A stretch of DNA of 53,830 nucleotides from Parcubacteria group bacterium RIFCSPLOWO2_01_FULL_48_18 (GTDB lineage: Bacteria; Patescibacteriota; Minisyncoccia; UBA6257; WO2-01-48-18): NCBI GenBank assembly GCA_001824435.1, contig MHXH01000004.1, positions 2,840 through 56,669 of the forward strand. The letters are read 5' to 3'. Positions 1 to 53,830 of this stretch are shown in pieces. The position numbers and the translations under genes are program-made. Within the stretch, counting starts at the first letter, position 1, and every line of letters starts with the position of its first letter. Below the pieces are notes generated by a model that worked only from the letters and a program-made list of their open reading frames with translations, was not told the DNA's origin and searched no databases.

Positions 1-2
1 AT

Positions 3-77
3 TGGTGCCCCCACCAGGAGTCGAACCCGGATCAACGCCTTAGAAGAGCGCTGCTTTATCCGTTAAGCTATGGGGGC
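3..77 (-). tRNA. tRNA-Arg (anticodon TCT)
   Basis: On the minus strand the acceptor arms GCCCCCA and TGGGGGC pair over seven bases, the T-arm GGTTCGA is present, and the seven-base anticodon loop CTTCTAA gives anticodon TCT, which reads AGA. The 3' CCA is encoded (positions 3-5). It stands alone, divergent from the aminotransferase gene. Confidence 0.95.
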
Positions 78-230
78 GGCCCTCCACAACCTCATTATAT
101 TTAGTATAATCGATTTTTCAATACAGCGATGCGATTTTGTTCTGCACAGAAGTCGGATGATTGATTTCCCCTGCCCCTTTTCGCATAATACATTATAGCT
201 TCTGTTGATAACCGCATAGGAGAATATGCC

Positions 231-1397
231 ATGACAAGACGCGGCGCAAGACAGAAAAAACTGATTTTATTGAGTCCGGGGCCCACGATTGTCCCGGCAA
301 CAGTAAAGCGGATCTGGGCGCGGGCGGAAATGCATCATCGGGTCGAACCGTTCCCGCCCATTTGGGGACGCCTGCGGGAAAAACTTCAGTCGTTTTTTGA
401 AATCGACAATCCGATTCCGTTTGTCCGGCGGGGCGGAGGCACCGAAATGATGGAAGCTGCCATTTACAATACCGTCCGTCTTGGAGATAACGCACTCGTG
501 CTTAATCATGGTTATTTCGGCAACAGGTTTGTTGATATGCTCGAACGCCGCGGGGTAATACCGGATCAGGTAAAAAGCGAGTGGGGGTTCCCTATCGATC
601 CGCGGGCGGCGCAAAAGCACCTTGTCTCTTGGGGTAAAAAGCATTACCGCGCGATTTTCGCCCAAGCCACCGATACTTCCACCGGCGTACGAAATGATCT
701 TGAAACGATCGGAAAAATCATTCGGACGCACAGCAATGCGCTTTTTGTGGTGGACGCCGTGTTCGAAGCAGCCGTCGGTCCGATCAGGATGGAAGCATGG
801 GGGATCGATGTTCTTTTGTGCGCGTCGCAGAAAGGATTTATGATGCCCGAGGGAATCGGTTTCATGGTTCTTTCAGAAAGAGCCTTCAATCGTATAGCCG
901 ATCGCGGACTTACGGTTCCATATTCATGGGACATCGTTGAAGAATGGGAACGGAACCAAAAAGGAGATACGTTGGCGACCCCGCCGATTCGACTAATGCA
1001 ATGCCTCGATTATGTCTTGGGAAGATATCTTCGTAGCGGAACGCATCGATTGTACGAAGTGAATCAGCGAAAGGCATATTTATTGCGCGATGCGTTGCAT
1101 GTCATGGGGCTTTGGCTGCTCTGCGAACCTGAGGTGGGTCCTCGTGCGTCGATTCGATCCAACGGACTTACGGTTATCGATCTGGCTCGGGTCGGAGTTG
1201 AAAGCAACGCAGTGGTGGATGAGTTGATACGTACGGAAGGCATTATTACCGCCAATGGGCAAGGAGATTTGAAGGGAAAGGTACTGCGCGTAGCCCACTT
1301 CGGAGCAGTAACGTTCAAGAATCACCTCGTGCCGTTCTTGCGCGGTTTGGAACGGGCGCTGGATACATGCGGCACCCGCAGGAATTTAAATATATAA
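231..1397 (+). CDS. Class V (serine-pyruvate/alanine-glyoxylate type) aminotransferase
   Basis: A PLP-dependent transaminase-like enzyme of fold type I, 388 residues, the normal length for the alanine-glyoxylate/serine-pyruvate aminotransferase family. The N-terminal LLSPGPT motif is the usual start of this family. A glycine-rich RRGGGTEMMEA segment near residue 67 fits the phosphate-binding turn, D175 in VVDAV fits the pyridine-nitrogen Asp, and K201 in CASQKGFMMPEG is the likely Schiff-base lysine. An AGGAGA ribosome site lies about 8 bases before the ATG. The gene is monocistronic and ends before a strong hairpin. The substrate cannot be told from sequence; in a reduced genome it could be glycine/serine interconversion or a cysteine-desulfurase-like role, but the IscS signature is absent. 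Confidence 0.85.
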   Translation: MTRRGARQKKLILLSPGPTIVPATVKRIWARAEMHHRVEPFPPIWGRLREKLQSFFEIDNPIPFVRRGGGTEMMEAAIYNTVRLGDNALVLNHGYFGNRFVDMLERRGVIPDQVKSEWGFPIDPRAAQKHLVSWGKKHYRAIFAQATDTSTGVRNDLETIGKIIRTHSNALFVVDAVFEAAVGPIRMEAWGIDVLLCASQKGFMMPEGIGFMVLSERAFNRIADRGLTVPYSWDIVEEWERNQKGDTLATPPIRLMQCLDYVLGRYLRSGTHRLYEVNQRKAYLLRDALHVMGLWLLCEPEVGPRASIRSNGLTVIDLARVGVESNAVVDELIRTEGIITANGQGDLKGKVLRVAHFGAVTFKNHLVPFLRGLERALDTCGTRRNLNI

Positions 1398-1460
1398 CAG
1401 CTTGGATTCAATCTATTCCGTGGCCCTTGAAAATCTTGAAGATATAAAACCAAAGAAAGA

Positions 1461-1487
1461 TCCAGCCCCCAGGGGCTGGAATTTTAT
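1461..1487. terminator. Bidirectional terminator hairpin
   Basis: The TCCAGCCCC and GGGGCTGGA arms pair perfectly, followed by ATTTTATT on the plus strand. It lies between the convergent aminotransferase and histidine kinase genes and can serve both. Confidence 0.75.
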
Positions 1488-2831
1488 TCATAAGTACTCT
1501 TCATACGCGACCTCTTTTGCGGGTATCAATTTTTCATCAAGGGGAAGCGTGAAATGGAAGGTAGTGCCTCGTCCCAATTCGGATTCTGCTCGAATCTCGC
1601 CTCCGTGGCGCCTGACGATATTCTTCACGATATAGATACCGAGGCCCGAGCCCTCGGTTTCAAACTTGAGCACGTTCTTCGCTCTGAAAAATTTAGTAAA
1701 CAGCCTCGGCATGTCCTCTTTGGGAATGCCGACCCCGGTGTCTTTGACGCTGATTTGCACATACGGCTTGTCTTTTAACTTTTCTATGCGTACCACAACC
1801 TCACCATTTTCCACGTTGTACTTGATGGCGTTATCCAGGAGATTTTGAAACACGATGGAAATCCGCGAAGGGTCGATTTTGAACGGCGGAATTTCGCCGG
1901 ACGGCGTGTAATCAAAATATACTTTGATTTTGTGTTCGGCGGCAATTGCAGAATAGGACTCGAGGATTTTTTCAATGAGATCTGTGATGTCGACCGTCTC
2001 GAATTGGTAGCCGAATTTTCCCTCTTCAATCTTGGATACATTAAGAAGATCGTCCACCACCCTCGTGAGTTTGTTAGTTGCTTTCACGCCGGTATCAATC
2101 ACTTCTTTCTGCGAGGGGTCGACCGCGCCAAAATCGTTTTTACTGAGCCCTTGAAAAATCCAATTGATGGCCGACAAAGGGGTTCTTAGCTGATGCGCGG
2201 CAACGGTAATAAAATCGCTTTTTGATCTGAGAAGCGCTTTTTCTCTGGTTTCGTCGTGGATGGATTTGAAAAAACCGAGGAGGCGTCCGCCCGGATCCAC
2301 GATCTTTGAGGTGGTTACTTTTAATTCAAGCTGGGGGTCGTCAAATGACAGATGGCTTTCTTGAGGATAGGCTTCTGCGGAGGTGTGCCGCGTGACTAGT
2401 GGGGCTAGAGCGGGAAATAACACCTGAACGAGTAGTCGGTGGCCCGGCTCTCTGATTTTATCCGGGGTAATGATTTTGCCCCAGACGCCATCTGCGGACA
2501 GGCCAAAAATAACCTCGGCCATTTTATTGAATACCAAAATCCGGAACTCCGGGTCATACGCAATAATGCCGTCTTGCAGATCGTGGATGATGGTTTTAAT
2601 CTGATTACGCTCGAGTCTCACCTCGAAGCTTATTTTCGCGAGCCGGAGGTTTACGAAAAAAAGAATTGCGGCCATAACCACGAAAATTCCTGCGAGGACC
2701 GGCGCATAGGTTCTTGGCAGATAGAAAAAACTAAGAATTGCCAATGGAACGAGGAGCAGCAGAAAATACCAGAGCATTCTCATCTCCGGCAAGAAAAGAT
2801 ACAAACGCATTTTTGATAAAAGACGGCTCAT
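1488..2831 (-). CDS. Membrane-bound PAS-domain sensor histidine kinase
   Basis: A 447-residue sensor kinase. Two hydrophobic segments (about residues 19-38 and 43-62) are separated by only a short loop, so there is almost no extracytoplasmic sensor. A PAS-like region follows (about 75-190), then the HisKA dimerisation helix with the phosphoacceptor H213 in AAHQLRTPLS. The ATPase domain has an N box (FQNLLDNAIKYN), a G1 box (DTGVGIP) and a G2 box (GSGLGIYIV). The ATG lies inside the last codons of polA (ATGA overlap), so the kinase is probably translated by coupling to polA. No response regulator is seen in the window, so it is an orphan here and its signal is unknown. Confidence 0.93.
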   Translation of the reverse strand: MSRLLSKMRLYLFLPEMRMLWYFLLLLVPLAILSFFYLPRTYAPVLAGIFVVMAAILFFVNLRLAKISFEVRLERNQIKTIIHDLQDGIIAYDPEFRILVFNKMAEVIFGLSADGVWGKIITPDKIREPGHRLLVQVLFPALAPLVTRHTSAEAYPQESHLSFDDPQLELKVTTSKIVDPGGRLLGFFKSIHDETREKALLRSKSDFITVAAHQLRTPLSAINWIFQGLSKNDFGAVDPSQKEVIDTGVKATNKLTRVVDDLLNVSKIEEGKFGYQFETVDITDLIEKILESYSAIAAEHKIKVYFDYTPSGEIPPFKIDPSRISIVFQNLLDNAIKYNVENGEVVVRIEKLKDKPYVQISVKDTGVGIPKEDMPRLFTKFFRAKNVLKFETEGSGLGIYIVKNIVRRHGGEIRAESELGRGTTFHFTLPLDEKLIPAKEVAYEEYL

Positions 2832-5416
2832 TGCATGTCTGCCCAGTTTTTCCCCGTTTTTATATCGACGCGCAATGGAACGCGGAGCGTATAGGCGGAT
2901 TCCATAATTTCTTTAATTTCTTTCCTCGTTTCTTTTAGTATATCATTGCTGATTTCAAACAACAATTGGTCATGGATCTGAAGGACAAGGCGCACCTTCG
3001 TTCCCCACCGGCCCCTCTCGCGAAATATGCGCTCGATTGCGATCATGGCCAATTTCATAATATCTGCATCAAGGCTCTGGATGGGGAAGTTAATCGCCAT
3101 TCTCTCCGCGGCTGCGCGGTCCCGCTGGTTGGGCGAGACGAGATCTTCAAGCCATCTGCGTCTGCCGACTGCGTTGACAACGTAGCCATGTTCACGCCCG
3201 AATTCCACGACGCGTTGTTGATACTGCCGAATTCCCGAAAAGATGCCGAAATACTTTTCGATAAACCGCTTCGCTTCATTCTTGCCCAGACCGCTCGCTG
3301 CCGCAAAAGAATCTGCGCCCATTCCGTACATGATGCCGAAATTGAGCGTTTTTGCCGCTTTACGCATTTGGGCGCTTACGCTCTCGATGGATACGCCGTT
3401 AATTTCAGCAGCAGTCATCGTATGGATATCTTGCCCCTTGGTAAATGCCGTGATCATTCGTTCGTCGTCAGCAAGCGAAGCAGCGATCCGTAGTTCGATC
3501 TGCGAATAGTCGCACGATACAAAAGTGAGCCCTTCGTCCGCAACAAAAGCTCTTCTGACCCCCGGCGCATACTCTTGATCGAGCGGAATGTTCTGTAGGT
3601 TCGGATGTTGGGAGCTAAGCCTTCCGGTGACGGTTCCCGTTTGCTGAAAGGTAGTGTGCAATTTCCCGCTTGCGGGGTCTATGTAATTCGGCAATGCCTG
3701 AATATACGTTGTTTGCAGCTTAAACAATTCGCGATAACGCAGAAGAGGGGTAATTATCGGATGGAGCGCGGCCAACTTTTCCAGCTCTGATGCGTCTGTT
3801 GAGAGGACGCCCCCGGCAGTTTTTCTTATTCCTTTTGTCGGAAGCTTGAGTATCTGGAATAGCACGTGAGCCACCTGCTTGGAAGAATTTACATTAAACT
3901 CTGCGCCCGCGGCCTCGTATATTGCTGTCCGGATTTCTTGAAGTTCTTTTTTGAGCGTCGCTTCGAGCTGTTTGAGTCGAACGGAGTCGACTGTTATGCC
4001 TTGCATTTCCATGTCGGCCAACACAGACAAGAATGGCATTTCAATATCATAAAAAACTTTTGTGAGTTCTTTGGCCGCCAAATCTTTTCTTTGACGTTCG
4101 TATAATTGAGAAAGGGATGATTGATCAACGTTCGCGCCGGCGCCATTTTCCTTAGGGCTTGCTCCCAGGAGCCACGCCGCGATTTTTACGTCGAACAATG
4201 TTCCTCGAAGGTCGCTGCCGTTCTTGCGTAAAAACGCGATCAGCGGCTTGAGGTTATATCCTATCTTCTCTGTTGCGCCATTTTCAAACCCCTTTTTCTC
4301 ATCCAGGACGGCGCTACCCGATTTTTCTTCCGCCGTTCCTCCGGCGAGTATTTTTATACGCTCCACGGTTCCGTTTCGAACCTCTGTGATGATAAACAAT
4401 TTTTGCTGCACGGCATCGAACGAAACGGGTTCACGCGGCCCGGAAGCCGTACCCGGCGAATCGGCTCCGGAGGTATCTCGACGTGCGTCGAAAAGCGTTT
4501 GGGGCGCACCGTGAAACTTTGGAGTATATCCTTCTTCAAGTCTCGGCAGCAAACTATGGAATCCCAGTTCCCGGAAGTAGCCGCTCAAGAGTTCTTTTTT
4601 CAACCCTCCAAACGATAGCGCATCGAGGGAAAATTCAATCGGCGCGTCAGCGCGCAAGGTCGTGAGATATTTTGAAAAGACTGCCTCGTCTTTATGCGCG
4701 GACAGTTTTTCATACAGCGTCTTTTCAGATTTTTTGTTCTTTTGCGCGTCGAGGGCCGGCAGCTTTTCGTACAGATTTTCGAGGGAGCCAAACTGTCCAA
4801 TCAGCCGCGACGCAGTTTTCTCTCCTATCCCTTTTATTCCGGGCACGTTGTCAGACGGATCCCCCTTGAGCCCTTTAAAATCGGGAAGTTGGCAAGGCAG
4901 AAGCCCGAACCGCTCCTTCACGCCTTCTTCGTCATACACGGCTATTTCCGAAATACCTTTCTTGGGGACATAGACGATGACCCTTTTACCGCTTACGAGT
5001 TGGAGCGTGTCGAGATCGCCGCTGACGATAATGATGTGAACGTCCGCTTCGTTTTTGAACCGATCGCACACGGTTGCGATGACGTCGTCTGCTTCAAAGC
5101 CAGCCGATTCGAAAATGGAAATGCCGAATTTTTCAAACAATTCGTGCGCTTTGATGATCTGGGAAATTAATTCAACCGGCGCCTTCGGCCGGGTGGCCTT
5201 GTACGCTTCAAATTCTTCGTGCCGGAACGTGGGTTCCGGCCTGTCAAAACAGGCAACGATATGATCAGGCTTAATCTCGCGGATGGTTTTTAACAGGAAA
5301 CTTGCAAGGCCGTAAAGCGCGCCGACCGGTTCTCCCCGCGCGGTCGAAAGCGGCGGGAGCGCATGGTATGCCCGGTGGATAATTGCGTTGGCGTCGACGA
5401 TAACCAATTTCTGCAT
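2828..5416 (-). CDS. polA: DNA polymerase I
   Basis: An 862-residue family A DNA polymerase for Okazaki fragment and repair synthesis. The N-terminal third is the 5'-3' flap exonuclease (starts LVIVDANAIIHRAYHALP, with GIKGIGEKTA helix-hairpin-helix). The middle part is a degenerate proofreading domain: the usual DEDD exonuclease residues are not evident, so proofreading is probably absent. The polymerase domain has motif A (DYSQIELRIA), motif B (RKAAKTLNFGIMYGMG) and motif C read as QIHDQLLFE, where the common HDE is HDQ. A likely promoter ends with TATGAT only 9 bases before the ATG, so the leader is minimal. The downstream histidine kinase overlaps its stop codon. Confidence 0.97.
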   Translation of the reverse strand: MQKLVIVDANAIIHRAYHALPPLSTARGEPVGALYGLASFLLKTIREIKPDHIVACFDRPEPTFRHEEFEAYKATRPKAPVELISQIIKAHELFEKFGISIFESAGFEADDVIATVCDRFKNEADVHIIIVSGDLDTLQLVSGKRVIVYVPKKGISEIAVYDEEGVKERFGLLPCQLPDFKGLKGDPSDNVPGIKGIGEKTASRLIGQFGSLENLYEKLPALDAQKNKKSEKTLYEKLSAHKDEAVFSKYLTTLRADAPIEFSLDALSFGGLKKELLSGYFRELGFHSLLPRLEEGYTPKFHGAPQTLFDARRDTSGADSPGTASGPREPVSFDAVQQKLFIITEVRNGTVERIKILAGGTAEEKSGSAVLDEKKGFENGATEKIGYNLKPLIAFLRKNGSDLRGTLFDVKIAAWLLGASPKENGAGANVDQSSLSQLYERQRKDLAAKELTKVFYDIEMPFLSVLADMEMQGITVDSVRLKQLEATLKKELQEIRTAIYEAAGAEFNVNSSKQVAHVLFQILKLPTKGIRKTAGGVLSTDASELEKLAALHPIITPLLRYRELFKLQTTYIQALPNYIDPASGKLHTTFQQTGTVTGRLSSQHPNLQNIPLDQEYAPGVRRAFVADEGLTFVSCDYSQIELRIAASLADDERMITAFTKGQDIHTMTAAEINGVSIESVSAQMRKAAKTLNFGIMYGMGADSFAAASGLGKNEAKRFIEKYFGIFSGIRQYQQRVVEFGREHGYVVNAVGRRRWLEDLVSPNQRDRAAAERMAINFPIQSLDADIMKLAMIAIERIFRERGRWGTKVRLVLQIHDQLLFEISNDILKETRKEIKEIMESAYTLRVPLRVDIKTGKNWADMQ

Positions 5417-5440
5417 GTTTGTTTAATCATAGCACAAACA

Positions 5441-5471
5441 TAATGGCCCCAACGCGAACGTTGGAGCCATT
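5441..5471. terminator. Hairpin between lipoprotein gene and polA
   Basis: AATGGC-CCAACG and CGTTGG-GCCATT form a long stem around a CGAA tetraloop. It follows the lipoprotein stop on the minus strand and probably terminates that transcript, although no U-rich run follows. The possible -35 of polA lies inside the stem. Confidence 0.5.
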
Positions 5472-5492
5472 TAACTTGGAATGTTCCCGGAT

Positions 5493-5915
5493 TTAACCAG
5501 TACACGCGAGTTCTGCGTAACGATCGTAACGGCCGTCTTCTCTCGGTTCGACTTTCAGTTCGATCATGCAAGAAATGCCCTGGCTCCAATAAGACACTCC
5601 CCAGCTCCTGCTTGCGAAGATCGGCCTTCCGTCAGCAGTAGGGATGAAAACCGTAAGAACTCCATTGGTGTAAGAATACGAGTTTTCAACATAGGGCCAG
5701 TTGCATGTCTCGGCTTCTCCGCTTTTTAAACGGTAGCTGTCGAGAACGCCTCGGTACAGGCATTCAACGAGCACGTCATCAACGCCGGTTATATTCCTAA
5801 AACGCACCGTCGTATACGTGGACGCAAGGCCGGGACCGTAAATGTACTCAGCGTCTTTACACCCCGAAACGATTACTATCATACCGAGCGTCAACAACAG
5901 AACTAATCCGCGCAT
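5493..5915 (-). CDS. Small predicted lipoprotein, function unknown
   Basis: 140 residues. The first 19 residues form a lipoprotein signal peptide ending in the lipobox IVSGC, so Cys19 should be lipidated and the protein tethered to the outer face of the membrane. The mature part is Tyr- and Gly-rich with a few conserved-looking cysteines (ECLYRG, ETCNWPY, ISCMIEL) that could form disulfides. No known domain is recognised. AAGGAGGAGG is an excellent ribosome site, and a -35/-10 promoter lies about 50 bases upstream. Confidence 0.75.
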   Translation of the reverse strand: MRGLVLLLTLGMIVIVSGCKDAEYIYGPGLASTYTTVRFRNITGVDDVLVECLYRGVLDSYRLKSGEAETCNWPYVENSYSYTNGVLTVFIPTADGRPIFASRSWGVSYWSQGISCMIELKVEPREDGRYDRYAELACTG

Positions 5916-5961
5916 CGCCTCCTCCTTGCTATAATGTCCTTGTGGCGATCAAGCTATCGCT

Positions 5962-5990
5962 ATTATAGCACGACAATTCCCGAAGTGCAA
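5962..5990 (-). promoter_or_regulatory. Promoter of the lipoprotein gene
   Basis: On the minus strand TTGCAC (5985-5990) and TATAAT (5962-5967) are separated by 17 bases, a near-consensus sigma-70-type promoter pointing at the lipoprotein gene. Confidence 0.7.
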
Positions 5991-6116
5991 TATGTATCTG
6001 GCCTTATGCAACGATGAAACGTGGGATCGTCCTCGGGTCCCTGGGACTTGAAAGAATTTCCCGCCTTGGTATTATTGAAGGTATGCGCGTATAACAACGC
6101 ATAGAACATAGTGTAC

Positions 6117-6638
6117 ATGAGAACATTTGTAAAAAAGGTGCTTCCGGGACCAAGGTTCAATTACGGCATTACGCACCCGGAGGTAAGGGTTATCGACGAA
6201 CAAGGAAACAATCTTGGAGTTTTTCCGGCGTCCGCGGCGATCAAAATGGCCCAAGAACGAGGGCTTGATCTCGTTGAAATGTCCGCCAAGGCGCATCCTC
6301 CCGTGGCGCGGATCATGGAAGTAGGCAAGTATCTCTATCAAAAGTCAAAGGAGGATAAAAAGCACAAACAGAAAAAACAAGAGCTCAAACAAGTTAGAAT
6401 CGGCCTAAAAACGGGAAAAAATGACTTAACCATCAAAGCGGGCAAAGTCGATGAGTTCCTTGCAGAAGGGAATCCCGTGGAGATACAGTTATTCCTTAAG
6501 GGACGTGAACGGCAGAACAAAGATTTCGCAAGAAAAAAACTCAACGAGTTCTTTACGTTTATAAACACGCCATATAAAAAGACGATGGAGACGAAGGCGT
6601 CGCCGCGCGGATTCGTGGTGCAAATTACCAAAGCGTAG
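6117..6638 (+). CDS. infC: Translation initiation factor IF-3
   Basis: IF-3 binds the 30S subunit and proofreads start-codon selection. The N-domain carries the family signature (HPEVRVIDEQGNNLGVF), then a Lys-rich linker near residues 80-95 and the C-domain with the ILTIKAGKV-like DLTIKAGKVDEFL and LKGRERQNKDFA motifs. About 173 residues, normal. The ATG at 6117 is preferred to the in-frame GTG at 6111 because the family start is close to it; no clear Shine-Dalgarno is seen. It heads the classical infC-rpmI-rplT operon. Confidence 0.96.
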   Translation: MRTFVKKVLPGPRFNYGITHPEVRVIDEQGNNLGVFPASAAIKMAQERGLDLVEMSAKAHPPVARIMEVGKYLYQKSKEDKKHKQKKQELKQVRIGLKTGKNDLTIKAGKVDEFLAEGNPVEIQLFLKGRERQNKDFARKKLNEFFTFINTPYKKTMETKASPRGFVVQITKA

Positions 6639-6639
6639 A

Positions 6640-6720
6640 TCCTACAAATTGAGAATACCGACGAATTACGAATAAGGACAGAGGCTGTTCGTGATTCGAA
6701 TGCCTTCGTGATTCGTAGGT
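6640..6720. repeat. AATTCG-type degenerate repeat between infC and rpmI
   Basis: About 80 bases made of variants of 'GAATTACGAAT' and their complements (TTCGTGATTCG twice on the right side). It belongs to the same style of short intergenic repeats seen at most gene junctions of this window. The rpmI start codon lies at its right edge. Confidence 0.6.
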
Positions 6721-6919
6721 GAAAATTTTGCAGAAGACCCAAAAAAGCGTTGCAAAAAGAATCAAAATAACCAAGCGCGGCAAGCTGCTCCGCAGGCCAA
6801 TGGGTATTGATCATTTTAAAACACGCAAAACCAGTAAAGCCTTGAGGGCAAAAAGAAGATCTTTACAGATTCACGGCGCCGATGCTAAAGCGTTCAAGAA
6901 ATATTTGCCGCATCATTAG
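6719..6919 (+). CDS. rpmI: 50S ribosomal protein L35
   Basis: 66 residues, highly basic, with the L35 pattern KTQKSVAKRIKITKRGKL and the conserved HFKTRKTSKALRAKRR region. The start is uncertain: GTG at 6719 gives the longest form, while TTG at 6728 gives an N-terminus (MQKTQKS) closer to the family. Second gene of the infC operon. Confidence 0.95.
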   Translation: MKILQKTQKSVAKRIKITKRGKLLRRPMGIDHFKTRKTSKALRAKRRSLQIHGADAKAFKKYLPHH

Positions 6920-6977
6920 CTTGTAGCCTGTTAGTTTGTAGCTTCTTAGAGATTTCTAAAAAGCTAAAAAGCTAAAA

Positions 6978-7325
6978 ATGACTCGAGTCAAACGAGGCAC
7001 AATCGCCCATAAAAAACGAGAACGGCTTTTGCGTTATACGAAAGGGTTTCGCTGGGGACGAAAATCTAAAGAACGAGCGGCAAAAGAAGCACTTCTTCAC
7101 GCGTGGTCACGAACATTCCGCGGCAGAAAAGAAAAGAAGCGCGACTTCCGCAGCCTCTGGCAGGTCAAAATTAACGCCGCCGCGAGAGAGCGCGGCCTTA
7201 CCTACGGAGCCTTTATGAGCGGCCTCAAAAAAGAGCGCATTGCGCTCAACAGAAAAATACTCGCCGAACTCGCCGAACACGAACCAAGCGTATTCGACAA
7301 AATCTTGCATCGGATAAAACCGTAG
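6978..7325 (+). CDS. rplT: 50S ribosomal protein L20
   Basis: 115 residues with the L20 signature (TRVKRGTIAHKKRERLL at the N-terminus, then RWGRKSKERAAKEALLHAW and DFRSLWQVKINAAAR). L20 is needed early in 50S assembly and in many bacteria represses its own operon. Last gene of infC-rpmI-rplT, followed by a hairpin. Confidence 0.97.
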   Translation: MTRVKRGTIAHKKRERLLRYTKGFRWGRKSKERAAKEALLHAWSRTFRGRKEKKRDFRSLWQVKINAAARERGLTYGAFMSGLKKERIALNRKILAELAEHEPSVFDKILHRIKP

Positions 7326-7331
7326 TTCCAA

Positions 7332-7357
7332 AAAATGCCTCTTGCAAGAGGCATTTT
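7332..7357 (+). terminator. Terminator of the infC-rpmI-rplT operon
   Basis: A perfect 13-bp inverted repeat (AAAATGCCTCTTG and its complement) 6 bases after the rplT stop, ending in TTTT. Confidence 0.8.
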
Positions 7358-7380
7358 GAGTTACGAAGTTAGGAAACATC

Positions 7381-7400
7381 CCTGCCTGCCGGCGGGCAGG
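7381..7400. repeat. GC palindrome of the TGCCTGCCGGCAGGCA type
   Basis: CCTGCCTGCCGGCGGGCAGG is a near-perfect palindrome (one G-T wobble in RNA). A perfect copy of its core occurs at 40359-40374. Such palindromes are frequent intergenic repeats in Patescibacteria. Confidence 0.6.
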
Positions 7401-7472
7401 CGCTTCTATCGTGGACAGAAGCGGATAGACGCCGATCTATTTCGTAACTGAAGTCGGGAAATAAACTGGAAC

Positions 7473-7520
7473 ATAAATTACTTAAAAACCTTACGATCGC
7501 AAGGTTTTTAAGTAATTTAT
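7473..7520. terminator. Perfect 20-bp stem hairpin
   Basis: The 20-base arm at 7473-7492 is repeated exactly as its complement at 7501-7520 around an 8-base loop ACGATCGC. The A/T-rich ends give U-tracts on both strands. It lies between convergent rplT and the giant surface gene and can terminate both. Confidence 0.65.
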
Positions 7521-7574
7521 ATAACCCCTCGCGGGGACATTCTACAAGTAAGGACATTTTTTAATTAAGGAGAT

Positions 7575-10500
7575 TCACTTCGGCAGCACTTCTTTTATTT
7601 TTGGCCGATACACCGTCACCTGTACGCTCGCGCTTCCGCTTCCTCCGGCATTAATGGCCGTAACCGTATACGTCGTTGTTACGGCAGGTTTGATTGAGAG
7701 GTTATCAACGTCTTCCACTTCCCCGAGATCCGGTTGAGGAACAGCGGTAATCTCGGTACGATCAATACCGCCGGGAGATGTACAGCTCCAGCTCAACGTC
7801 GTGAATTGTCCCTCAAGAATGGTGTCGGGAACCGCATCAATGGTGCATTGGGGCGGCGGCGGAAGTTCTGTGGTAAAACTCCAAACAAGCCCGGTGGTGT
7901 CTCCTCCGGCATTTTTTGCAACAACTTTCCAGTAGTATGCCGTATCATATGCCAGAACCGGAGGCGTAAGATCCCAAAAGCTTACCGTCGTGTTGCCAAG
8001 GAATGTGGGCGGTGGCAAATTCGGATTCGTTCCAAAATACACATCATAGCTTATCGCTCCGGCCGAATCATCCCAATCCAGATCGGTATACACCCACACA
8101 TTTGCGGCGCCGTCTACCGGATCGGGATTAGCGGGCAGATTGGGCAAGATTGGAGAATCAACCACTATAGTAACGTCATCCGAGTTAGAACCGTCGCTGT
8201 TCGTGCACGTAATATCGTACGTGTATGTCCCGGGGCCGGCAAGCGGCCCGACAATTTCCGGAGACCCTTGAGACCCTGCCGGATCTTTGGGTCCGGACCA
8301 GTTACCTGTTGCAGCACATGACGTCGGGCCATTAAGCGTATTCCATTCAAGCGCTACCGTGCTGCTGTCAGCAACAGTGAGAGATCCGCCGTAGCCATAC
8401 AATTGACCGTCTGCAAGAAGATCAACGCTGGGCAAAAGCGGCGGCGAATTCACGTTTACCGCCACGCTATCGGAAAGGCCCGGCCCATATGTAATGCTGT
8501 CACACTGAATGGTATAGGTATAGGTATTCGGACCGTAAAGCGGAGGACTAATGTAAAGGCCGCCGACAACCGATTTTGGCCCGGGCCAATTATCGTCTCC
8601 GTCCCAACCATCGCATGAAGTCGGCGCATACTCGGTAGACCAGTAAATACCCACGCTGTTTCCATTATTGATTGTCACCGGGTAGTCGCTGCCATTCGCC
8701 TTGATATCAACGGTGGGGGTTCCGTCAGTCGCTTCAAACTGCCAGTCGATACAATTGTTGGTTTCGTTCGACTCGGTTACCGAACCGGGTGTGGACGTGT
8801 CGGCGCATACGCGAAGCGTATGAATGCCTAATGCGGCGGTCCAAGCGCTTGAAGTAACATTCTGCGAACCGCCCGGATTTAAATTGGGAAGCGAGGGATT
8901 GGGTGTAAGCTGCACATCGGACGCAGTAAACACCGGGCTATCAAGATCTATATCAAATGAAATCTCAAAAGAAGCGAATGCGTCCGCGGTGCCGATATTA
9001 TTTATAACAGCGTCAAATTCAATCGAGCCTCCTGTAATAAGCGGATTAGCCGCAGAAGGAGGTTGGGGAATTGTGAGATCGGCTTGGGGAAACGGCGCAA
9101 CCGTGGTCACTGCATACGGATCATATGGCGGTTCCCGGGTTGTTCCGCTAAAGCTCACCCACCCTGCCACGCTGCCGCCCCATGCGTATCCGCCAAAACT
9201 GTCGGTTGCGGGATCATACGTTACGCCGTACGTCGTACCGTCCGCCGCAATTCCGCTCAAACTCACCCAGCCGGTAAAGTCGCCCATGTGGCTCGTTGCT
9301 TCTGCTATTTTTGTATTCTTGATGATTGCGGAGAGGTTCTGGACAGTTGTCATCAAAAGTGAATTGTCCGACACCAGTTCGGAAAACCCGGAAAAGAAAT
9401 CCCTGCGGATCGCGGAAAACAGCGGAACGAAAGCGCGATCCTGCGATGTTCGAGAAAAAACGGGTGCGGGCAGGGCAGAGAATGAGTGCGGCGCGAGAAA
9501 ACTGGCAGATGCCGCCACTGAAAATTTCCAGTCAGAACAGTTGTTGAACTCGCTTTTTTCGTCAATCAAGTTGCTGTTTGCCGGAACCGCTGCTTGATCC
9601 GCGCATGCGCGAAGTACGTGCGTTCCTGCCTGTGCGGTCCACGGACCTGAATCAATCAATTGTGAGAATCCGATATCAAGGCTGCTAACCGTCGGGTCCG
9701 GGGGCAAATTCACATCTCCGGTACCCGAAAATGTGCTCGCATTGAGGTCGAGGCGGAATCGGTTGTAAAACGTACTACTGGCAACTTCGTCCCCAATATT
9801 TTTTGCAGTTACTTGGAACATAATGGTGTTGCCGGCAACCAGCTGGGATCCTCCGGGCGTGGAAGATCCAATGTTAATAATTAAATCAGGTTTGGGAGGT
9901 GGGGGAGGAGGCGGAGGCGGCGGAGGACCGGCAGCTACTGTAAATGTCCAACGCGTGCAGTTATTCAACTCATTCGTCTCCACAACCTTGGAAATAGGAA
10001 GGTCGGCGCATACGAGAATCGTATGAGTGCCGGCCACCGCGCTAAAATCACCCGATTTCACTCCTTGGGATGCCCCTGCGGCCAAAATAGTGATGGCAGG
10101 ATGGGGGTTAAGCGTAAGCGACGGCGCGGCAAACGTCGGGCTGTCAAGATCGATCTGAAATCGGGTCGTAAAGCCTCCGGACGGGGCTGCGTCTGCAGTG
10201 CCGTTATTCTTGACCGTCGCATCAAACGTCACCATGTCTCCATCGGTCACGCTGGTAACGCCGTCGCTAAATCCTATGGATCCTGCGGTGATGATAAGAT
10301 CAACAGGGGGGGGCGGCAAAGGAGGATCTGTTTCGTCGTTGTCGCTTGCGCTCAAACATCCTGGATCGTTCATATCAACCCTTCCGTCGCTGTCGTTGTC
10401 TATGCCGTCAGAGCATCGAGGAAGAGGGGGATCTGTCTCGTCGTTGTCGCTTGCGCTAGAACATCCCGGGTCGTTCATATCAATACGGCTATCGCTGTCG

Positions 10501-12563
10501 TTGTCTATGCTGTCGGAGCATTGAGAGGGAGGGGGATCTGTCTCGTCGTTGTCGCTTGCGCTCAAACACCCCGGGTCGTTCATATCAATACGGCTATCGC
10601 TGTCGTTGTCTATGCCGTCAGAGCATTGAGGGGGCGGGCCGCCGACCACGCTAAAATTGGTAGCGCCGCAATTATCTCCTTCGTTCGTTTCTGAAATCAC
10701 GTTGGTGGGATCAGTGCAAAATTCAATGCGATGACTGCCGGCGGTTGCAGTCCAATTCCCCGATGTCAACAGTTGAGACGTCCCTCCTGCAAGCGAAGAC
10801 ACGGAAGGACTTGGAGGAATAACGAATCGAACTGCGGTTGGATCCATAACGAAACGATTGAGGAAAGGCGTGCTGATATTTACAGAACTGTTGTTCATTA
10901 TTGTTCCTTCAAATCGAACCGCGTCTCCGGCGTTGATGGTTCCCCCCCCGACTTTGGCAGGGGCGACGGAAATAATCAGATTTGATTTCGGCGCCGGAGG
11001 AGCCCTGGCGGTTATTGATACCGCATCGGTGCTGGTGCCGAGACTATTCCCGCAGTCAATGGTGAAATTGTATGTAGCAGGACCGGTAAGCGGCCCGACC
11101 GATTCGGATCCGCCCGCCACATTTTTTGATCCGGACCAATCGCCCGACGCAGTGCAAGAATCAGGGTTGTTTACGACAATCCAGCTCATCGTACAGGTAG
11201 CATTATTCGCTACCGTAAGCGGTCCGTCAGAAGGACCGGTGCCGCAATTCGTTTTTAGGTTTACGACCGGCTCGAGCGAAAATGATCCTCCGGGAGAAAG
11301 AAACCTCGCCCAACCGGAAAGTTCATGCGTCACTTTGTCATAGCGCGCCTCGCACAGCGGCGCGGAAGGACAGCCGCCTAAATCTTCGAATGAAAGCCAC
11401 CCAAGGTTGTGGCTCCACGCATAGCCGGAAACAAGCCCATTGGTGTTGTCAATTCTCACTCCATACGGACAACCGTCCACGGCCCTCCCCTGAAATTTAA
11501 CCCATCCGGCGCCGTTTTCAGGATCCTGGCCCACATCGCTCCACGCATAACCATACAACTCCGTGCATCCCACCGTACATTTCGGCGGAGTGCAGCCCGG
11601 AGGAGGCGGAGGCGGAGGAGGGGGAGGCGGCGGCGGAGGCGGAGGAACGGCTAATGTTGTTGCTGTCACGATCGATGAATATCCGGAAAAGTTTCCTGCC
11701 GCATCAACAGCCCTCACCTGATAACGATACACGGTGCTTGCAGTAAGGCCGGTGTTATTGTAGGAAGTGCCGGCTGGAGCGGCGATTTGGGAAAAATTCG
11801 TACAGCCAGTACCCTGACAGCGTTCAAGTCGATATCCGGTCACGCCGACATTATCAGTCGAAGCGCTCCACGAAAGATTGATTTGAGAAATGGAAATTAC
11901 CGAAGCCGAAAGGCCGGTTGGATCAGTGGGAGCTTGCGTGTCAGGCGGTGGTATACACGTAAATACCATGTCTTGGACATAGGATAAGCCCTCGCTGATT
12001 TCAAATTGATAGGTAAATATTTCATTAGGCGCAAGGCCGGGATGGACGGTAGTTAATATGTTAGGGGTGCATGTGTTATCAGGGATGGTTGTTTCAAGCT
12101 CGTTTTTCCCGTTCGTCAACATCGGCTCGGCGATCGGGTCCCCGGAGCCGCTGTTAGACGGAGGCGATGTCTGTATACAAAATGCGCCTGGAGGGCCGCT
12201 TACAGATCGATCACTCCTTGTCCAGCTTGTTGCTGTTTGCGATCCTACAGGATCCGGAATATCCCGCCCCCACACATAAAAATTAATTGGGGGAACGACT
12301 GGGGCGTTTCTTACTTTACCGACCACACTACAATTGACACCGGCATCGTTTCCAGAACAGTCAAGGGTATAACAAGTGCCCGGGAGGATCGGCACACCCC
12401 CTCCTTCGCATACGCCGCTTCCATCTAAATACACCCAAACGGAACCCGAACACTGCTGAGCCTGCGCGATAGGAAAACCGGCGGTAAATATAAAAAGGGT
12501 CCCGAGTGCGATTGCCGGAAAAAGAATAAATACAAGGAACCGAATGTTGCTATAAGTAATCAT
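7575..12563 (-). CDS. Giant secreted multidomain surface protein (FN3, CARDB, Ig-like)
   Basis: 1662 residues. An N-terminal signal sequence (hydrophobic to about residue 30, AQAQQ cleavage region) sends it outside. In order: a Cys-containing N-domain, an FN3 domain (about 210-305), a run of 16 or so prolines, a 'GYAWS...GWVKF' module, and an Ig-like domain. Then come four CARDB-like adhesion domains (openings such as PDLIINIG and VDLIITAG). Three nearly identical 30-residue acidic repeats (DGIDNDSDSRIDMNDPG), which resemble calcium-binding thrombospondin-3/EF-hand loops, sit between CARDB copies. Further Ig-like, FN3-like and final Ig-like domains end the protein. No LPXTG or C-terminal membrane anchor is seen, so its attachment is unknown. 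The domains suggest adhesion to host cells or matrix; the role is inferred. Confidence 0.85.
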   Translation of the reverse strand: MITYSNIRFLVFILFPAIALGTLFIFTAGFPIAQAQQCSGSVWVYLDGSGVCEGGGVPILPGTCYTLDCSGNDAGVNCSVVGKVRNAPVVPPINFYVWGRDIPDPVGSQTATSWTRSDRSVSGPPGAFCIQTSPPSNSGSGDPIAEPMLTNGKNELETTIPDNTCTPNILTTVHPGLAPNEIFTYQFEISEGLSYVQDMVFTCIPPPDTQAPTDPTGLSASVISISQINLSWSASTDNVGVTGYRLERCQGTGCTNFSQIAAPAGTSYNNTGLTASTVYRYQVRAVDAAGNFSGYSSIVTATTLAVPPPPPPPPPPPPPPPPGCTPPKCTVGCTELYGYAWSDVGQDPENGAGWVKFQGRAVDGCPYGVRIDNTNGLVSGYAWSHNLGWLSFEDLGGCPSAPLCEARYDKVTHELSGWARFLSPGGSFSLEPVVNLKTNCGTGPSDGPLTVANNATCTMSWIVVNNPDSCTASGDWSGSKNVAGGSESVGPLTGPATYNFTIDCGNSLGTSTDAVSITARAPPAPKSNLIISVAPAKVGGGTINAGDAVRFEGTIMNNSSVNISTPFLNRFVMDPTAVRFVIPPSPSVSSLAGGTSQLLTSGNWTATAGSHRIEFCTDPTNVISETNEGDNCGATNFSVVGGPPPQCSDGIDNDSDSRIDMNDPGCLSASDNDETDPPPSQCSDSIDNDSDSRIDMNDPGCSSASDNDETDPPLPRCSDGIDNDSDGRVDMNDPGCLSASDNDETDPPLPPPPVDLIITAGSIGFSDGVTSVTDGDMVTFDATVKNNGTADAAPSGGFTTRFQIDLDSPTFAAPSLTLNPHPAITILAAGASQGVKSGDFSAVAGTHTILVCADLPISKVVETNELNNCTRWTFTVAAGPPPPPPPPPPPKPDLIINIGSSTPGGSQLVAGNTIMFQVTAKNIGDEVASSTFYNRFRLDLNASTFSGTGDVNLPPDPTVSSLDIGFSQLIDSGPWTAQAGTHVLRACADQAAVPANSNLIDEKSEFNNCSDWKFSVAASASFLAPHSFSALPAPVFSRTSQDRAFVPLFSAIRRDFFSGFSELVSDNSLLMTTVQNLSAIIKNTKIAEATSHMGDFTGWVSLSGIAADGTTYGVTYDPATDSFGGYAWGGSVAGWVSFSGTTREPPYDPYAVTTVAPFPQADLTIPQPPSAANPLITGGSIEFDAVINNIGTADAFASFEISFDIDLDSPVFTASDVQLTPNPSLPNLNPGGSQNVTSSAWTAALGIHTLRVCADTSTPGSVTESNETNNCIDWQFEATDGTPTVDIKANGSDYPVTINNGNSVGIYWSTEYAPTSCDGWDGDDNWPGPKSVVGGLYISPPLYGPNTYTYTIQCDSITYGPGLSDSVAVNVNSPPLLPSVDLLADGQLYGYGGSLTVADSSTVALEWNTLNGPTSCAATGNWSGPKDPAGSQGSPEIVGPLAGPGTYTYDITCTNSDGSNSDDVTIVVDSPILPNLPANPDPVDGAANVWVYTDLDWDDSAGAISYDVYFGTNPNLPPPTFLGNTTVSFWDLTPPVLAYDTAYYWKVVAKNAGGDTTGLVWSFTTELPPPPQCTIDAVPDTILEGQFTTLSWSCTSPGGIDRTEITAVPQPDLGEVEDVDNLSIKPAVTTTYTVTAINAGGSGSASVQVTVYRPKIKEVLPK
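9893..9930. repeat. Proline-codon tract in the surface gene (second tract)
   Basis: A GGA/GGC-type purine-rich run encodes a stretch of prolines (minus strand) that serves as a stiff spacer between two CARDB-like domains. A longer tract of the same kind lies at about 11597-11646. Both are potential slippage sites. Confidence 0.6.
10321..10640. repeat. Three tandem ~105-bp coding repeats (acidic Ca-binding-like loops)
   Basis: Three close copies of a unit encoding DGIDNDSDSRIDMNDPG-CLSASDNDETDPP (minus strand) follow each other, starting near 10320, 10425 and 10530. Copies differ at few bases, so the array may be recent or subject to copy-number change. Confidence 0.8.
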
Positions 12564-12598
12564 GTTAATGCCATGAATGTCCCTGCGCTAGTACTGAA

Positions 12599-12682
12599 TT
12601 AACTTAACTTTGACTACTCTATGACAAAAATGCTGTATTTATGGGACGTTTTGCGACAACGACGGCGTCAAAATTAAGTTAA
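12599..12682. repeat. Long-range inverted repeat upstream of the giant surface gene
   Basis: TTAACTTAACTTTGAC (12599-12614) and GTCAAAATTAAGTTAA (12667-12682) pair with one mismatch around a 52-base loop. It fills most of the gap between the surface paralog (stop 12718) and the giant gene (start 12563). It may be a terminator or a leader structure. Confidence 0.5.
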
Positions 12683-12717
12683 TCCAGCGCTGGGGGCCAT
12701 GGTCCAAATGAAAAAGT

Positions 12718-14022
12718 TCAGGGGCCGAGTAGAGTAGAGTCAAATCGGCGAGGATCCACTAAGTCGTTGTCAACGCACACCACATCTATCTCGATAAATC
12801 CAATTGGTTTTTTGAACGAGTCCGTTGCAAAGCCTCCGCCGCATTCCCAGACGTCTTGACTGTCGTCATTATCGTATTTCCCTTTTCTGCAGCCATGCGC
12901 CGCAATAATATTTCGAGTTCCGTATTCATTGATATCAGCTTCCAGCACGGAAAGTCCCCCGGAAAAACAAAACACATTTGCCGGCGAATATTGACAGCCG
13001 CCGTATCCCGAAAGGCAATCTCCTGTGATGTCCATCACGACGTCGCGCCACACCGGTATTGAGTTTCCCCACTGATCAACGCCTTGCTGCAAACGTTGAT
13101 CCAGGAGATCTTTGGTAAAGCGCATAAGCGTAAAAGGTTTTTTGTACTTCATCTGCACTTCGCCGCCCCGCACGTTTACTCCCCAGGGCGCGACAACGCC
13201 GGTTCCGACATTACTGATGATCAAAGGATAGAGAGGCGTGCAATTCGTGTCATCGCATGACGCCTTGATGAAATAGAGGCCGTTGTCAGTCTGTCCGATG
13301 CCGGACTTGGTTACACCCCCTCCCCACCTGATCACTCCCTTGTTTGAAACCTCGATCGATTTCATATTGCCGTTGAACACCGTAAGCCGCGCGTACAAAG
13401 GATTATCGCCTCCGATGCCCGCATTGCCCGAGGCTGCCATATGCATGTCGGAGCCGGAAACAATCCAGCCATTCTGCCGAATATCCGACCAGTTGCTGAT
13501 GCAGCTCGGAGATGAGCCGACACAAAACCCTTTCTCCGCAATCAGCTTGCCGGTCGTATCAACGCGCGCCTGTTCCGCGCTTCCCGCTACTGGACCGATG
13601 GTTACATCACGGACAGAAAGAACGCCGCCTGCGCCAAGATAGAGAAACATCTCGTTGTTCATATCCCGGCTCAATAGAAAGGGATCGGCGCCGCGCGTAT
13701 CGCGGGAATCTTTCGGGGCCGAACTGTTTTTGGCCGCTATCATGGTGCTGGTATTAATAATGATCGGAAACTGCCAATTTCCTACCGTAATACCGCCGCC
13801 CAGCGTTAAATTGCCTTCCCTTTTCTGGCCGGTCGAACCAGTGTTGACTGCCGCGGTCGAGGTTGCGTTTGGCGGCCCCTCAAGAGGATCCTGAAATACC
13901 TGTGCAAGCGCATACCAGCTAAACCACGCAAAACAAAAACTCACTGCCGCGTACACGATGAAACTTGCCGCAATGGAGCGGACTACTGCCGAGGGTTTAA
14001 GTTTTTTCGTGAGATTTTCCAT
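12718..14022 (-). CDS. Surface protein paralog 3 (N-terminal anchor, tail-fibre-like repeats)
   Basis: 434 residues from ATG 14022, chosen because it begins 6 bases after the upstream paralog's stop; a longer in-frame start at 14076 would overlap that gene. An N-terminal hydrophobic segment (about residues 15-37) is followed by FQDPLEGPPNATST, the family hallmark. Then come a 'NWSDIRQNGWIVSGSDMHM' segment, an AGIGGDNPLYARLTVF motif reminiscent of phage tail-fibre/S74-type 'GIGTxxPxxxLxV' repeats, and a Cys-rich C-terminal domain (CSGYGGCQYSPANVFCFSGG, EADINEYGTRNI, CGGGF). Probably displayed outside the cell. Function unknown. Third gene of a three-paralog operon. Confidence 0.75.
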   Translation of the reverse strand: MENLTKKLKPSAVVRSIAASFIVYAAVSFCFAWFSWYALAQVFQDPLEGPPNATSTAAVNTGSTGQKREGNLTLGGGITVGNWQFPIIINTSTMIAAKNSSAPKDSRDTRGADPFLLSRDMNNEMFLYLGAGGVLSVRDVTIGPVAGSAEQARVDTTGKLIAEKGFCVGSSPSCISNWSDIRQNGWIVSGSDMHMAASGNAGIGGDNPLYARLTVFNGNMKSIEVSNKGVIRWGGGVTKSGIGQTDNGLYFIKASCDDTNCTPLYPLIISNVGTGVVAPWGVNVRGGEVQMKYKKPFTLMRFTKDLLDQRLQQGVDQWGNSIPVWRDVVMDITGDCLSGYGGCQYSPANVFCFSGGLSVLEADINEYGTRNIIAAHGCRKGKYDNDDSQDVWECGGGFATDSFKKPIGFIEIDVVCVDNDLVDPRRFDSTLLGP

Positions 14023-14027
14023 GATCT

Positions 14028-15209
14028 TCAAAAAATAGGGTTTGCCGAAACATTCACAAATCCTCTGTGAATGCAAATGGCATGGATTCCCACTTCCTCG
14101 GATTTATTGTGGGATCGGAAATCGCCGCCGCATTCCCAGTTAAGAGGAGAATTGCCCCTCTGCCACATCCCCTGCCTGCAGCTAAGCACCATGATGTCGC
14201 CGGTGTCGTTTTCATTAATGTCTCCATCGGTAAAGACGGCCCCTCCTATAAAGCAAAAATAAGTATCGTACGGAACGCCGGTGTCATACCACGTTCCTCC
14301 TGCTCTTCCTTTAAGCGTGACCGCCAGAACAGGCCGGCCGCCGTTGACATTCAGCGGACCGGAAACGATATTTAAACTCCCCGCAATAGAGAGATAATCG
14401 CCGGCAGTAATATCCAGGCTCGCGTTAAAGACAACAGGACAGCTATTGTCCGGGCAGCCGCTTCTCAAAATATGGATGCCGTCCTTGTTTTGGCCGATGC
14501 CAAAATATGTGCCGCTGCCCGTGTTTGCCCCCCAAGAGATTACCTCGCCGCTGTCAGAAATTTCGATTGACCTCATCCAGCCTGCGCTGTCGTCGTCTGT
14601 CCAACGCGGCCCGGTTGTCTGTATATCCAATTTTGCTTGGGGGGTTGGCGTACCGATGCCGGTGTTTCCGGAGATCAGCGTATACGTATCGTTTCCGAGT
14701 GTCGCCCATGGCCCCTGAAGCGTTTGGTTGCAAAACTCAGACGTGTCCAGGCCGGCGCAAAATGCGTTTTTGGCCGTTACATATCCGAAGGAGTCGATTT
14801 CCACAAGTCTATCATTAGAGCCGTCCGGATTGAAATTGAGAAGGACGAATTTACTGTCTTTCTTGAAAAAAATTGCCGAATTGTCATTTATGTCCCTTGG
14901 AAGAAGCACTTGCTCAACTTCAGCCGGCAAAGCGGAGTTTTTTGCCGAAAGCAGCATGCCGTTTTCAAATATCATCACCGGCTCCGGCTCTGGAAAATTT
15001 TGGGCGCCGACAGAAATACCCGGGAAAGATATTCTTTTCGCCTCCTGGTCTTCGATTCCAGTGGTAAGCGGGGCGTTCACATTGCCCGCCGGAGGACCGA
15101 ACGCGGGCTCTTGGAAAACGGCAAACGCATACCACGCGCCGGCCGCGAGAAAAAGCGAAAGAGTAACGATACTATAAATATATAAGTTATTTTTGTGGGA
15201 TATCGTCAT
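14028..15209 (-). CDS. Surface protein paralog 2 (N-terminal anchor, tail-fibre-like repeats)
   Basis: 393 residues. One hydrophobic N-terminal segment (about 10-32), then FQEPAFGPPAGNVNAPLTTG, then the GNTGIGTPTPQAKLDIQ motif typical of tail-fibre/S74-like shafts. The C-terminal domain matches the paralogs: a TYFCFIGGAVFTDGDINENDTGDIMVL block and a final CGGDFRSHNKSEEVGIHAIC block with paired cysteines. It follows paralog 1 by about 35 bases and precedes paralog 3 by 5 bases, so the three are co-transcribed. An anchored surface protein is inferred; no enzymatic motif is seen. Confidence 0.78.
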   Translation of the reverse strand: MTISHKNNLYIYSIVTLSLFLAAGAWYAFAVFQEPAFGPPAGNVNAPLTTGIEDQEAKRISFPGISVGAQNFPEPEPVMIFENGMLLSAKNSALPAEVEQVLLPRDINDNSAIFFKKDSKFVLLNFNPDGSNDRLVEIDSFGYVTAKNAFCAGLDTSEFCNQTLQGPWATLGNDTYTLISGNTGIGTPTPQAKLDIQTTGPRWTDDDSAGWMRSIEISDSGEVISWGANTGSGTYFGIGQNKDGIHILRSGCPDNSCPVVFNASLDITAGDYLSIAGSLNIVSGPLNVNGGRPVLAVTLKGRAGGTWYDTGVPYDTYFCFIGGAVFTDGDINENDTGDIMVLSCRQGMWQRGNSPLNWECGGDFRSHNKSEEVGIHAICIHRGFVNVSANPIF

Positions 15210-15244
15210 TTAAAAAACTTTTGAATCGTCCGCGAAGCCATTCA

Positions 15245-16369
15245 TCAAGATCGATAGTCGTCCGCGAACTTACTGTCGAGGCAGACGCCAACAACCCGAA
15301 CCTCTTCATGATTCTTGTGCGACCGGAAGCCGCCGCCACATTTCCAAGTTCCCGCGACATCATAGCAGCCGAAAACCATGATATTCCCCACGTCGTTTTC
15401 TTGTATATCGCCGTCGACATACGCTATATCTCCTGCAAAACAGGAATGCGTCAGTGTCGAGAATCCGGTATCGTACCATACATATGCGTCTGCAATACCG
15501 TCTCTTCCCACAAAATCCCGCACAGTAATCGGCGGCTTGTCGTCTATCCAGAATTTTCCTGCGTCAAGGCCCCCGTAAATCTCGACACCGCCATCATTTT
15601 GAACGGTTATGTCGTCTGTCATGGAACAGTTAGGGCATACCTTGCGAGAAAAATGAAGACCGCCAATATCCTGATAGATGGCATGGGATACGCCGTAGCT
15701 ATTCGGCGCCCAAGAGATGGCGCCGCCGTCAACTTGAATGTCAATCGCCTTGCCCCATCGGCTATTGGAGGCGTCTGCGGGCGAATTGGTCCACTGTCCT
15801 CCTCTGCCGGCAATATGGAGCGGTGAGAGCGGCGTCTGCGTGCCGATGCCGATATATCCGGAAACCGAGGCATAGATATTGTCGCCGGAACGGATCCAGC
15901 CTCCGTCCCAGTTAGAAACGCAATCCGGAGCGCTTGTGCCAATGCAGAATGCGCCGGCAAATATCTCTCCGCTCGGACTGAATCGGACAACGGGGGCGTT
16001 GGTATTTCCCATGACGGTAAAATCGCCGCGCAGGTACAGCGCGGTTTCATCCGACTGGGTTCTGCCGGTCAAGACAAAGTCAACCGGATTATCTTCATCC
16101 TGAAGGGTATTTCTTGATCCAAGCGGAAGGTCATTTTCAAACATCAACGCTACAACGCTTGCAGGACCCGCCCCGACGGTAACGCCCGGAAACGCAATCT
16201 GGCCTGATTTCCCGCCTCCTTCTTCCGCAACAACCGGTACATCCACGTTGCCCCCCGGAGGAGCGGACGACGGCTGATCAAATGCGAATGCGTAAAAAAA
16301 CGCGGCTGCCGCGAGAAGAAAGGCAGCGGTAAAAGTAAAAAGAAAATAAATAGTCCGCCTCCACCCCAT
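15245..16369 (-). CDS. Surface protein paralog 1 (N-terminal anchor, tail-fibre-like repeats)
   Basis: 374 residues from ATG 16369; an in-frame ATG at 16393 adds only eight polar residues. Hydrophobic segment about residues 5-28, then FDQPSSAPPGGNVDVPV, SGYIGIGTQTPLSPLHIAG, and a C-terminal block (HSCFAGDIAYVDGDIQENDVGNIMVF, CGGGFRSHKNHEEVRVVGVC) shared with the two downstream paralogs. The shared C-terminal fold with two or more disulfide candidates suggests a common binding head on a variable shaft. First gene of the paralog operon. Confidence 0.75.
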   Translation of the reverse strand: MGWRRTIYFLFTFTAAFLLAAAAFFYAFAFDQPSSAPPGGNVDVPVVAEEGGGKSGQIAFPGVTVGAGPASVVALMFENDLPLGSRNTLQDEDNPVDFVLTGRTQSDETALYLRGDFTVMGNTNAPVVRFSPSGEIFAGAFCIGTSAPDCVSNWDGGWIRSGDNIYASVSGYIGIGTQTPLSPLHIAGRGGQWTNSPADASNSRWGKAIDIQVDGGAISWAPNSYGVSHAIYQDIGGLHFSRKVCPNCSMTDDITVQNDGGVEIYGGLDAGKFWIDDKPPITVRDFVGRDGIADAYVWYDTGFSTLTHSCFAGDIAYVDGDIQENDVGNIMVFGCYDVAGTWKCGGGFRSHKNHEEVRVVGVCLDSKFADDYRS

Positions 16370-16489
16370 GTCATCTCTATCATAGCACAACAAAGTGGTC
16401 TTTTGCAGAGAAACCTATCAACAAGAGGCTTAATGCGCGCATCCCTCTTATTCGTTATAATAACAGTAATGAAAGGAGGCGCAGAACAC

Positions 16490-17032
16490 ATGAAAGATTA
16501 TGTGCCGAAGAAAGAGAAGGACGACGAGCCGCCGCTGTTTACGAAAACCAGAATTATCGTCACGCTGCTTCTCGCGGTTCTTATCGGCGCATTCGCATTC
16601 ATATCGCGCCAGCAGCTGAAAAAGGCGGCCGTCGGGCCGTCAATGCCTTTTGTGTCCGAACCGCAAGCTATTTCTGAAGAAAACCTCAAGCAAATAATAG
16701 AAACTGCCTATCATCCGCCAGCCGAGCTATTCGGTTTTACCGGGACGATACAGGCTATCGGGAACAATGTTGTTTTGCTTGAGGTAAATGATCCGGCGGC
16801 AAACCCTTCGCCCCTCGAACCCGCAAAGAAAAAAACCATACAAGTCGTCGTTGCTCCGGATACCAAAATCGTCATGATTGACCGCAGCCAGTTCATGGAG
16901 GGCGGTTCATTCCCGGAAATTCCCATAAGTATCAAACAGTTGCGCCCGGGTCGAGTGATTACCGTAACCGCCGAAGAGAATATTCTTAACAAGGAACGTT
17001 TCAAGGCAGCCACGATTCAGGTAAATAAGTAA
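16490..17032 (+). CDS. Membrane-anchored protein of unknown function
   Basis: 180 residues from ATG 16490, selected because AAAGGAGG lies 10 bases upstream; the ORF is open further upstream but without support. A charged cytoplasmic start (KEKDDEPPLF) is followed by a single membrane segment (about residues 20-40) and a soluble domain rich in beta-strand-like segments (TIQAIGNNVVLLEVND, KTIQVVVAPDTKIVMID, GRVITVTAEENI). This looks like a small OB/beta-barrel domain outside the membrane, as often annotated DUF5666-like in this phylum. Function unknown. Confidence 0.7.
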   Translation: MKDYVPKKEKDDEPPLFTKTRIIVTLLLAVLIGAFAFISRQQLKKAAVGPSMPFVSEPQAISEENLKQIIETAYHPPAELFGFTGTIQAIGNNVVLLEVNDPAANPSPLEPAKKKTIQVVVAPDTKIVMIDRSQFMEGGSFPEIPISIKQLRPGRVITVTAEENILNKERFKAATIQVNK

Positions 17033-17060
17033 CCTATCCGCGATTCGAAAATTACCCCGC

Positions 17061-17092
17061 TACACTATCATACTACAGTGCATGATAGTGTA
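17061..17092. terminator. Hairpin between convergent genes
   Basis: TACACTATCAT and ATGATAGTGTA form a perfect 11-bp stem with a 10-base loop. It lies between the convergent anchored-protein and MGMT-type genes. There is no long U-run, so termination is inferred from position. Confidence 0.45.
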
Positions 17093-17097
17093 TTAAA

Positions 17098-17352
17098 TCA
17101 AACCTTAACCCCTTCTTTTAATAATAGCCGTTTCTTTTTCTGCTTCCCCCATTGATAGCCGCCAATACTTCCATCGCTTCGAATAACCCGATGACATGGG
17201 AGCGTGGCGACAGTATGACGATGCAAAATGTTGCCCACGGCGCGATATGCCCTGGGACCACCCGCGAGTCGAGCAACTTGCTTATACGTCAAAATTTCTC
17301 CTCGTGGTATAGAAGAAACAATTGTATATACTCGTTCTTTGAAAGAAAGCAT
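17098..17352 (-). CDS. Single-domain methylated-DNA--cysteine methyltransferase-like protein
   Basis: 84 residues corresponding only to the C-terminal DNA-binding/active-site domain of Ogt/MGMT. It has the helix-turn-helix (ILTYKQVARLAGGPRAYRAVG), the Asn hinge (GNILHRH) and the active-site motif PCHRV, with the acceptor cysteine retained. It is therefore not a classic ATL protein, where Cys is Trp. The N-terminal domain of full-length Ogt is missing, but similar MGMT-only proteins exist. Likely role: removal of O6-alkylguanine or alkyl-lesion signalling. The Nudix gene lies just upstream in the same direction. Confidence 0.88.
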   Translation of the reverse strand: MLSFKERVYTIVSSIPRGEILTYKQVARLAGGPRAYRAVGNILHRHTVATLPCHRVIRSDGSIGGYQWGKQKKKRLLLKEGVKV

Positions 17353-17386
17353 ATCTGAATTCTAAATTCTAGATTCCAAAAACGAG
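17353..17386. repeat. TAGAATTT-type repeat
   Basis: A short copy of the AATTCTAAATTCTAGATTCC repeat between the MGMT-type and Nudix genes; its right part overlaps the 3' end of the Nudix coding sequence (stop at 17362). Confidence 0.6.
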
Positions 17387-17826
17387 TTCGCGCTGCGCAA
17401 TAACTTTTTCGCCTTCGGGTACGTAAGCCGCTTGAGCGCTTGCCGATACGGCAACCATTGATAATCATTGTGTTCTCGAGAAAGTTTTACGCTCTTCGTG
17501 TAGGTTTGCGCGGCAAAAAACGTCACCATTTTAAATATCCATGCCGTTTTTTGCTTTTTTTCTTTTCTTCCTTTCTCTCCCCTTCGATGGTCGCGAAAAA
17601 AATACCGCGTACTCATTTTAAACCCCGGGAGAATCCGGATTTTTTTGATGCCGGTTTCTTCCCGCACTTCACGGCGAACGGTTTTATGCAGGGTTTCTCC
17701 CGGCTCAATATGGCCTTTGGGCAAATCCCAATGCCCCGCATCATAGTGAAGCAAAAGATACTCAACTTGATTTATGCCGCGGCGCTGGTAAAAAATAACC
17801 GCGCCGGCAGAAAATTCTTGAGGCAC
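17362..17826 (-). CDS. Nudix hydrolase (Ap4A/NTP pyrophosphatase-like)
   Basis: 154 residues with a complete Nudix box (GHIEPGETLHKTVRREVREE plus TGI; residues G-x5-E-x7-RE-x2-EE-x-G). The box is flanked by AGAVIFYQ at the N-terminus and WDLPKGH before it, the pattern of bis(5'-nucleosyl)-tetraphosphatase and dGTP-type Nudix enzymes. It hydrolyses nucleoside diphosphates linked to another moiety; the substrate is unknown. The last codons (SFLESRI) lie in a TAGAATTT-type repeat. Confidence 0.9.
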   Translation of the reverse strand: MPQEFSAGAVIFYQRRGINQVEYLLLHYDAGHWDLPKGHIEPGETLHKTVRREVREETGIKKIRILPGFKMSTRYFFRDHRRGEKGRKEKKQKTAWIFKMVTFFAAQTYTKSVKLSREHNDYQWLPYRQALKRLTYPKAKKLLRSANSFLESRI

Positions 17827-17925
17827 AATTTTAGAATTTGGAATCTAGAATTTGGAAAAAGCGCATAATCTCTCTAACGAGAAAACAAACCCCCAAATTC
17901 TAAATTCTAGATTCCAGATTCTTAA
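17827..17925. repeat. TAGAATTT-type repeat pair
   Basis: Two copies of the AT-rich repeat face each other (ATTTTAGAATTTGGAATC and AATTCTAAATTCTAGATTCC), so they can fold into a loose hairpin. They fill the gap between the Nudix and DUF1003 genes. Confidence 0.65.
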
Positions 17926-17928
17926 AAA

Positions 17929-18495
17929 TTAGCGCTTAATGTCGAGCTGTTCCCGCAATCGTTCTTCAATTTCTTTCGGATCGAGCGGTTTGAGCATGCG
18001 TTCAAGCTCCGGGTCTTTACGCTCCTGGTTAATGTTAAAATGCTTATGGAGGTGCGAGAGAAGGTTCATGATTTTAGTAATTTCTTCTTCGGCGACCAAA
18101 TTTACCTGTAGATCCACTTCCTGACGGAGGTCGTCAATCTGCGACTGCCGATTTTGCGTAATAAGAACGAATATGGACAAAAAGATCGCCTCGAGAGATA
18201 CGACGGTCGTCAGCAGATTAAAGGGATAAGGATCAAATGGCGCTACACCCGGGATGGCGCCGAGGTTGATAATAATCCACGCCGTAAACCAGACGACGTT
18301 GATAACCATAAACCTCATCGTGCCAAATTGCTCGGTGAGCCAATCGGCTACCCTTTCAACCGTCGTTCTCTTGGTTCTCATCTGCGCTTCGAAGCTCTGA
18401 ATCGTTCTGCGGCGGCGCCCCGCCCGTTGCGAAAATGAAGCTTCTTCTCCGCCTGGTCGTTGAGCATCCGATTTTTGCTCTGAGTCCTTCTCCAT
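17929..18495 (-). CDS. DUF1003 family membrane protein
   Basis: 188 residues matching the DUF1003 pattern: a basic cytosolic start, ADWLTEQFGTMRFMVINVVW, two membrane segments (about 76-95 and 108-128) around GVAPFDPYPFNLLTTVVSLEA, then a cytosolic helical tail (QNRQSQIDDLRQEVDLQVN and ITKIMNLLSHLHKHF). Family function is not established. It has its own start close to a polX 5' region but on the same strand, so transcription with polX is possible. Confidence 0.85.
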   Translation of the reverse strand: MEKDSEQKSDAQRPGGEEASFSQRAGRRRRTIQSFEAQMRTKRTTVERVADWLTEQFGTMRFMVINVVWFTAWIIINLGAIPGVAPFDPYPFNLLTTVVSLEAIFLSIFVLITQNRQSQIDDLRQEVDLQVNLVAEEEITKIMNLLSHLHKHFNINQERKDPELERMLKPLDPKEIEERLREQLDIKR

Positions 18496-18527
18496 ATCTA
18501 TATCTTACACGATAAATGCTGCGGCTG

Positions 18528-20306
18528 TTATTTTAATCGCGCAAGCATCTGTTCCGTCCCCCACGCATTGACAACTTCCGATCTAGAAGCCCAACCGCGT
18601 CGCGCCTGCGCGATGCCGAATTCCAAATAATGAAAGTGCGCGGTCGAATGGGCGTCCGAATCAATCGACATGTTCACTCCGGCCTCGACGCATTTGCGGA
18701 TATACTCATCCTTGAGATCAAGACGATCGGGGTACGCGTCAATTTCCAAAACGGTTCCGGTTTTCTTTGCGGCTGCAATGATTGCTTCCATATCAACCTC
18801 ATACGGTTGGCGGCGGTTGATCAGGCGACCGGTGGGATGAAATACAATATCAGCATGCGGATTTTTCATTGCGCGAATGATGCGCTCGGTTTGATCTTTG
18901 CGGGAAAGATTGAAATGAGAATGCACCGAAACGCCAACCACATCAAGCTTTGCCAACACATCATCGCGGATATCCAACGTGCCGTCCTTCAGAATATCAC
19001 ACTCTGTTCCCTTTAGAATACGGAATTTCGAATTTCGAAATTCGGATTTCGAATTTACGCCATCAATGTATGCCATCTGTTTCAATAATTTTTTTTCGTC
19101 TAACCCGCCGGTCATCGCCAGCCGTTTCGTGTGATCGGTAATCGCGATGTATTCCATTCCAAGCTTTATCGCCTCGCGTGCCATTTCTTCGATCGTATTC
19201 GCACCGTCAGTCCAATTCGTCTGCACCTGCAGATCGCCCCGAAGATCGTTATAACCAATCAATTCCGGCAATGAATGTTTTTGCGCCAGCTGGATTTCAC
19301 CCCAGCCTTCACGCATCTCCGGTTCAATATAATCCATGCCCAGTTTTTTATATAATTCGTCTTCGGTTTTCCCCGCAATCTGAATTCCGTTTTTGGTTTT
19401 TGGTTTTCCCTCGACCTGAGCTCGGGACGAGGGCTGATTTTTGGTTTTAAATAGTCCGTATTCATTCAGCTTCCATCCTTTTTTCTGCGCGATTTCGCGA
19501 AGCGCAATATTGTGCGCTTTCGAACCAGTAAAGTAGTTGAGCGCCGCGCCAAAAGAATCGTGTGGCACTACTCGTAAATCCACATCCATCCCGTTTTTGA
19601 GTTTTACCGCGGATTTGGTTTCTCCGTGCGCATATACATTGATTACCTCCGGCATGGAGGCAAAATAATCCATCACCGATTTGGGATTTCTGGCAATTAC
19701 GAGCATGTCCACGTCGCCGATCGTTTCCTTCTTTCGACGCGCCGAACCGGCAACGACGACGCGCTCAACATTCTTGAGATTTTGCAGCCGGCGTTCAATT
19801 TCGCGGATCTGCGGCATCACAAAACCCAACACGAATCTCCCGCCCGAAGCGCGCAAAAATTGAATGCCTTTTAAAATATGCTCTTCGCTTTTTTCTCCGA
19901 ATCCCTCGAGCGCCCTAATTTTTCCTCGCCTAGCCGCCCGTTCCAAGTCATTGAGGTTTTTAACGCCGAGTTTTTTATACAACTTCAAAACCATTTTCGG
20001 GCCTACGCCCTCGATTGCCGTCAACTCCGAAAGATTCACCGGTGTTTTCTTTTTCAACTGTTCATGGTACGCGCACCGGCCGTTTGTAATCAGCTCTTCG
20101 ATTTTCTCCGCAATCGAAACTCCGACGCCCGGAATTTCTTCAAGCGCTTTTAACCCGCCATGGCGGTAAATTTCTGAAACGTCCTCTTCAAACGACTCAA
20201 CGGCATTGGCTGCCTTCTCATACGCCCGCGGCTTAAATAGCACCTCTTGCATTTCAAGACATTCGCCTATTTCGTATAAAATTTTCGCGATTTCGGTGTT
20301 TTTCAT
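18528..20306 (-). CDS. polX: DNA polymerase X with PHP domain
   Basis: 592 residues. Helix-hairpin-helix repeats (IPGVGVSIAEKIEEL, IEGVGPKMVLKLYKKLGV) precede a family X nucleotidyltransferase palm with GSARRKKETIGDVDML and MDVDLRVV (three catalytic Asp). The C-terminal PHP domain runs from about residue 345 and carries TDHTKRLAMTGG, GTECDIL, VHSHFNL, FHPTGR and DSDAHS. The first PHP metal motif (usually DLHxHT) reads DLQVQT, so two histidines are glutamines. Two unusual in-frame insertions exist: residues about 287-306 (TKN...GKPKTKN), lying between the polymerase and PHP domains, and a small SKSEFRNSKF stretch in the PHP domain. Both are encoded by repeat-like DNA. It starts 7 bases after the methyltransferase stop, so they form an operon. 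Role: gap-filling repair synthesis. Confidence 0.93.
   Translation of the reverse strand: MKNTEIAKILYEIGECLEMQEVLFKPRAYEKAANAVESFEEDVSEIYRHGGLKALEEIPGVGVSIAEKIEELITNGRCAYHEQLKKKTPVNLSELTAIEGVGPKMVLKLYKKLGVKNLNDLERAARRGKIRALEGFGEKSEEHILKGIQFLRASGGRFVLGFVMPQIREIERRLQNLKNVERVVVAGSARRKKETIGDVDMLVIARNPKSVMDYFASMPEVINVYAHGETKSAVKLKNGMDVDLRVVPHDSFGAALNYFTGSKAHNIALREIAQKKGWKLNEYGLFKTKNQPSSRAQVEGKPKTKNGIQIAGKTEDELYKKLGMDYIEPEMREGWGEIQLAQKHSLPELIGYNDLRGDLQVQTNWTDGANTIEEMAREAIKLGMEYIAITDHTKRLAMTGGLDEKKLLKQMAYIDGVNSKSEFRNSKFRILKGTECDILKDGTLDIRDDVLAKLDVVGVSVHSHFNLSRKDQTERIIRAMKNPHADIVFHPTGRLINRRQPYEVDMEAIIAAAKKTGTVLEIDAYPDRLDLKDEYIRKCVEAGVNMSIDSDAHSTAHFHYLEFGIAQARRGWASRSEVVNAWGTEQMLARLK
19020..19058. repeat. 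AATTTCG-type repeat inside polX, in frame
   Basis: ACGGAATTTCGAATTTCG followed by AAATTCGGATTTCGAATTT is the same kind of repeat that lies between genes elsewhere in the window. Here it encodes the segment SKSEFRNSKFRI in the PHP domain, exactly where related PolX proteins have a short loop. Confidence 0.6.
19391..19448. repeat. CCCTCGACCTG/CTCGGGACGAGGG element inside polX, in frame
   Basis: A roughly 58-bp element with flanking TTTTTGGTTTT direct repeats and a core CCCTCGACCTGAGCTCGGGA that is partly palindromic. It adds about 20 residues to PolX without shifting the frame. A longer copy with the same ends lies in trmD at 40905-40994. Confidence 0.7.
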
Positions 20307-20313
20307 AGCACAT

Positions 20314-21189
20314 TTATGCTGGTTTGTTTGCGGTGAAAATGCAGTAACGGATTAAACCCTTTTTAGCCATTTTATAATACTCGTGACTTGCAGCTATGTT
20401 TGGGAAAAGTCTCTGAGCATTAAAAAATCTAACAATGAAGTAAAGGGGGGCTAGGATGCGGTGGAGGCGAGCGAGAGAAGGGGCCATGTGGCTAGAAATA
20501 TTTTGTTCCCGGATACCTGTAAACCCAATTTTCCCAAGAAATTCGGGAAAAGTATCATGACGAAATTGTTTTAAGCTCATCATCGCCGCTCCCTCAATAA
20601 TCGCATCCAGCATTTTCTTTTCATATTCGTCAAATTGACCATCCTGCGCGATCGTATATTCAAAAAGGGCAACCCGCCCATTTGGTTTTAATATTCTCAT
20701 AAACTCTTTTAGCGTTTTCTCGAGATCTGCGGCATGCGAAAGAGATTCGGTGGTATAGACGGCATCGAATGTCTCATTTTCAAAATCTGTATCAGAATAG
20801 TCCATAAGCCGATATTGAACCTTGTCCTCAACGCTCTCCCTTTTAGCCAGTATTTTCGCTTTTGCAACTTGGAACGGAATGATATTGATACCAACAATCC
20901 GGCAGTTATATTTTTTTGCAAGATGGGCGGAAACAACTCCTTGGCCACAGCCCGCATCCAATATATAGTCGTCTTTTTTGATCTTCAGGTTTTCCGCTAC
21001 CAGTTCATTGAATAAATACTGAGCCTTTTTTTCGGTAATATCAGTGCTTTCTGTGGGGTAGTAACCAAAATGCATTGCCCCTCCAAGTAGATACGTATAG
21101 CAGAAACGGGATTCGAGAGAAGAAAAATATTGAACAACCTTGCGAGACCCTTCGTCTGATAAAATTTTTTCGATTTCGTTGTTTTTCAA
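20314..21189 (-). CDS. SAM-dependent methyltransferase (class I)
   Basis: 291 residues with the Rossmann SAM-binding motif I (ILDAGCGQGVVSAHLAKKY), an acidic post-I region and motif IV (FDAVYTTESLSHA), then ILKPNGRVALFEY. The overall layout (long N-terminal helical part, GGAMHFGYYP) resembles the cyclopropane-fatty-acid/tocopherol/sterol C-methyltransferase group, so a lipid or small hydrophobic substrate is plausible. The start is TTG at 21187-21189; no ATG is available nearby. Its start region is back-to-back with the promoter of the downstream RNA gene on the other strand. Confidence 0.82.
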   Translation of the reverse strand: MKNNEIEKILSDEGSRKVVQYFSSLESRFCYTYLLGGAMHFGYYPTESTDITEKKAQYLFNELVAENLKIKKDDYILDAGCGQGVVSAHLAKKYNCRIVGINIIPFQVAKAKILAKRESVEDKVQYRLMDYSDTDFENETFDAVYTTESLSHAADLEKTLKEFMRILKPNGRVALFEYTIAQDGQFDEYEKKMLDAIIEGAAMMSLKQFRHDTFPEFLGKIGFTGIREQNISSHMAPSLARLHRILAPLYFIVRFFNAQRLFPNIAASHEYYKMAKKGLIRYCIFTANKPA

Positions 21190-21193
21190 TCCC

Positions 21194-21221
21194 TTGACTT
21201 TTTAAACGTATATGCTATAAT
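21194..21221 (+). promoter_or_regulatory. Promoter of the structured RNA
   Basis: TTGACT (21194-21199) and TATAAT (21216-21221) with a 16-base spacer, pointing right. No coding sequence follows on this strand; the start site is expected near 21228. Confidence 0.75.
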
Positions 21222-21227
21222 AGAAAC

Positions 21228-21401
21228 AATTCCGAACCGGTTACGCTAGAGTATCCGCAGCGGAAGGTGCCTCAGTCGGTACGGAGCAGCTTACGTTAGT
21301 GGCTTGCGCTGTGACGTATGGATTCTCCGACGAAGACCCACTGAGGAAATGCAAGCGCTATGGGGGCGCGGGGAACAACTATCCGCGCCTTCTTAATTTT
21401 T
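21228..21401 (+). ncRNA. Structured small RNA of unknown family (6S-like layout possible)
   Basis: About 174 nt between a good promoter and an intrinsic terminator, with no protein-coding sense. The body folds as one long irregular hairpin: CCGCAGCG pairs with CGCTATGG, CCTCAGT with ACTGAGG, CGGAG with CTCCG and TACGT with ACGTA, separated by internal loops. The length and rod shape with internal bulges resemble 6S RNA, which sequesters RNA polymerase, but a large central bubble is not obvious. The fragment UCAG...AGCAGC recalls SRP RNA domain IV, but the pairing around it does not fit. The family stays open. Confidence 0.6.
21365..21401 (+). terminator. Intrinsic terminator of the structured RNA
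   Basis: GGCGCGG (21365-21371) pairs with CCGCGCC (21383-21389), followed by TTCTTAATTTTT. Confidence 0.85.
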
Positions 21402-21430
21402 ACTCAACAACCTTCGTCCTATTTTTCTTC

Positions 21431-23992
21431 TTACGCCGCCTCTTTCGTAAATACAAAGTCCCCGTTTGCAAATGACAATCGCACGCGTTCTCCCCGCTTC
21501 ACTTCTCCCTGAAGTAGGGCATTGGCCAACTTGCTCTTGAGCCGATCGGAAATCACGCCGCGCAAGGGGCGGGCGCCGAACACCGGATCATACCCGAGCC
21601 TGGCAAGTTCGCGGATGGTTTCTTGGTCGGTTAACAATTTAATGCCGTGCGTTTCATCTAAAATTTCTGCCAATCCCTTCAATTGAAACGCGGCAATTTG
21701 CTCAATATGCTCGAGCGAAAGAGTACGAAATACGATAATGCCGCTGAAGCGGTTCAACAACTCGGGCCTGAAAAACGACGAAAGCATTTTTTTGAGATCC
21801 TGTGCAATGTCCTTCGCGGATCTCCCGCGCTCTGTTTCCGCCTTCACGAAATCCGAATGAGCGTTCGACGTAGCAATCAAGATGGTATTGGTGAAGTCAA
21901 TAACATTTCCCATTCCGTCAGTCAGGCGGCCGTCGTCAAATACCTGCAAGAACAGATTGAAAATGTCCGGATGCGCTTTCTCAAATTCATCGAGAAGAAC
22001 CAGGCTAAACGGTTTGAGCCGCACCGCCTCCGTAAGCTGTCCGGGGACTTCTCCGTCCGAAGAACCGGTAAATCTCGTAAGGCTTTGTTTCTCTTGAAAC
22101 TCCGACATGTCAAACCTGATCATGGCGCTCTCGGAACCGAATTGAATTTGGGCTAAAATCTTGGAAAGTTCGGTTTTTCCCACGCCGGTCGGACCCACAA
22201 ACAAGAACGCCGCAATCGGCCCGCCTCTTCTCGAAAGGCCGCTTCGATATTCCCGAAGCGCTTGAGAAACTGCCGTCACCGCTTCATCTTGATTGATCAT
22301 GCGGGCATGGATGACCTCTTCCAGGTTCAGCAATTGTTGCGCCTCCTCTTTGGTGGCCCTGTGGATTGGCACGCGCACCTTTCGTTCGGTAATGGCGATA
22401 ACTTCGTCTTCCCGTAATACCTTCAACCCTTTTTCCTTTGCGTCGGCAAGAGCTTCTTTTAGTAAATCTTCCGCGCTCGACGGCAAAAGTTTTTCCCGCA
22501 GATACCGCTGTGCCAAAGCCACCGCCTTCTTAACGGCCTTATAACTGACGAGAATTTTGTAATACCGCTCTAATATAATTGCGCTGTAGACCAAAAGGCG
22601 GGTTGCTTCTTCTTCGCTGATTTCTTCCACGCGAATAACCTCGAGCGCATTGGCGAAATCGGCGTTCGGCTCGATGATTCTTTTGTAATCCCTCGGGTCA
22701 GAAGCGCCGATCGTCTGAAACGTTCCTTTCGAAATATACGGCAGCAAGACGTCTGCCGCGCTTAGAAATTCCGTTCCGGAAGTCCGCAGCAAATTGTGAA
22801 TATCGGGGATGTACAAAATCACGTTGCCCGCGGCAAGAATTTCATCGATGATCTTTTTCATTCGCGATTGCAGTTCGCTTGGTTCGGCTCCTGCAACGAG
22901 ATTTCCTATGGAAAGTTCTACAAGCCTTTTGTCAAATAGCGTAGCGGGTACGTGGTCGCGGATGATGAGAAATGCGAGGTGTGCCACAATGGTTTCTCTG
23001 CCGCTCCCCGGTTCTCCTACCAGCATCCCGCTGCTCTTGAGCGGCCGGGATAGCACGTCAACAAGGCGCTCCAACTCGGTTTTGTGTCCCACCATGAAAC
23101 CGACCTGTTCAGTTCTGGCGAGCGCCGTCAGATCTGTGCTGTACCGATCCAGGGTTTTCGTCGGTCGCGCGGTCCATGCCCGGTTCATGGTCCGCGACCG
23201 CATACGCACATGGCGATGGGCGAATCCGCCTAAGGTTGCAGGAAGGGCCCTCAAGCCGGAAAACATTTTCTTGTACTTTCCAAAAATAAGCGAATTCTCA
23301 AGGTCAACTTCTTCGATTTCGAAAAACCCGAAGATGCGTGCAAGGTCTTCTGATTTCACATGAAACAGGGCGCTGAATACATCATGAGGCTCAACCCATG
23401 CATCATTATTATTTACCGCATCAACGAAGGCGAATTTCATAAATTCATTTATCTCGAGCAGCAATTCAACTTTCCCTCGGGGAGGAACTTCCCGGCTCTT
23501 GTCCAGATGCTCTAATGCTTTTTTGTAGAATTCTTTCGGGTCAACATCCATTCGCATAAGTCCCCCCTTGATTTCCTGCAACCCACAGAGTTGTACGAGC
23601 AGGTTCAAGAAGAAGCTTTTTTGAGAAAGCCGGGTTTTGTCGATGCTTGCGATCAGCGTTTGGAATGAAGCAAGCGGCAGGAAATCTGCGATATTAATCC
23701 GCGTCCCTTTTTTGATTTCTTCCCGAACTTTGTGGTTGATCACTTTCTTGGCATTTTGACGATGCATCGTGAAATCAACCAGAAAAAACATGAGGAAGAT
23801 TCCCGCATACACAAGGCCCGGGCGCTCGGCATCTGAAAAAAGAAACGCGATGGTGGTTATCAACGCGGAAAAAAATAGAATCGATCCGACTGCTCGCACC
23901 AAAAAACGCCCGCCGACGGTCATCTCAAACCGCGGATCATATATATATAGTTGTTCGGGGTTAATTTGCATGTTTTGTAACCAAAATTTCAT
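21431..23992 (-). CDS. Membrane-anchored ClpC/ClpB-like AAA+ ATPase
   Basis: 853 residues from ATG 23992 (MKFWLQNMQINP), chosen because longer in-frame starts overlap the upstream membrane gene. Two membrane segments lie near residues 33-70, so unlike cytosolic ClpC the protein is tethered. A divergent Clp N-type region follows, then AAA+ module D1 and a complete D2. D2 has Walker A GPTGVGKTE, Walker B LVLLDEFEKA and the C-terminal Clp domain (YDPVFGARPLRGVI). In D1 the Walker A reads GEPGSGRET (Lys replaced by Arg) and Walker B reads ILYIPDIHNLL (the catalytic DE is PD), so D1 probably binds but does not hydrolyse ATP. Likely an unfoldase at the membrane. No ClpP is in the window. Confidence 0.9.
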   Translation of the reverse strand: MKFWLQNMQINPEQLYIYDPRFEMTVGGRFLVRAVGSILFFSALITTIAFLFSDAERPGLVYAGIFLMFFLVDFTMHRQNAKKVINHKVREEIKKGTRINIADFLPLASFQTLIASIDKTRLSQKSFFLNLLVQLCGLQEIKGGLMRMDVDPKEFYKKALEHLDKSREVPPRGKVELLLEINEFMKFAFVDAVNNNDAWVEPHDVFSALFHVKSEDLARIFGFFEIEEVDLENSLIFGKYKKMFSGLRALPATLGGFAHRHVRMRSRTMNRAWTARPTKTLDRYSTDLTALARTEQVGFMVGHKTELERLVDVLSRPLKSSGMLVGEPGSGRETIVAHLAFLIIRDHVPATLFDKRLVELSIGNLVAGAEPSELQSRMKKIIDEILAAGNVILYIPDIHNLLRTSGTEFLSAADVLLPYISKGTFQTIGASDPRDYKRIIEPNADFANALEVIRVEEISEEEATRLLVYSAIILERYYKILVSYKAVKKAVALAQRYLREKLLPSSAEDLLKEALADAKEKGLKVLREDEVIAITERKVRVPIHRATKEEAQQLLNLEEVIHARMINQDEAVTAVSQALREYRSGLSRRGGPIAAFLFVGPTGVGKTELSKILAQIQFGSESAMIRFDMSEFQEKQSLTRFTGSSDGEVPGQLTEAVRLKPFSLVLLDEFEKAHPDIFNLFLQVFDDGRLTDGMGNVIDFTNTILIATSNAHSDFVKAETERGRSAKDIAQDLKKMLSSFFRPELLNRFSGIIVFRTLSLEHIEQIAAFQLKGLAEILDETHGIKLLTDQETIRELARLGYDPVFGARPLRGVISDRLKSKLANALLQGEVKRGERVRLSFANGDFVFTKEAA

Positions 23993-24024
23993 CGCCGTTG
24001 GCTCGAATTCTTGGGTCAAGACCC

Positions 24025-24369
24025 TTAACCGGCGAGAGTACGGAACAGCAAAAACAGCGGAATCAAAGCCCACACGATATACGCGAAGATAAAACCCGCT
24101 ATCACGCACAAATAAATCAAGCCGCCGACGAGCAGCCGGGCCGGCCGAAATACAATGCCCAGTATCCTTCCTACAATGCTGTAATCCTGATAGAGCGGTT
24201 CGAACAAATTGCGCAGGGTTACCTTGATTGCAAACGTTTGATCAAGGCGTTCAAGCGCTGACAATGCCCGGTGCATAAACCAGCCGAATCCGCCGACATA
24301 CCAATGCATGAAAAAAGCGCCGATATAAAAAAACAGTTGCGAAATAATATAAAGAGGGGAGAAAGACAT
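24025..24369 (-). CDS. Small membrane protein, partner of the ClpC-like ATPase
   Basis: 114 residues, with hydrophobic segments at about 8-30 and 75-112 and a conserved-looking amphipathic middle (HRALSALERLDQTFAIKVTLRNLFEPLYQDYS). No known family is recognised. It ends 32 bases before the ATPase start on the same strand, so the two are probably co-expressed and may form a membrane complex. Confidence 0.7.
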   Translation of the reverse strand: MSFSPLYIISQLFFYIGAFFMHWYVGGFGWFMHRALSALERLDQTFAIKVTLRNLFEPLYQDYSIVGRILGIVFRPARLLVGGLIYLCVIAGFIFAYIVWALIPLFLLFRTLAG

Positions 24370-24460
24370 ATTCCACCTTCATTGTATCATGCATTGTTCT
24401 CAATCGAAATCGAAGCACCGCTCTATTTCTCAAAAGTCGTTCAACCGCGGCAAGGCGCCA

Positions 24461-24489
24461 AAAAATAGCGTCCGCAATGGAACGCTATT
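24461..24489 (-). terminator. Terminator of the ThDP enzyme gene
   Basis: On the minus strand AATAGCGT and ACGCTATT pair around a 10-base loop, followed by TTTTTT. The stem overlaps the stop codon of the ThDP gene by two bases. Confidence 0.8.
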
Positions 24490-26341
24490 ACATGGAAATA
24501 GAATCTTTGCGCGATTTGGTGTTCCCTATCTTAATATTTACCACCGCTGGAATGCCGCGCAGGGATTTGTCTAGCGCTTCGTTGAGCGCCACGGTTAGAT
24601 CATCGGGGTTTTCAACAAACGCGCCCCAGCCGCCGTACGCTTCAACTGCCTTGTCATATCGTACATACCCCAGCTCGGTTGCCACGCTGGCGCCGTATAC
24701 TTTCATGTCGCCGCGCCTGATCTCTTCATGAGCTCCATTGTTTCCGATCACGCCTATAATCCCAAGTTTTTGCCGAGCGGCGGCTTCGAATTCTGCTGTC
24801 GTACTAAACCCGAAAGCGCCGTCTCCGTAGAGCACCCATACGGTTAATTCCGGATACGCGGCCTTTGCCGCCATTGCGAAGGCTGTTCCGGCGCCAAGGG
24901 TGCCGAATGGGCCCGCATCTATCCATTTGCGCGCAGACCAGGGTTTAATCACCTTCGCAGCCGCGCCGACAAAATCTCCGCCGTCAACCACGATAATATC
25001 GCTCGGCCGGATTAAATCGTTAATCCTTTGGCTCACCCAAAGAGGATTCAGGGGCAATACGTTTTTGCTTTTTTCAATTTCTTCCTTATCCGCCGTTTTC
25101 TTCTCGTCTTCTATGCGCCGCAGCAATTCGATCCATGACGTCCGTCTTGCAGCGAGTTCATCCGCGCGAGAACCAAGCTCCTTATCTTGCGCAAGTTGAT
25201 AAAAAACCTTTCCGGGGTCTGCTCTCAAGCGCATGGCTCGCGGTAGATTCTTTTTTAAAAAATCGGGGCCAAGATCAATTCGCACAACTTGCGCATTCCG
25301 GTTTATGTCCTGGCCATACTTCAGGCGAAAGTCCGGAGCCATGCCCGCAAGAATAACGAGGTCTGCTTGTGCCAGCGCCTCTTTGCGGGAACGATCGAAC
25401 GGATATAGGCGCTCCAAAAGGCCCCTGCTCAAACCCGTCAGGTAGGTAGGGATGCCGAGTTTTTTCAAGGCGCCACAAAGATCGTTTTTCCCTTGAAGCC
25501 AGATGAGTTGGTTGCCGCCCACAATAACCGGCCGCTCTGCGGATAACAGAAGATCGCGTACGTGAAAAAATTTCTTCTTGTTGATAATCGGCCTTTGCGG
25601 CGCGCAAAGCGATGGGTATTCAATGTCTTTTTCAACAGACCATAGCTGACGGAAACGGTAACGCACATACGCCCGCTTGATACTGCCCAAAAGCCCTTCG
25701 CCGCATCCTCTAAGGATCGGATCAATATATTCGTTTTTTACCAGATCAATGTCGGGGTCATAAAGCACGTCAACAGGAATTTCCATAAACACCGGCCCCG
25801 GAACCCCGGATTGCGCAATCAAAAATGCTTTCTTGAGCAGTCGAGGGATGTCGCGTTGGCGTTTGATGCTTACGGCCCATTTTGCCGCGCTGCTCGGACC
25901 GAAAAACAGTCTACAGAATACGGCAACAGGGTACTGAAATGGCCTTTTCCATAACGGGACTTCAACGCGCATCGGATCGCCATCAACCATGTATGCAAGC
26001 TGTTCGGTGTCTTGTAGCGAGCCCCGGCCGCGTAAAAACGTCGCGGCTGCTCCGCCAATCACCACCATCGGCACTTGGGCGCGGCTCGCGGTCTTTATCG
26101 CAGTAAAGACATTCGAATTGCCCGGACCCGCAGTTACGACCGCAACGCCGGGAATGTCAGTTACAATCGAAGTTCCCATCGCAAAAAATGCCGCATCGCA
26201 TTCATGCCGGAAATCGACCGTCCGAATTCCCAGTCCATTCGCATGGATAAGAATAGGAGTAATATGACCGCCGCACACCACTCCAATCTGTTTTACGCCT
26301 AATTCCGTAAGCGTTTTTGCAACCAATTCGCCGCCGTCCAT
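24488..26341 (-). CDS. Thiamine-diphosphate enzyme (acetolactate synthase / 2-hydroxyacyl-CoA lyase family)
   Basis: 617 residues. The N-terminal PYR domain carries the catalytic-type Glu in FRHECDAAFFAMG and TAGPGNSNVFTAI. The central domain has AGMAPDFRLKYG and VVRIDLGPD. The C-terminal PP domain has the ThDP-Mg motif GDGAFGFSTTAEFEAA ending in GNNG. The layout fits acetolactate-synthase-like and hydroxyacyl-CoA-lyase enzymes. No small regulatory subunit or other branched-chain amino acid gene is nearby, so isoleucine/valine synthesis is not supported and the substrate is open. It has a very strong SD (AAGGAGGTGA, 26347-26357) and a near-consensus promoter, which suggests high expression. 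Confidence 0.88.
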   Translation of the reverse strand: MDGGELVAKTLTELGVKQIGVVCGGHITPILIHANGLGIRTVDFRHECDAAFFAMGTSIVTDIPGVAVVTAGPGNSNVFTAIKTASRAQVPMVVIGGAAATFLRGRGSLQDTEQLAYMVDGDPMRVEVPLWKRPFQYPVAVFCRLFFGPSSAAKWAVSIKRQRDIPRLLKKAFLIAQSGVPGPVFMEIPVDVLYDPDIDLVKNEYIDPILRGCGEGLLGSIKRAYVRYRFRQLWSVEKDIEYPSLCAPQRPIINKKKFFHVRDLLLSAERPVIVGGNQLIWLQGKNDLCGALKKLGIPTYLTGLSRGLLERLYPFDRSRKEALAQADLVILAGMAPDFRLKYGQDINRNAQVVRIDLGPDFLKKNLPRAMRLRADPGKVFYQLAQDKELGSRADELAARRTSWIELLRRIEDEKKTADKEEIEKSKNVLPLNPLWVSQRINDLIRPSDIIVVDGGDFVGAAAKVIKPWSARKWIDAGPFGTLGAGTAFAMAAKAAYPELTVWVLYGDGAFGFSTTAEFEAAARQKLGIIGVIGNNGAHEEIRRGDMKVYGASVATELGYVRYDKAVEAYGGWGAFVENPDDLTVALNEALDKSLRGIPAVVNIKIGNTKSRKDSISM

Positions 26342-26402
26342 GCGCGTTCACCTCCTTCAAAGAATCGTATTCGTTGTGACGTTGTCGACGAACACTGCCT
26401 CT

Positions 26403-26431
26403 ATTGTAAAAACCTCAACAGCGGTTGTCAA
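26403..26431 (-). promoter_or_regulatory. Strong promoter of the ThDP enzyme gene
   Basis: TTGACA (26426-26431) and TACAAT (26403-26408) on the minus strand, 17-base spacer. Confidence 0.8.
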
Positions 26432-26462
26432 TCAGATTTTTTTCCACTATTGTAATGCGTAG

Positions 26463-26551
26463 GGAGGCGTGGCTGAGCGGCTTAAAGCGGCGGTTTGCTA
26501 AACCGCTGGGATCTAAAAAATCCCACAGAGGTTCGAATCCTCTCGCCTCCG
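26463..26551 (+). tRNA. tRNA-Ser (anticodon GCT)
   Basis: GGAGGCG pairs with CGCCTCC at the ends, a long variable arm (GGGATC...TCCCACA region) marks a class II tRNA, the anticodon loop TTGCTAA gives GCT, and GGTTCGAATCC is the T-arm. CCA is not encoded after the G discriminator. Confidence 0.95.
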
Positions 26552-26569
26552 CATTGACAATTTTTTATC

Positions 26570-26625
26570 GGCGCGACCCGATTGGTCGCGAGTGAGTTGC
26601 GACCCGAGTGCATCGATAATCAATT
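26570..26625. repeat. Palindromic segment after tRNA-Ser
   Basis: TTATCG ... CGATAA encloses GCGACCCGATTGGTCGC and GTTGCGACCCGAG, so two nested hairpins can form just downstream of the tRNA. It may act as its terminator. Confidence 0.4.
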
Positions 26626-26694
26626 TAAAAAATAACAGAACAAGATAAACTTTGGACTTTTCTTGAGACAATTGTAAATACAGCGTAATATCTT

Positions 26695-27081
26695 ATGCGA
26701 AAAAAAGATTTTCAAAACTGGTCAAGAGAAAAATTGCTTCATGAGTACAAGGAGCTTTCGAAGCGCAAAAAATTTGGGATTGTTTGGGAAGACAAAACCG
26801 AAGAAGTCGCGGAGCAATGCAAAACGCATTTGCCAGTTTTGAAAGAAGAAAAGAAAAAGGTAATTTCATCAAACAAAGCGGACATAGATCATGTCTTCAT
26901 TCAGGGCGACAACTACCACGCTTTATCTGTTTTGAATTACACCCACAAAAAGAAAGTAGATGTGATTTTCATTGACCCGCCGTATAACACCGGAAGCCAG
27001 CACTGGATTTATAACAATAGCTATGTTGAGAAAGATGATCGCTTCAAACACAGCAAATGGCTTTCCTTTATGTCAAAGTGA
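26695..27081 (+). pseudogene. 5' fragment of a type III restriction-system DNA methyltransferase (Mod)
   Basis: 128 residues that look like the beginning of a Mod-type adenine methyltransferase: FIQGDNYHALSVL, then the catalytic motif DPPYNTG near residue 100 and the FKHSKWLSFMSK segment. Full-length Mod proteins are 500-700 residues, and the target-recognition and SAM-binding parts are missing here. A stop comes right after MSK. In a second frame the next 17 codons (27080-27133, EYMRRKYEFFNEVLSSK) look like the end of another gene, suggesting an internal deletion. No Res subunit is present, so this is a remnant of a lost restriction-modification system. Confidence 0.75.
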
Positions 27082-27292
27082 GTATATGCGCCGAAAGTAC
27101 GAATTCTTTAATGAGGTGTTAAGTAGTAAGTAATAACTCTGACCCACGTGCCCCAAAGCGCCAACTAACAAGGGTATCCAGAAACGCTTATACTGCTTGC
27201 ACCCACGGGGCACTTAACCCACATGTCCCGCCAGTAAAATCATCTAATAAATAAAGCATAATTCTGACCCGACAAACGAGATACTAGAATCC

Positions 27293-27321
27293 TTGCATAA
27301 TACCGGTGTCCATGCTATACT
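27293..27321 (+). promoter_or_regulatory. Promoter of the small gene at 27357
   Basis: TTGCAT (27293-27298) and TATACT (27316-27321), 17-base spacer. The GTG that opens the longest reading frame (27306) lies inside this promoter, so it cannot be the start. Confidence 0.65.
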
Positions 27322-27356
27322 TGCTTTTGTATCTAAAAAGAAAGGAGGATGTAATA

Positions 27357-27515
27357 CTGAGAACGCCCGTAGAAAACGCAATTGAATGGGTAAGCCAGGA
27401 ACTCAAGCGTAATCCTTCGGCCAACAAGTTAAAGCTTGTGGATGAAGCAAGCATGAAATTCAATCTGAATCCTTTGCAAGGAGAAGCGCTGATACGATTC
27501 ATGCTCGGGAAATAA
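27357..27515 (+). CDS. Small conserved-looking protein, probable non-AUG start
   Basis: About 52 residues (RTPVENAIEWVSQELKRNP, then ANKLKLVDEASMKFNLNPLQ and an RFMLGK end), a soluble alpha-helical small protein. A strong ribosome site AAAGGAGG (27341-27348) is followed in frame by ATA (27354) and CTG (27357) but by no ATG, GTG or TTG; the ATG at 27349 is followed at once by TAA. Translation therefore seems to start at a rare codon, most likely CTG at 8 bases spacing. No family is recognised. It is followed by a terminator. Confidence 0.6.
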   Translation: MRTPVENAIEWVSQELKRNPSANKLKLVDEASMKFNLNPLQGEALIRFMLGK

Positions 27516-27537
27516 AGCATAACATCCAGACGCGTGG

Positions 27538-27572
27538 CCGCTCTCGACAATTGTCGGAGCGGTATTTTATTT
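27538..27572 (+). terminator. Terminator of the small gene
   Basis: CCGCTC pairs with GAGCGG and CGACAA with TTGTCG with one bulged T, followed by TATTTTATTT. Confidence 0.7.
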
Positions 27573-27679
27573 AAAAGCGGACCGCACGTCCGCCTTTTTG
27601 ATTCTTTCCCCCAAAATGCTCGATGCTCAAAATAGCATAAACCATAGAGCAACCTTTGCCAAGCTTTATGTGTTTGTCG

Positions 27680-28591
27680 CTATGATATATTCCGGCGGCG
27701 GCCGTGAAAGGCAGAATGGATTTCTTTGAGCTCTTTGTTGGTAATATGGGTGTATATCTGCGTGGTGGTAATGCTGGCGTGCCCAAGGAGCGATTGTACT
27801 GACCGGAGGTCGGCGCCGTTGAGCAAAAGGTCGGTGGCAAATTGGTGCCGCAGCATATGCGGACTGACGCGATCGGCTATTCCCGTCTTTCGCCCGTAGT
27901 ACGAGATCAGCCGCTGGACGGCACGGGAAATAATCCGGCCGATGACCGCCGGCTGTTTTGATTTGGTAAGGCTTACGAATAGCGCCGGTTCTCCGTCCTG
28001 CCGTTTAGAAAGATATTCCTTGAGCGCCTGTTTTGTCCGTGCCGAAAGAAATACGATGCGAAGCTTCCCCCCTTTGCCCCGCACGGTAATTTCTCCGCGG
28101 CCGACATCGATGAAACGGTCGAGCTTGCAGAGTTCTGATACGCGTAAGCCGGTTGAAAAAAGCGTTTCCAAAATTGCGCGGTCGCGCAGCGCCCGCAATG
28201 AATTGCCTGCCGGAGCTGTCAGCAATCGTTCGAGGTCGTCATAACTGATTATTGCGAGTTCTCGTTGGGGCACGTTGGGAAGTTCAACTTTGTCCGCAGA
28301 AAGCGTTTTAATATCCCGCTTGGCGAGATATTTAAGGAAATTGCGCAGCGCGATAATGTAATACGACTGCGTGGATTTTTGAAGCGTTTCTCCGCGGCTA
28401 TTCTTAAGCCGGTTGAGATAGATGCGAAACTCGCGTACTGCATCAAGCGTGATGTCCTCCGGTTTTTTAATCTTCGCAAAATAAATAAATGCTTCAAGGT
28501 ACCGGCCATAATTCTCCCGCGTGCCTCGGCTGCGGTTTTTTTCGACCTCGAGGTGGTTAAGGTAGTCGTTAAGGAGCGCTTTATTGTTCAT
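27680..28591 (-). CDS. Tyrosine recombinase, XerC/XerD type
   Basis: 303 residues from ATG 28591; a longer in-frame start at 28642 is not needed. The N-terminal SAM-like core-binding domain ([16 protein letters not shown]) is followed by the catalytic domain with R in [39 protein letters not shown] (active Tyr in QIYTH) and the end HSAFHGR. Likely role: chromosome dimer resolution at dif with FtsK, possibly as a single-recombinase system since no second Xer is in the window. It is divergent from rpsO. Confidence 0.92.
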
Positions 28592-28651
28592 ATTGTTTTC
28601 TCTACCGGGATTCATGATTTCATTGTATCGCATCTGTCGCAAAACGGAAGG

Positions 28652-28680
28652 TTGGATTGCGTGACAAGATGTGCTATACT
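28652..28680 (+). promoter_or_regulatory. Promoter of rpsO
   Basis: TTGGAT (28652-28657) and TATACT (28675-28680) with a 17-base spacer. The -10 ends 7 bases before the rpsO ATG, so the transcript probably starts at or next to the start codon. Confidence 0.7.
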
Positions 28681-28687
28681 AACAACA

Positions 28688-28954
28688 ATGTTAACCACCA
28701 GGCAAAAATCGAATGTCATCAAGAATTTTCAGCTTGGGCCGGAAGACACCGGTTCTGCCGAGGTTCAGATTGCGCTTTTGACGAGGCAGATTGAAGAGCT
28801 TACCGGGCATCTGAAAGATCATCCGAAGGATCACCATTCCCGCCGCGGCTTGTTGAAGATGGTGTCAAAGCGGAGGCGGCTCCTTACGTATCTTGAAAAG
28901 GAAAGCGTCAGGAGATATAATAAAATAGTCAAGGGATTGGCGTTGAGGAAGTAA
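28688..28954 (+). CDS. rpsO: 30S ribosomal protein S15
   Basis: 88 residues with the S15 pattern ([51 protein letters not shown]). The reading frame stays open far upstream, but the ATG at 28688 gives the exact family length. The promoter position implies a leaderless mRNA. S15 binds 16S rRNA in the 30S platform and in many bacteria controls its own mRNA, which a leaderless message would not allow in the usual way. Confidence 0.97.
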
Positions 28955-28971
28955 AAAAACCTCGAGATTAT

Positions 28972-29095
28972 AAGATTTCCTATTTCTAATTCTAATTTCC
29001 AATTTCCAAACAAGTTCAAAATCTCAATAATAAAATCGGTTTATTGGGATTTGGGATTTAATTGGGAATTGGATATTGGGTATTGGGATTTTAGT
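28972..29095. repeat. AATTCTAATTTCC / GGGATTTGGGATT repeats between rpsO and the NYN gene
   Basis: About 120 bases of AT-rich repeats: TTCTAATTCTAATTTCC on the left and GGGATTTGGGATTTAATTGGG on the right, roughly complementary to each other. They leave no room for a promoter of standard type next to the NYN start. Confidence 0.6.
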
Positions 29096-29097
29096 TA

Positions 29098-29646
29098 ATG
29101 TCTGTTATCAAACACAAAGATCAGCGAGTCGGTGTCTTTATCGACATCCAAAATCTATACCACTCGGCGAAAAATCTCTATCAGTCGCGCGTCAATTTCA
29201 AAGAACTTTTGAAAGAAGCGGTCGGCTCGCGCCAGCTGATCCGCGCCATCGCGTACGTGGTGAAAAGCGAGGGCGTGGTTGCAGAATCTTCTCAGGGGGA
29301 AGCTTCTTTTTTTGAGGCGCTCGAGCGCGCCGGCATTGAGTTGAGAATGAAGGACCTGCAAGTGTATTCCGGAGGATTTAAAAAAGCCGATTGGGACGTC
29401 GGACTGTGCGTGGACGCGATACGGATGTCAGAGTTTCTCGACGCCATTGTGCTCGTTACCGGAGACGGTGACTTCGTGCCGCTCGTGGAATATCTTCGAA
29501 GCCACGGGAGACAGGTAGAAGTTATGGCGTTCGGCAGAAGCGCGTCGTCGAAGCTCAAGGAGGTCGTCGACCTATTTACTGATTTAGGAGAAGGATCAAG
29601 GTTTCTCATTAAAATTGCCCTACGGAGAATATCGCATAGACATTAA
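29098..29646 (+). CDS. NYN-domain (LabA/PIN-like) putative RNase
   Basis: 182 residues. The NYN fold is shown by VGVFIDIQNLYH at the N-terminus (first Asp), KADWDVGLCVDAI in the middle, and VLVTGDGDFVPLVEYL with three acidic residues near the end of the core, followed by EVMAFG and SSKLKEVVDLF. These form the metal site of PIN-like nucleases of the LabA/DUF88 group. It may act in RNA turnover, consistent with pnp starting 12 bases after its stop. ATG at 29098 is used, without a clear SD. Confidence 0.87.
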   Translation: MSVIKHKDQRVGVFIDIQNLYHSAKNLYQSRVNFKELLKEAVGSRQLIRAIAYVVKSEGVVAESSQGEASFFEALERAGIELRMKDLQVYSGGFKKADWDVGLCVDAIRMSEFLDAIVLVTGDGDFVPLVEYLRSHGRQVEVMAFGRSASSKLKEVVDLFTDLGEGSRFLIKIALRRISHRH

Positions 29647-29658
29647 TGCTATTGCATC

Positions 29659-31749
29659 ATGGATTTACAGCGTAAAGAATTCACCATTGAAATCGGCGGC
29701 AAAACGCTCAAGCTTGAGACGTCAATTTTGGCCGAGCAGGCAAACGGAGCAGTGCTCGGCACCTACGGCGACACCGCAGTGCTCGTAACCGCCGTCATGG
29801 GAAAGAAGGATAGAACGGGCATCGATTACTTTCCGCTCACCGTAGATTATGAAGAAAAGTTTTACGCCGCGGGGAAAATTATCGGCAGTCGCTTCATCCG
29901 CCGAGAGGGCAGGCCCTCGGAAGAAGCGATTTTGAACGGCAGGCTGGTGGACCGATCGATTCGGCCTTTGTTTGACCACAGAATCAGGCGCGACGTGCAG
30001 GTGGTGGTAACGGTTCTGGCGATTGACGAAGAAAACGACCCTGACTTTGTCGGGCTCATCTGTGCCTCTGCCGCGCTGGCGATTTCTGATATTCCGTGGA
30101 ATGGCCCGATCGCCGGAGCAAGAATGTCAAAAATGAACGGCGAAACGATTATTAACCCTACCCACAAGCAGCGTGACGTTTCAATACTTGACGTGTTTGT
30201 TTCGGGCACCAAAGATCGAATCAACATGATTGAGGCCGGCGCGAAAGAAATAGGCGAAGACGGCTTTGTTTCGGTGGTCAAAGCGGCCCACGAAGAGATA
30301 AAAAAACTTGTTGAATTCCAGGAAAGAATGGCGAAAGAAATCGGATCGAAAAAAACAACGGTGGGGCTGAAAGAAATTAAACCGGGGCTCGTCTCGGCAG
30401 TTCGCGATTTTGCGAAGACCAAACTCGAAGAAGCGGTGTATGCCGACAAAAAGAGCCGCACCGATAAACTCGACGCACTCAAAGAAGGACTCGCGCATCA
30501 TCTAGCCGAGAAAGAATTTAACGAAGAGGATAAAAAAGAATCGTTTCGCATCCTTGATGAAGAAATTAGTCAATTGGTGCACCGCAATATCATAGAACAC
30601 GAGCGCCGACCCGACGGAAGAAAACTTGATGAGGTCCGGCCGATCCATGCAGCTGCGGGTCTTTTGAAACGCACCCACGGATCAGGATTGTTTATCCGCG
30701 GCAATACGCAAGCGCTCTCGATCACCACGCTGGCTGCGCCCGGCCAGGAACAGATGGTGGAAACCATGGAGATTACGACCAAAAAAAGGTTTCTCCACCA
30801 TTATAATTTCCCGCCATATTCGGTCGGGGAGACAGGTTTCTTCCGCGGCCCCGGCAGGCGCGAGATCGGCCACGGCGCGCTAGCCGGCCGCGCGCTCCAG
30901 CCGCTCATACCGGACACAAAAGATTTTCCCTATACCATACGCGTAGTGTCCGAAACGCTTTCCTCAAACGGCTCCTCATCCATGGCATCGGTGTGTGCAG
31001 GTTCGCTTTCGCTGATGGATGCCGGCGTTCCAATTAAAAAGCCGGTAGCCGGCATTGCTATGGGGCTTATGAGCGAAACCGGACAATACAAAATTCTTAC
31101 TGACATTCAAGGACCAGAAGACCATTACGGAGACATGGATCTGAAGGTGGCCGGGACGCGAGACGGCATCACCGCAGCGCAAATGGATGTCAAGATCGAA
31201 GGACTTACGCCTGAAATGCTGGAAGAGGCACTCGTGCAGGCGAAGAAAGCGCGACTGGAAATCCTTGAAAAGATAACCGCCGTACTTCCGGCGCCGCGGC
31301 CGGAACTTTCTCCCTACGCGCCGCGCGTCATCGTGCTCTTCATTAATCCGGATAAAATCCGCGAGGTCATTGGCCCCGGAGGTAAAGTGATAAACGAGAT
31401 CATCGCCAAAACGCAAACTACCATAGACATCGAACAAGACGGCCAAGTATACGTGACCGGCACCGATGAAAAGATGGTGGGGCAGGCAATCAATTGGATT
31501 AAAGATATTGCGCGGGAGTTTCAGGTAGGCGAGGTCGTGGAAGGAACAATAGTAAGGGTCATGGACTTCGGGGCTATTTTACAAATTTCGCCGCGCCACG
31601 ACGGCATGATCCACGTTTCTGAAATTGCGCCGCGCCACGTAAGCAGGGTTGAAGAATTTCTCCGCGTAGGCGATACGGCCAAGGCGAAAATTGTCAAGAT
31701 TGATCCGGAAACCAACCGCATCAGTTTATCCACAAAGCAGTTTCACTAA
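29659..31749 (+). CDS. pnp: Polyribonucleotide nucleotidyltransferase (PNPase)
   Basis: 696 residues, the standard length. Two RNase PH domains (the second with the phosphate-binding GNGSS-type loop read as SSNGSSSMAS, and DIQGPEDHYGDMDLKVAGT), then a KH domain (GPGGKVINEIIAKT, residues about 572-590) and an S1 domain (EGTIVRVMDFGAILQI, GMIHVSEIA). The enzyme degrades RNA 3'-5' with phosphate and can add tails. In an apparent operon with the NYN RNase. Confidence 0.97.
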   Translation: MDLQRKEFTIEIGGKTLKLETSILAEQANGAVLGTYGDTAVLVTAVMGKKDRTGIDYFPLTVDYEEKFYAAGKIIGSRFIRREGRPSEEAILNGRLVDRSIRPLFDHRIRRDVQVVVTVLAIDEENDPDFVGLICASAALAISDIPWNGPIAGARMSKMNGETIINPTHKQRDVSILDVFVSGTKDRINMIEAGAKEIGEDGFVSVVKAAHEEIKKLVEFQERMAKEIGSKKTTVGLKEIKPGLVSAVRDFAKTKLEEAVYADKKSRTDKLDALKEGLAHHLAEKEFNEEDKKESFRILDEEISQLVHRNIIEHERRPDGRKLDEVRPIHAAAGLLKRTHGSGLFIRGNTQALSITTLAAPGQEQMVETMEITTKKRFLHHYNFPPYSVGETGFFRGPGRREIGHGALAGRALQPLIPDTKDFPYTIRVVSETLSSNGSSSMASVCAGSLSLMDAGVPIKKPVAGIAMGLMSETGQYKILTDIQGPEDHYGDMDLKVAGTRDGITAAQMDVKIEGLTPEMLEEALVQAKKARLEILEKITAVLPAPRPELSPYAPRVIVLFINPDKIREVIGPGGKVINEIIAKTQTTIDIEQDGQVYVTGTDEKMVGQAINWIKDIAREFQVGEVVEGTIVRVMDFGAILQISPRHDGMIHVSEIAPRHVSRVEEFLRVGDTAKAKIVKIDPETNRISLSTKQFH

Positions 31750-31789
31750 CTTCCACAAGCGTATGGTATAATAAAAAGAAAACCGCCCC

Positions 31790-31891
31790 AAAATATCTCG
31801 ACCAACGAATAACGAATCCGATACGAATGATCGAATAAACGAATTTGTTTATTCGCAAATCCGCAATTTATTCGCTATTCGATTATTCTCA
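31790..31891. repeat. ATTCG-type repeats before the proline-rich gene
   Basis: About 100 bases of variants of CGAATAACGAAT and their complements (TTTATTCGCAAATCCG, ATTCGCTATTCGATTATTC) running right up to the next start codon; no SD is visible. Confidence 0.6.
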
Positions 31892-33115
31892 ATGAACGGC
31901 GATCAACAACAAACTCCGTGGAATCCATTAGGATCGAATCCGGAGCCGCAGGCTCCGGCTCCTCCGCCGGTACCTCCGCCATCTCCTCAAGAGAAAAAAG
32001 TTCCGCCTCCCCCGCCGCCGGAAGTGAACATCAGAACCATGGCGGCCGACATTAAGTCGCTCCGAGAAACCGGAGGAGAGATGATAAAGCCGGAGGTGAT
32101 TAACCTTTCTCCAACGGGCGAGCCGGTTTTACCCGAAGCGCCTCCCGTTCCTTCTCTGCCGCCGTCCCCTTCCGCGCCAACAGAAGAAGAATTGAATATT
32201 CCCGGTTACGCCGGGCCCGAAGAGTCTGTGTTTGCACCCCAATCTGCTGAAGCTGTTCCGACAGCTGCCGGCTCAACAACAAAGAAAAAACACTTGCCCA
32301 TGAAAACAGTGCTTATTGTGCTTGCTGCGGTATTTGTAGTGGGGCTCGGCGTTGTGGGTTATTTCATTGTGTATCCGGCGTTCTTCGGAGAGAAAGAGGT
32401 GGCAGTAACACCTCCGCCTCCGGAACCGCCGCCTCCTCCGCTTCCGGAACCGCCACCTCTTCCGCCAGAACCTCTACCTCCTCCGCCTCCGGAGTTACCC
32501 CCACTCCTTCCACTGCGTATCCATCAATCTGCGCTGAAAGGATTAACCGCGGCTCCGATCGAGCGGCAGCTTGAATCATTGAGTCGGGATACAATCACCG
32601 CTGCTTTTTCAGGCGCGAGCATAGGACTTGGAGAAAATGCGCTGGCAGAAGTGGTGCTGCTAGATTTAGAGAGCCGGCCGGCTGATTTTGACGCATTCTT
32701 TACGACATTGTATTCAAACTTTACGCTTGCGGAGCTGGATATCTTTGATAAAGATTTCACCGCGTTTGTTTTTGTAAGGGGCGGGGTTGTGCTGCCGGGA
32801 TTTCTTGCCCAATTGAAAGATCCGCTTGCAAGCGTAGAGGCGGCTCGCGCGCTATTGAATCGGTTTGAAACAGACGAACCCTCCTATGCAAAAAGTCTTT
32901 TCCCAAGCGACCCGGGCAATCCAGCTGTAACCGGATTTAAAGATGGTCAGATCAGCGGAGTAAAAAGCCGTTACCTTACGTTTGAACAATCCGGCACAGC
33001 GCTCAATTACGGAGTTTCTGATCAGGGGCTGGTGTTATTCTCCGCATCGTATGCCGGCCTGGTGGAGGCATTCAAGTTAATGGCGCCTCCGGTCTTACCC
33101 GCAACCCAGCCGTGA
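31892..33115 (+). CDS. Proline-rich single-pass membrane protein
   Basis: 407 residues in four parts: a cytoplasmic Pro-rich disordered N-region (about 1-145), one membrane helix (about 148-170, KTVLIVLAAVFVVGLGVVGY), an extracellular PPPPEPPPPP spacer (about 178-210) and a globular alpha/beta domain (about 215-400) without a recognised family. The globular part has repeated hydrophobic-acidic segments but no catalytic motif that can be named. Probably exposed on the cell surface; function unknown. Confidence 0.7.
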   Translation: MNGDQQQTPWNPLGSNPEPQAPAPPPVPPPSPQEKKVPPPPPPEVNIRTMAADIKSLRETGGEMIKPEVINLSPTGEPVLPEAPPVPSLPPSPSAPTEEELNIPGYAGPEESVFAPQSAEAVPTAAGSTTKKKHLPMKTVLIVLAAVFVVGLGVVGYFIVYPAFFGEKEVAVTPPPPEPPPPPLPEPPPLPPEPLPPPPPELPPLLPLRIHQSALKGLTAAPIERQLESLSRDTITAAFSGASIGLGENALAEVVLLDLESRPADFDAFFTTLYSNFTLAELDIFDKDFTAFVFVRGGVVLPGFLAQLKDPLASVEAARALLNRFETDEPSYAKSLFPSDPGNPAVTGFKDGQISGVKSRYLTFEQSGTALNYGVSDQGLVLFSASYAGLVEAFKLMAPPVLPATQP

Positions 33116-33144
33116 AGCTTTAAGAACTTGTATTAAAAAACAAT

Positions 33145-33170
33145 CCCCGCATATCAACGGGGGTTTTCGT
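33145..33170 (+). terminator. Terminator of the proline-rich gene
   Basis: CCCCG pairs with CGGGG around ATATCAA-type loop, followed by TTTTCGTTT. Confidence 0.7.
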
Positions 33171-33237
33171 TTAGAAAACAAAGCCTTGGGTTTCCTCAAT
33201 GTGCCTGGAGCATGTTTGAAAATCCTTTTTCGTAGCG

Positions 33238-33471
33238 TCATATCTGAGGTAGGTCCGTCTCGGGCGGAAAATCTTTTCTCTCATTTTTTTCTTTTTCTTC
33301 ACCTTCAAGTTTCGCAATTTCGTCTTCCCAAATTTTTCTGACTCGCGGATGGGCTCCGGGCCAATTGTTAAGCATTTTTTTGTGCCATTCTATACGAGCT
33401 TTTTTTCCCTCTTCGTCCCAATTTCTTTCTTGGATTTCTTCTGGTCCAGGGGGTTTTTCGTCCATGTTCAT
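33238..33471 (-). CDS. Small acidic-basic protein, unknown
   Basis: 77 residues, highly charged and probably helical (EEGKKARIEWHKKMLNNWPG, HPRVRKIWEDEIAKLEGEEK). No family recognised. A GAGGAA purine run lies about 14 bases before the ATG. It is kept because the composition looks protein-like and no gene lies on the other strand. Confidence 0.5.
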   Translation of the reverse strand: MNMDEKPPGPEEIQERNWDEEGKKARIEWHKKMLNNWPGAHPRVRKIWEDEIAKLEGEEKEKNERKDFPPETDLPQI

Positions 33472-33600
33472 GAAGAGCTAATTCCTCATTAATTTAATTC
33501 TGTGCCTGCCCCGCTACAGAGATATCTCCAAAAAAACAGCGCCTTTTTGAAATGCAGAAGCAGAGTAATTAAATTAAAGGAGGGTTGATTCTTTTTATTT

Positions 33601-33819
33601 TTAAAATCTTTTTATCTTGTCGTTTAATGCTTCAATACGGCGATTTAAGTCAGTGATTGCGTCGTATCTTGCCCCCTGGTCCAAAGAATCATCATCTCGA
33701 TTGATTAATCTGGCTCTTTTCTCGATCAACCTTAGAACCTCTCTTTCCAAAAATGTACGATCCTCCTTTACGTCATGAGGTTCTTCCGGGATAAAGAACT
33801 TTTTCATTTTCTCTAACAT
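33601..33819 (-). CDS. Small coiled-coil protein, unknown
   Basis: 72 residues with heptad-like helices (FLEREVLRLIEKRARLI, ITDLNRRIEALNDKIKRF). No family recognised. Its start codon lies 5 bases outside the left inverted repeat of the first cassette, so its promoter must lie in that repeat or within the cassette; insertion may have changed its expression. Confidence 0.5.
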   Translation of the reverse strand: MLEKMKKFFIPEEPHDVKEDRTFLEREVLRLIEKRARLINRDDDSLDQGARYDAITDLNRRIEALNDKIKRF

Positions 33820-33824
33820 GTTTT

Positions 33825-33903
33825 TGGTGCTGTATTCTGAAATTAGTCCGAACCCATTTTGGCGGGCGGGCGAGCTCTGAAAAAAATCCGAAGCCGTTGG
33901 GAT
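33825..33903. repeat. Cassette C, left terminal inverted repeat (79 bp)
   Basis: Identical, base for base, to the complement of 34850-34928. It starts with TGGTGCTG at the outer edge and ends ...GCCGTTGGGAT inside. The two copies bound a 1104-bp cassette. Confidence 0.93.
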
Positions 33904-33922
33904 GACAATTTCAAGTTTTTCT

Positions 33923-33987
33923 AATGAGTTAATAATAACTCATTTCAAAGCATTTTTCAATTTGAAATTGATTGAAAAATGCTTTGA
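33923..33987. repeat. Two adjacent strong hairpins inside cassette C
   Basis: AATGAGTTA/TAACTCATT (33923-33944) and a perfect 16-bp stem TCAAAGCATTTTTCAA with its complement (33945-33987, 11-base loop) directly follow the left repeat. They could block read-through or form folded single-stranded ends. Confidence 0.6.
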
Positions 33988-34023
33988 TTGGCGGCAAATT
34001 CTTTTAGCTCTTTGAATTAATAA

Positions 34024-34056
34024 AGAAAAAGGGTGGAGCTCTTTCGAACTCCACCC
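34024..34056 (-). terminator. Terminator of the cassette C gene
   Basis: On the minus strand GGGTGGAG and CTCCACCC pair, followed by CTTTTTCTTTA. Located just after the cassette C gene. Confidence 0.75.
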
Positions 34057-34072
34057 AACTGCGATGACCCTA

Positions 34073-34630
34073 TTAGGTCCGAACACGCTCATTGTCGGGA
34101 ATGGGCATCCGCGGGACGGCAGAATCGTGCAGATATACCGGACCCTTGCTCAGTGCACGCTCCAGTTTCTGGCGCAACACCCCTGGTCGGCCGTCGACGT
34201 GCCGATTCTTGCCTCGACCAGCTCTACCTTCCAAATGATCAAGTACATCGAGAAGCACGAAGTCTTTGTAGGTTCCTTCGCGACGATGCAACTCGATTGT
34301 CAACGTCCCGGCTTCGAGATCCTTCTCGAGTTTGACCCAGGCGTTGGCGCATCGTTCATGCTGTTCGGTCGGCGGAAGCTTTTCGCCTCTTCCCCATTTC
34401 AGCGTGATGGTTCGTTGAGCCGGGTGGACACGGACGAGTTCCTCAACCTCATTCAGGACAAGCGTTATCACGTCCTGAAAGAAGCCGAACGATTGAACTA
34501 TGTCTGCCCAAGGCCAGGAAGGATACTTTTCATTCCCTTGGTCGGCGGCGTTTTCTTTTGTGACCCTTTGGGTGAACACCATCAATCCACTGTGTTCCCA
34601 TTCGAAACGAACCTCGAGATTAGCACTCAT
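34073..34630 (-). CDS. Cassette C cargo gene, unknown
   Basis: 185 residues, soluble, with no recognised family. Visible features: a beta-rich N-part (NLEVRFEWEHSGLMVFTQRV), a WPWADIVQSFGFFQDVITLV segment, TITLKWGRG, and a basic C-terminal third (HLEGRAGRGKNRHVDGRPG). It has a strong ribosome site (AAGGAGGAG, 34635-34643), its own promoter, a structured leader and a terminator. It is the only complete gene between the 79-bp repeats. GC content and codon use look higher than in the flanking A+T-rich cassette ends. Confidence 0.7.
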   Translation of the reverse strand: MSANLEVRFEWEHSGLMVFTQRVTKENAADQGNEKYPSWPWADIVQSFGFFQDVITLVLNEVEELVRVHPAQRTITLKWGRGEKLPPTEQHERCANAWVKLEKDLEAGTLTIELHRREGTYKDFVLLDVLDHLEGRAGRGKNRHVDGRPGVLRQKLERALSKGPVYLHDSAVPRMPIPDNERVRT

Positions 34631-34654
34631 GACACTCCTCCTTGTCAGGGTTGT

Positions 34655-34706
34655 CTTCCATCCACATCGGGAGGATATCAGGATGGAAGTTCCAGCACTA
34701 TGCTGG
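34655..34706 (-). promoter_or_regulatory. Structured 5' leader of the cassette C gene
   Basis: Two hairpins in the transcript: CCAGCA/TGCTGG with a 3-base loop (34692-34706) and a 9-bp stem CTTCCATCC/GGATGGAAG (34655-34689), whose loop carries CCTCCC. That loop is complementary to the GGAGG of the ribosome site 12 bases further on, so a translation switch is conceivable. Confidence 0.5.
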
Positions 34707-34713
34707 ATATACT

Positions 34714-34742
34714 AATATACTTCTAAATTCATGGTCCGTCAA
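34714..34742 (-). promoter_or_regulatory. Promoter of the cassette C gene
   Basis: TTGACG (34737-34742) and TATATT (34714-34719) on the minus strand, 17-base spacer, giving a leader of about 75 nt. Confidence 0.65.
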
Positions 34743-34781
34743 TGCCAAACAAAAAACAGCCTAACGCTGTCTTAAAACCAA

Positions 34782-34830
34782 GATGAAAAATTTTCTTTTA
34801 CCAAAATGTGGTTCGAGCCGATATTTTTAC
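34782..34830 (-). pseudogene. Remnant of a serine recombinase 3' end in cassette C
   Basis: On the minus strand the codons read GSNHILVKENFSSWF then stop. The GSNHIL part is nearly identical at DNA level to the recombinase of the middle cassette (NIGSNHILRNRQW at 36403-36440), and 17 bases (34803-34819) match exactly in inverted orientation. The next 21 bases (34782-34802) match the inverted sequence at 35036-35056. This looks like the last codons of a related, otherwise lost recombinase. Confidence 0.5.
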
Positions 34831-34849
34831 AGGTTCTTTGGCAGTTTTT

Positions 34850-34928
34850 ATCCCAACGGCTTCGGATTTTTTTCAGAGCTCGCCCGCCCGCCAAAATGGG
34901 TTCGGACTAATTTCAGAATACAGCACCA
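34850..34928. repeat. Cassette C, right terminal inverted repeat (79 bp)
   Basis: Exact complement of 33825-33903. Its outer end ...CAGCACCA overlaps the first 5 bases of the left repeat of cassette A. On the minus strand it keeps an open frame in phase with the recombinase end encoded by the cassette A repeat. Confidence 0.93.
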
Positions 34929-35022
34929 CTTTGAAAATTGCAAGTTTTTAGACACAGGGCCGCCGCAGGCGGCCACCAAATCGTAAGGAATTTTGGGCTC
35001 CAAAACCCATTGGCGATTGCGT
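34924..35022. repeat. Cassette A, left terminal inverted repeat (99 bp)
   Basis: Exact complement of 36427-36525. It starts CACCACTTTG and contains a perfect GGCCGCC-GCA-GGCGGCC hairpin. The recombinase gene begins 43 bases inside. Confidence 0.93.
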
Positions 35023-35065
35023 CTTAAAATTTAAGGGTAAAAGAAAATTTTTCATCAAAAACCAT

Positions 35066-36706
35066 ATGAAATACATAATATACGCTCGCAAGAGCACGGA
35101 AGAAGATGACAGGCAAGTCTTAAGCATTGAAGCTCAACTGCATGAGCTAAAAGAATTTGCCGCCAAAGAAAAACTTGAAATTGTCGCCTCGCTGTGCGAG
35201 GCAAAAACTGCCAAAGAACCTGGGCGAATTAAATTCGCAGAAATGTTGGCATTACTCGAAAAAGGAAAAGCAGAAGGGATTATTTCGTGGCACCCGGACA
35301 GATTGGCACGCAATTCTGTAGATGGTGGAAAGATTATCCATTTTGTAGATCGCGGCTTGATTCGTTCCCTCAAATTTCCAACATTCTGGTTTGAACCAAC
35401 ACCACAAGGGTTATTTATGCTCAACATAGCTTTCGGACAATCAAAATATTTTGTAGATAATTTGCGAGAGAATGTGAAGCGCGGGCTACGCCAGAAAATA
35501 CGAAATGGCGTATGGCCCGGCTGGGCTCCGGTGGGTTATCTTAATAATTCAAAAACTAGAATGATAGATATTGACACAGTGAAAGCACTAAAAGTGAAAA
35601 AGCTTTTCACACTTTATGCCACCGGAAAATATCCACTTCATTCCCTCGCAAAATGGTCTGATAAAAATAACTTGCGTGGCAATCTCGGTAAAAAACTTGT
35701 TATCGCCAATATCCATAAAAATCTACAAAATATTTTCTACATTGGCCTCATGAAATACAAAGGCGAAGTATTTGAGGGAACTCACGAGCCGTTAATTTCA
35801 AAGAAACTTTTTGATAAATGCCAAGAGGTTATGGCGAAGCGTGGCAAAGTCCAGGAAGTGAGAAAACATCACTTTGCTTTTCTTGGTCTAATGAAATGTG
35901 CCTCTTGTAGTTGTTCAATTACCGGAGAGCGGCAAAAGGGGCATAACTATTATCGTTGCACCAAGAAAAAAGGTTTATGCCAAGAAAAGCGGTATCTACG
36001 GGAAGAAAGTTTGTTAGAACAGATCAATAACTTTCTACAAAAAGTTTCTTTGTCGAGCCAAGCAACGGAAAAAGTTTTAGCCGAACTGGATAAAGAAGAA
36101 ACACAAGCTAAAGAAGCAGCTAAAACTACTGTTCAAAATCTCAAAGAGCAAGTGAACCAACTGGAACAAAAATTGGATAAACTTTTGGATTTACATCTGA
36201 ACGATAAACTTTCCAGCGACGAGTATGCTCTCAAGAAACAAAAAATCCTAACAGCCAAGTTAGAACTTTCGGAGAAAATTACAGATTTTGAACAGAAAGG
36301 ATTGTCTTGGCTCGAACCGGCTCGTGAGTTTGTTTTGTCTTTAAACCAAGCCGCTAAATTGCTTGAGGCTCAAAAGAAAGAGGAAATGACAACATTTCTG
36401 AAAAACATTGGCTCGAACCACATTTTACGCAATCGCCAATGGGTTTTGGAGCCCAAAATTCCTTACGATTTGGTGGCCGCCTGCGGCGGCCCTGTGTCTA
36501 AAAACTTGCAATTTTCAAAGTGGTGGAATTATACAACTCTGCTCGAACCTATTTTAGCAAAAATCTCTGAAAAACGGAAGATTGCCGCTCGCTTCGTTCG
36601 CGGTATCCCCACCCCAGCGGCTCGCCGCCTGACGGCGGCCAAAGCCCGCAAAATTTCTTTTCATTTTTTAGAGGGCGCGCGCAAAAATCTTTTTCAAATA
36701 AAGTAA
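35066..36706 (+). CDS. Large serine site-specific recombinase
   Basis: 546 residues. The N-terminal resolvase domain has the catalytic serine in IYARKSTEEDDRQ (Ser10), then ISWHPDRLARNSVDGG with the conserved arginines. A recombinase domain (about 150-255, GLRQKIRNGVWPGWAPVGYL) is followed by a zinc ribbon (CASCSCSITGERQ ... YYRCTKKKGLC), a coiled-coil (about 330-410) and a C-terminal tail. Such enzymes cut and rejoin DNA through a Ser-phosphate at att sites. The last part is odd: codons from about residue 455 lie in the right inverted repeat of cassette A, and the final 60 residues (from WNYTTLLEPILAK) are encoded by the inverted repeat of cassette B. No SD is visible at the ATG. Confidence 0.92.
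   Translation: MKYIIYARKSTEEDDRQVLSIEAQLHELKEFAAKEKLEIVASLCEAKTAKEPGRIKFAEMLALLEKGKAEGIISWHPDRLARNSVDGGKIIHFVDRGLIRSLKFPTFWFEPTPQGLFMLNIAFGQSKYFVDNLRENVKRGLRQKIRNGVWPGWAPVGYLNNSKTRMIDIDTVKALKVKKLFTLYATGKYPLHSLAKWSDKNNLRGNLGKKLVIANIHKNLQNIFYIGLMKYKGEVFEGTHEPLISKKLFDKCQEVMAKRGKVQEVRKHHFAFLGLMKCASCSCSITGERQKGHNYYRCTKKKGLCQEKRYLREESLLEQINNFLQKVSLSSQATEKVLAELDKEETQAKEAAKTTVQNLKEQVNQLEQKLDKLLDLHLNDKLSSDEYALKKQKILTAKLELSEKITDFEQKGLSWLEPAREFVLSLNQAAKLLEAQKKEEMTTFLKNIGSNHILRNRQWVLEPKIPYDLVAACGGPVSKNLQFSKWWNYTTLLEPILAKISEKRKIAARFVRGIPTPAARRLTAAKARKISFHFLEGARKNLFQIK
36427..36525. repeat. Cassette A, right terminal inverted repeat (99 bp)
   Basis: Exact complement of 34924-35022. It lies wholly inside the recombinase coding sequence and overlaps the left repeat of cassette B by GTG (36523-36525). 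Confidence 0.93.
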
Positions 36707-36789
36707 GGAATGAAATTTTGCGGGCTTTGCTTCCTTGCTGACGCAAGGACGAGCCACTTCCCACCCCAACGCTCGGGCGGGGGCGAGTT
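36523..36789. repeat. Cassette B, left terminal inverted repeat (267 bp)
   Basis: Complement of 39119-39385 over the full 267 bases as far as read. It holds several small hairpins (GCCGCCTGACGGCGGC, TCCTTGCTGACGCAAGGA) and an internal pair AAAGCCCGCAAAATTTC / GAAATTTTGCGGGCTTT. It encodes the last 60 residues of the recombinase. Confidence 0.93.
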
Positions 36790-36811
36790 TTTGAAAAACA
36801 TATCAGGCTTT

Positions 36812-37546
36812 CTAAGAAGGGATTACGCCCCAAATAATTTCAAAAATCACTCTGAATGTCGCCACCAAATTTTTGTTTGTAATAAGAGTGCCAAAAACGG
36901 GTTCTTCAAGGGTCATGAGCACCACATTATCATTCCAAATAAGGAAATTGGTAGCTAATTCTTCATATTGTGATGGTAAAAGTTTATAGTTATACAAAGA
37001 ACCCATTATAGCTCTTGTATCTTTAGCCGTCTTTTCGCCCGAAGGGTGAGATAAGATATCTTGGAACATAATATTGCGGTGTTTCATGAGTTTTGTATAA
37101 GAGGTAAAAAATTTCGGATCAAGCTCAAAAAGTTTTTTTGTTGAAGCAATGCCCAAAATTTCTTCTGCCTCGAGCATTTGCATAAAAATCTCTTTGATCT
37201 GTTCTGTGCCTTCAAAAAACCGTATACTCGGTTTGTTTTTCTGAATTTTATGGAGTGCCCGAAGGTCGGGAAGGAGCTGTTCCACAATTTCCCTGCGGCG
37301 TTCAAGCGTGCGTAAAAGCGCAGCCGGATCGGTGGGTAAGTACACGAAACGCTTTCGTTTCTTATGCTGCTCAATAAGTCCTTTTTCCTCAAGTGCCCTC
37401 ACAATGTGGTAGGTATTTGTGCGGGCGATTTTAGTGCTTTTGGCTATCTGCGGCGGCGTTGAAACGCCGTTTTCTAAAAGGTAAAGGTAAACCTTAATCT
37501 CGGAGCCCTTGAGACCTATATTTTTTAATCCCTCATCAAGTTTCAT
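36812..37546 (-). CDS. TrmB-family transcriptional regulator
   Basis: 244 residues. The N-terminal winged-helix domain matches TrmB (EIKVYLYLLENGVSTPPQIA, KIARTNTYHIVRALEEKGLI), then a coiled-coil linker (LRTLERRREIVEQLLPDL) and a C-terminal effector-like region (IRFFEGTEQIKEIFMQML, ILGIASTKKLFEL). TrmB-type regulators respond to sugars or other small ligands in archaea and some bacteria. It is in cassette B and divergent from the next gene. AATGTCAAT occurs twice in the spacer, around its likely -10, and may be an operator. Confidence 0.87.
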   Translation of the reverse strand: MKLDEGLKNIGLKGSEIKVYLYLLENGVSTPPQIAKSTKIARTNTYHIVRALEEKGLIEQHKKRKRFVYLPTDPAALLRTLERRREIVEQLLPDLRALHKIQKNKPSIRFFEGTEQIKEIFMQMLEAEEILGIASTKKLFELDPKFFTSYTKLMKHRNIMFQDILSHPSGEKTAKDTRAIMGSLYNYKLLPSQYEELATNFLIWNDNVVLMTLEEPVFGTLITNKNLVATFRVIFEIIWGVIPS

Positions 37547-37552
37547 AGATAC

Positions 37553-37606
37553 AATGTCAATGTTTATTATATCATTTTAGCAAGTAAACTACTTAATGTC
37601 AATACA
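37553..37606. promoter_or_regulatory. Possible operator/promoter of the TrmB-type regulator
   Basis: The gap holds a minus-strand TATAAT about 20 bases before the regulator start and two copies of AATGTCAAT, one on each side of it. Repeats around a promoter suggest self-control; inferred only. Confidence 0.35.
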
Positions 37607-37633
37607 ACAGGATATTTTTCAACATAGTCATAC

Positions 37634-37662
37634 TTGATGTTCTATAGATATTAGAGTATAAT
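37634..37662 (+). promoter_or_regulatory. Promoter of the gene at 37722
   Basis: TTGATG (37634-37639) and TATAAT (37657-37662), 17-base spacer. Confidence 0.75.
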
Positions 37663-37721
37663 GTGGGCAGAACACTGAAAATCCATCATCCAACAAAAGC
37701 GCGAAGGCGCGGGAGGAAACA

Positions 37722-38102
37722 ATGATAAAGCCATTCTCGGGGGCTAGTTATCTGGAGCGACTTGAGCGAGTCACTCTGGAGATCTGGCGAGCCATTCACA
37801 GAATGAATGATTCTGTGGGTGGTATCGCACAGATTGGCTCCAGCCAGGAGCTACTGACGATCTGTCTTAGTGGGACGGATTTGCAGCAACTGGCGGCTAC
37901 TACCGAACAGTTCCGGCAAGAAGTGCTGGAGTTGATCGAAAAGGAGGGTATATCTCTATCATTTCTTGTCTCGAAGCTTAACAACGGCCGAGAGAAAGAG
38001 GTGATGAAGGTTTATGCCACAAGGTTATCCGGTTGCGATGTGGATATTCCTTGGGCACTGCCCTTCTTGGTGGCAAACTTCGCCACCAGCCCCCAAACCT
38101 AG
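37722..38102 (+). CDS. Cassette B cargo gene 1, unknown
   Basis: 126 residues, soluble, mostly helical (LERVTLEIWRAIHRMNDSV, LQQLAATTEQFRQEVLELI). No family recognised. GGGAGGAAA gives a strong ribosome site 8 bases before the ATG, and a clear promoter and a hairpin terminator make it a stand-alone transcription unit in cassette B. Confidence 0.65.
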   Translation: MIKPFSGASYLERLERVTLEIWRAIHRMNDSVGGIAQIGSSQELLTICLSGTDLQQLAATTEQFRQEVLELIEKEGISLSFLVSKLNNGREKEVMKVYATRLSGCDVDIPWALPFLVANFATSPQT

Positions 38103-38127
38103 GTGATTGGGTAATCGCGGGGCCGAA

Positions 38128-38157
38128 GATCCCCGAACCCAGGTGGTTCGGGGATCT
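38128..38157 (+). terminator. Hairpin after cassette B gene 1
   Basis: GATCCCCGAACC and GGTTCGGGGATC pair perfectly over 12 bases with a 5-base loop, followed by TCATTAATCTT. Probably a terminator although the T-run is poor. Confidence 0.6.
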
Positions 38158-38166
38158 CATTAATCT

Positions 38167-38172
38167 TATAAT
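38167..38172 (+). promoter_or_regulatory. -10 box placed for a leaderless mRNA
   Basis: TATAAT lies 6 bases before the ATG at 38179; transcription would start at or near the start codon. A -35 is weak (TGGTTC at 17 bases). Confidence 0.6.
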
Positions 38173-38178
38173 GTAAAC

Positions 38179-38493
38179 ATGAGTACTTTTGAGGAGTTGC
38201 CAAAAAATATTGGTGTCGGCGAACAAATTGAGCCAATAGAAGAAATTGAAAAAGAGTTAACCTCGGAAGATTTAGATAAAGTGATGCAGAAAGTTAAAGA
38301 TATAGACGAAAGAGGAACAGCATACACAGCCCTTGATAAAATATTAAGGCGTTCAGAATCAGAATCTTCAGCAGAATTAGACCGCGATGCGCTAACAAGC
38401 ATTCTTAAAGACGGTGTTTTGGGAACATCAACTTCGCCGGATTATCATGCAAGAGTAGAGAAATTAGCAAGAAAAGATGGGCTGAAAGCGTGA
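38179..38493 (+). CDS. Cassette B cargo gene 2, unknown (first of an overlapping pair)
   Basis: 104 residues, acidic and helical (EPIEEIEKELTSEDLDKVMQ, ALDKILRRSESESSAELDRD). No family recognised. It ends inside the first codons of the next gene (GTGA overlap), so the two are translationally coupled. The pair has a two-gene module layout, or could be one gene broken by a single-base frameshift: the end LTSILKDGVLGTS and the next protein's GAVYFNIVGR would read as one continuous domain. Confidence 0.6.
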   Translation: MSTFEELPKNIGVGEQIEPIEEIEKELTSEDLDKVMQKVKDIDERGTAYTALDKILRRSESESSAELDRDALTSILKDGVLGTSTSPDYHARVEKLARKDGLKA

Positions 38494-39089
38494 GAAAACA
38501 CAAGAGAGGCGCTGTGTATTTTAATATTGTCGGAAGGGCAAGTAGTAATGATTGGAGATTTGAAGAAGGCACTACGCAAATTGATTGGTCGGGTTATTCG
38601 GGTGGACATGACACAAGCGGGAAAAGAGTCGAAACAATAACTTTGATATTTGATCTCTCGCCCTTTAAAGAGAAAGAACCGAGACGTGCATATGCTGAAG
38701 TGAGTGAAAGATCAAAGGAGTACAGAATAGACGATCCGCAAGCGGCGGCTGCTTGGCAGGGGCTTCAAAAGGGACGAGAGACCACCGAAGAATTAAAAGA
38801 AATAGGACTAATGAACGAAAAAAGTGAGCTACTTGCAGATACCGAGTATGGATTTGTGCTTTCGTATCGTGTTGCCCCGCGGCTTTTCGGGGGAATTGTT
38901 GTAAGACCTTCATCGGAAGACCCAGAAGTTGTAGTAAAGCGAGTTCACGAAATCGCCTCTTTGATGCTCGAGGCATACCGGGATAAAAAAGCCCCACTGG
39001 TACCCATATATGACTCTAAAGGTAATCTGTTGTGGCCTAAGAGTTTGGCGTATAAAGATGTAAAAGAACTTATCGCACAAAAAGAATAA
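38490..39089 (+). CDS. Cassette B cargo gene 3, unknown (second of an overlapping pair)
   Basis: 199 residues with GTG start at 38490 overlapping the stop of gene 2. Recognisable stretches are GAVYFNIVGRASSNDWRF, ETITLIFDLSPF and LSYRVAPRLFGGIVVRP; a 'VYFN ... Y.V.PR.F.GIV' layout is seen in some small enzymes with an ADP-ribosyltransferase-like or related fold, but no catalytic motif can be named. Function unknown. It ends 29 bases before the right repeat of cassette B. Confidence 0.6.
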   Translation: MRKHKRGAVYFNIVGRASSNDWRFEEGTTQIDWSGYSGGHDTSGKRVETITLIFDLSPFKEKEPRRAYAEVSERSKEYRIDDPQAAAAWQGLQKGRETTEELKEIGLMNEKSELLADTEYGFVLSYRVAPRLFGGIVVRPSSEDPEVVVKRVHEIASLMLEAYRDKKAPLVPIYDSKGNLLWPKSLAYKDVKELIAQKE

Positions 39090-39118
39090 TATAATTGATC
39101 TTATTTGAAACAATATAT

Positions 39119-39385
39119 AACTCGCCCCCGCCCGAGCGTTGGGGTGGGAAGTGGCTCGTCCTTGCGTCAGCAAGGAAGCAAAGCCCGCAAAATTTCATTC
39201 CTTACTTTATTTGAAAAAGATTTTTGCGCGCGCCCTCTAAAAAATGAAAAGAAATTTTGCGGGCTTTGGCCGCCGTCAGGCGGCGAGCCGCTGGGGTGGG
39301 GATACCGCGAACGAAGCGAGCGGCAATCTTCCGTTTTTCAGAGATTTTTGCTAAAATAGGTTCGAGCAGAGTTGTATAATTCCAC
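39119..39385. repeat. Cassette B, right terminal inverted repeat (267 bp)
   Basis: Complement of 36523-36789. Its outer end AATTCCAC is followed by ACCAATCC, so CACCA is again at the edge (39385-39389). The stretch between cargo gene 3 and the next methyltransferase (39090-39423) holds this repeat and nothing else. Confidence 0.93.
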
Positions 39386-39423
39386 ACCAATCCATAATAA
39401 ACTATGTGTATCCACGTATATCT

Positions 39424-40170
39424 ATGAAGAAAAGTAACAAAAGATTTGTAGATGCTTACGGCGAACAGCTTTGGAGCTACTTCAAAACTGGTGAGCCTAA
39501 AAATGAAGTCGTTGAAAGAGACGATGGCTTTATTGCAGTTGGCAGATATGGTGGCGAAGTCTATCTGTCTGAATATGAGCACTGGGATAAAATTGAAAAA
39601 GATGCAATGAAATTTGTTAAGGGCAAAATATTAGACATCGGGTGTGGTGGCGGACGGCATTCCTTATATCTTCAAAAGCGTGGGCTTGATGTAACTGGCA
39701 TAGATAATTCACCATTGGCGATAAAAGTATCGCGATTGCGAGGTTTGAGAAAAGCAAAGGCTATGCCGATTGAAAATATCGGCAAGTTTAAGAAAGACAC
39801 TTTTGATACGGTGATTATGATGGGCAACAACTTCGGTCTTTTTGGCTCGTTCCGTAAAGCCAAAAACCTTTTACGAAAACTTTATAGAATCACATCTCCT
39901 GAAGCCCTTATTATTGCGGCCTCAAGAGACCCATATACCACAAAAGACCCTATACATCTTTCGTATCACAAGTTGAATCAGAAACGAGGAAGAATGAAGG
40001 GGCAATTACGTCTACGAGTAAGATACAAAAATTTCGTGGGTAATTGGTTTGATTATCTCATCATTTCAAAGCAGGAATTGAAAAAGATTTTGGAGAATAC
40101 GGGTTGGGAAACACGTCATTTCATAGATGCAAAGGATGGGCAGTATATAATGATACTTGGCAAGAAGTGA
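39424..40170 (+). CDS. SAM-dependent methyltransferase (class I)
   Basis: 248 residues from ATG 39424 (MKKSNKRF); an in-frame start 18 bases earlier lacks support. Motif I is ILDIGCGGGRHSLYLQKRGL, followed by VTGIDNSPLA and the motif IV region FDTVIMMGNNFGLFG. The pattern resembles methyltransferase-25-like small-molecule methyltransferases. It starts 38 bases outside cassette B, so the cassette may have cut its original promoter. Confidence 0.83.
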   Translation: MKKSNKRFVDAYGEQLWSYFKTGEPKNEVVERDDGFIAVGRYGGEVYLSEYEHWDKIEKDAMKFVKGKILDIGCGGGRHSLYLQKRGLDVTGIDNSPLAIKVSRLRGLRKAKAMPIENIGKFKKDTFDTVIMMGNNFGLFGSFRKAKNLLRKLYRITSPEALIIAASRDPYTTKDPIHLSYHKLNQKRGRMKGQLRLRVRYKNFVGNWFDYLIISKQELKKILENTGWETRHFIDAKDGQYIMILGKK

Positions 40171-40275
40171 GATTAAAGTGGATTAACGACTGGTTGGAGA
40201 ATTCCTTGCCAAATTCTTAATTCTTGCAGAATGCGGTTCCAATCCAGTCCCTTTAAGGGCACACCAAATCCGTAA

Positions 40276-40297
40276 TGAAGCTCCGCGCGGAGCTTCA
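40276..40297. repeat. Perfect 22-bp palindrome
   Basis: TGAAGCTCCGC and its complement meet without a loop. It sits between the methyltransferase and trmD 3' ends and may be a shared terminator, without a U-run. Confidence 0.55.
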
Positions 40298-40358
40298 ACT
40301 AAGGGCTTCCATTAAGATCGGCCCGAAGCGCTCATCCGAGTATCCAAGACGCGCGACC

Positions 40359-40374
40359 TGCCTGCCGGCAGGCA
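40359..40374. repeat. TGCCTGCCGGCAGGCA palindrome
   Basis: Perfect 16-bp GC palindrome, same type as 7381-7400. It lies 17 bases beyond the trmD stop. Confidence 0.65.
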
Positions 40375-40391
40375 TCAAATGATAGTACAAA

Positions 40392-41222
40392 TTAAGATAG
40401 GTGAGCGGTTATTTTCCTCCATTCCTCGATCTTTTTATGATTGCCGGAAAGAAGCATTTTCGGGACCCTCCATTGTACGACTTTCTGTCGGCTATCCGCC
40501 AACCGGCGGGGAGAGAAAACCCCGGGGCGGGTATAAACGGAATAACCATGGGGCCTTGAATTTGGAATTTGCCCCTTGGTTCTAAACTCGGGGTCGAGGG
40601 AGAATTTATAATTTGGCAACTTCTGGCTCCTACGGTGTTCAAGGGATTCGGCCTTACCGAGTACCCCGGGAAGAAGGCGTGTTACGGCGTCTACCACAAG
40701 CATTGCCGGAATCTCGCCGCCGGTTATAATGTACGGGCCGACTGAAACTTCTTCGTCGGCGACATATTTCGCCACGCGTTCATCCACCCCCTCGTAATGG
40801 CCACAGATCAGAATCAACTGATCCAGTCTTGCGAGCTGCTCTGCCATCCTTTCATCGAATTGTCTTCCTTTCGCGCTCAATAGAATTACCCGTGTTCGAG
40901 GGGGTTTATTTTTTGTTTTCCCTCGACCTGTCCTCGACTCTGAGGCTCGGACTCGAAGAGGGCTCGGGACGAAGGTTGATTTTTTGTTTTTGGTCCTTGC
41001 GGATTGAACTGCTCTATAAATCGGCTCAATCTTTAATACCATCCCCGGTCCTCCTCCGTACGGCCGATCATCAACCTTCCGGTGTTTTTTGTCGCTCGAA
41101 TAATCTCTAAGATTATGGATGTAAATTTTAATCAAGCCCTTCTTTTGAGCGCGCTTCAAAATCGATTCATTGAAATATGAATCAAATATACGAGGAAATA
41201 TGCTAACGATGTCGAAACGCAT
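40392..41222 (-). CDS. trmD: tRNA (guanine-N1)-methyltransferase TrmD
   Basis: 276 residues. TrmD methylates G37 of tRNAs to prevent frameshifting. Hallmarks: FDIVSIFPRIFDSYFNESIL at the N-terminus, RPYGGGPGMVL, LICGHYEGVDERV, and the SAM-binding knot GPYIITGGEIPAMLVVDAV; the C-terminus has YTRP and VPKMLLSGNHKKIEEWR. It is longer than usual (about 240) because of in-frame insertions at residues about 76-106 (TKN ... GKTKNK), about 199-225 and a short one near 236-246. All are encoded by repeat-like DNA, and the knot and substrate residues are intact. Belongs to the rpsP-khpA-trmD group, with rimM missing. Confidence 0.95.
   Translation of the reverse strand: MRFDIVSIFPRIFDSYFNESILKRAQKKGLIKIYIHNLRDYSSDKKHRKVDDRPYGGGPGMVLKIEPIYRAVQSARTKNKKSTFVPSPLRVRASESRTGRGKTKNKPPRTRVILLSAKGRQFDERMAEQLARLDQLILICGHYEGVDERVAKYVADEEVSVGPYIITGGEIPAMLVVDAVTRLLPGVLGKAESLEHRRSQKLPNYKFSLDPEFRTKGQIPNSRPHGYSVYTRPGVFSPRRLADSRQKVVQWRVPKMLLSGNHKKIEEWRKITAHLS
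40548..40625. repeat. TGGAATTT/GAATTTATAATTTGG repeat inside trmD, in frame
   Basis: Two outward-facing copies of the AATTTGG-type repeat flank CGGGGTCGAGGGAG. This encodes the segment from RSQKLPNYKF to GQIPNSRP, which is absent from normal TrmD between the knot domain and YTRP. Confidence 0.6.
40905..40994. repeat. CCCTCGACCTG/CTCGGGACGA element inside trmD, in frame
   Basis: About 90 bp with flanking TTTTTTGTTTT and a palindrome-rich core including CCTCGACTCTGAGGCTCGG. It shares its ends (TTTTCCCTCGACCTG and CTCGGGACGA) with the element in polX at 19391-19448, and is read in the same frame (TKN ... KTKN). Confidence 0.7.
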
Positions 41223-41395
41223 AAACGAAGAACCTAGAATTTGGAATTTAGATTTTATACGTTTTCATCATAACACAAAAGCCGCGTCTGAAGCGGCATT
41301 TTGTGTTCCGACGATCGGTTAGGTCAATGCGACCCCGGTAAATTGAGCTCAATTTACCTTCGCCGGTCAATCGTTATGTCTTTTAAGGAAGTTCC

Positions 41396-41710
41396 CTAGA
41401 GCTTAAGGTCTTCCACTACTTCGTCGACTGAACTTACCCGGCGCGGCCGAGGGGCAGCGCCCTCTGGCTCTTCAATCTTAAGATTCACGCGGGCGTTGTG
41501 CTTGATTCCGACGATCCGAAGGAGCGAGCGAACTGATTTCGCGGTCGCACCCCCCCTTCCGATCACCTTGCTCATATCTTGAGCATTGACGGAAAGAGTA
41601 AGCAGTACTCCCATTTCATCGATCTTTCGTACTACTTTCACGTCGTCCGGATAATCGACGATTGATTTTATCAGATACTCCAAAAACTCCTGATCAACTG
41701 GTTTCGCCAT
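41396..41710 (-). CDS. khpA: KH-domain RNA-binding protein (KhpA)
   Basis: 104 residues from ATG 41710 (MAKPVDQEFLEYL). A single KH domain with the loop VIGRGGATAKSVRSLL. The C-terminal tail (about 20 residues, acidic with a PRPRR start) is an extension relative to typical 76-residue KhpA. KhpA works with KhpB on small RNAs and cell-division mRNAs in Gram-positives. It lies between rpsP and trmD, the classical location. Confidence 0.9.
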   Translation of the reverse strand: MAKPVDQEFLEYLIKSIVDYPDDVKVVRKIDEMGVLLTLSVNAQDMSKVIGRGGATAKSVRSLLRIVGIKHNARVNLKIEEPEGAAPRPRRVSSVDEVVEDLKL

Positions 41711-41905
41711 ACGATTGTCTATGATCAGCTCTTGCCACTGCAACATCTGCTGTATCGGCTGAAAGCTGAAACGCTAAATCCTGATATACCGAATTCATTC
41801 GACCTTTGAGCCGGCTTCGTCCCTGCTATTCTGACGGCTTCGATACGTATTTCGCCGTCGGCTTGCGCCGATAGCTGGAATCTCTGCCTTAAGCTTTTAT
41901 ACATA
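41711..41905 (-). other. About 190-nt leader upstream of khpA
   Basis: The promoter below is followed by about 190 nt before khpA. A 59-codon frame begins at an ATG 9 bases past the -10 (ATGTATAAAAGC) but has low-quality composition and overlaps khpA, so it is not called as a gene. Several GC-rich stems (CGGCGCAAGCCG, AGCCGGCTC) suggest structure. Confidence 0.4.
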
Positions 41906-41907
41906 CC

Positions 41908-41936
41908 ATTATAATTCATCTCGTCTAAAATGTCAA
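41908..41936 (-). promoter_or_regulatory. Consensus promoter for khpA-trmD
   Basis: TTGACA (41931-41936) and TATAAT (41908-41913) with a 17-base spacer on the minus strand: a perfect sigma-70-type promoter within the rpsP-khpA gap. Confidence 0.85.
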
Positions 41937-42017
41937 TAGGAAGAGGAATGGTCATAGCAAAGTCACCAAAATTATGAAAACAGCCCGGGTCCTTCCGCGG
42001 CGCCATATACCCTTAGC

Positions 42018-42395
42018 CTAAAGCGATGTATCTGTTCTCGTTTCTTCGACTAGCGCGGTTTCAACCGAGGACGTTACCTCTGTAGCTACGGGCGCCGCCT
42101 TTATTGTTTCGTCGGAGGCGCTGTTTTGTTTCCTCTTCGTGTGCATAGAGCGCTTCGGTCCTTTCACAAATCCGAACGATACAAAAAGATTATGAACCGT
42201 ATCGGTGGGCCGGGCGCCTTGAGATATCCAGTGTTCGGCGCGTTCGCGGTTTAGAGAAAACGCTTGCGTATGCGGATTGAAAGATCCGAGGTCTTCCACA
42301 AAACGGCCGCGAAGCTTTGAGCGTTTTTCCGCAACCACAACTCGGTATGCCGCCTGTTTCTTTTTTCCGATTCGCCGTAGTTTTATAGCTAACAT
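42018..42395 (-). CDS. rpsP: 30S ribosomal protein S16
   Basis: 125 residues. The S16 core is clear (MLAIKLRRIGKKKQAAYRVVV, GSFNPHTQAFSLNRERAEHW, GARPTDTVHNLF). It is followed by a C-terminal extension of about 40 residues that is Ser/Thr/Glu-rich, which most S16 proteins lack. First gene of the rpsP-khpA-trmD group. Confidence 0.96.
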   Translation of the reverse strand: MLAIKLRRIGKKKQAAYRVVVAEKRSKLRGRFVEDLGSFNPHTQAFSLNRERAEHWISQGARPTDTVHNLFVSFGFVKGPKRSMHTKRKQNSASDETIKAAPVATEVTSSVETALVEETRTDTSL

Positions 42396-42450
42396 GAAAG
42401 TTATTTTACAGTGGCGTTTAAAAAAGTCAAGCAGTGCGCGAGGAACGTAA

Positions 42451-45400
42451 CTACAACAGCATCGCCGACTGGCAGATCAGCTTGAACTCGCCGTTGCGCA
42501 TGGACGGCCGCGCGCTGACGAGCACCACATTTTCCTCTTGCCACACCGTCGGATCTTTTTCGAGGACGTCGTGAAATACGATTACTTCTGCCGCGGAAGA
42601 AAGATCCTCAAGTCGCGCGAATAGCATTGGTTTACCGACCTTGGTCAACACCTTTTTAAGGCTGGAGATGACCCCTGCCACGCGGATAAAAGACGCCTGT
42701 TTTGAAACGGCTTCACGAATCGGCATCACGCGCAGATCGGTTAGTTTTGCTTGAAACTGGTTCAGCGGGTGCTCGCTGAGATAAAATCCAAGCAGTCCCT
42801 TTTCCCACGACAACCTTTCTTTATTACTTGCCGCGGCAGCATCTTTAAGCGCAAGCACCGAGAGTTGGTAATCGGTATCTTCAAAGAGCCCGGCTTGAGG
42901 GCCGCGGTAGGATTTCTTGTTTTGGCTTGAAAACACAAGCAACCCATCCATATTTTCAAGGGCCTGATTCCTTTCGACGCCGAGGGAATCCAGTGCGCCG
43001 CACTTGATAAGACTTTCGAGCGATTTTTTGTTCAGATCTTTGTGCTGTACGCGTTTGAGAAAATCTTGAAGCGAAGCAAAGGGTCCTTCGCGGCGGCGCT
43101 CTTGAATTACGGCATCAACGATATTCGCCCCCACGTTTTTAATCGCCAGAAGTCCGAAACGGATTGCCGATCGGCCGCTTCCTTCGTCAATGGAAAACAT
43201 TTCTGCGCTTTGATTGATATCCGGCGGAAGGATCTCGATGCCCATCCGTCGCGCTTCGGCAATAAGAAAAGCGGTGCGTTCGGTTTCAACCGCTTCTGCG
43301 CGAAGAAGGCTCGTCATAAATTCAAGCGGGTAATTCGTTTTCAAGTATGCCGTCTGATACGCAATGGTGGCATACGCCGCGCCGTGGGACTTATTAAATC
43401 CGTAACGCGCGAAGGGCTCAAACCAATTCCATATCTTTTCGGCAGTACGCCGGTCAATGCCATTTTTGATCATTCCGGAAATCATTTTCTGCGCTTGCTC
43501 GTCAAGGAGCGTCTTTATTTTCTTGCCTACCGCTTTCCTTAACACGTCCGCTTCCGCCAAAGTAAATCCGGCCAGATCCCGAGCAATCTGCATCAGCTGC
43601 TCCTGATAAATCGCCACTCCGTACGTTTTCTCCAAGATGGGTTTGAGCTTTGGATGCAGATAGGTGATCGGTTCGAGTTTGTGCTTGCGCCGTATATACT
43701 GCGGGATAAGCTCCATGGGCCCGGGCCGATACGCCGAGATCATGGCGATAATATCCTCGAGGTCCGTGGGTTTGAGCTCTTTGATATATCGGCGCATGCC
43801 GTCTGATTCAAGCTGAAAGACTCCAATGGTTTCGGCATTGCGGAGAAGATCGAACGTTTTTTGGTCGTCGAGGGGGATGTGTTTAATGTCAATTTCGCGC
43901 CCAATGTGCTCGCGGATGACGCGAATCGCCTCTTCGATAATGGTAAGGTTTCGGAGCCCCAGCAAATCCATCTTCAGTAATCCGAGATCCTCGATCGAGT
44001 GCATTTCAAATTGGGTGATGACGTTGGTATCGTCCTGCGGCGCGCGCTGGAGAGGTATGAAATCAGAAAGCGGTTCCTTCGAGATTACGACACCGCATGC
44101 GTGCACCGACGCATGCCGTGCCACGCCTTCCAGTTTTTTCGCTGCGCCGATAACTCGCTTGGCGTCGGGATTGTTTTTATACATTTCTGAAAGCTCCGTA
44201 ACCGTCGCAAGCGCTTCGTCTAATGAGCTGTTGAACGGGATAAGTTTGGCAAGCTGATCGCAAAGACCGTACGGGAAACCGAGGGCCCGGCCAGCGTCTC
44301 GTACCGCGGCGCGCGCCGCCATGGTCCCAAACGTGATAATTTGCGCCACGCGATCTTCGCCATATTTCTGCTTAATATAGGCAAGTACCTCGTCACGGCG
44401 AAGATCCGTAAGGTCGATATCGATGTCGGGCATCTGCACTCTGTCGGGATTGAGAAACCTCTCGAATAGCAAGCCGTATGTAAGCGGATCTATGTCGGTG
44501 ATATTAAGGGCGTAGGAAACGATACTGCCCGCCGCAGAGCCCCTTCCCGGCCCAACGACGATACCATGGTCTTTCGCCCAGTTCACGAAATCCTGCACAA
44601 TTAAGAAATAATCGGCAAAACCGGTTTTCTCGATGACGCGGAGTTCATAATCAAAGCGGTCCGCAATTTCTTTCGAGACATTGGAATATCTTTTATGGAG
44701 GCCGTCGAAGGCAAGCTTCCGTAAATACGAATCGGGTGTTTCTTCGTCGGGCACGTCGAACGTTGGCAACTGTACCTTACCTAATTCCAGCTCCAAAATA
44801 CATGCGCGCGCAACCACGACCGTATTTTCAACTGCTTCCGGAAACTCTTGGAACAGTTCGATCATTTTTTCCGCGGGACCCATGGAAACGTCATAGCCTT
44901 TTAACGTAAGCCGGTCTTCGTCATGCAGTTTGTTGCCGGTCTGCACCGCAAGCAGTACATCGTGCGCTTCGGCGTCCTCCGGATGGAGGTAATGCGAGTC
45001 TTGGGTGGCGATCAACGGGATATGTAATTCTTTCGATATGGCCGCAAGCTCGTAGAGCACGCGTTTATCCTCTTCGCTTTTATAGTGCGGTTGGATTTCA
45101 ATATAAAAATTGCCGTCGCCGAAAATGGAACGGTACTCTCCGGCCGCGATGCGCGCTTCTTGTGCTTTATTGTTTCGAATCAGGCGGCTGATTTCTCCGG
45201 AAAAACACCCCGACAAACATATAAGGCCTTCCGAATATTTTTTGAGAAGCTCTTTATCGATGCGCGGCTTGTAATAAAAACCTTCAAGGTGCGAAACGTT
45301 TACCAGCTTAACGAGGTTGCGCCAGCCAATGTTGTTTTTTGCAAGCAGTATGAGGTGGTATCGTTTGTCGTCGATTCCAGAGCGTTTGTTCTTGTAACCG

Positions 45401-45615
45401 TGTGGCGCAACGTATGCCTCGACTCCCAGGATAGGCTTGATGTTGGCAGCCCTCGCCTTTTTATAAAATTCAACGGCGCCATAGAGGACGCCGTGATCGG
45501 TTAGGGCAAGCGCTTCGAATCCCAAGTTTTTCGCGCGCGCGATTAAGTTGTCGATGGTTGCCAAACCGTCGAGTAATGAATAGTGACTATGAACGTGAAG
45601 GTGAACGAATTTCAT
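42451..45615 (-). CDS. dnaE: DNA polymerase III alpha subunit
   Basis: 1054 residues from ATG 45615 (MKFVHLHVHSHYS); an in-frame start 33 bases earlier is less likely. It has an N-terminal PHP domain (HLHVHSHYSLLDGL, ALTDHG), the C-family polymerase core (GPGRGSAAGSIVSYAL, catalytic Asp pair in MPDIDIDLTDLRRDEV), FARYGFNKSHGAAYA, helix-hairpin-helix (LLAIKNVGANIVDAV) and an OB fold near the end (ASFIRVAGVISSLKK). Chromosomal replicase. The C-terminus is shorter than in E. coli, as usual in small genomes. It is the main replicative polymerase here; polA and polX are for repair. Confidence 0.97.
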   Translation of the reverse strand: MKFVHLHVHSHYSLLDGLATIDNLIARAKNLGFEALALTDHGVLYGAVEFYKKARAANIKPILGVEAYVAPHGYKNKRSGIDDKRYHLILLAKNNIGWRNLVKLVNVSHLEGFYYKPRIDKELLKKYSEGLICLSGCFSGEISRLIRNNKAQEARIAAGEYRSIFGDGNFYIEIQPHYKSEEDKRVLYELAAISKELHIPLIATQDSHYLHPEDAEAHDVLLAVQTGNKLHDEDRLTLKGYDVSMGPAEKMIELFQEFPEAVENTVVVARACILELELGKVQLPTFDVPDEETPDSYLRKLAFDGLHKRYSNVSKEIADRFDYELRVIEKTGFADYFLIVQDFVNWAKDHGIVVGPGRGSAAGSIVSYALNITDIDPLTYGLLFERFLNPDRVQMPDIDIDLTDLRRDEVLAYIKQKYGEDRVAQIITFGTMAARAAVRDAGRALGFPYGLCDQLAKLIPFNSSLDEALATVTELSEMYKNNPDAKRVIGAAKKLEGVARHASVHACGVVISKEPLSDFIPLQRAPQDDTNVITQFEMHSIEDLGLLKMDLLGLRNLTIIEEAIRVIREHIGREIDIKHIPLDDQKTFDLLRNAETIGVFQLESDGMRRYIKELKPTDLEDIIAMISAYRPGPMELIPQYIRRKHKLEPITYLHPKLKPILEKTYGVAIYQEQLMQIARDLAGFTLAEADVLRKAVGKKIKTLLDEQAQKMISGMIKNGIDRRTAEKIWNWFEPFARYGFNKSHGAAYATIAYQTAYLKTNYPLEFMTSLLRAEAVETERTAFLIAEARRMGIEILPPDINQSAEMFSIDEGSGRSAIRFGLLAIKNVGANIVDAVIQERRREGPFASLQDFLKRVQHKDLNKKSLESLIKCGALDSLGVERNQALENMDGLLVFSSQNKKSYRGPQAGLFEDTDYQLSVLALKDAAAASNKERLSWEKGLLGFYLSEHPLNQFQAKLTDLRVMPIREAVSKQASFIRVAGVISSLKKVLTKVGKPMLFARLEDLSSAAEVIVFHDVLEKDPTVWQEENVVLVSARPSMRNGEFKLICQSAMLL

Positions 45616-45704
45616 GTGAGGCGTAGAGATTATAATCATTATAGGCAACTAAATCTTTTTTTGAAAGGGGATAATTTGCTATGTACTCCCACAACCGTCG
45701 GGCT

Positions 45705-45737
45705 CAACAAAAAACCTCCTTGTATGCGCAAGGAGGT
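45705..45737 (-). terminator. Terminator of the protease gene
   Basis: On the minus strand ACCTCCTTGCGCATACAAGG pairs with itself and AGGT TTTTTG follows. Located after the protease stop. Confidence 0.85.
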
Positions 45738-45771
45738 GTGCTACCAAAGAGTCAAACTTGAGAATCCTGGT

Positions 45772-46851
45772 CTATATCTCGGGTCCAAGGATAGCGGTAA
45801 TAGTCAGTTTTTGTCCCTTCCGATAGATAACGATGGGTATCTTATCGCTTTCGCTGTGCTCGAAAAATAAAATATCAAGAACCTCATGGGAGTCTTGTGG
45901 CTCTTTGTTGTCAAAACGGGTAATGACATCTCCTTCCCGCAAGCCGGCGCGTTCTGCTGCTCCGCCGGCAAATATGTCCATAACATACACACCTTTCTTC
46001 ACGTTATTGGGGACCTGATAAAATTTTCGTTCTTCGGAAGACAAATCGGAAACCGGCTTGAGCGCAAACGATAGATAGCCGTGCCTAATGTCCTCCCCTT
46101 TTTTCATTCTGGGAAGCAGCCTGATGACAAACTCTGCGGGTATCGCAAGGGGTATGGGATTCACGACAGGTTCTTGTGGACGAGAAGCAGGAAACCACCC
46201 CTTCATAATCGCGATAATCTCTCCATTTTTATTAATCACTGGGGATCCGCTTACTCCAGGGGCAGCGGGGTATCGAATAGAAAAGAAATACACGGAAGCC
46301 CTCCAAGAGATAATCCCAACTCTGCCCACATAGCCCTCGTCGTAATGGTACGGAATACCGTGCGGGTTGCCAATAATAAGTACATGGTCTCCTTCGCGAA
46401 CATCTTTTTGGCGCACAAGTTTTCCGGGTTCAATGGAAGGAAGAAGAGGATGCACCGGCGCTTCGAGCAGCACCAGATCGCCATCTTTGGTTCTGCCGAG
46501 GACTCGCGCCGAAACGGGAGGATAGCCATTTCGGAAATAAACGAAAATCCGATATTGCGCAGTATCGACCGTTATAGTTCCTTTTACCGTATCCCGCGAG
46601 ATAAAATCTTCAACAATATGATTGTTGGTAACAATGTAATAGTGGGTTTCGCTTCGGTCGACAATAGAGCCTACTCCGCCAGTAACCGATACCATGTTGC
46701 CGTCGATAACGCTTTTTACTTCAAACTGAACGACAAAGTCGGTTCTCTCGTGGTACATCGACTGAAAATCCTGCGCCCGTGCAGCTCCGGCATAAATCAT
46801 GAGCGAGCACAGCAGCAAAAAAAGCCGCCGTTGATCTTTGGAACAGAGCAT
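45772..46851 (-). CDS. Secreted trypsin-like serine protease with PDZ domain (HtrA-like)
   Basis: 359 residues. An N-terminal signal peptide (hydrophobic to about residue 24, AARAQ). The protease domain has His in VTNNHIVED, Asp in GRTKDGDLVLLEA and Ser in APGVSGSPVINKNGEI (the usual GNSGGP is GVSGSP), so the triad seems intact. A PDZ domain follows (about 270-355, GGAAERAGLREGDVITRF). HtrA-type proteases degrade misfolded exported proteins. The Asn in place of Ala after the first Asn of TNAHVV and the Gly-Val-Ser context are unusual. Transcribed alone. Confidence 0.9.
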   Translation of the reverse strand: MLCSKDQRRLFLLLCSLMIYAGAARAQDFQSMYHERTDFVVQFEVKSVIDGNMVSVTGGVGSIVDRSETHYYIVTNNHIVEDFISRDTVKGTITVDTAQYRIFVYFRNGYPPVSARVLGRTKDGDLVLLEAPVHPLLPSIEPGKLVRQKDVREGDHVLIIGNPHGIPYHYDEGYVGRVGIISWRASVYFFSIRYPAAPGVSGSPVINKNGEIIAIMKGWFPASRPQEPVVNPIPLAIPAEFVIRLLPRMKKGEDIRHGYLSFALKPVSDLSSEERKFYQVPNNVKKGVYVMDIFAGGAAERAGLREGDVITRFDNKEPQDSHEVLDILFFEHSESDKIPIVIYRKGQKLTITAILGPEI

Positions 46852-46867
46852 CGTTGTTACTCCGTAT

Positions 46868-47027
46868 GAAGATGTAAACTTCTAGTATGAACGGTAACAT
46901 ACAGCAGTAGTGTTGTAAACTCCCTATTGGATACCCGCCCCGATGGTTAATGTGTGTTCAATTTTGACAAGCAGCTCCTCGATTCTAGGTCAAAACTCCA
47001 AAGACGGACGCTAAATGCCTAGAAATA
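46868..47027. other. Gap between protease and rseP terminator; no gene seen
   Basis: The gap from the protease start to the rseP terminator is about 160 bases and holds only the protease promoter region. No open frame or strong repeat is evident. Confidence 0.5.
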
Positions 47028-47056
47028 AAAAACCGTCACGTTACGTGGCGGGATTT
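47028..47056 (-). terminator. Terminator of rseP
   Basis: CCGCCACG and CGTGACGG pair on the minus strand (one G-T), followed by TTTTTTATTT. Confidence 0.8.
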
Positions 47057-47071
47057 TTATAGCCAGCGGTT

Positions 47072-48373
47072 TCAAAAAATAATTTTCGCCAAGTCGGCCA
47101 GCATCGCAAGAACGAAAATGAACAGTATGAGCAGAAAACCTAGTTGCATCAAGAGCGTTTTAACCCTCTTGGATAAATCTTTTCGGATTACACTTTCAAT
47201 TGCAAAAATTAAAATATGTCCGCCATCCAATCCGGGAATAGGAAGCAGGTTAAAAAATGCCAGAAACATGCTTATGTTCGCAGTGAGAAAAATAAGACTT
47301 ACGAACCCTCGCCGAGCCATTTCTCCGCTGATCGATGCAATGCCTATGGGTCCCGAAATGGTATTTGAAGGCGACATCTCTCCTTTAAACATCTTGCCGA
47401 ACACCTCAATATTTCTCTTAAGAAGGTTGGCGTTGTAACGCATACTCTCCGAAAACGATTCGAAAAAGCCGTATCTTTGGGCTGCGCTGAACTGAACCCC
47501 GATGCGCGCTGTTTCTCCGTACATTCTCGGAGTCACTGTCAGCACATGCGCAGAATCGCCGCGCCTCACCACAATCGATAATTCGGCGTTGGGATGCTCG
47601 TTAATGTATGCAACTAACTTATCAAACGTAGCCACCGTCACCGACAAGTCGTCCACTTTTATGAGTTCATCTCTTTCTTGCAGGCCCGCTTCTTCCGCGG
47701 GGCTGTCCGGCTCCACGAACGATATGTGCACAAAATTTTTAGGAAGAAGGCCGGCGTCCCCGAATGTTTGTTGCGCTACGCTAACTGCTTTCGGGGTGAC
47801 AACCGCGGTCAGCGTATCGCCGTTTCGTTCAAACACGATCGATGTCGCTCGATTGGGAGATGTGCCTATGATAAATGAAACGTCGTCCCAGTTTTTCATC
47901 CCCTTCCCTTCAATAGAAATAATCTTATCCTCTGCTTGAAGGCCGGCCAGCTCTCCCACCGAACCGGAAACCACGCCTCCTATCACCGGACTCAACCGGT
48001 GGCCGGTAACGGTATTACCAACGGTCATGAAAATGCCGGCCATCATTACAACTCCTAAAATAGCACTCGCGACCGGACCGGCCCATACGATTAGCAATTT
48101 CTGCCACCGCGGCTTATTGATAAAGGCACGGGGGTCGTCCGATTCGGCGAAGGGGTCGTCGTATAGCTTTACATATCCCCCGAGCGGATAACGAGAAAAA
48201 CGATACTCTGTTTCGCCCGGCTTTATTCCAAAAACTTTTTTACCGAACCCCACAGAAAATACCGTAACCCGCACGCCGAAAGATTTAGCAACCAGAAAAT
48301 GACCAAGCTCGTGGAACACAACCACAACAGATATGACGAAAAGAAACGCGGCCAGCGTAATCAACAATTGCAT
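47072..48373 (-). CDS. rseP: Site-2 membrane zinc protease, RseP/RasP family
   Basis: 433 residues from ATG 48373, chosen for the GGGGAG ribosome site; an in-frame ATG at 48403 is possible. Four membrane segments; the zinc motif HELGH lies in the first (about residues 20-24), and the third motif LDGGHILIF near residue 385 supplies the third ligand. Two PDZ domains (GSVGELAGLQAEDKIISI and PAEEAGLQERDELIKV) sit between them. It cleaves membrane-embedded substrates such as anti-sigma factors or leftover signal peptides. Strand and position suggest a single-gene unit. Confidence 0.94.
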   Translation of the reverse strand: MQLLITLAAFLFVISVVVVFHELGHFLVAKSFGVRVTVFSVGFGKKVFGIKPGETEYRFSRYPLGGYVKLYDDPFAESDDPRAFINKPRWQKLLIVWAGPVASAILGVVMMAGIFMTVGNTVTGHRLSPVIGGVVSGSVGELAGLQAEDKIISIEGKGMKNWDDVSFIIGTSPNRATSIVFERNGDTLTAVVTPKAVSVAQQTFGDAGLLPKNFVHISFVEPDSPAEEAGLQERDELIKVDDLSVTVATFDKLVAYINEHPNAELSIVVRRGDSAHVLTVTPRMYGETARIGVQFSAAQRYGFFESFSESMRYNANLLKRNIEVFGKMFKGEMSPSNTISGPIGIASISGEMARRGFVSLIFLTANISMFLAFFNLLPIPGLDGGHILIFAIESVIRKDLSKRVKTLLMQLGFLLILFIFVLAMLADLAKIIF

Positions 48374-48546
48374 CCCGCTCCCCGATCTTTTTAGAGTTTT
48401 CAATTTCTCCTACAACGCTATTGTGAAAATACCAAACACCAACCGCCTAGTCAATGGGAACACTATCGTGACGACCACCAAAGTTTGAGGCTTGAATCGG
48501 CTTTAAATATTGTGATATGTTTACGGTAAGAGCAGGGGGGGCGATA

Positions 48547-48575
48547 ATTAGAATTAAGCCCCAGCTCCATATAAT
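48547..48575 (+). promoter_or_regulatory. Promoter of rpmF
   Basis: TTAGAA (48547-48552) and TATAAT (48570-48575), 17-base spacer; the -10 ends 12 bases before the rpmF ATG, giving a 5' leader of about 6 nt. Confidence 0.6.
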
Positions 48576-48587
48576 CGCTCACCACAC

Positions 48588-48767
48588 ATGGGAGGAGTAC
48601 CCGTAAAACATCACTCTAAATCAAAAGTCGGACGACGCCGATCGCATTTGGCTCTTAAAAAGGGCTCCTTTTTTGCATGTCCGAACTGCAAAGCGCCTGT
48701 GTTGCCGCATCGAGCATGCGCGCATTGCGGAATATATTCCCCCAAGGCGCCTACGCAGACAACCTAA
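48588..48767 (+). CDS. rpmF: 50S ribosomal protein L32
   Basis: 59 residues (short, easily missed). It begins MGGVPVKHHSKSKVGRRRSH, has the conserved basic block before LALKKGSF, and a complete zinc ribbon CPNC ... CAHC. L32 sits near the peptidyl-transferase region of the 50S subunit. GGAGG lies within the first codons rather than upstream, so translation probably starts on a nearly leaderless mRNA. It begins a translation/RNA-processing group with nusB and rnc. Confidence 0.93.
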   Translation: MGGVPVKHHSKSKVGRRRSHLALKKGSFFACPNCKAPVLPHRACAHCGIYSPKAPTQTT

Positions 48768-48782
48768 CGCTTCGGAGAATTT

Positions 48783-48852
48783 AGAATATAGAATTTAGGA
48801 ATCCGCGGTTGTTGCGTCCTAAATCCTAAATTCTAGATTCTAGATTCTAGAT
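48783..48852. repeat. TAGAATTT-type repeat pair
   Basis: TAGAATATAGAATTTAGGA and, on the other side of CGCGGTTGTTGCG, TCCTAAATCCTAAATTCTAG with three tandem ATTCTAG units. The sides are complementary and can fold as a cruciform. It ends 3 bases before the nusB start codon. Confidence 0.7.
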
Positions 48853-48854
48853 TC

Positions 48855-49352
48855 TTGGCTACTCGCCATCTCGCTCGTTCCATAATTTTACAATCTCTCT
48901 CCGAGTGGGACTTTTGGAATAAACAGCGCGACTTCGCCGGCGTCCTTGAGCGGAACATGGCCGAGTTCGGTCCCGGCATTGATGAGCCGGATTTTGTACT
49001 GCGCGTGGCCAACGGGGTCATTTCGCACCTGAAAGAACTCGACAACATCATTGCTAAAGCGGCGCCTGAATGGCCGATCGAACAAATTTCAATCATAGAT
49101 CGAAATGTGTTGCGAATCGGTTTGAGCGAATTGCTGTTTGCAAACAGAGAAGAAGTTCCTCCCAAGGTGGCAATGAACGAAGCAATAGAACTTGCCAAAG
49201 CATACGGAGGCCCCAATTCCGGTAAGTTCGTCAATGGCGTGTTGGGCACTATCTACAGAGAACTCGGCGAGCCCGGAAAAGACATGCAACCGCCGCCCAA
49301 AAAAGGAGCAGAACAAAAAACAAAAAACGAAGAAGAAAAAACCGTCGAATAA
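48855..49352 (+). CDS. nusB: Transcription antitermination protein NusB
   Basis: 165 residues from a TTG start, the best fit to the family ([20 protein letters not shown]). The alpha-helical NusB fold is shown by [43 protein letters not shown] and [10 protein letters not shown]. NusB with S10 binds boxA of rRNA leaders. The C-terminal 25 residues are a Lys/Glu/Gln-rich tail unlike typical NusB. It follows a repeat pair and precedes rnc by 3 bases. Confidence 0.95.
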
Positions 49353-49355
49353 TAT

Positions 49356-50048
49356 ATGTCGAAGGACCATTCGCAGCTTGAATCGCTGATCGGTTATGTA
49401 TTCACCGATAAAGATTTCTTATGGGAGGCCCTTACGCATCGTTCATACCTGAACGAAAATACGTCATGGAGCCTGCCTCATAACGAGCGCCTTGAATTTC
49501 TAGGAGACGCGGTATTGGAATTGGCGATGAGCCGCTATCTGTTTTCCGCGTTTAAAGAGTATGCCGAGGGCCAACTCACCAGTCTCCGCGCTGCCCTTGT
49601 AAACGCTCAAATGCTTGCCCGCGTTGCCAAAGAAATCAAGCTTGATGATTTTGTCCTTCTTTCCCGCGGAGAAGCCAAAGACATCGGCAGGGCGCGGGAA
49701 ACCATCCTTGCAAATGCGGTCGAATCGCTCATCGGCGCCATCTACCTGGACTCCGGCCTGGAATCAGCCTCGCAATTCGTGGAAAAATTCATTGCCACCC
49801 ATTTGCAAGAAGTGCTGGAGAAACGCCTCTGGAAAGATCCAAAAAGCTATCTGCAAGAAATAATTCAGGAAAAGAGAGGGGTTACGCCGAATTACAAAGT
49901 ACTGGAAGAATGGGGTCCTGACCATAAAAAAACGTTCCGTGTCGGCGTTTTTTTCGGCGATGAACTGATTGCAAGCGGTGACGGACTATCAAAACAAGAG
50001 GCGGAAATTGCGGCTGCCCAAAACGCCCTTGCTCAATATAATCGATGA
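49356..50048 (+). CDS. rnc: Ribonuclease III
   Basis: 230 residues. The RNase III signature HNERLEFLGDAVLELAMSRY includes the catalytic acidic residues, with the second Glu in NAVESLIGAIYLDSG. The C-terminal double-stranded RNA-binding domain is complete (PKSYLQEIIQEKRGVTPNY, GDGLSKQEAEIAAAQNAL). It processes rRNA precursors, matching nusB beside it. Its stop overlaps the next start (ATGA). Confidence 0.97.
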   Translation: MSKDHSQLESLIGYVFTDKDFLWEALTHRSYLNENTSWSLPHNERLEFLGDAVLELAMSRYLFSAFKEYAEGQLTSLRAALVNAQMLARVAKEIKLDDFVLLSRGEAKDIGRARETILANAVESLIGAIYLDSGLESASQFVEKFIATHLQEVLEKRLWKDPKSYLQEIIQEKRGVTPNYKVLEEWGPDHKKTFRVGVFFGDELIASGDGLSKQEAEIAAAQNALAQYNR

Positions 50049-50428
50049 ATAAAGAATTCCATAGAGAGAACGAGCAGTTGCCGAGCCTTTTGCGAGCAGA
50101 GGTGGTGTTGGATAAGCAAAAATTCGGGCAGCCGCTGGCGGAAGGAATAGAAAGAAAAGCAAGAAACGGATTCGCTTTTTTTGCGAAGCGACGAGACGAA
50201 AAAAGCGGCAAAGAACGGTGGGAATTCATTACCGTGAGAATAGGCGATGCGCCGATTCTCTATACCGTTAACGACAAACAGTATAGAAATTTTTCGAAAA
50301 GAGAAATCGTTGCCGTGCCGGCGGATTTTATTTGGAATCTGGAAGAAAAAATATGGACCGTGTCATGGAAAGAAGATCCCCCAGGAGATATTCTCGACGA
50401 AACCAGAGAAAAAACAGACGGACCATAA
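50045..50428 (+). CDS. Protein of unknown function, coupled to rnc
   Basis: 127 residues beginning in the last codons of rnc (ATGA overlap), so translationally coupled. It appears to be a small beta-rich soluble protein (EFITVRIGDAPILYTVNDKQY, EIVAVPADFIWNLEEKIWTVSW) with a Lys/Arg-rich middle. No known family is recognised. Position suggests a link to RNA processing, but that is inference. Confidence 0.7.
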   Translation: MNKEFHRENEQLPSLLRAEVVLDKQKFGQPLAEGIERKARNGFAFFAKRRDEKSGKERWEFITVRIGDAPILYTVNDKQYRNFSKREIVAVPADFIWNLEEKIWTVSWKEDPPGDILDETREKTDGP

Positions 50429-50584
50429 CTGTAGTGACGCTGTTCGAAAAACCTTGGATTAGTAGCTGTTTTCGTAGATTTGTGACTTTTGCCAAAGCCG
50501 TTTTTTCCATATTTCCGACCTTGATTATTTTAGTATAGTTGGTATAGAGTGAGTGATGGTAACCAATAATGAAAGGGGTTAGTA

Positions 50585-50896
50585 ATGAGTAGTAACGTCG
50601 TGAGTGAAATCGAGAGACTGAAGATGCTTTTATTGCAATCCACGCCAGTATGGATTGAAGGGAAGGACTTCCTCGCGTTTAACTACGGGGATGAATCACA
50701 AAAGCATTCAATGGCGGGCTACAACTCAAGAATCACCAGCGCGTCGGGGTCCGCAGTTATCGACCGAAAAACGGGGCAATGGCGATTTTTGGAGCCGCAT
50801 ATCCGGCTTACAAATGTTTCGCATGTTTCAACCTTTGATCAAACGAGGTTTGGCCTGACGTTTGATGAAATAAGAAAAGCGATAGAGACGAGCTGA
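50585..50896 (+). CDS. Small protein, unknown
   Basis: 103 residues, soluble, mixed alpha/beta (VSEIERLKMLLLQSTPVWI, HIRLTNVSHVSTFDQTRFGL). No family recognised. AAAGGGG lies 8 bases before the ATG, TTGATT and TATAGA at 16 bases form a promoter around 50520-50550, and a terminator follows. Confidence 0.65.
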   Translation: MSSNVVSEIERLKMLLLQSTPVWIEGKDFLAFNYGDESQKHSMAGYNSRITSASGSAVIDRKTGQWRFLEPHIRLTNVSHVSTFDQTRFGLTFDEIRKAIETS

Positions 50897-50943
50897 AAGA
50901 AAAGGACCCGAGCGAAAAGAGTTTAGTTTTTTACACCCACTTA

Positions 50944-50972
50944 CCGCAGGTTTTTCTGCGGTTTTGTTTTGC
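50944..50972 (+). terminator. Terminator
   Basis: CCGCAG and CTGCGG pair around GTTTTT, followed by TTTTGTTTTG. Confidence 0.85.
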
Positions 50973-51032
50973 AGAACACTGCAATTTTCTCTAAGCCTCT
51001 TTTGATATTTATCCAGTTTAGTTCTGAACGCC

Positions 51033-51061
51033 TTGACAATTCGTGTATTTTAGAATATCTT
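51033..51061 (+). promoter_or_regulatory. Promoter of the basic-protein gene
   Basis: TTGACA (51033-51038) and TATCTT (51056-51061) with a 17-base spacer. Confidence 0.6.
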
Positions 51062-51117
51062 ATATAAGATTGCTCGATTATCGGTAGGTGTCCGTTCACT
51101 TAGAACAAGGAGGTTGT

Positions 51118-51483
51118 ATGGCTCCGCAGGAGCAGCAGAAAAAAGGCGGCGGCAAGAAGGAACAGCGGCAGAAGAAGACGAATAAGACGACCGGAAAGCG
51201 GAAGCCTCGTATTCAACGGCATTTCGATCGCCTGCCAAGGAAGAAGCTCCTTCACGTTTTGAAGAATAGCGGCGTCGCCGCTGCGAAAGAGTATTCCGAG
51301 AAGCATGGGCTCGGGACGTGGGCCTTTAAGCTCATCGACGAGTCACGCTGGAAAGAGCGGGAGCAGGCGACCTGCCAGCGCGCCGAGCAGCGTCGTCAGC
51401 GAAATACGTTGCGTCGTCAGGCAGTGAAGGCTGCTGTTGTACCTACTGTTGCATTGGAGCCTTCGACGCCCGACAGTGAATAG
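51118..51483 (+). CDS. Small basic protein, possible nucleic-acid binder
   Basis: 121 residues, very rich in Lys, Arg and Gln (first 40 residues KKGGGKKEQRQKKTNKTTGK, then RKPRIQRHFDRLPRKKLL). The middle, LHVLKNSGVAAAKEYSEKHG, could be a short helix-turn-helix. AAGGAGG lies 4 bases before the chosen ATG; an in-frame GTG 30 bases upstream overlaps the leader. No family recognised; DNA or RNA binding is only suggested by charge. Confidence 0.65.
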   Translation: MAPQEQQKKGGGKKEQRQKKTNKTTGKRKPRIQRHFDRLPRKKLLHVLKNSGVAAAKEYSEKHGLGTWAFKLIDESRWKEREQATCQRAEQRRQRNTLRRQAVKAAVVPTVALEPSTPDSE

Positions 51484-51500
51484 ATCACGCGTTTCATCTA

Positions 51501-51537
51501 CCCCGTTGTTCTTTGAACAGCGGGGATAATCTTTTTT
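51501..51537 (+). terminator. Terminator
   Basis: CCCCGTTGTTC pairs with GAACAGCGGGG (one G-T pair) around TTT, followed by ATAATCTTTTTT. Confidence 0.85.
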
Positions 51538-51621
51538 GTGGATCGCTGTGGGATACATTGCGCTCTTGGGAGAAAAGTATTATTGTGTGAGGTAGCAACG
51601 AACCAACATACCGGAGGCCCC

Positions 51622-52422
51622 GTGGGCGTAACGCGGATTCTCGCGCTTGTCGGAGAAAAAGGGTCGGGCAAGGGTGAATTTGTAACATATGCCGCAGAAA
51701 CGTTTTTTAAAGCCGAAGAGCCCCTTGCGGTTACATGGAAAAGAACCACGCGGAACATCCCAAGAGAAATCTGTCGAATCCTTTATGTTCGCGAGGAGCC
51801 CGAGTTTCTTCAAAAACTGCCCCTGGGATTACAGATAGTGTTTGACTTTGTGCCGCCACTAAAAGTTTTTGATAGGAAATCGGACATACAAGAAGTTTCT
51901 TGGGAAGATGCCATTGCCAGACAACAGTGGCCCGCAAAGCGGTTGGCGCACATTCGATTTTCCGATCCTCTGCGCGAAATCACCGACCTGATGGGAATGC
52001 CGCACGATACGCGGTATCTCCAACGCTTGCCGCAGATGCTGCAAATAATTTTCGGGTCGAATGTGCTCTCGCGTGCGGTAGTGAGCCGAGCCCGGGATTG
52101 TCGCGCGGACAAGGTGATTCTCGACGGCGTGCGCTGGCCGCATGACGAAACTGCCGTACGATTCCTAAGGGATTCGCAGTTGATTTATATTACTGCTAAA
52201 ATGGAAATTCGCTACGCGCGCAGAAAGAATCGTGGCGAGAATGTCGAAGAGCATGACATGCCATTTGAAGAATTTCTCCGTCAAGAACAAGAACAGTCCG
52301 AAGTATACATTCCTTTCATTGGATCGAGGGTCGACGGCAAAAACCGCATTGACAACAATGGCGCCTTGGAAGAGTTTTATAAAGAAGCTCGCCGCGTGCT
52401 TGAGGCGAGCTGCCGAGAATAA
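51622..52422 (+). CDS. P-loop kinase-like protein (dNMP/dephospho-CoA kinase fold)
   Basis: 266 residues from GTG 51622 (CCGGAGG before it), preferred to an unsupported GTG at 51538. Walker A is GEKGSGKGEF at about residue 10. The middle part has IRFSDPLREITDLMGMP and VVSRARDCRADKVILDGVRW, with the DGVRWPHDE pattern resembling the Asp-Gly-Arg motif of deoxynucleoside-monophosphate kinases. A lid-like Arg-rich segment (IRYARRKNRGENVEEHD) follows. Likely a nucleotide kinase; substrate open. Confidence 0.75.
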   Translation: MGVTRILALVGEKGSGKGEFVTYAAETFFKAEEPLAVTWKRTTRNIPREICRILYVREEPEFLQKLPLGLQIVFDFVPPLKVFDRKSDIQEVSWEDAIARQQWPAKRLAHIRFSDPLREITDLMGMPHDTRYLQRLPQMLQIIFGSNVLSRAVVSRARDCRADKVILDGVRWPHDETAVRFLRDSQLIYITAKMEIRYARRKNRGENVEEHDMPFEEFLRQEQEQSEVYIPFIGSRVDGKNRIDNNGALEEFYKEARRVLEASCRE

Positions 52423-52446
52423 CCCTTTACGCGGGTTATTTTTTTA
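52421..52446 (+). terminator. Terminator of the kinase-like gene
   Basis: AACCC and GGGTT pair, followed by ATTTTTTTATC; overlaps the stop codon. Confidence 0.8.
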
Positions 52447-52460
52447 TCTTCGTATTATGT

Positions 52461-52498
52461 TATGACACAAATTATGCTATAGCATTTTTTGTGTCATA
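52461..52498. terminator. Inverted repeat between the kinase-like gene and parB
   Basis: TATGACACAAA and TTTGTGTCATA form an 11-bp stem around a palindromic ATGCTATAGCAT. It lies between convergent genes and probably ends the parB transcript. Confidence 0.5.
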
Positions 52499-52567
52499 GA
52501 TTTGGATGAGCTTATGGATGGGTTTTGGGGTACGTTTTGAGTTTGGGGACAAGTTTTGGGCGGACGA

Positions 52568-53647
52568 TCAAACCTCTTTCAAAAACTTATTGAGAATATT
52601 TTGCAGTTCTTCCTCGGAGAAAAAATTGATCGTAATTTTACCGCGACTGCCGCGCTTGATAAATTTCACGCGCGTGCCCAGCGCCTCTTCAAGGCGGTTT
52701 TTTATATATTCGGATTCCGGATCTTGGCGTTGCCGGTCAGGCATGAACGTATCAGCCGCCGCACCTTGAGGTTTTTCGATAAGCTGCTGTGCCTGGCGTA
52801 CGCTTAAATTCTGCGACATAATTTCGTGCAAGATATTGTTTTGCGAAGACGGATCGGTTACCGCAAGGATCAGCCGGGCATGACTTTCATTAATCTTTCC
52901 GTCTGCGAGCGCAAGCTGGGCCTCGCGAGGAAGTTGCAGCAGCCGGATACTATTTGCGATCGATTCACGGCTTTTGCCGAGCCGCTGGCCGATTTCACGT
53001 TGTGAAAGACCAAATTCATCCTGCAGGCGCGCATACGCGCGTGCAGTTTCAAGTGGATTCAGATCGGCCCGCTGGATATTTTCAATGAGAGCCATTTCAA
53101 GCTTTTCGCGCTCTTGCCGCGGAGCCTCCTTAATGACCGCAGGAACCCGTTCAAGACCGATCATTTTCGCCGCAAGCAGCCTTCGCTCGCCCGCAATAAG
53201 CTGATACTCAACGAGCGACCCTTCGGTCGTTTCGCGCTCCGCGCGAGTCACTATAAGCGGCTGAAGAATGCCGTATTCCCTGATGGAGGCGGCAAGCTCT
53301 TGAAGTTGGGATTCGTCATGCGCGTCTCTGGGTTGGAACGGATTGCGTTTTATTTTCGATACCTCAATATGAAATATCGGCTCGTGATATTTGCTTGGTT
53401 CGGGAAGTTTGGGTATTGTATCCGGCGGCAAGGCCGAGGATGTTACAGGTGAGGTCGGTTGAGATATGGCCGGTTGAGATATGGCCGGTTGAGTTGTCTG
53501 CGACAGAATTGGAGCTTGAGGAGCAACATCCGGCGGCTGCAGCAAAGACGGCGCGAGTGGTGGCGCCGGAGCAGACGATTGGCCAGTTGATGCTCCGCCT
53601 GGCGGATTTTTAGGTGGAATGAGGGATTCAAGGCCGCGGCCCAACAT
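52568..53647 (-). CDS. parB: Chromosome-partitioning protein ParB
   Basis: 359 residues. The ParB/Spo0J core begins near residue 90: KIKRNPFQPRDA, the CTP-binding-type motif ELIAGERRLLAAK (here QLIAGERRLLAA), ENIQRADLNPLETA, and the helix-turn-helix LSQREIGQRLGKSRESI. The C-terminal dimerisation region is short. The N-terminal 80 residues are a Pro/Gln/Ser-rich disordered linker with two tandem QPAIS repeats. ParB loads onto parS and spreads with CTP; the partner ParA ends just upstream. Confidence 0.95.
   Translation of the reverse strand: MLGRGLESLIPPKNPPGGASTGQSSAPAPPLAPSLLQPPDVAPQAPILSQTTQPAISQPAISQPTSPVTSSALPPDTIPKLPEPSKYHEPIFHIEVSKIKRNPFQPRDAHDESQLQELAASIREYGILQPLIVTRAERETTEGSLVEYQLIAGERRLLAAKMIGLERVPAVIKEAPRQEREKLEMALIENIQRADLNPLETARAYARLQDEFGLSQREIGQRLGKSRESIANSIRLLQLPREAQLALADGKINESHARLILAVTDPSSQNNILHEIMSQNLSVRQAQQLIEKPQGAAADTFMPDRQRQDPESEYIKNRLEEALGTRVKFIKRGSRGKITINFFSEEELQNILNKFLKEV
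53457..53493. repeat. 15-bp tandem repeat inside parB
   Basis: GGTTGAGATATGGCC occurs twice in tandem with a partial third copy. It encodes the (QPAIS)n part of the linker and can expand or contract without shifting the frame. Confidence 0.75.
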
Positions 53648-53690
53648 CTAGAATCTAGAATTTAGAATTTAGAATTTAGGGCCCCACGAC
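53648..53690. repeat. TAGAATTT-type repeat
   Basis: TAGAATCTAGAATTTAGAAT followed by TTAGAATTTAGGG, directly at the parB start codon on its upstream side. The same class as 17353, 17827 and 48783. Confidence 0.7.
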
Positions 53691-53764
53691 CTTTTCAATT
53701 CTCGTTTTCCAAATTCTGGTTTTAAAACTTCAGGATTTATTAAGATTATAAATTATAACGTTGT

Positions 53765-53830
53765 TTATTGTTCCTGTTGTATGATTTCCCGGGCCAGTCT
53801 TTCGTAGGCTCGTGCGCCTTTTGATCCGGG
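53765..53830 (-). CDS. parA: ParA chromosome-partitioning ATPase, C-terminal end (partial)
   Basis: The last 21 residues (PGSKGARAYERLAREIIQQ, then EQ) match the end of ParA/Soj ATPases; the rest lies outside the window. It precedes parB by about 117 bases, so parA-parB is a normal operon. Confidence 0.8.
   Translation of the reverse strand, partial: PGSKGARAYERLAREIIQQEQ

Follow-up and report, generated by a model that had tools for sequence, protein, structure and literature searches.

Cis-antisense small RNAs encoded opposite the intercistronic regions of operons are a known kind of RNA. The locus described here, at 21194-21401 of the window (the whole 53.8-kb stretch of DNA that was analysed), resembles them in placing a promoter and a terminator opposite a run of same-strand genes and in being fully complementary to any read-through mRNA; it differs in overlapping the spacer alone, with no coding region, and is a candidate defined by its sequence features. 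Two housekeeping RNAs also invite comparison. Like 6S RNA (RF00013; ssrS), the unit is standalone, ~170 nt long and partly rod-shaped with its own promoter and terminator, but it lacks the closing stem, the central bubble and the GGGAG...CACCCACC core. With bacterial small SRP RNA (RF00169) it would share its small size and a hairpin rod, but the unit has no covariance-model match, and 39 genomes yielded neither an Ffh M domain nor an SRP RNA over the cut-off. Should it be transcribed, the locus would add a small RNA to an uncultured clade of small genomes; no such report for that clade was found in the open-licence literature.

The plus strand carries an extended sigma-70-type promoter at 21194-21221 (TTGACT-16-TATAAT, with TG before the -10) that matches the consensus at 11 of 12 positions. 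In the whole window 17 promoter-like sites match at 10 or more of the 12 positions, and only 2 have both 11/12 and the TG. An intrinsic-terminator-like feature follows on the same strand at 21362-21401, consisting of a GC-rich hairpin with a 9-nt loop and a T-rich tail; the terminator-type hairpin proper spans 21362-21392 (-18.4 kcal/mol) and is followed by TTAATTTTT. A standard terminator scan of 20800-21800 reported none, which we attribute to its maximum loop length of 8 nt, against 9 nt here. The small transcription unit claimed in the initial annotation is therefore present as sequence features, namely a near-consensus extended promoter and a terminator in the same direction. The candidate transcript would be ~170 nt long (21228-21401, plus strand), with its start placed 7 nt past the -10 hexamer and its end at the T-rich tail, and the two signals together suggest that this interval is transcribed. 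Both strands of the window were then scanned for promoters of at least 10/12 with a terminator-like hairpin of -10 kcal/mol or lower 60-350 nt downstream. Such pairings occurred at four promoters, and 21194-21401 was the sole one to combine 11/12, the TG and a hairpin at or below -14 kcal/mol.

The unit sits in a 241-bp gap within a run of minus-strand genes and points the opposite way; the other gaps in the run, as read from the ORF lists, measure 7 to 118 bp. The order of the run is Clp ATPase, methyltransferase, PolX, DUF1003 and NUDIX. Its upstream member, a ClpB/ClpA-type AAA+ ATPase gene (21431-24109, minus strand), has its end facing the unit, and the class I SAM-dependent methyltransferase gene (20314-21189, minus strand) runs divergently, at a distance of 4 bp from the -35 of the unit. 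On the minus strand, nothing in 21151-21480 resembles a promoter at more than 8/12 positions, and a promoter scan with a standard tool listed no minus-strand promoter in the gap region. Since the minus strand lacks a good promoter, the genes downstream of the Clp ATPase gene probably depend on read-through. When read on the minus strand, the terminator hairpin has no T-run.

A scan of the genome collection with the Clp ATPase protein returned a single near relative, a Wolfebacteria locus (L066) with a homologous Clp ATPase gene (51% identity). There, another gene, membrane transporter-like when read by eye, lies within 5 bp of the Clp ATPase gene and is followed by PolX and then a NUDIX-like gene; the RNA is absent. 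Because the Clp ATPase/PolX/NUDIX-like order is the same, the run is common to both genomes and the RNA-bearing gap looks like an addition. Judged by gene order, the RNA and the methyltransferase gene fill a variable slot in the run. Within the order, the nearest homologue of the methyltransferase is that of G119 (56% identity), and no similar RNA adjoins its gene.

The reading that we favour, tentatively, is a lineage-restricted, standalone small RNA in antisense orientation whose target is the junction of the Clp ATPase and methyltransferase genes. A strong promoter and a terminator, both belonging to the unit, would set the two ends of the RNA. It would pair perfectly with the read-through mRNA of the junction, or interfere with transcription of the junction, and the outcome would be that expression of the Clp ATPase is uncoupled from that of the genes behind it. 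This scheme assumes that transcription of the Clp ATPase gene reads through, and we infer the effect of the RNA. In its favour are the strongest promoter-terminator pairing in the window, with the two signals 170 nt apart, the unusual width of the gap, and an ORF list that holds no ORF of at least 60 aa inside the unit. Against it are the lack of a homologue, the G119 locus without the RNA, and a fold that is not significant once the terminator is removed. A more specific version, in which a new clade-restricted antisense RNA has arisen in the gap of one lineage and uncouples a chaperone-type ATPase, in an order that appears to be without SRP, we regard as unlikely.

Next after the antisense small RNA comes its main rival, that the unit is non-functional or transient: a promoter and a hairpin would have met in an inserted or decaying spacer, and the RNA, if made, would have no selected role. 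We consider this somewhat unlikely, although chance alone could bring a promoter and a terminator together in a spacer. The distribution of the unit, one genome with no homologue, speaks for this reading. A nucleotide search of 61 genomes (60 relatives, all of the same order) gave short matches only, most of them on the promoter or the terminator. Searched against 244 genomes of the order, the transcript body found itself and one 19-nt perfect match in G161, which was rejected as chance; the ORF that contains it looks, on inspection, like ribosomal protein L25/Ctc. The single-sequence covariance model R3 matched only itself in the 244 genomes and none of the 243 others, although a model built from one sequence and run with strict filters could miss distant homologues. 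The conserved structured RNA with paired homologues that had been envisaged thus finds no support among these 243 genomes, there being no homologue and hence no covariation. In 12 related loci (53.6 kb) the sole match had an E-value of 4.9. As a yardstick, single-sequence nhmmer queries were run against the fetched loci, a small database already enriched in 6S loci: the genome's own 6S alone recovered the 6S of its relatives (18 rows with E-values up to 10, the best at 2.9e-5), and the window RNA gave 3 rows (best E 1.6) and nothing notable. The lineage restriction is seen against relatives of the same order, a comparison in which a family-restricted RNA and a one-genome novelty look alike; as it stands, the unit is a single-genome candidate.

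Two further identities were considered and rejected. A mobile RNA is contradicted by the lack of a second copy in the genome and of any match among plasmids or phages, and a CsrA sponge by GGA motifs that, on inspection by eye, are not enriched.

The predicted fold also bears on the non-functional reading. In both the minimum-energy and the centroid fold, the transcript forms three separate hairpins: a 5' hairpin (21230-21265, plus strand, 36 nt; 11 pairs with symmetric internal loops), a rod hairpin closed by the inverted repeat CCTCAGT/ACTGAGG (21270-21346, plus strand, 77 nt) and the terminator. Taken alone, the 5' hairpin has a z of -3.1 over 21228-21266 and the rod a z of -2.5 over 21267-21350, in each case with boundaries picked post hoc. 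The whole transcript folds at -64.5 kcal/mol (z -2.2), with 6 of 400 shuffles as good; minus the terminator, z falls to -1.3 and 44 of 400 shuffles are as good, which is not significant, so the fold signal derives largely from the terminator. Of the long rod-like fold described at the outset, the 77-nt rod hairpin is found, but it is one of three hairpins, and without the terminator the transcript folds no better than shuffles. Predictions from one single sequence cannot prove more structure here than the terminator. The linker from rod to terminator (21347-21361, plus strand) is predicted to be single-stranded in the centroid fold and is a possible pairing (seed) region.

In a coarse tiling of the window by 140-nt folding tiles, the locus was absent from the 15 best of 384. 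The four best tiles (28981-29120, 33881-34020, 17781-17920 and 52361-52500; z -5.4 to -6.2 against shuffles) are long hairpins at gene ends or in intergenic sequence, and those at 28981 and 17781 are built from short AT-rich words; all four may be terminators or small inverted-repeat elements.

The non-functional reading is further helped by the variability of the flanking slot, which in L066 holds another gene where the methyltransferase gene lies here. It is opposed by the promoter and terminator being the best pairing in 53.8 kb on both strands, and by the intact 11/12 extended promoter, which would be unlikely to persist neutrally, though this is seen in one genome. The orphan unit is probably either a lineage-specific regulator or a chance product.

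It is quite improbable that the locus is instead the remnant of a small protein gene, or an unrecognised one, in the plus-strand frame 21224-21472. This frame is open for 83 codons across the unit, and its codon score of 0.042 is ambiguous: 5% of true frames score below -0.046 and 95% of wrong frames below 0.071, and it falls between these limits. However, the frame has no ATG, GTG or TTG in its first 25 codons (to ~21299), it continues through the terminator to overlap the Clp ATPase gene in antisense, and it has no match in Pfam, PHROGs or NCBIfam.

Nor do we give much weight to a minus-strand element, a structured leader of the methyltransferase mRNA. The rod lies directly upstream of the methyltransferase gene and folds equally well on the opposite strand (z -2.7), as such a leader would. 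Yet no Rfam riboswitch was found on either strand, the minus-strand promoter reaches at most 8/12, the promoter and the terminator both face the other direction, and the 56%-identical homologue in G119 lacks the element.

A diverged second 6S (like 6S-2), or another housekeeping RNA beyond the sight of the models, could be imagined from the length of ~170 nt, the dedicated promoter and terminator and the bad fit of the Rfam 6S model to this clade, but is very improbable given clade-specific 6S models (R1 and R2, described below) that are blank at 21228-21401 with filters off, a genome whose 6S lies elsewhere, SRP RNA and Ffh not found in 39 genomes of the order, an RNase P RNA on another contig, no tmRNA in the window (ARAGORN), and a fold with neither closing stem nor central bubble.

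At an E-value threshold of 10 with permissive filters, Rfam assigned no family to the unit, the sole listed match, to a snoRNA model, falling far short of the cut-off; the description of the RNA as belonging to no assigned family is in keeping with this. RF00169 at E 10 had no match in the genome, and none in the window. An SRP RNA identity, raised by that blank, was rejected: Ffh went undetected too, and the loss is published. Across 39 genomes RF00169 gave three matches at E ≤ 10 and none over the cut-off; two of the three were inspected and are not SRP-like, one of them lying inside a Clp ATPase gene. The Ffh M domain (PF02978) was found in none of the 39 genomes and in 14 of 14 controls. 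Nelson and Stegen (2015; PMC4508563) report ffh and ffs as missing from Parcubacteria genomes, and a second paper (PMC8080830) gives two SRP subunits as absent in many CPR bacteria. The negative result for both components in 39 of 39 genomes agrees with the former paper, and with ffh and ffs recorded there as lost, a hidden SRP RNA is an unlikely identity for the unit. In a further paper (PMC8321541), "6S RNA" means SRP RNA, and it has no bearing on the 6S question.

RF00010 had no match at the unit. The RNase P RNA of the genome lies at G000:C25:67032-67819 (L165; RF00010, 126 bits), where the match is 788 bp long for a model of 367 positions, which suggests a large insertion in the gene.

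The initial annotation had likened the unit to 6S RNA in length and shape. RF00013 has no match there, and the 5' and 3' ends of the transcript are unpaired with each other, with no closing stem; the missing large central bubble noted at the same time is indeed missing from the predicted folds. A 6S identity was first suggested by a weak RF00013 match in a relative from the order (G049), whose promoter and 5' end are similar; the likeness to the window consists of TATAATARAAACARTTCCG plus ACCCAC close to the 3' end. This reading was dropped once the clade models scored the window at nothing and placed a clear 6S at another locus of the genome; the shared 5' letters are mostly promoter. With filters off over 20900-21700, R1 and R2 had no match to 21228-21401, their stray best scores (8.1 and 7.7 bits) falling at other coordinates. 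The likeness to 6S thus fails, with clade-specific models scoring nothing at the unit and the genome's own 6S on another contig; by any test made, the unit does not appear to be 6S RNA.

The clade models also describe the 6S RNA of the order. RF00013 had a match at E ≤ 1 in 1 of 101 order genomes, with none of the 101 over the cut-off, and matches in 13 of 383 class genomes, one over the cut-off. R1 was built from 10 sequences out of the 13 RF00013 loci, the weak L033, L034 and L035 having been dropped. Its alignment is clearly that of 6S, with GGGAG and CACCCAC invariant. At E ≤ 0.1 it has matches in 173 of the 244 genomes of the order, a count that includes the order member G049, itself part of R1, and does not include the genome of the window. 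The suspicion that this phylum is poorly served by covariance models holds for 6S on these counts, 0 of 101 for RF00013 over the cut-off against 173 of 244 for the clade model. R2 (39 sequences, with the genome of the window left out) has matches at E ≤ 0.01 in 15 of 21 genomes; both models contain order sequences, and their E-values are rough. The 39-sequence alignment shows strong covariation: of its 1333 cells, 92.9% can pair, and 396 are changed on both sides against a shuffle mean of 116, a count favoured by the fitting of the alignment to the structure.

R2 places the genome's own 6S at G000:C17:21921-22053 (L158 1501-1633; minus strand, 36.8 bits, E 9.9e-5). This locus carries the GGATCAA and AGGCC...CCAC features and the gene immediately upstream of it reads as ndk; of 54 6S-model loci examined, 25 have an ndk-type motif in their fetched flanks, this one included (24 of the 53 others). 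The 6S loci of the order (L021, L024-L032, L036-L065, L146-L157 and L158) have a conserved GGGAG...CACCCACC core. Going by these models, 6S RNA is widespread across the order, which is Patescibacteria-like, yet nearly invisible to RF00013. No report of 6S in Patescibacteria, Parcubacteria or the candidate phyla radiation was found in the open-licence literature, and this by-product outweighs the unit itself in importance, since the clade model sees 173 of 244 genomes and Rfam almost none. Weak R2 matches were also seen at G013:C3:29013-29156 (L159) and G015:C2:87289-87409 (L160). L159 has the ATTCCGGATCAA word without the usual CACCCACC core, and both loci are possibly strongly diverged 6S RNAs.

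Follow-up and report, generated by a model that had tools for sequence, protein, structure and literature searches.

Genes and repeats at the locus

The stretch of DNA analyzed here, which we call the window, covers 53,830 nucleotides of Parcubacteria group bacterium RIFCSPLOWO2_01_FULL_48_18 (contig MHXH01000004.1, positions 2,840-56,669), and all coordinates given below are window positions. Three segments lie side by side in it, each closed by a pair of inverted arms: C (33825-34928), A (34924-36525), and B (36523-39385). The C arms (33825-33908 and 34845-34928) are 84 nt long and 98% identical, the A arms (34924-35022 and 36427-36525) are 99 nt long and 100% complementary, and the B arms (36523-36789 and 39119-39385) are 267 nt long and 100% identical; perfect inverted repeats of 99 and 267 nt are not a product of chance. 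At their junctions, neighboring arms have in common a TGGTG core, which is the reverse complement of the tRNA 3′ sequence CACCA. The four window junctions are O1>C, C<A, A>B, and B<O2, the outer two being attR-like and the inner two attP-like.

Segment A contains the open reading frame of a large serine recombinase, or integrase, on the plus strand (35066-36706, 546 codons), lying between the left A arm (34924-35022, plus strand, complementary to 36427-36525) and the right A arm, and this arrangement of arm, recombinase, and arm is found again in dozens of homologues. Segment C is a cargo module, and its arms are of the type that we call P. The left P arm (33825-33908, plus strand) forms an attR-like junction with the outer flank, with the core TGGTG at 33825-33829 and the dinucleotide GT at 33827-33828, while the right P arm (34845-34928, minus strand) meets the left A arm at an internal attP-like junction whose minus-strand core lies at 34924-34928. 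Module C holds a candidate cargo ORF on the minus strand (34073-34630, 185 aa, no Pfam match) together with short copies of recombinase-gene sequence, also on the minus strand: on the cargo 3′ side, a copy of approximately codons 36-41 adjoins the left P arm (33904-33921), and on the 5′ side there are copies of codons 47-53, codons 446-454, and the recombinase leader (34781-34849). The copy on the 3′ side is split by palindromic inserts at 33920-33985, which is not the case in most homologues. Module B has arms of a second type, P2: the left one (36523-36789, plus strand) is joined to the right A arm and carries the motif CGAAC at attP-like spacing, and the right one (39119-39385, minus strand) forms an attR-like junction with the right outer flank, its dinucleotide (AC on the plus strand) lying at 39384-39385. 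The module encodes a TrmB-like regulator on the minus strand (36812-37546) and three plus-strand ORFs without a Pfam match (37722-38102, 38179-38493, and 38490-39089).

The recombinase reads through its own crossover

By Pfam, the recombinase has Resolvase, Recombinase, and Zn_ribbon_recom domains, that is, a catalytic domain followed by the recombinase and zinc-ribbon domains of a serine integrase. A profile built from 45 homologues matches the A118 integrase in the PDB, and the AlphaFold model of the protein matches several solved serine integrases with strong E-values and low global TM-scores, the latter being expected if the domain arrangement differs. Model confidence is below 50 from residue 466 onward, so the tail of the protein lies outside the predicted fold.

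That tail is where the gene and the repeats meet. The right A arm (36427-36525, plus strand) codes for approximately codons 455-486 and ends at the core, and the reading frame passes from it through the crossover core, where the Trp486 codon occupies 36521-36523, into the B arm. An earlier note, made from the letters of the window alone, had the frame spanning the whole right A repeat and then about 180 nt of the B repeat before ending in WWNYTTLLEPILAK...FQIK, which proved correct to the base. It had also read the minus strand from the left A arm into the right C arm in the same frame, and there too the frame is kept, giving QFSKWCCILKLVRTHFGGRASSEKNPKPLG (FSKWCCILKLVRTHFGGRASSEKNPKPLG) with its stop at the edge of the C arm. 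Conservation of synonymous sites is unusually high across codons 454-486, with 0.98 bits against a baseline of 0.42, a value reached by 0 of 347 windows compared, and likewise across codons 29-41, with 1.01 bits, a value reached by 15 of 367.

Most homologues end in antisense tRNA

The species-level genome set contains 408 candidate relatives, and a genome-set search gave 80 loci, mostly from Patescibacteria MAGs; a few carry other labels, for example Spirochaetia, Omnitrophota, and Latescibacterota, which may reflect binning errors or transfer. Close homologues were present in 13 of the 93 sampled genomes of the class. IMG/VR contributed two partial homologues, and plasmids and phages only distant integrases. 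Similarity among the homologues covers approximately residues 1-486, and beyond that point the proteins have unrelated tails such as WCPGRDSNPHALASTGPQPVAYT, which are antisense tRNA. The proposal in the earlier note that the C-terminus is encoded across the repeat and differs with the neighbor thus holds among homologues, in which the core is conserved and the tails vary.

Orientation and neighbors were counted in assemblies for the 79 recombinases, again mostly from Patescibacteria MAGs, whose 3′ end lies on the contig. A tRNA gene on the opposite strand adjoins the 3′ end in 63 of the 79, and in 48 the CCA of the tRNA 3′ end is exactly the Trp codon (count from the table). Most of the recombinases without a tRNA gene run into a tRNA-like remnant or a P2 arm; in the window and in loci L010 and L018 it is a P2 arm, not a tRNA, that adjoins the recombinase, forming hybrid junctions. 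The isotypes targeted include Leu, Arg, Ser, Ala, Tyr, Phe, Glu, Lys, Gly, Val, Ile, Gln, Asn, and Met, and the two members differ in isotype in 114 of 172 recombinase pairs with at least 80% identity. Different elements, then, have entered different tRNA genes, from which point the frame runs on into antisense tRNA; this, together with the few hybrid junctions, accounts for the varied tails, and it also explains why some recombinase proteins end in peptides such as GRDSNPHA.

Several smaller features were seen among these loci. One contig, at L142 (G457), carries two elements of the family with about 4.4 kb between them, and a pair is also seen at L025. In L007, L009, L012, L014, L015, L033, L056, and L058 the A arm is a mosaic: its inner part agrees between attL and the internal copy but its outer bases do not, which hints that elements have exchanged sequence. 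In L043, part of the target tRNA 3′ end occurs a second time in the D flank at attR and may be the scar of an earlier integration, and at L013:6543 a P2-like half-site (TGGTGCAATTG...CTCGGACCTATTTT) starts at the 5′ end of a tRNA-Leu, on the side away from the element.

Attachment sites and an empty site

The elements follow the order flank D, P arm, cargo, P arm, A arm, recombinase, A arm, antisense tRNA, and are typically about 2.5-3.1 kb long in the homologues; both P arms were located in 48 of them, the window included. One integrated end, attR, consists of the outer flank and a P arm, and the other, attL, of an A arm and the tRNA 3′ end, meeting at a GT or GC dinucleotide. The match between attR and the internal junction begins at the central dinucleotide in 15 of 27 elements and at or before it in 23 of 27, and the right A arm meets the tRNA at the same central dinucleotide. 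Situated between the cargo gene and the recombinase gene, which point away from each other, the inner P<A junction reads as the parental attP would be expected to read, but in the opposite orientation. These integrated junctions, together with one empty site described below, are consistent with attP x attB recombination yielding an attL and an attR that would share just the central dinucleotide.

The core reads TGGT in 28 of 33 cases and TGGC in 5 of 33, which on the other strand reads as the discriminator base and C74. In a described large serine integrase, the zinc-ribbon motif occupies half-site positions 16-24 in attP and 11-19 in attB, a shift of 5 bp (PMC3783163). The same 5-bp shift is seen here: CGAAC occupies +21 to +25 in the P arm, and in the tRNA it lies at +16 to +20 and corresponds to the T-loop region read antisense. 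Almost no bases are conserved on the D side of the target, and from this and the CGAAC positions target choice probably rests on the CCA end and the T-arm.

An empty site was sought by joining the two flanks of the element in G464 at the dinucleotide, giving 662 nt, a sequence that in G464 itself is interrupted by the element. The joined flanks align unbroken to G473, a sister species in the same genus (positions 1-656, 78% identity), and C and A were accordingly integrated as one unit. This bears on the reading of C, A, and B as three independent terminal-inverted-repeat transposons that happen to be adjacent. Each segment does have its own inverted ends, but the core sits at a fixed dinucleotide common to the adjoining ends, C and A occur together and in the same order in dozens of loci, the sole recombinase belongs to the serine integrases, and C and A, to judge from the empty site, go in together; we give that reading next to no credence.

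The locus is very probably an integrated small mobile element driven by a tRNA-targeting large serine integrase whose reading frame crosses the crossover. The recombinase tail comes from the target, usually as antisense tRNA and in the window from module B, the P2 arm of a second type of element having taken the place of the tRNA half. On excision, the far P arm would follow the right A arm and give a different tail, so that integration would swap the C-terminus. The target would be chosen by its CCA end and T-arm, and the discriminator base would set the dinucleotide. Supporting this reading are the antisense tRNA neighbors of 63 of 79 recombinases, the table of core letters, the CGAAC shift, the G473 empty site, the integrase domains and structures, the mixture of isotypes, and the open frame of the P arm. 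Counting against it are the lack of codon-position constraint in the distal circle tail (see below), the failure to identify a directionality factor, the use of only one of the two A>P junctions for integration, and a window copy that has neither a tRNA nor a close relative.

Cargo modules

The cargo module usually contains one main ORF, divergent from the recombinase. Matches among 40 scanned cargo ORFs include a Na/Ca exchanger, a sodium:solute symporter, SAICAR synthetase, NAD(P)H-hydrate dehydratase, three methyltransferases, dihydroorotate dehydrogenase, DUF218, a nucleoside deoxyribosyltransferase-like protein, RDD, HAD hydrolase, HisG, and DKNYY, with no replication gene recognized among the 40. 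When the cargo was compared all against all, six grouped in a single cluster and a few pairs formed besides. On either side of the cargo lie short copies of recombinase-gene sequence that hardly vary, with codons 29-41 on the 3′ side and codons 47-53, codons 446-454, and the leader on the 5′ side. Two of the copies are closer to the recombinase of their own element than to those of others (0.94 versus 0.91 and 0.95 versus 0.88; permutation p 0.0005). One guess is that they are additional binding sites for the integrase.

The tail in the integrated element and in the predicted circle

The integrated element supplies no stop codon of its own, and the frame exits through the crossover and ends where the target permits. 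If the excised element closes into a circle, with the right A arm joined to the left P arm, the recombinase frame would continue as WCSILELVRTHF; the predicted circle tail in the window lies at 33825-33905 on the plus strand and reads WCCILKLVRTHFGGRASSEKNPKPLG, followed by TGA at 33903-33905. Across the family, the circle form would gain a tail of about 20-44 residues from the P arm. In most elements the stop of the circle tail is T(G/A)A, to which the arm contributes its last base and the adjoining recombinase copy its first two, and it is in frame in 46 of 57 elements once duplicate and spurious rows are removed. That the frame crosses the crossover is solid, a free-form tail is likely, and the minus-strand tail of the earlier note, which is real as sequence, is most likely used in the excised circle and not through inversion.

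What the tail does is a separate matter. It is evenly balanced whether the overlap is a passive by-product, in which the end of the gene merely coincides with the attachment site and neither the free nor the integrated tail is functional. The integrated tails are arbitrary in sequence and length, the tail lies beyond the predicted fold, and in the circle tail beyond the half-site the three codon positions vary about equally (1449:1745:1664), so that the codon-position test gives no protein-level constraint on the distal part. Within the half-site the positions are unequal (2257:1106:2941), which DNA binding, constraining the same bases, could itself cause. Against a by-product, the frame reaches the arm-edge stop in most elements and arm lengths are often multiples of three, an argument weakened by shared ancestry: 11 of 18 distinct lengths are such multiples (approximately 0.015 under an expectation of one third, with shared ancestry ignored), which is suggestive only as a sign of frame keeping. 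Another reading, which we regard as speculative and rather unlikely, is that integration edits the integrase. The free circle would make the P-arm-tailed form, which would integrate at tRNA genes with a matching discriminator base; the tail swap would then alter direction or stability and so replace a directionality factor, cargo between the P arms would be swapped gene by gene, and the whole would be a self-contained gene carrier of Patescibacteria. No candidate for a recombination directionality factor was identified.

Inversion

The earlier note had proposed that inverting cassette A would swap one tail for the other, as a shufflon does, and this part of it is not supported: in the assemblies, none of the 79 recombinases is inverted or reads into its own P arm. 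Cargo modules likewise have a constant orientation in the elements with both edges scorable, and the two results together argue against an inversion switch. A shufflon-like switch, in which the integrase inverts cassette A (or possibly C or B) and so alternates its own C-terminal tail, is in our judgment very unlikely. Inverted arms with a common core stand at each end and the frame is open both ways, so that inversion of the recombinase cassette is possible by sequence, yet it has left no trace among the homologues; orientation is uniform, the tails of homologues are explained by their tRNA targets, and serine integrases normally need a factor to recombine other pairings of sites (PMC3783163).

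The same counts bear on a circle resembling the two-micron plasmid, in which inverted crossover sites flip the halves of the circle and drive copy-number amplification. The predicted circle does consist of two unique segments between two long inverted repeats with a crossover site in each, and the arms are nearly identical within an element (median 99%, against 65% between elements). However, if the circle flipped and could integrate through either site, both orientations would be expected next to the tRNA, and only one is seen; in addition, the scanned cargo lacks a recognized replication gene; we hold this to be highly improbable. Equal use of the two A>P junctions of the circle predicts that the recombinase start would lie beside the tRNA in about half of the elements, and it does so in none. 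We can only guess that the inner junction is masked by transcription or by bound integrase. Patterns for inverted or circle junctions were found in none of 380 genomes of the phylum nor in IMG/VR, searches that carry little weight, as the normal-form control matched only 1 of 380. One contig, L022, was considered as a circle whose contig is the element and was rejected, its last base fitting a tRNA junction and not a P arm.

Relation to known systems

The large serine integrases of the A118/LI type (PDB 4kis; PMC3783163) resemble the present one in domain order, in the central dinucleotide, and in having the zinc-ribbon motif displaced by 5 bp in attP relative to attB. Here, in contrast, the 3′ ends of tRNAs of many isotypes are targeted, the gene runs through its own crossover, a second, inverted attP-like junction lies inside the element, and no directionality factor was found. 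In mycobacteriophage BPs the attachment site lies within an ORF and integration alters the C-terminus of the protein, the free form having approximately 33 extra residues; the gene concerned is the repressor, and its free form is degraded (PMC4557955). The present element would be like this integration-dependent immunity in having its attachment core inside an ORF whose C-terminus changes on integration, if the free form is as predicted, but the gene is the integrase itself and any effect of the tail is putative.

Shufflons and other multiple-inversion systems likewise have inverted crossover sites beside an ORF with alternative C-terminal tails, whereas here no inverted form was seen (0 of 79), the enzyme is a large serine integrase and not an Rci-type tyrosine recombinase, and the tails come from integration targets. 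Like integron gene cassettes, the elements place cargo genes of unrelated function, one at a time, in a shared framework for recombination; the present system differs in having a serine recombinase instead of an IntI-type tyrosine recombinase, A and P arms instead of attC sites, a recombinase in each element, cargo enclosed by inverted P arms and by fragments of the recombinase gene, and integration at tRNA genes.

Already known, then, are the recombinase family and an attachment site inside a gene (the BPs repressor, PMC4557955). We found no description of this element in the literature searched, which covered few subscription papers, nor in it the combination of an integrase gene crossing its own crossover, a serine integrase that targets the tRNA T-arm, an attP-like junction duplicated in inverted orientation, and a single variable cargo. 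This mobile element is compact and appears to be common among Patescibacteria, and it carries genes singly, some of them annotated as biosynthetic (SAICAR synthetase, dihydroorotate dehydrogenase, HisG). Its integrase family appears to read two universal features of tRNA, the CCA end and the T-arm, which would let similar enzymes serve many tRNA genes, and the overlap of gene and crossover makes integration-dependent control of an integrase directly testable.

The window copy, module B, and the source genome

The junctions of the window element have no tRNA gene, and an empty site was sought for it with no other genome of the genus and no syntenic relative to be found. In the B arm, CGAAC sits at the attP-like spacing (+20), and the arm resembles those that adjoin A in L010 and L018. 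In L018 the P2 arm is part of a module beyond which a second serine recombinase begins, and another P2 half-site is present elsewhere in the source genome. A simple history for the window copy would be recombination of the attL of the element with an attP-type site of a second element. The possibility that B is a decayed copy of the element itself was rejected, there being no convincing recombinase fragment within it.

At L018:5702-6796 a second element abuts the first, comprising a P2 arm, a helix-turn-helix cargo gene, and, where the contig ends, the beginning of another serine recombinase. At the left edge of the window, a tRNA-Arg on the minus strand (3-77; L084, L106) adjoins a more divergent serine recombinase (48% identity, G000:C4:1524-2795), and for this reason looks like the attL of another element. 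More such recombinases or P half-sites occur on contigs C2, C20, C21, C24, C16, and C26 of the source genome G000 (L100-L107), and the position of several of them at contig ends suggests that the assembly breaks at these repeats.
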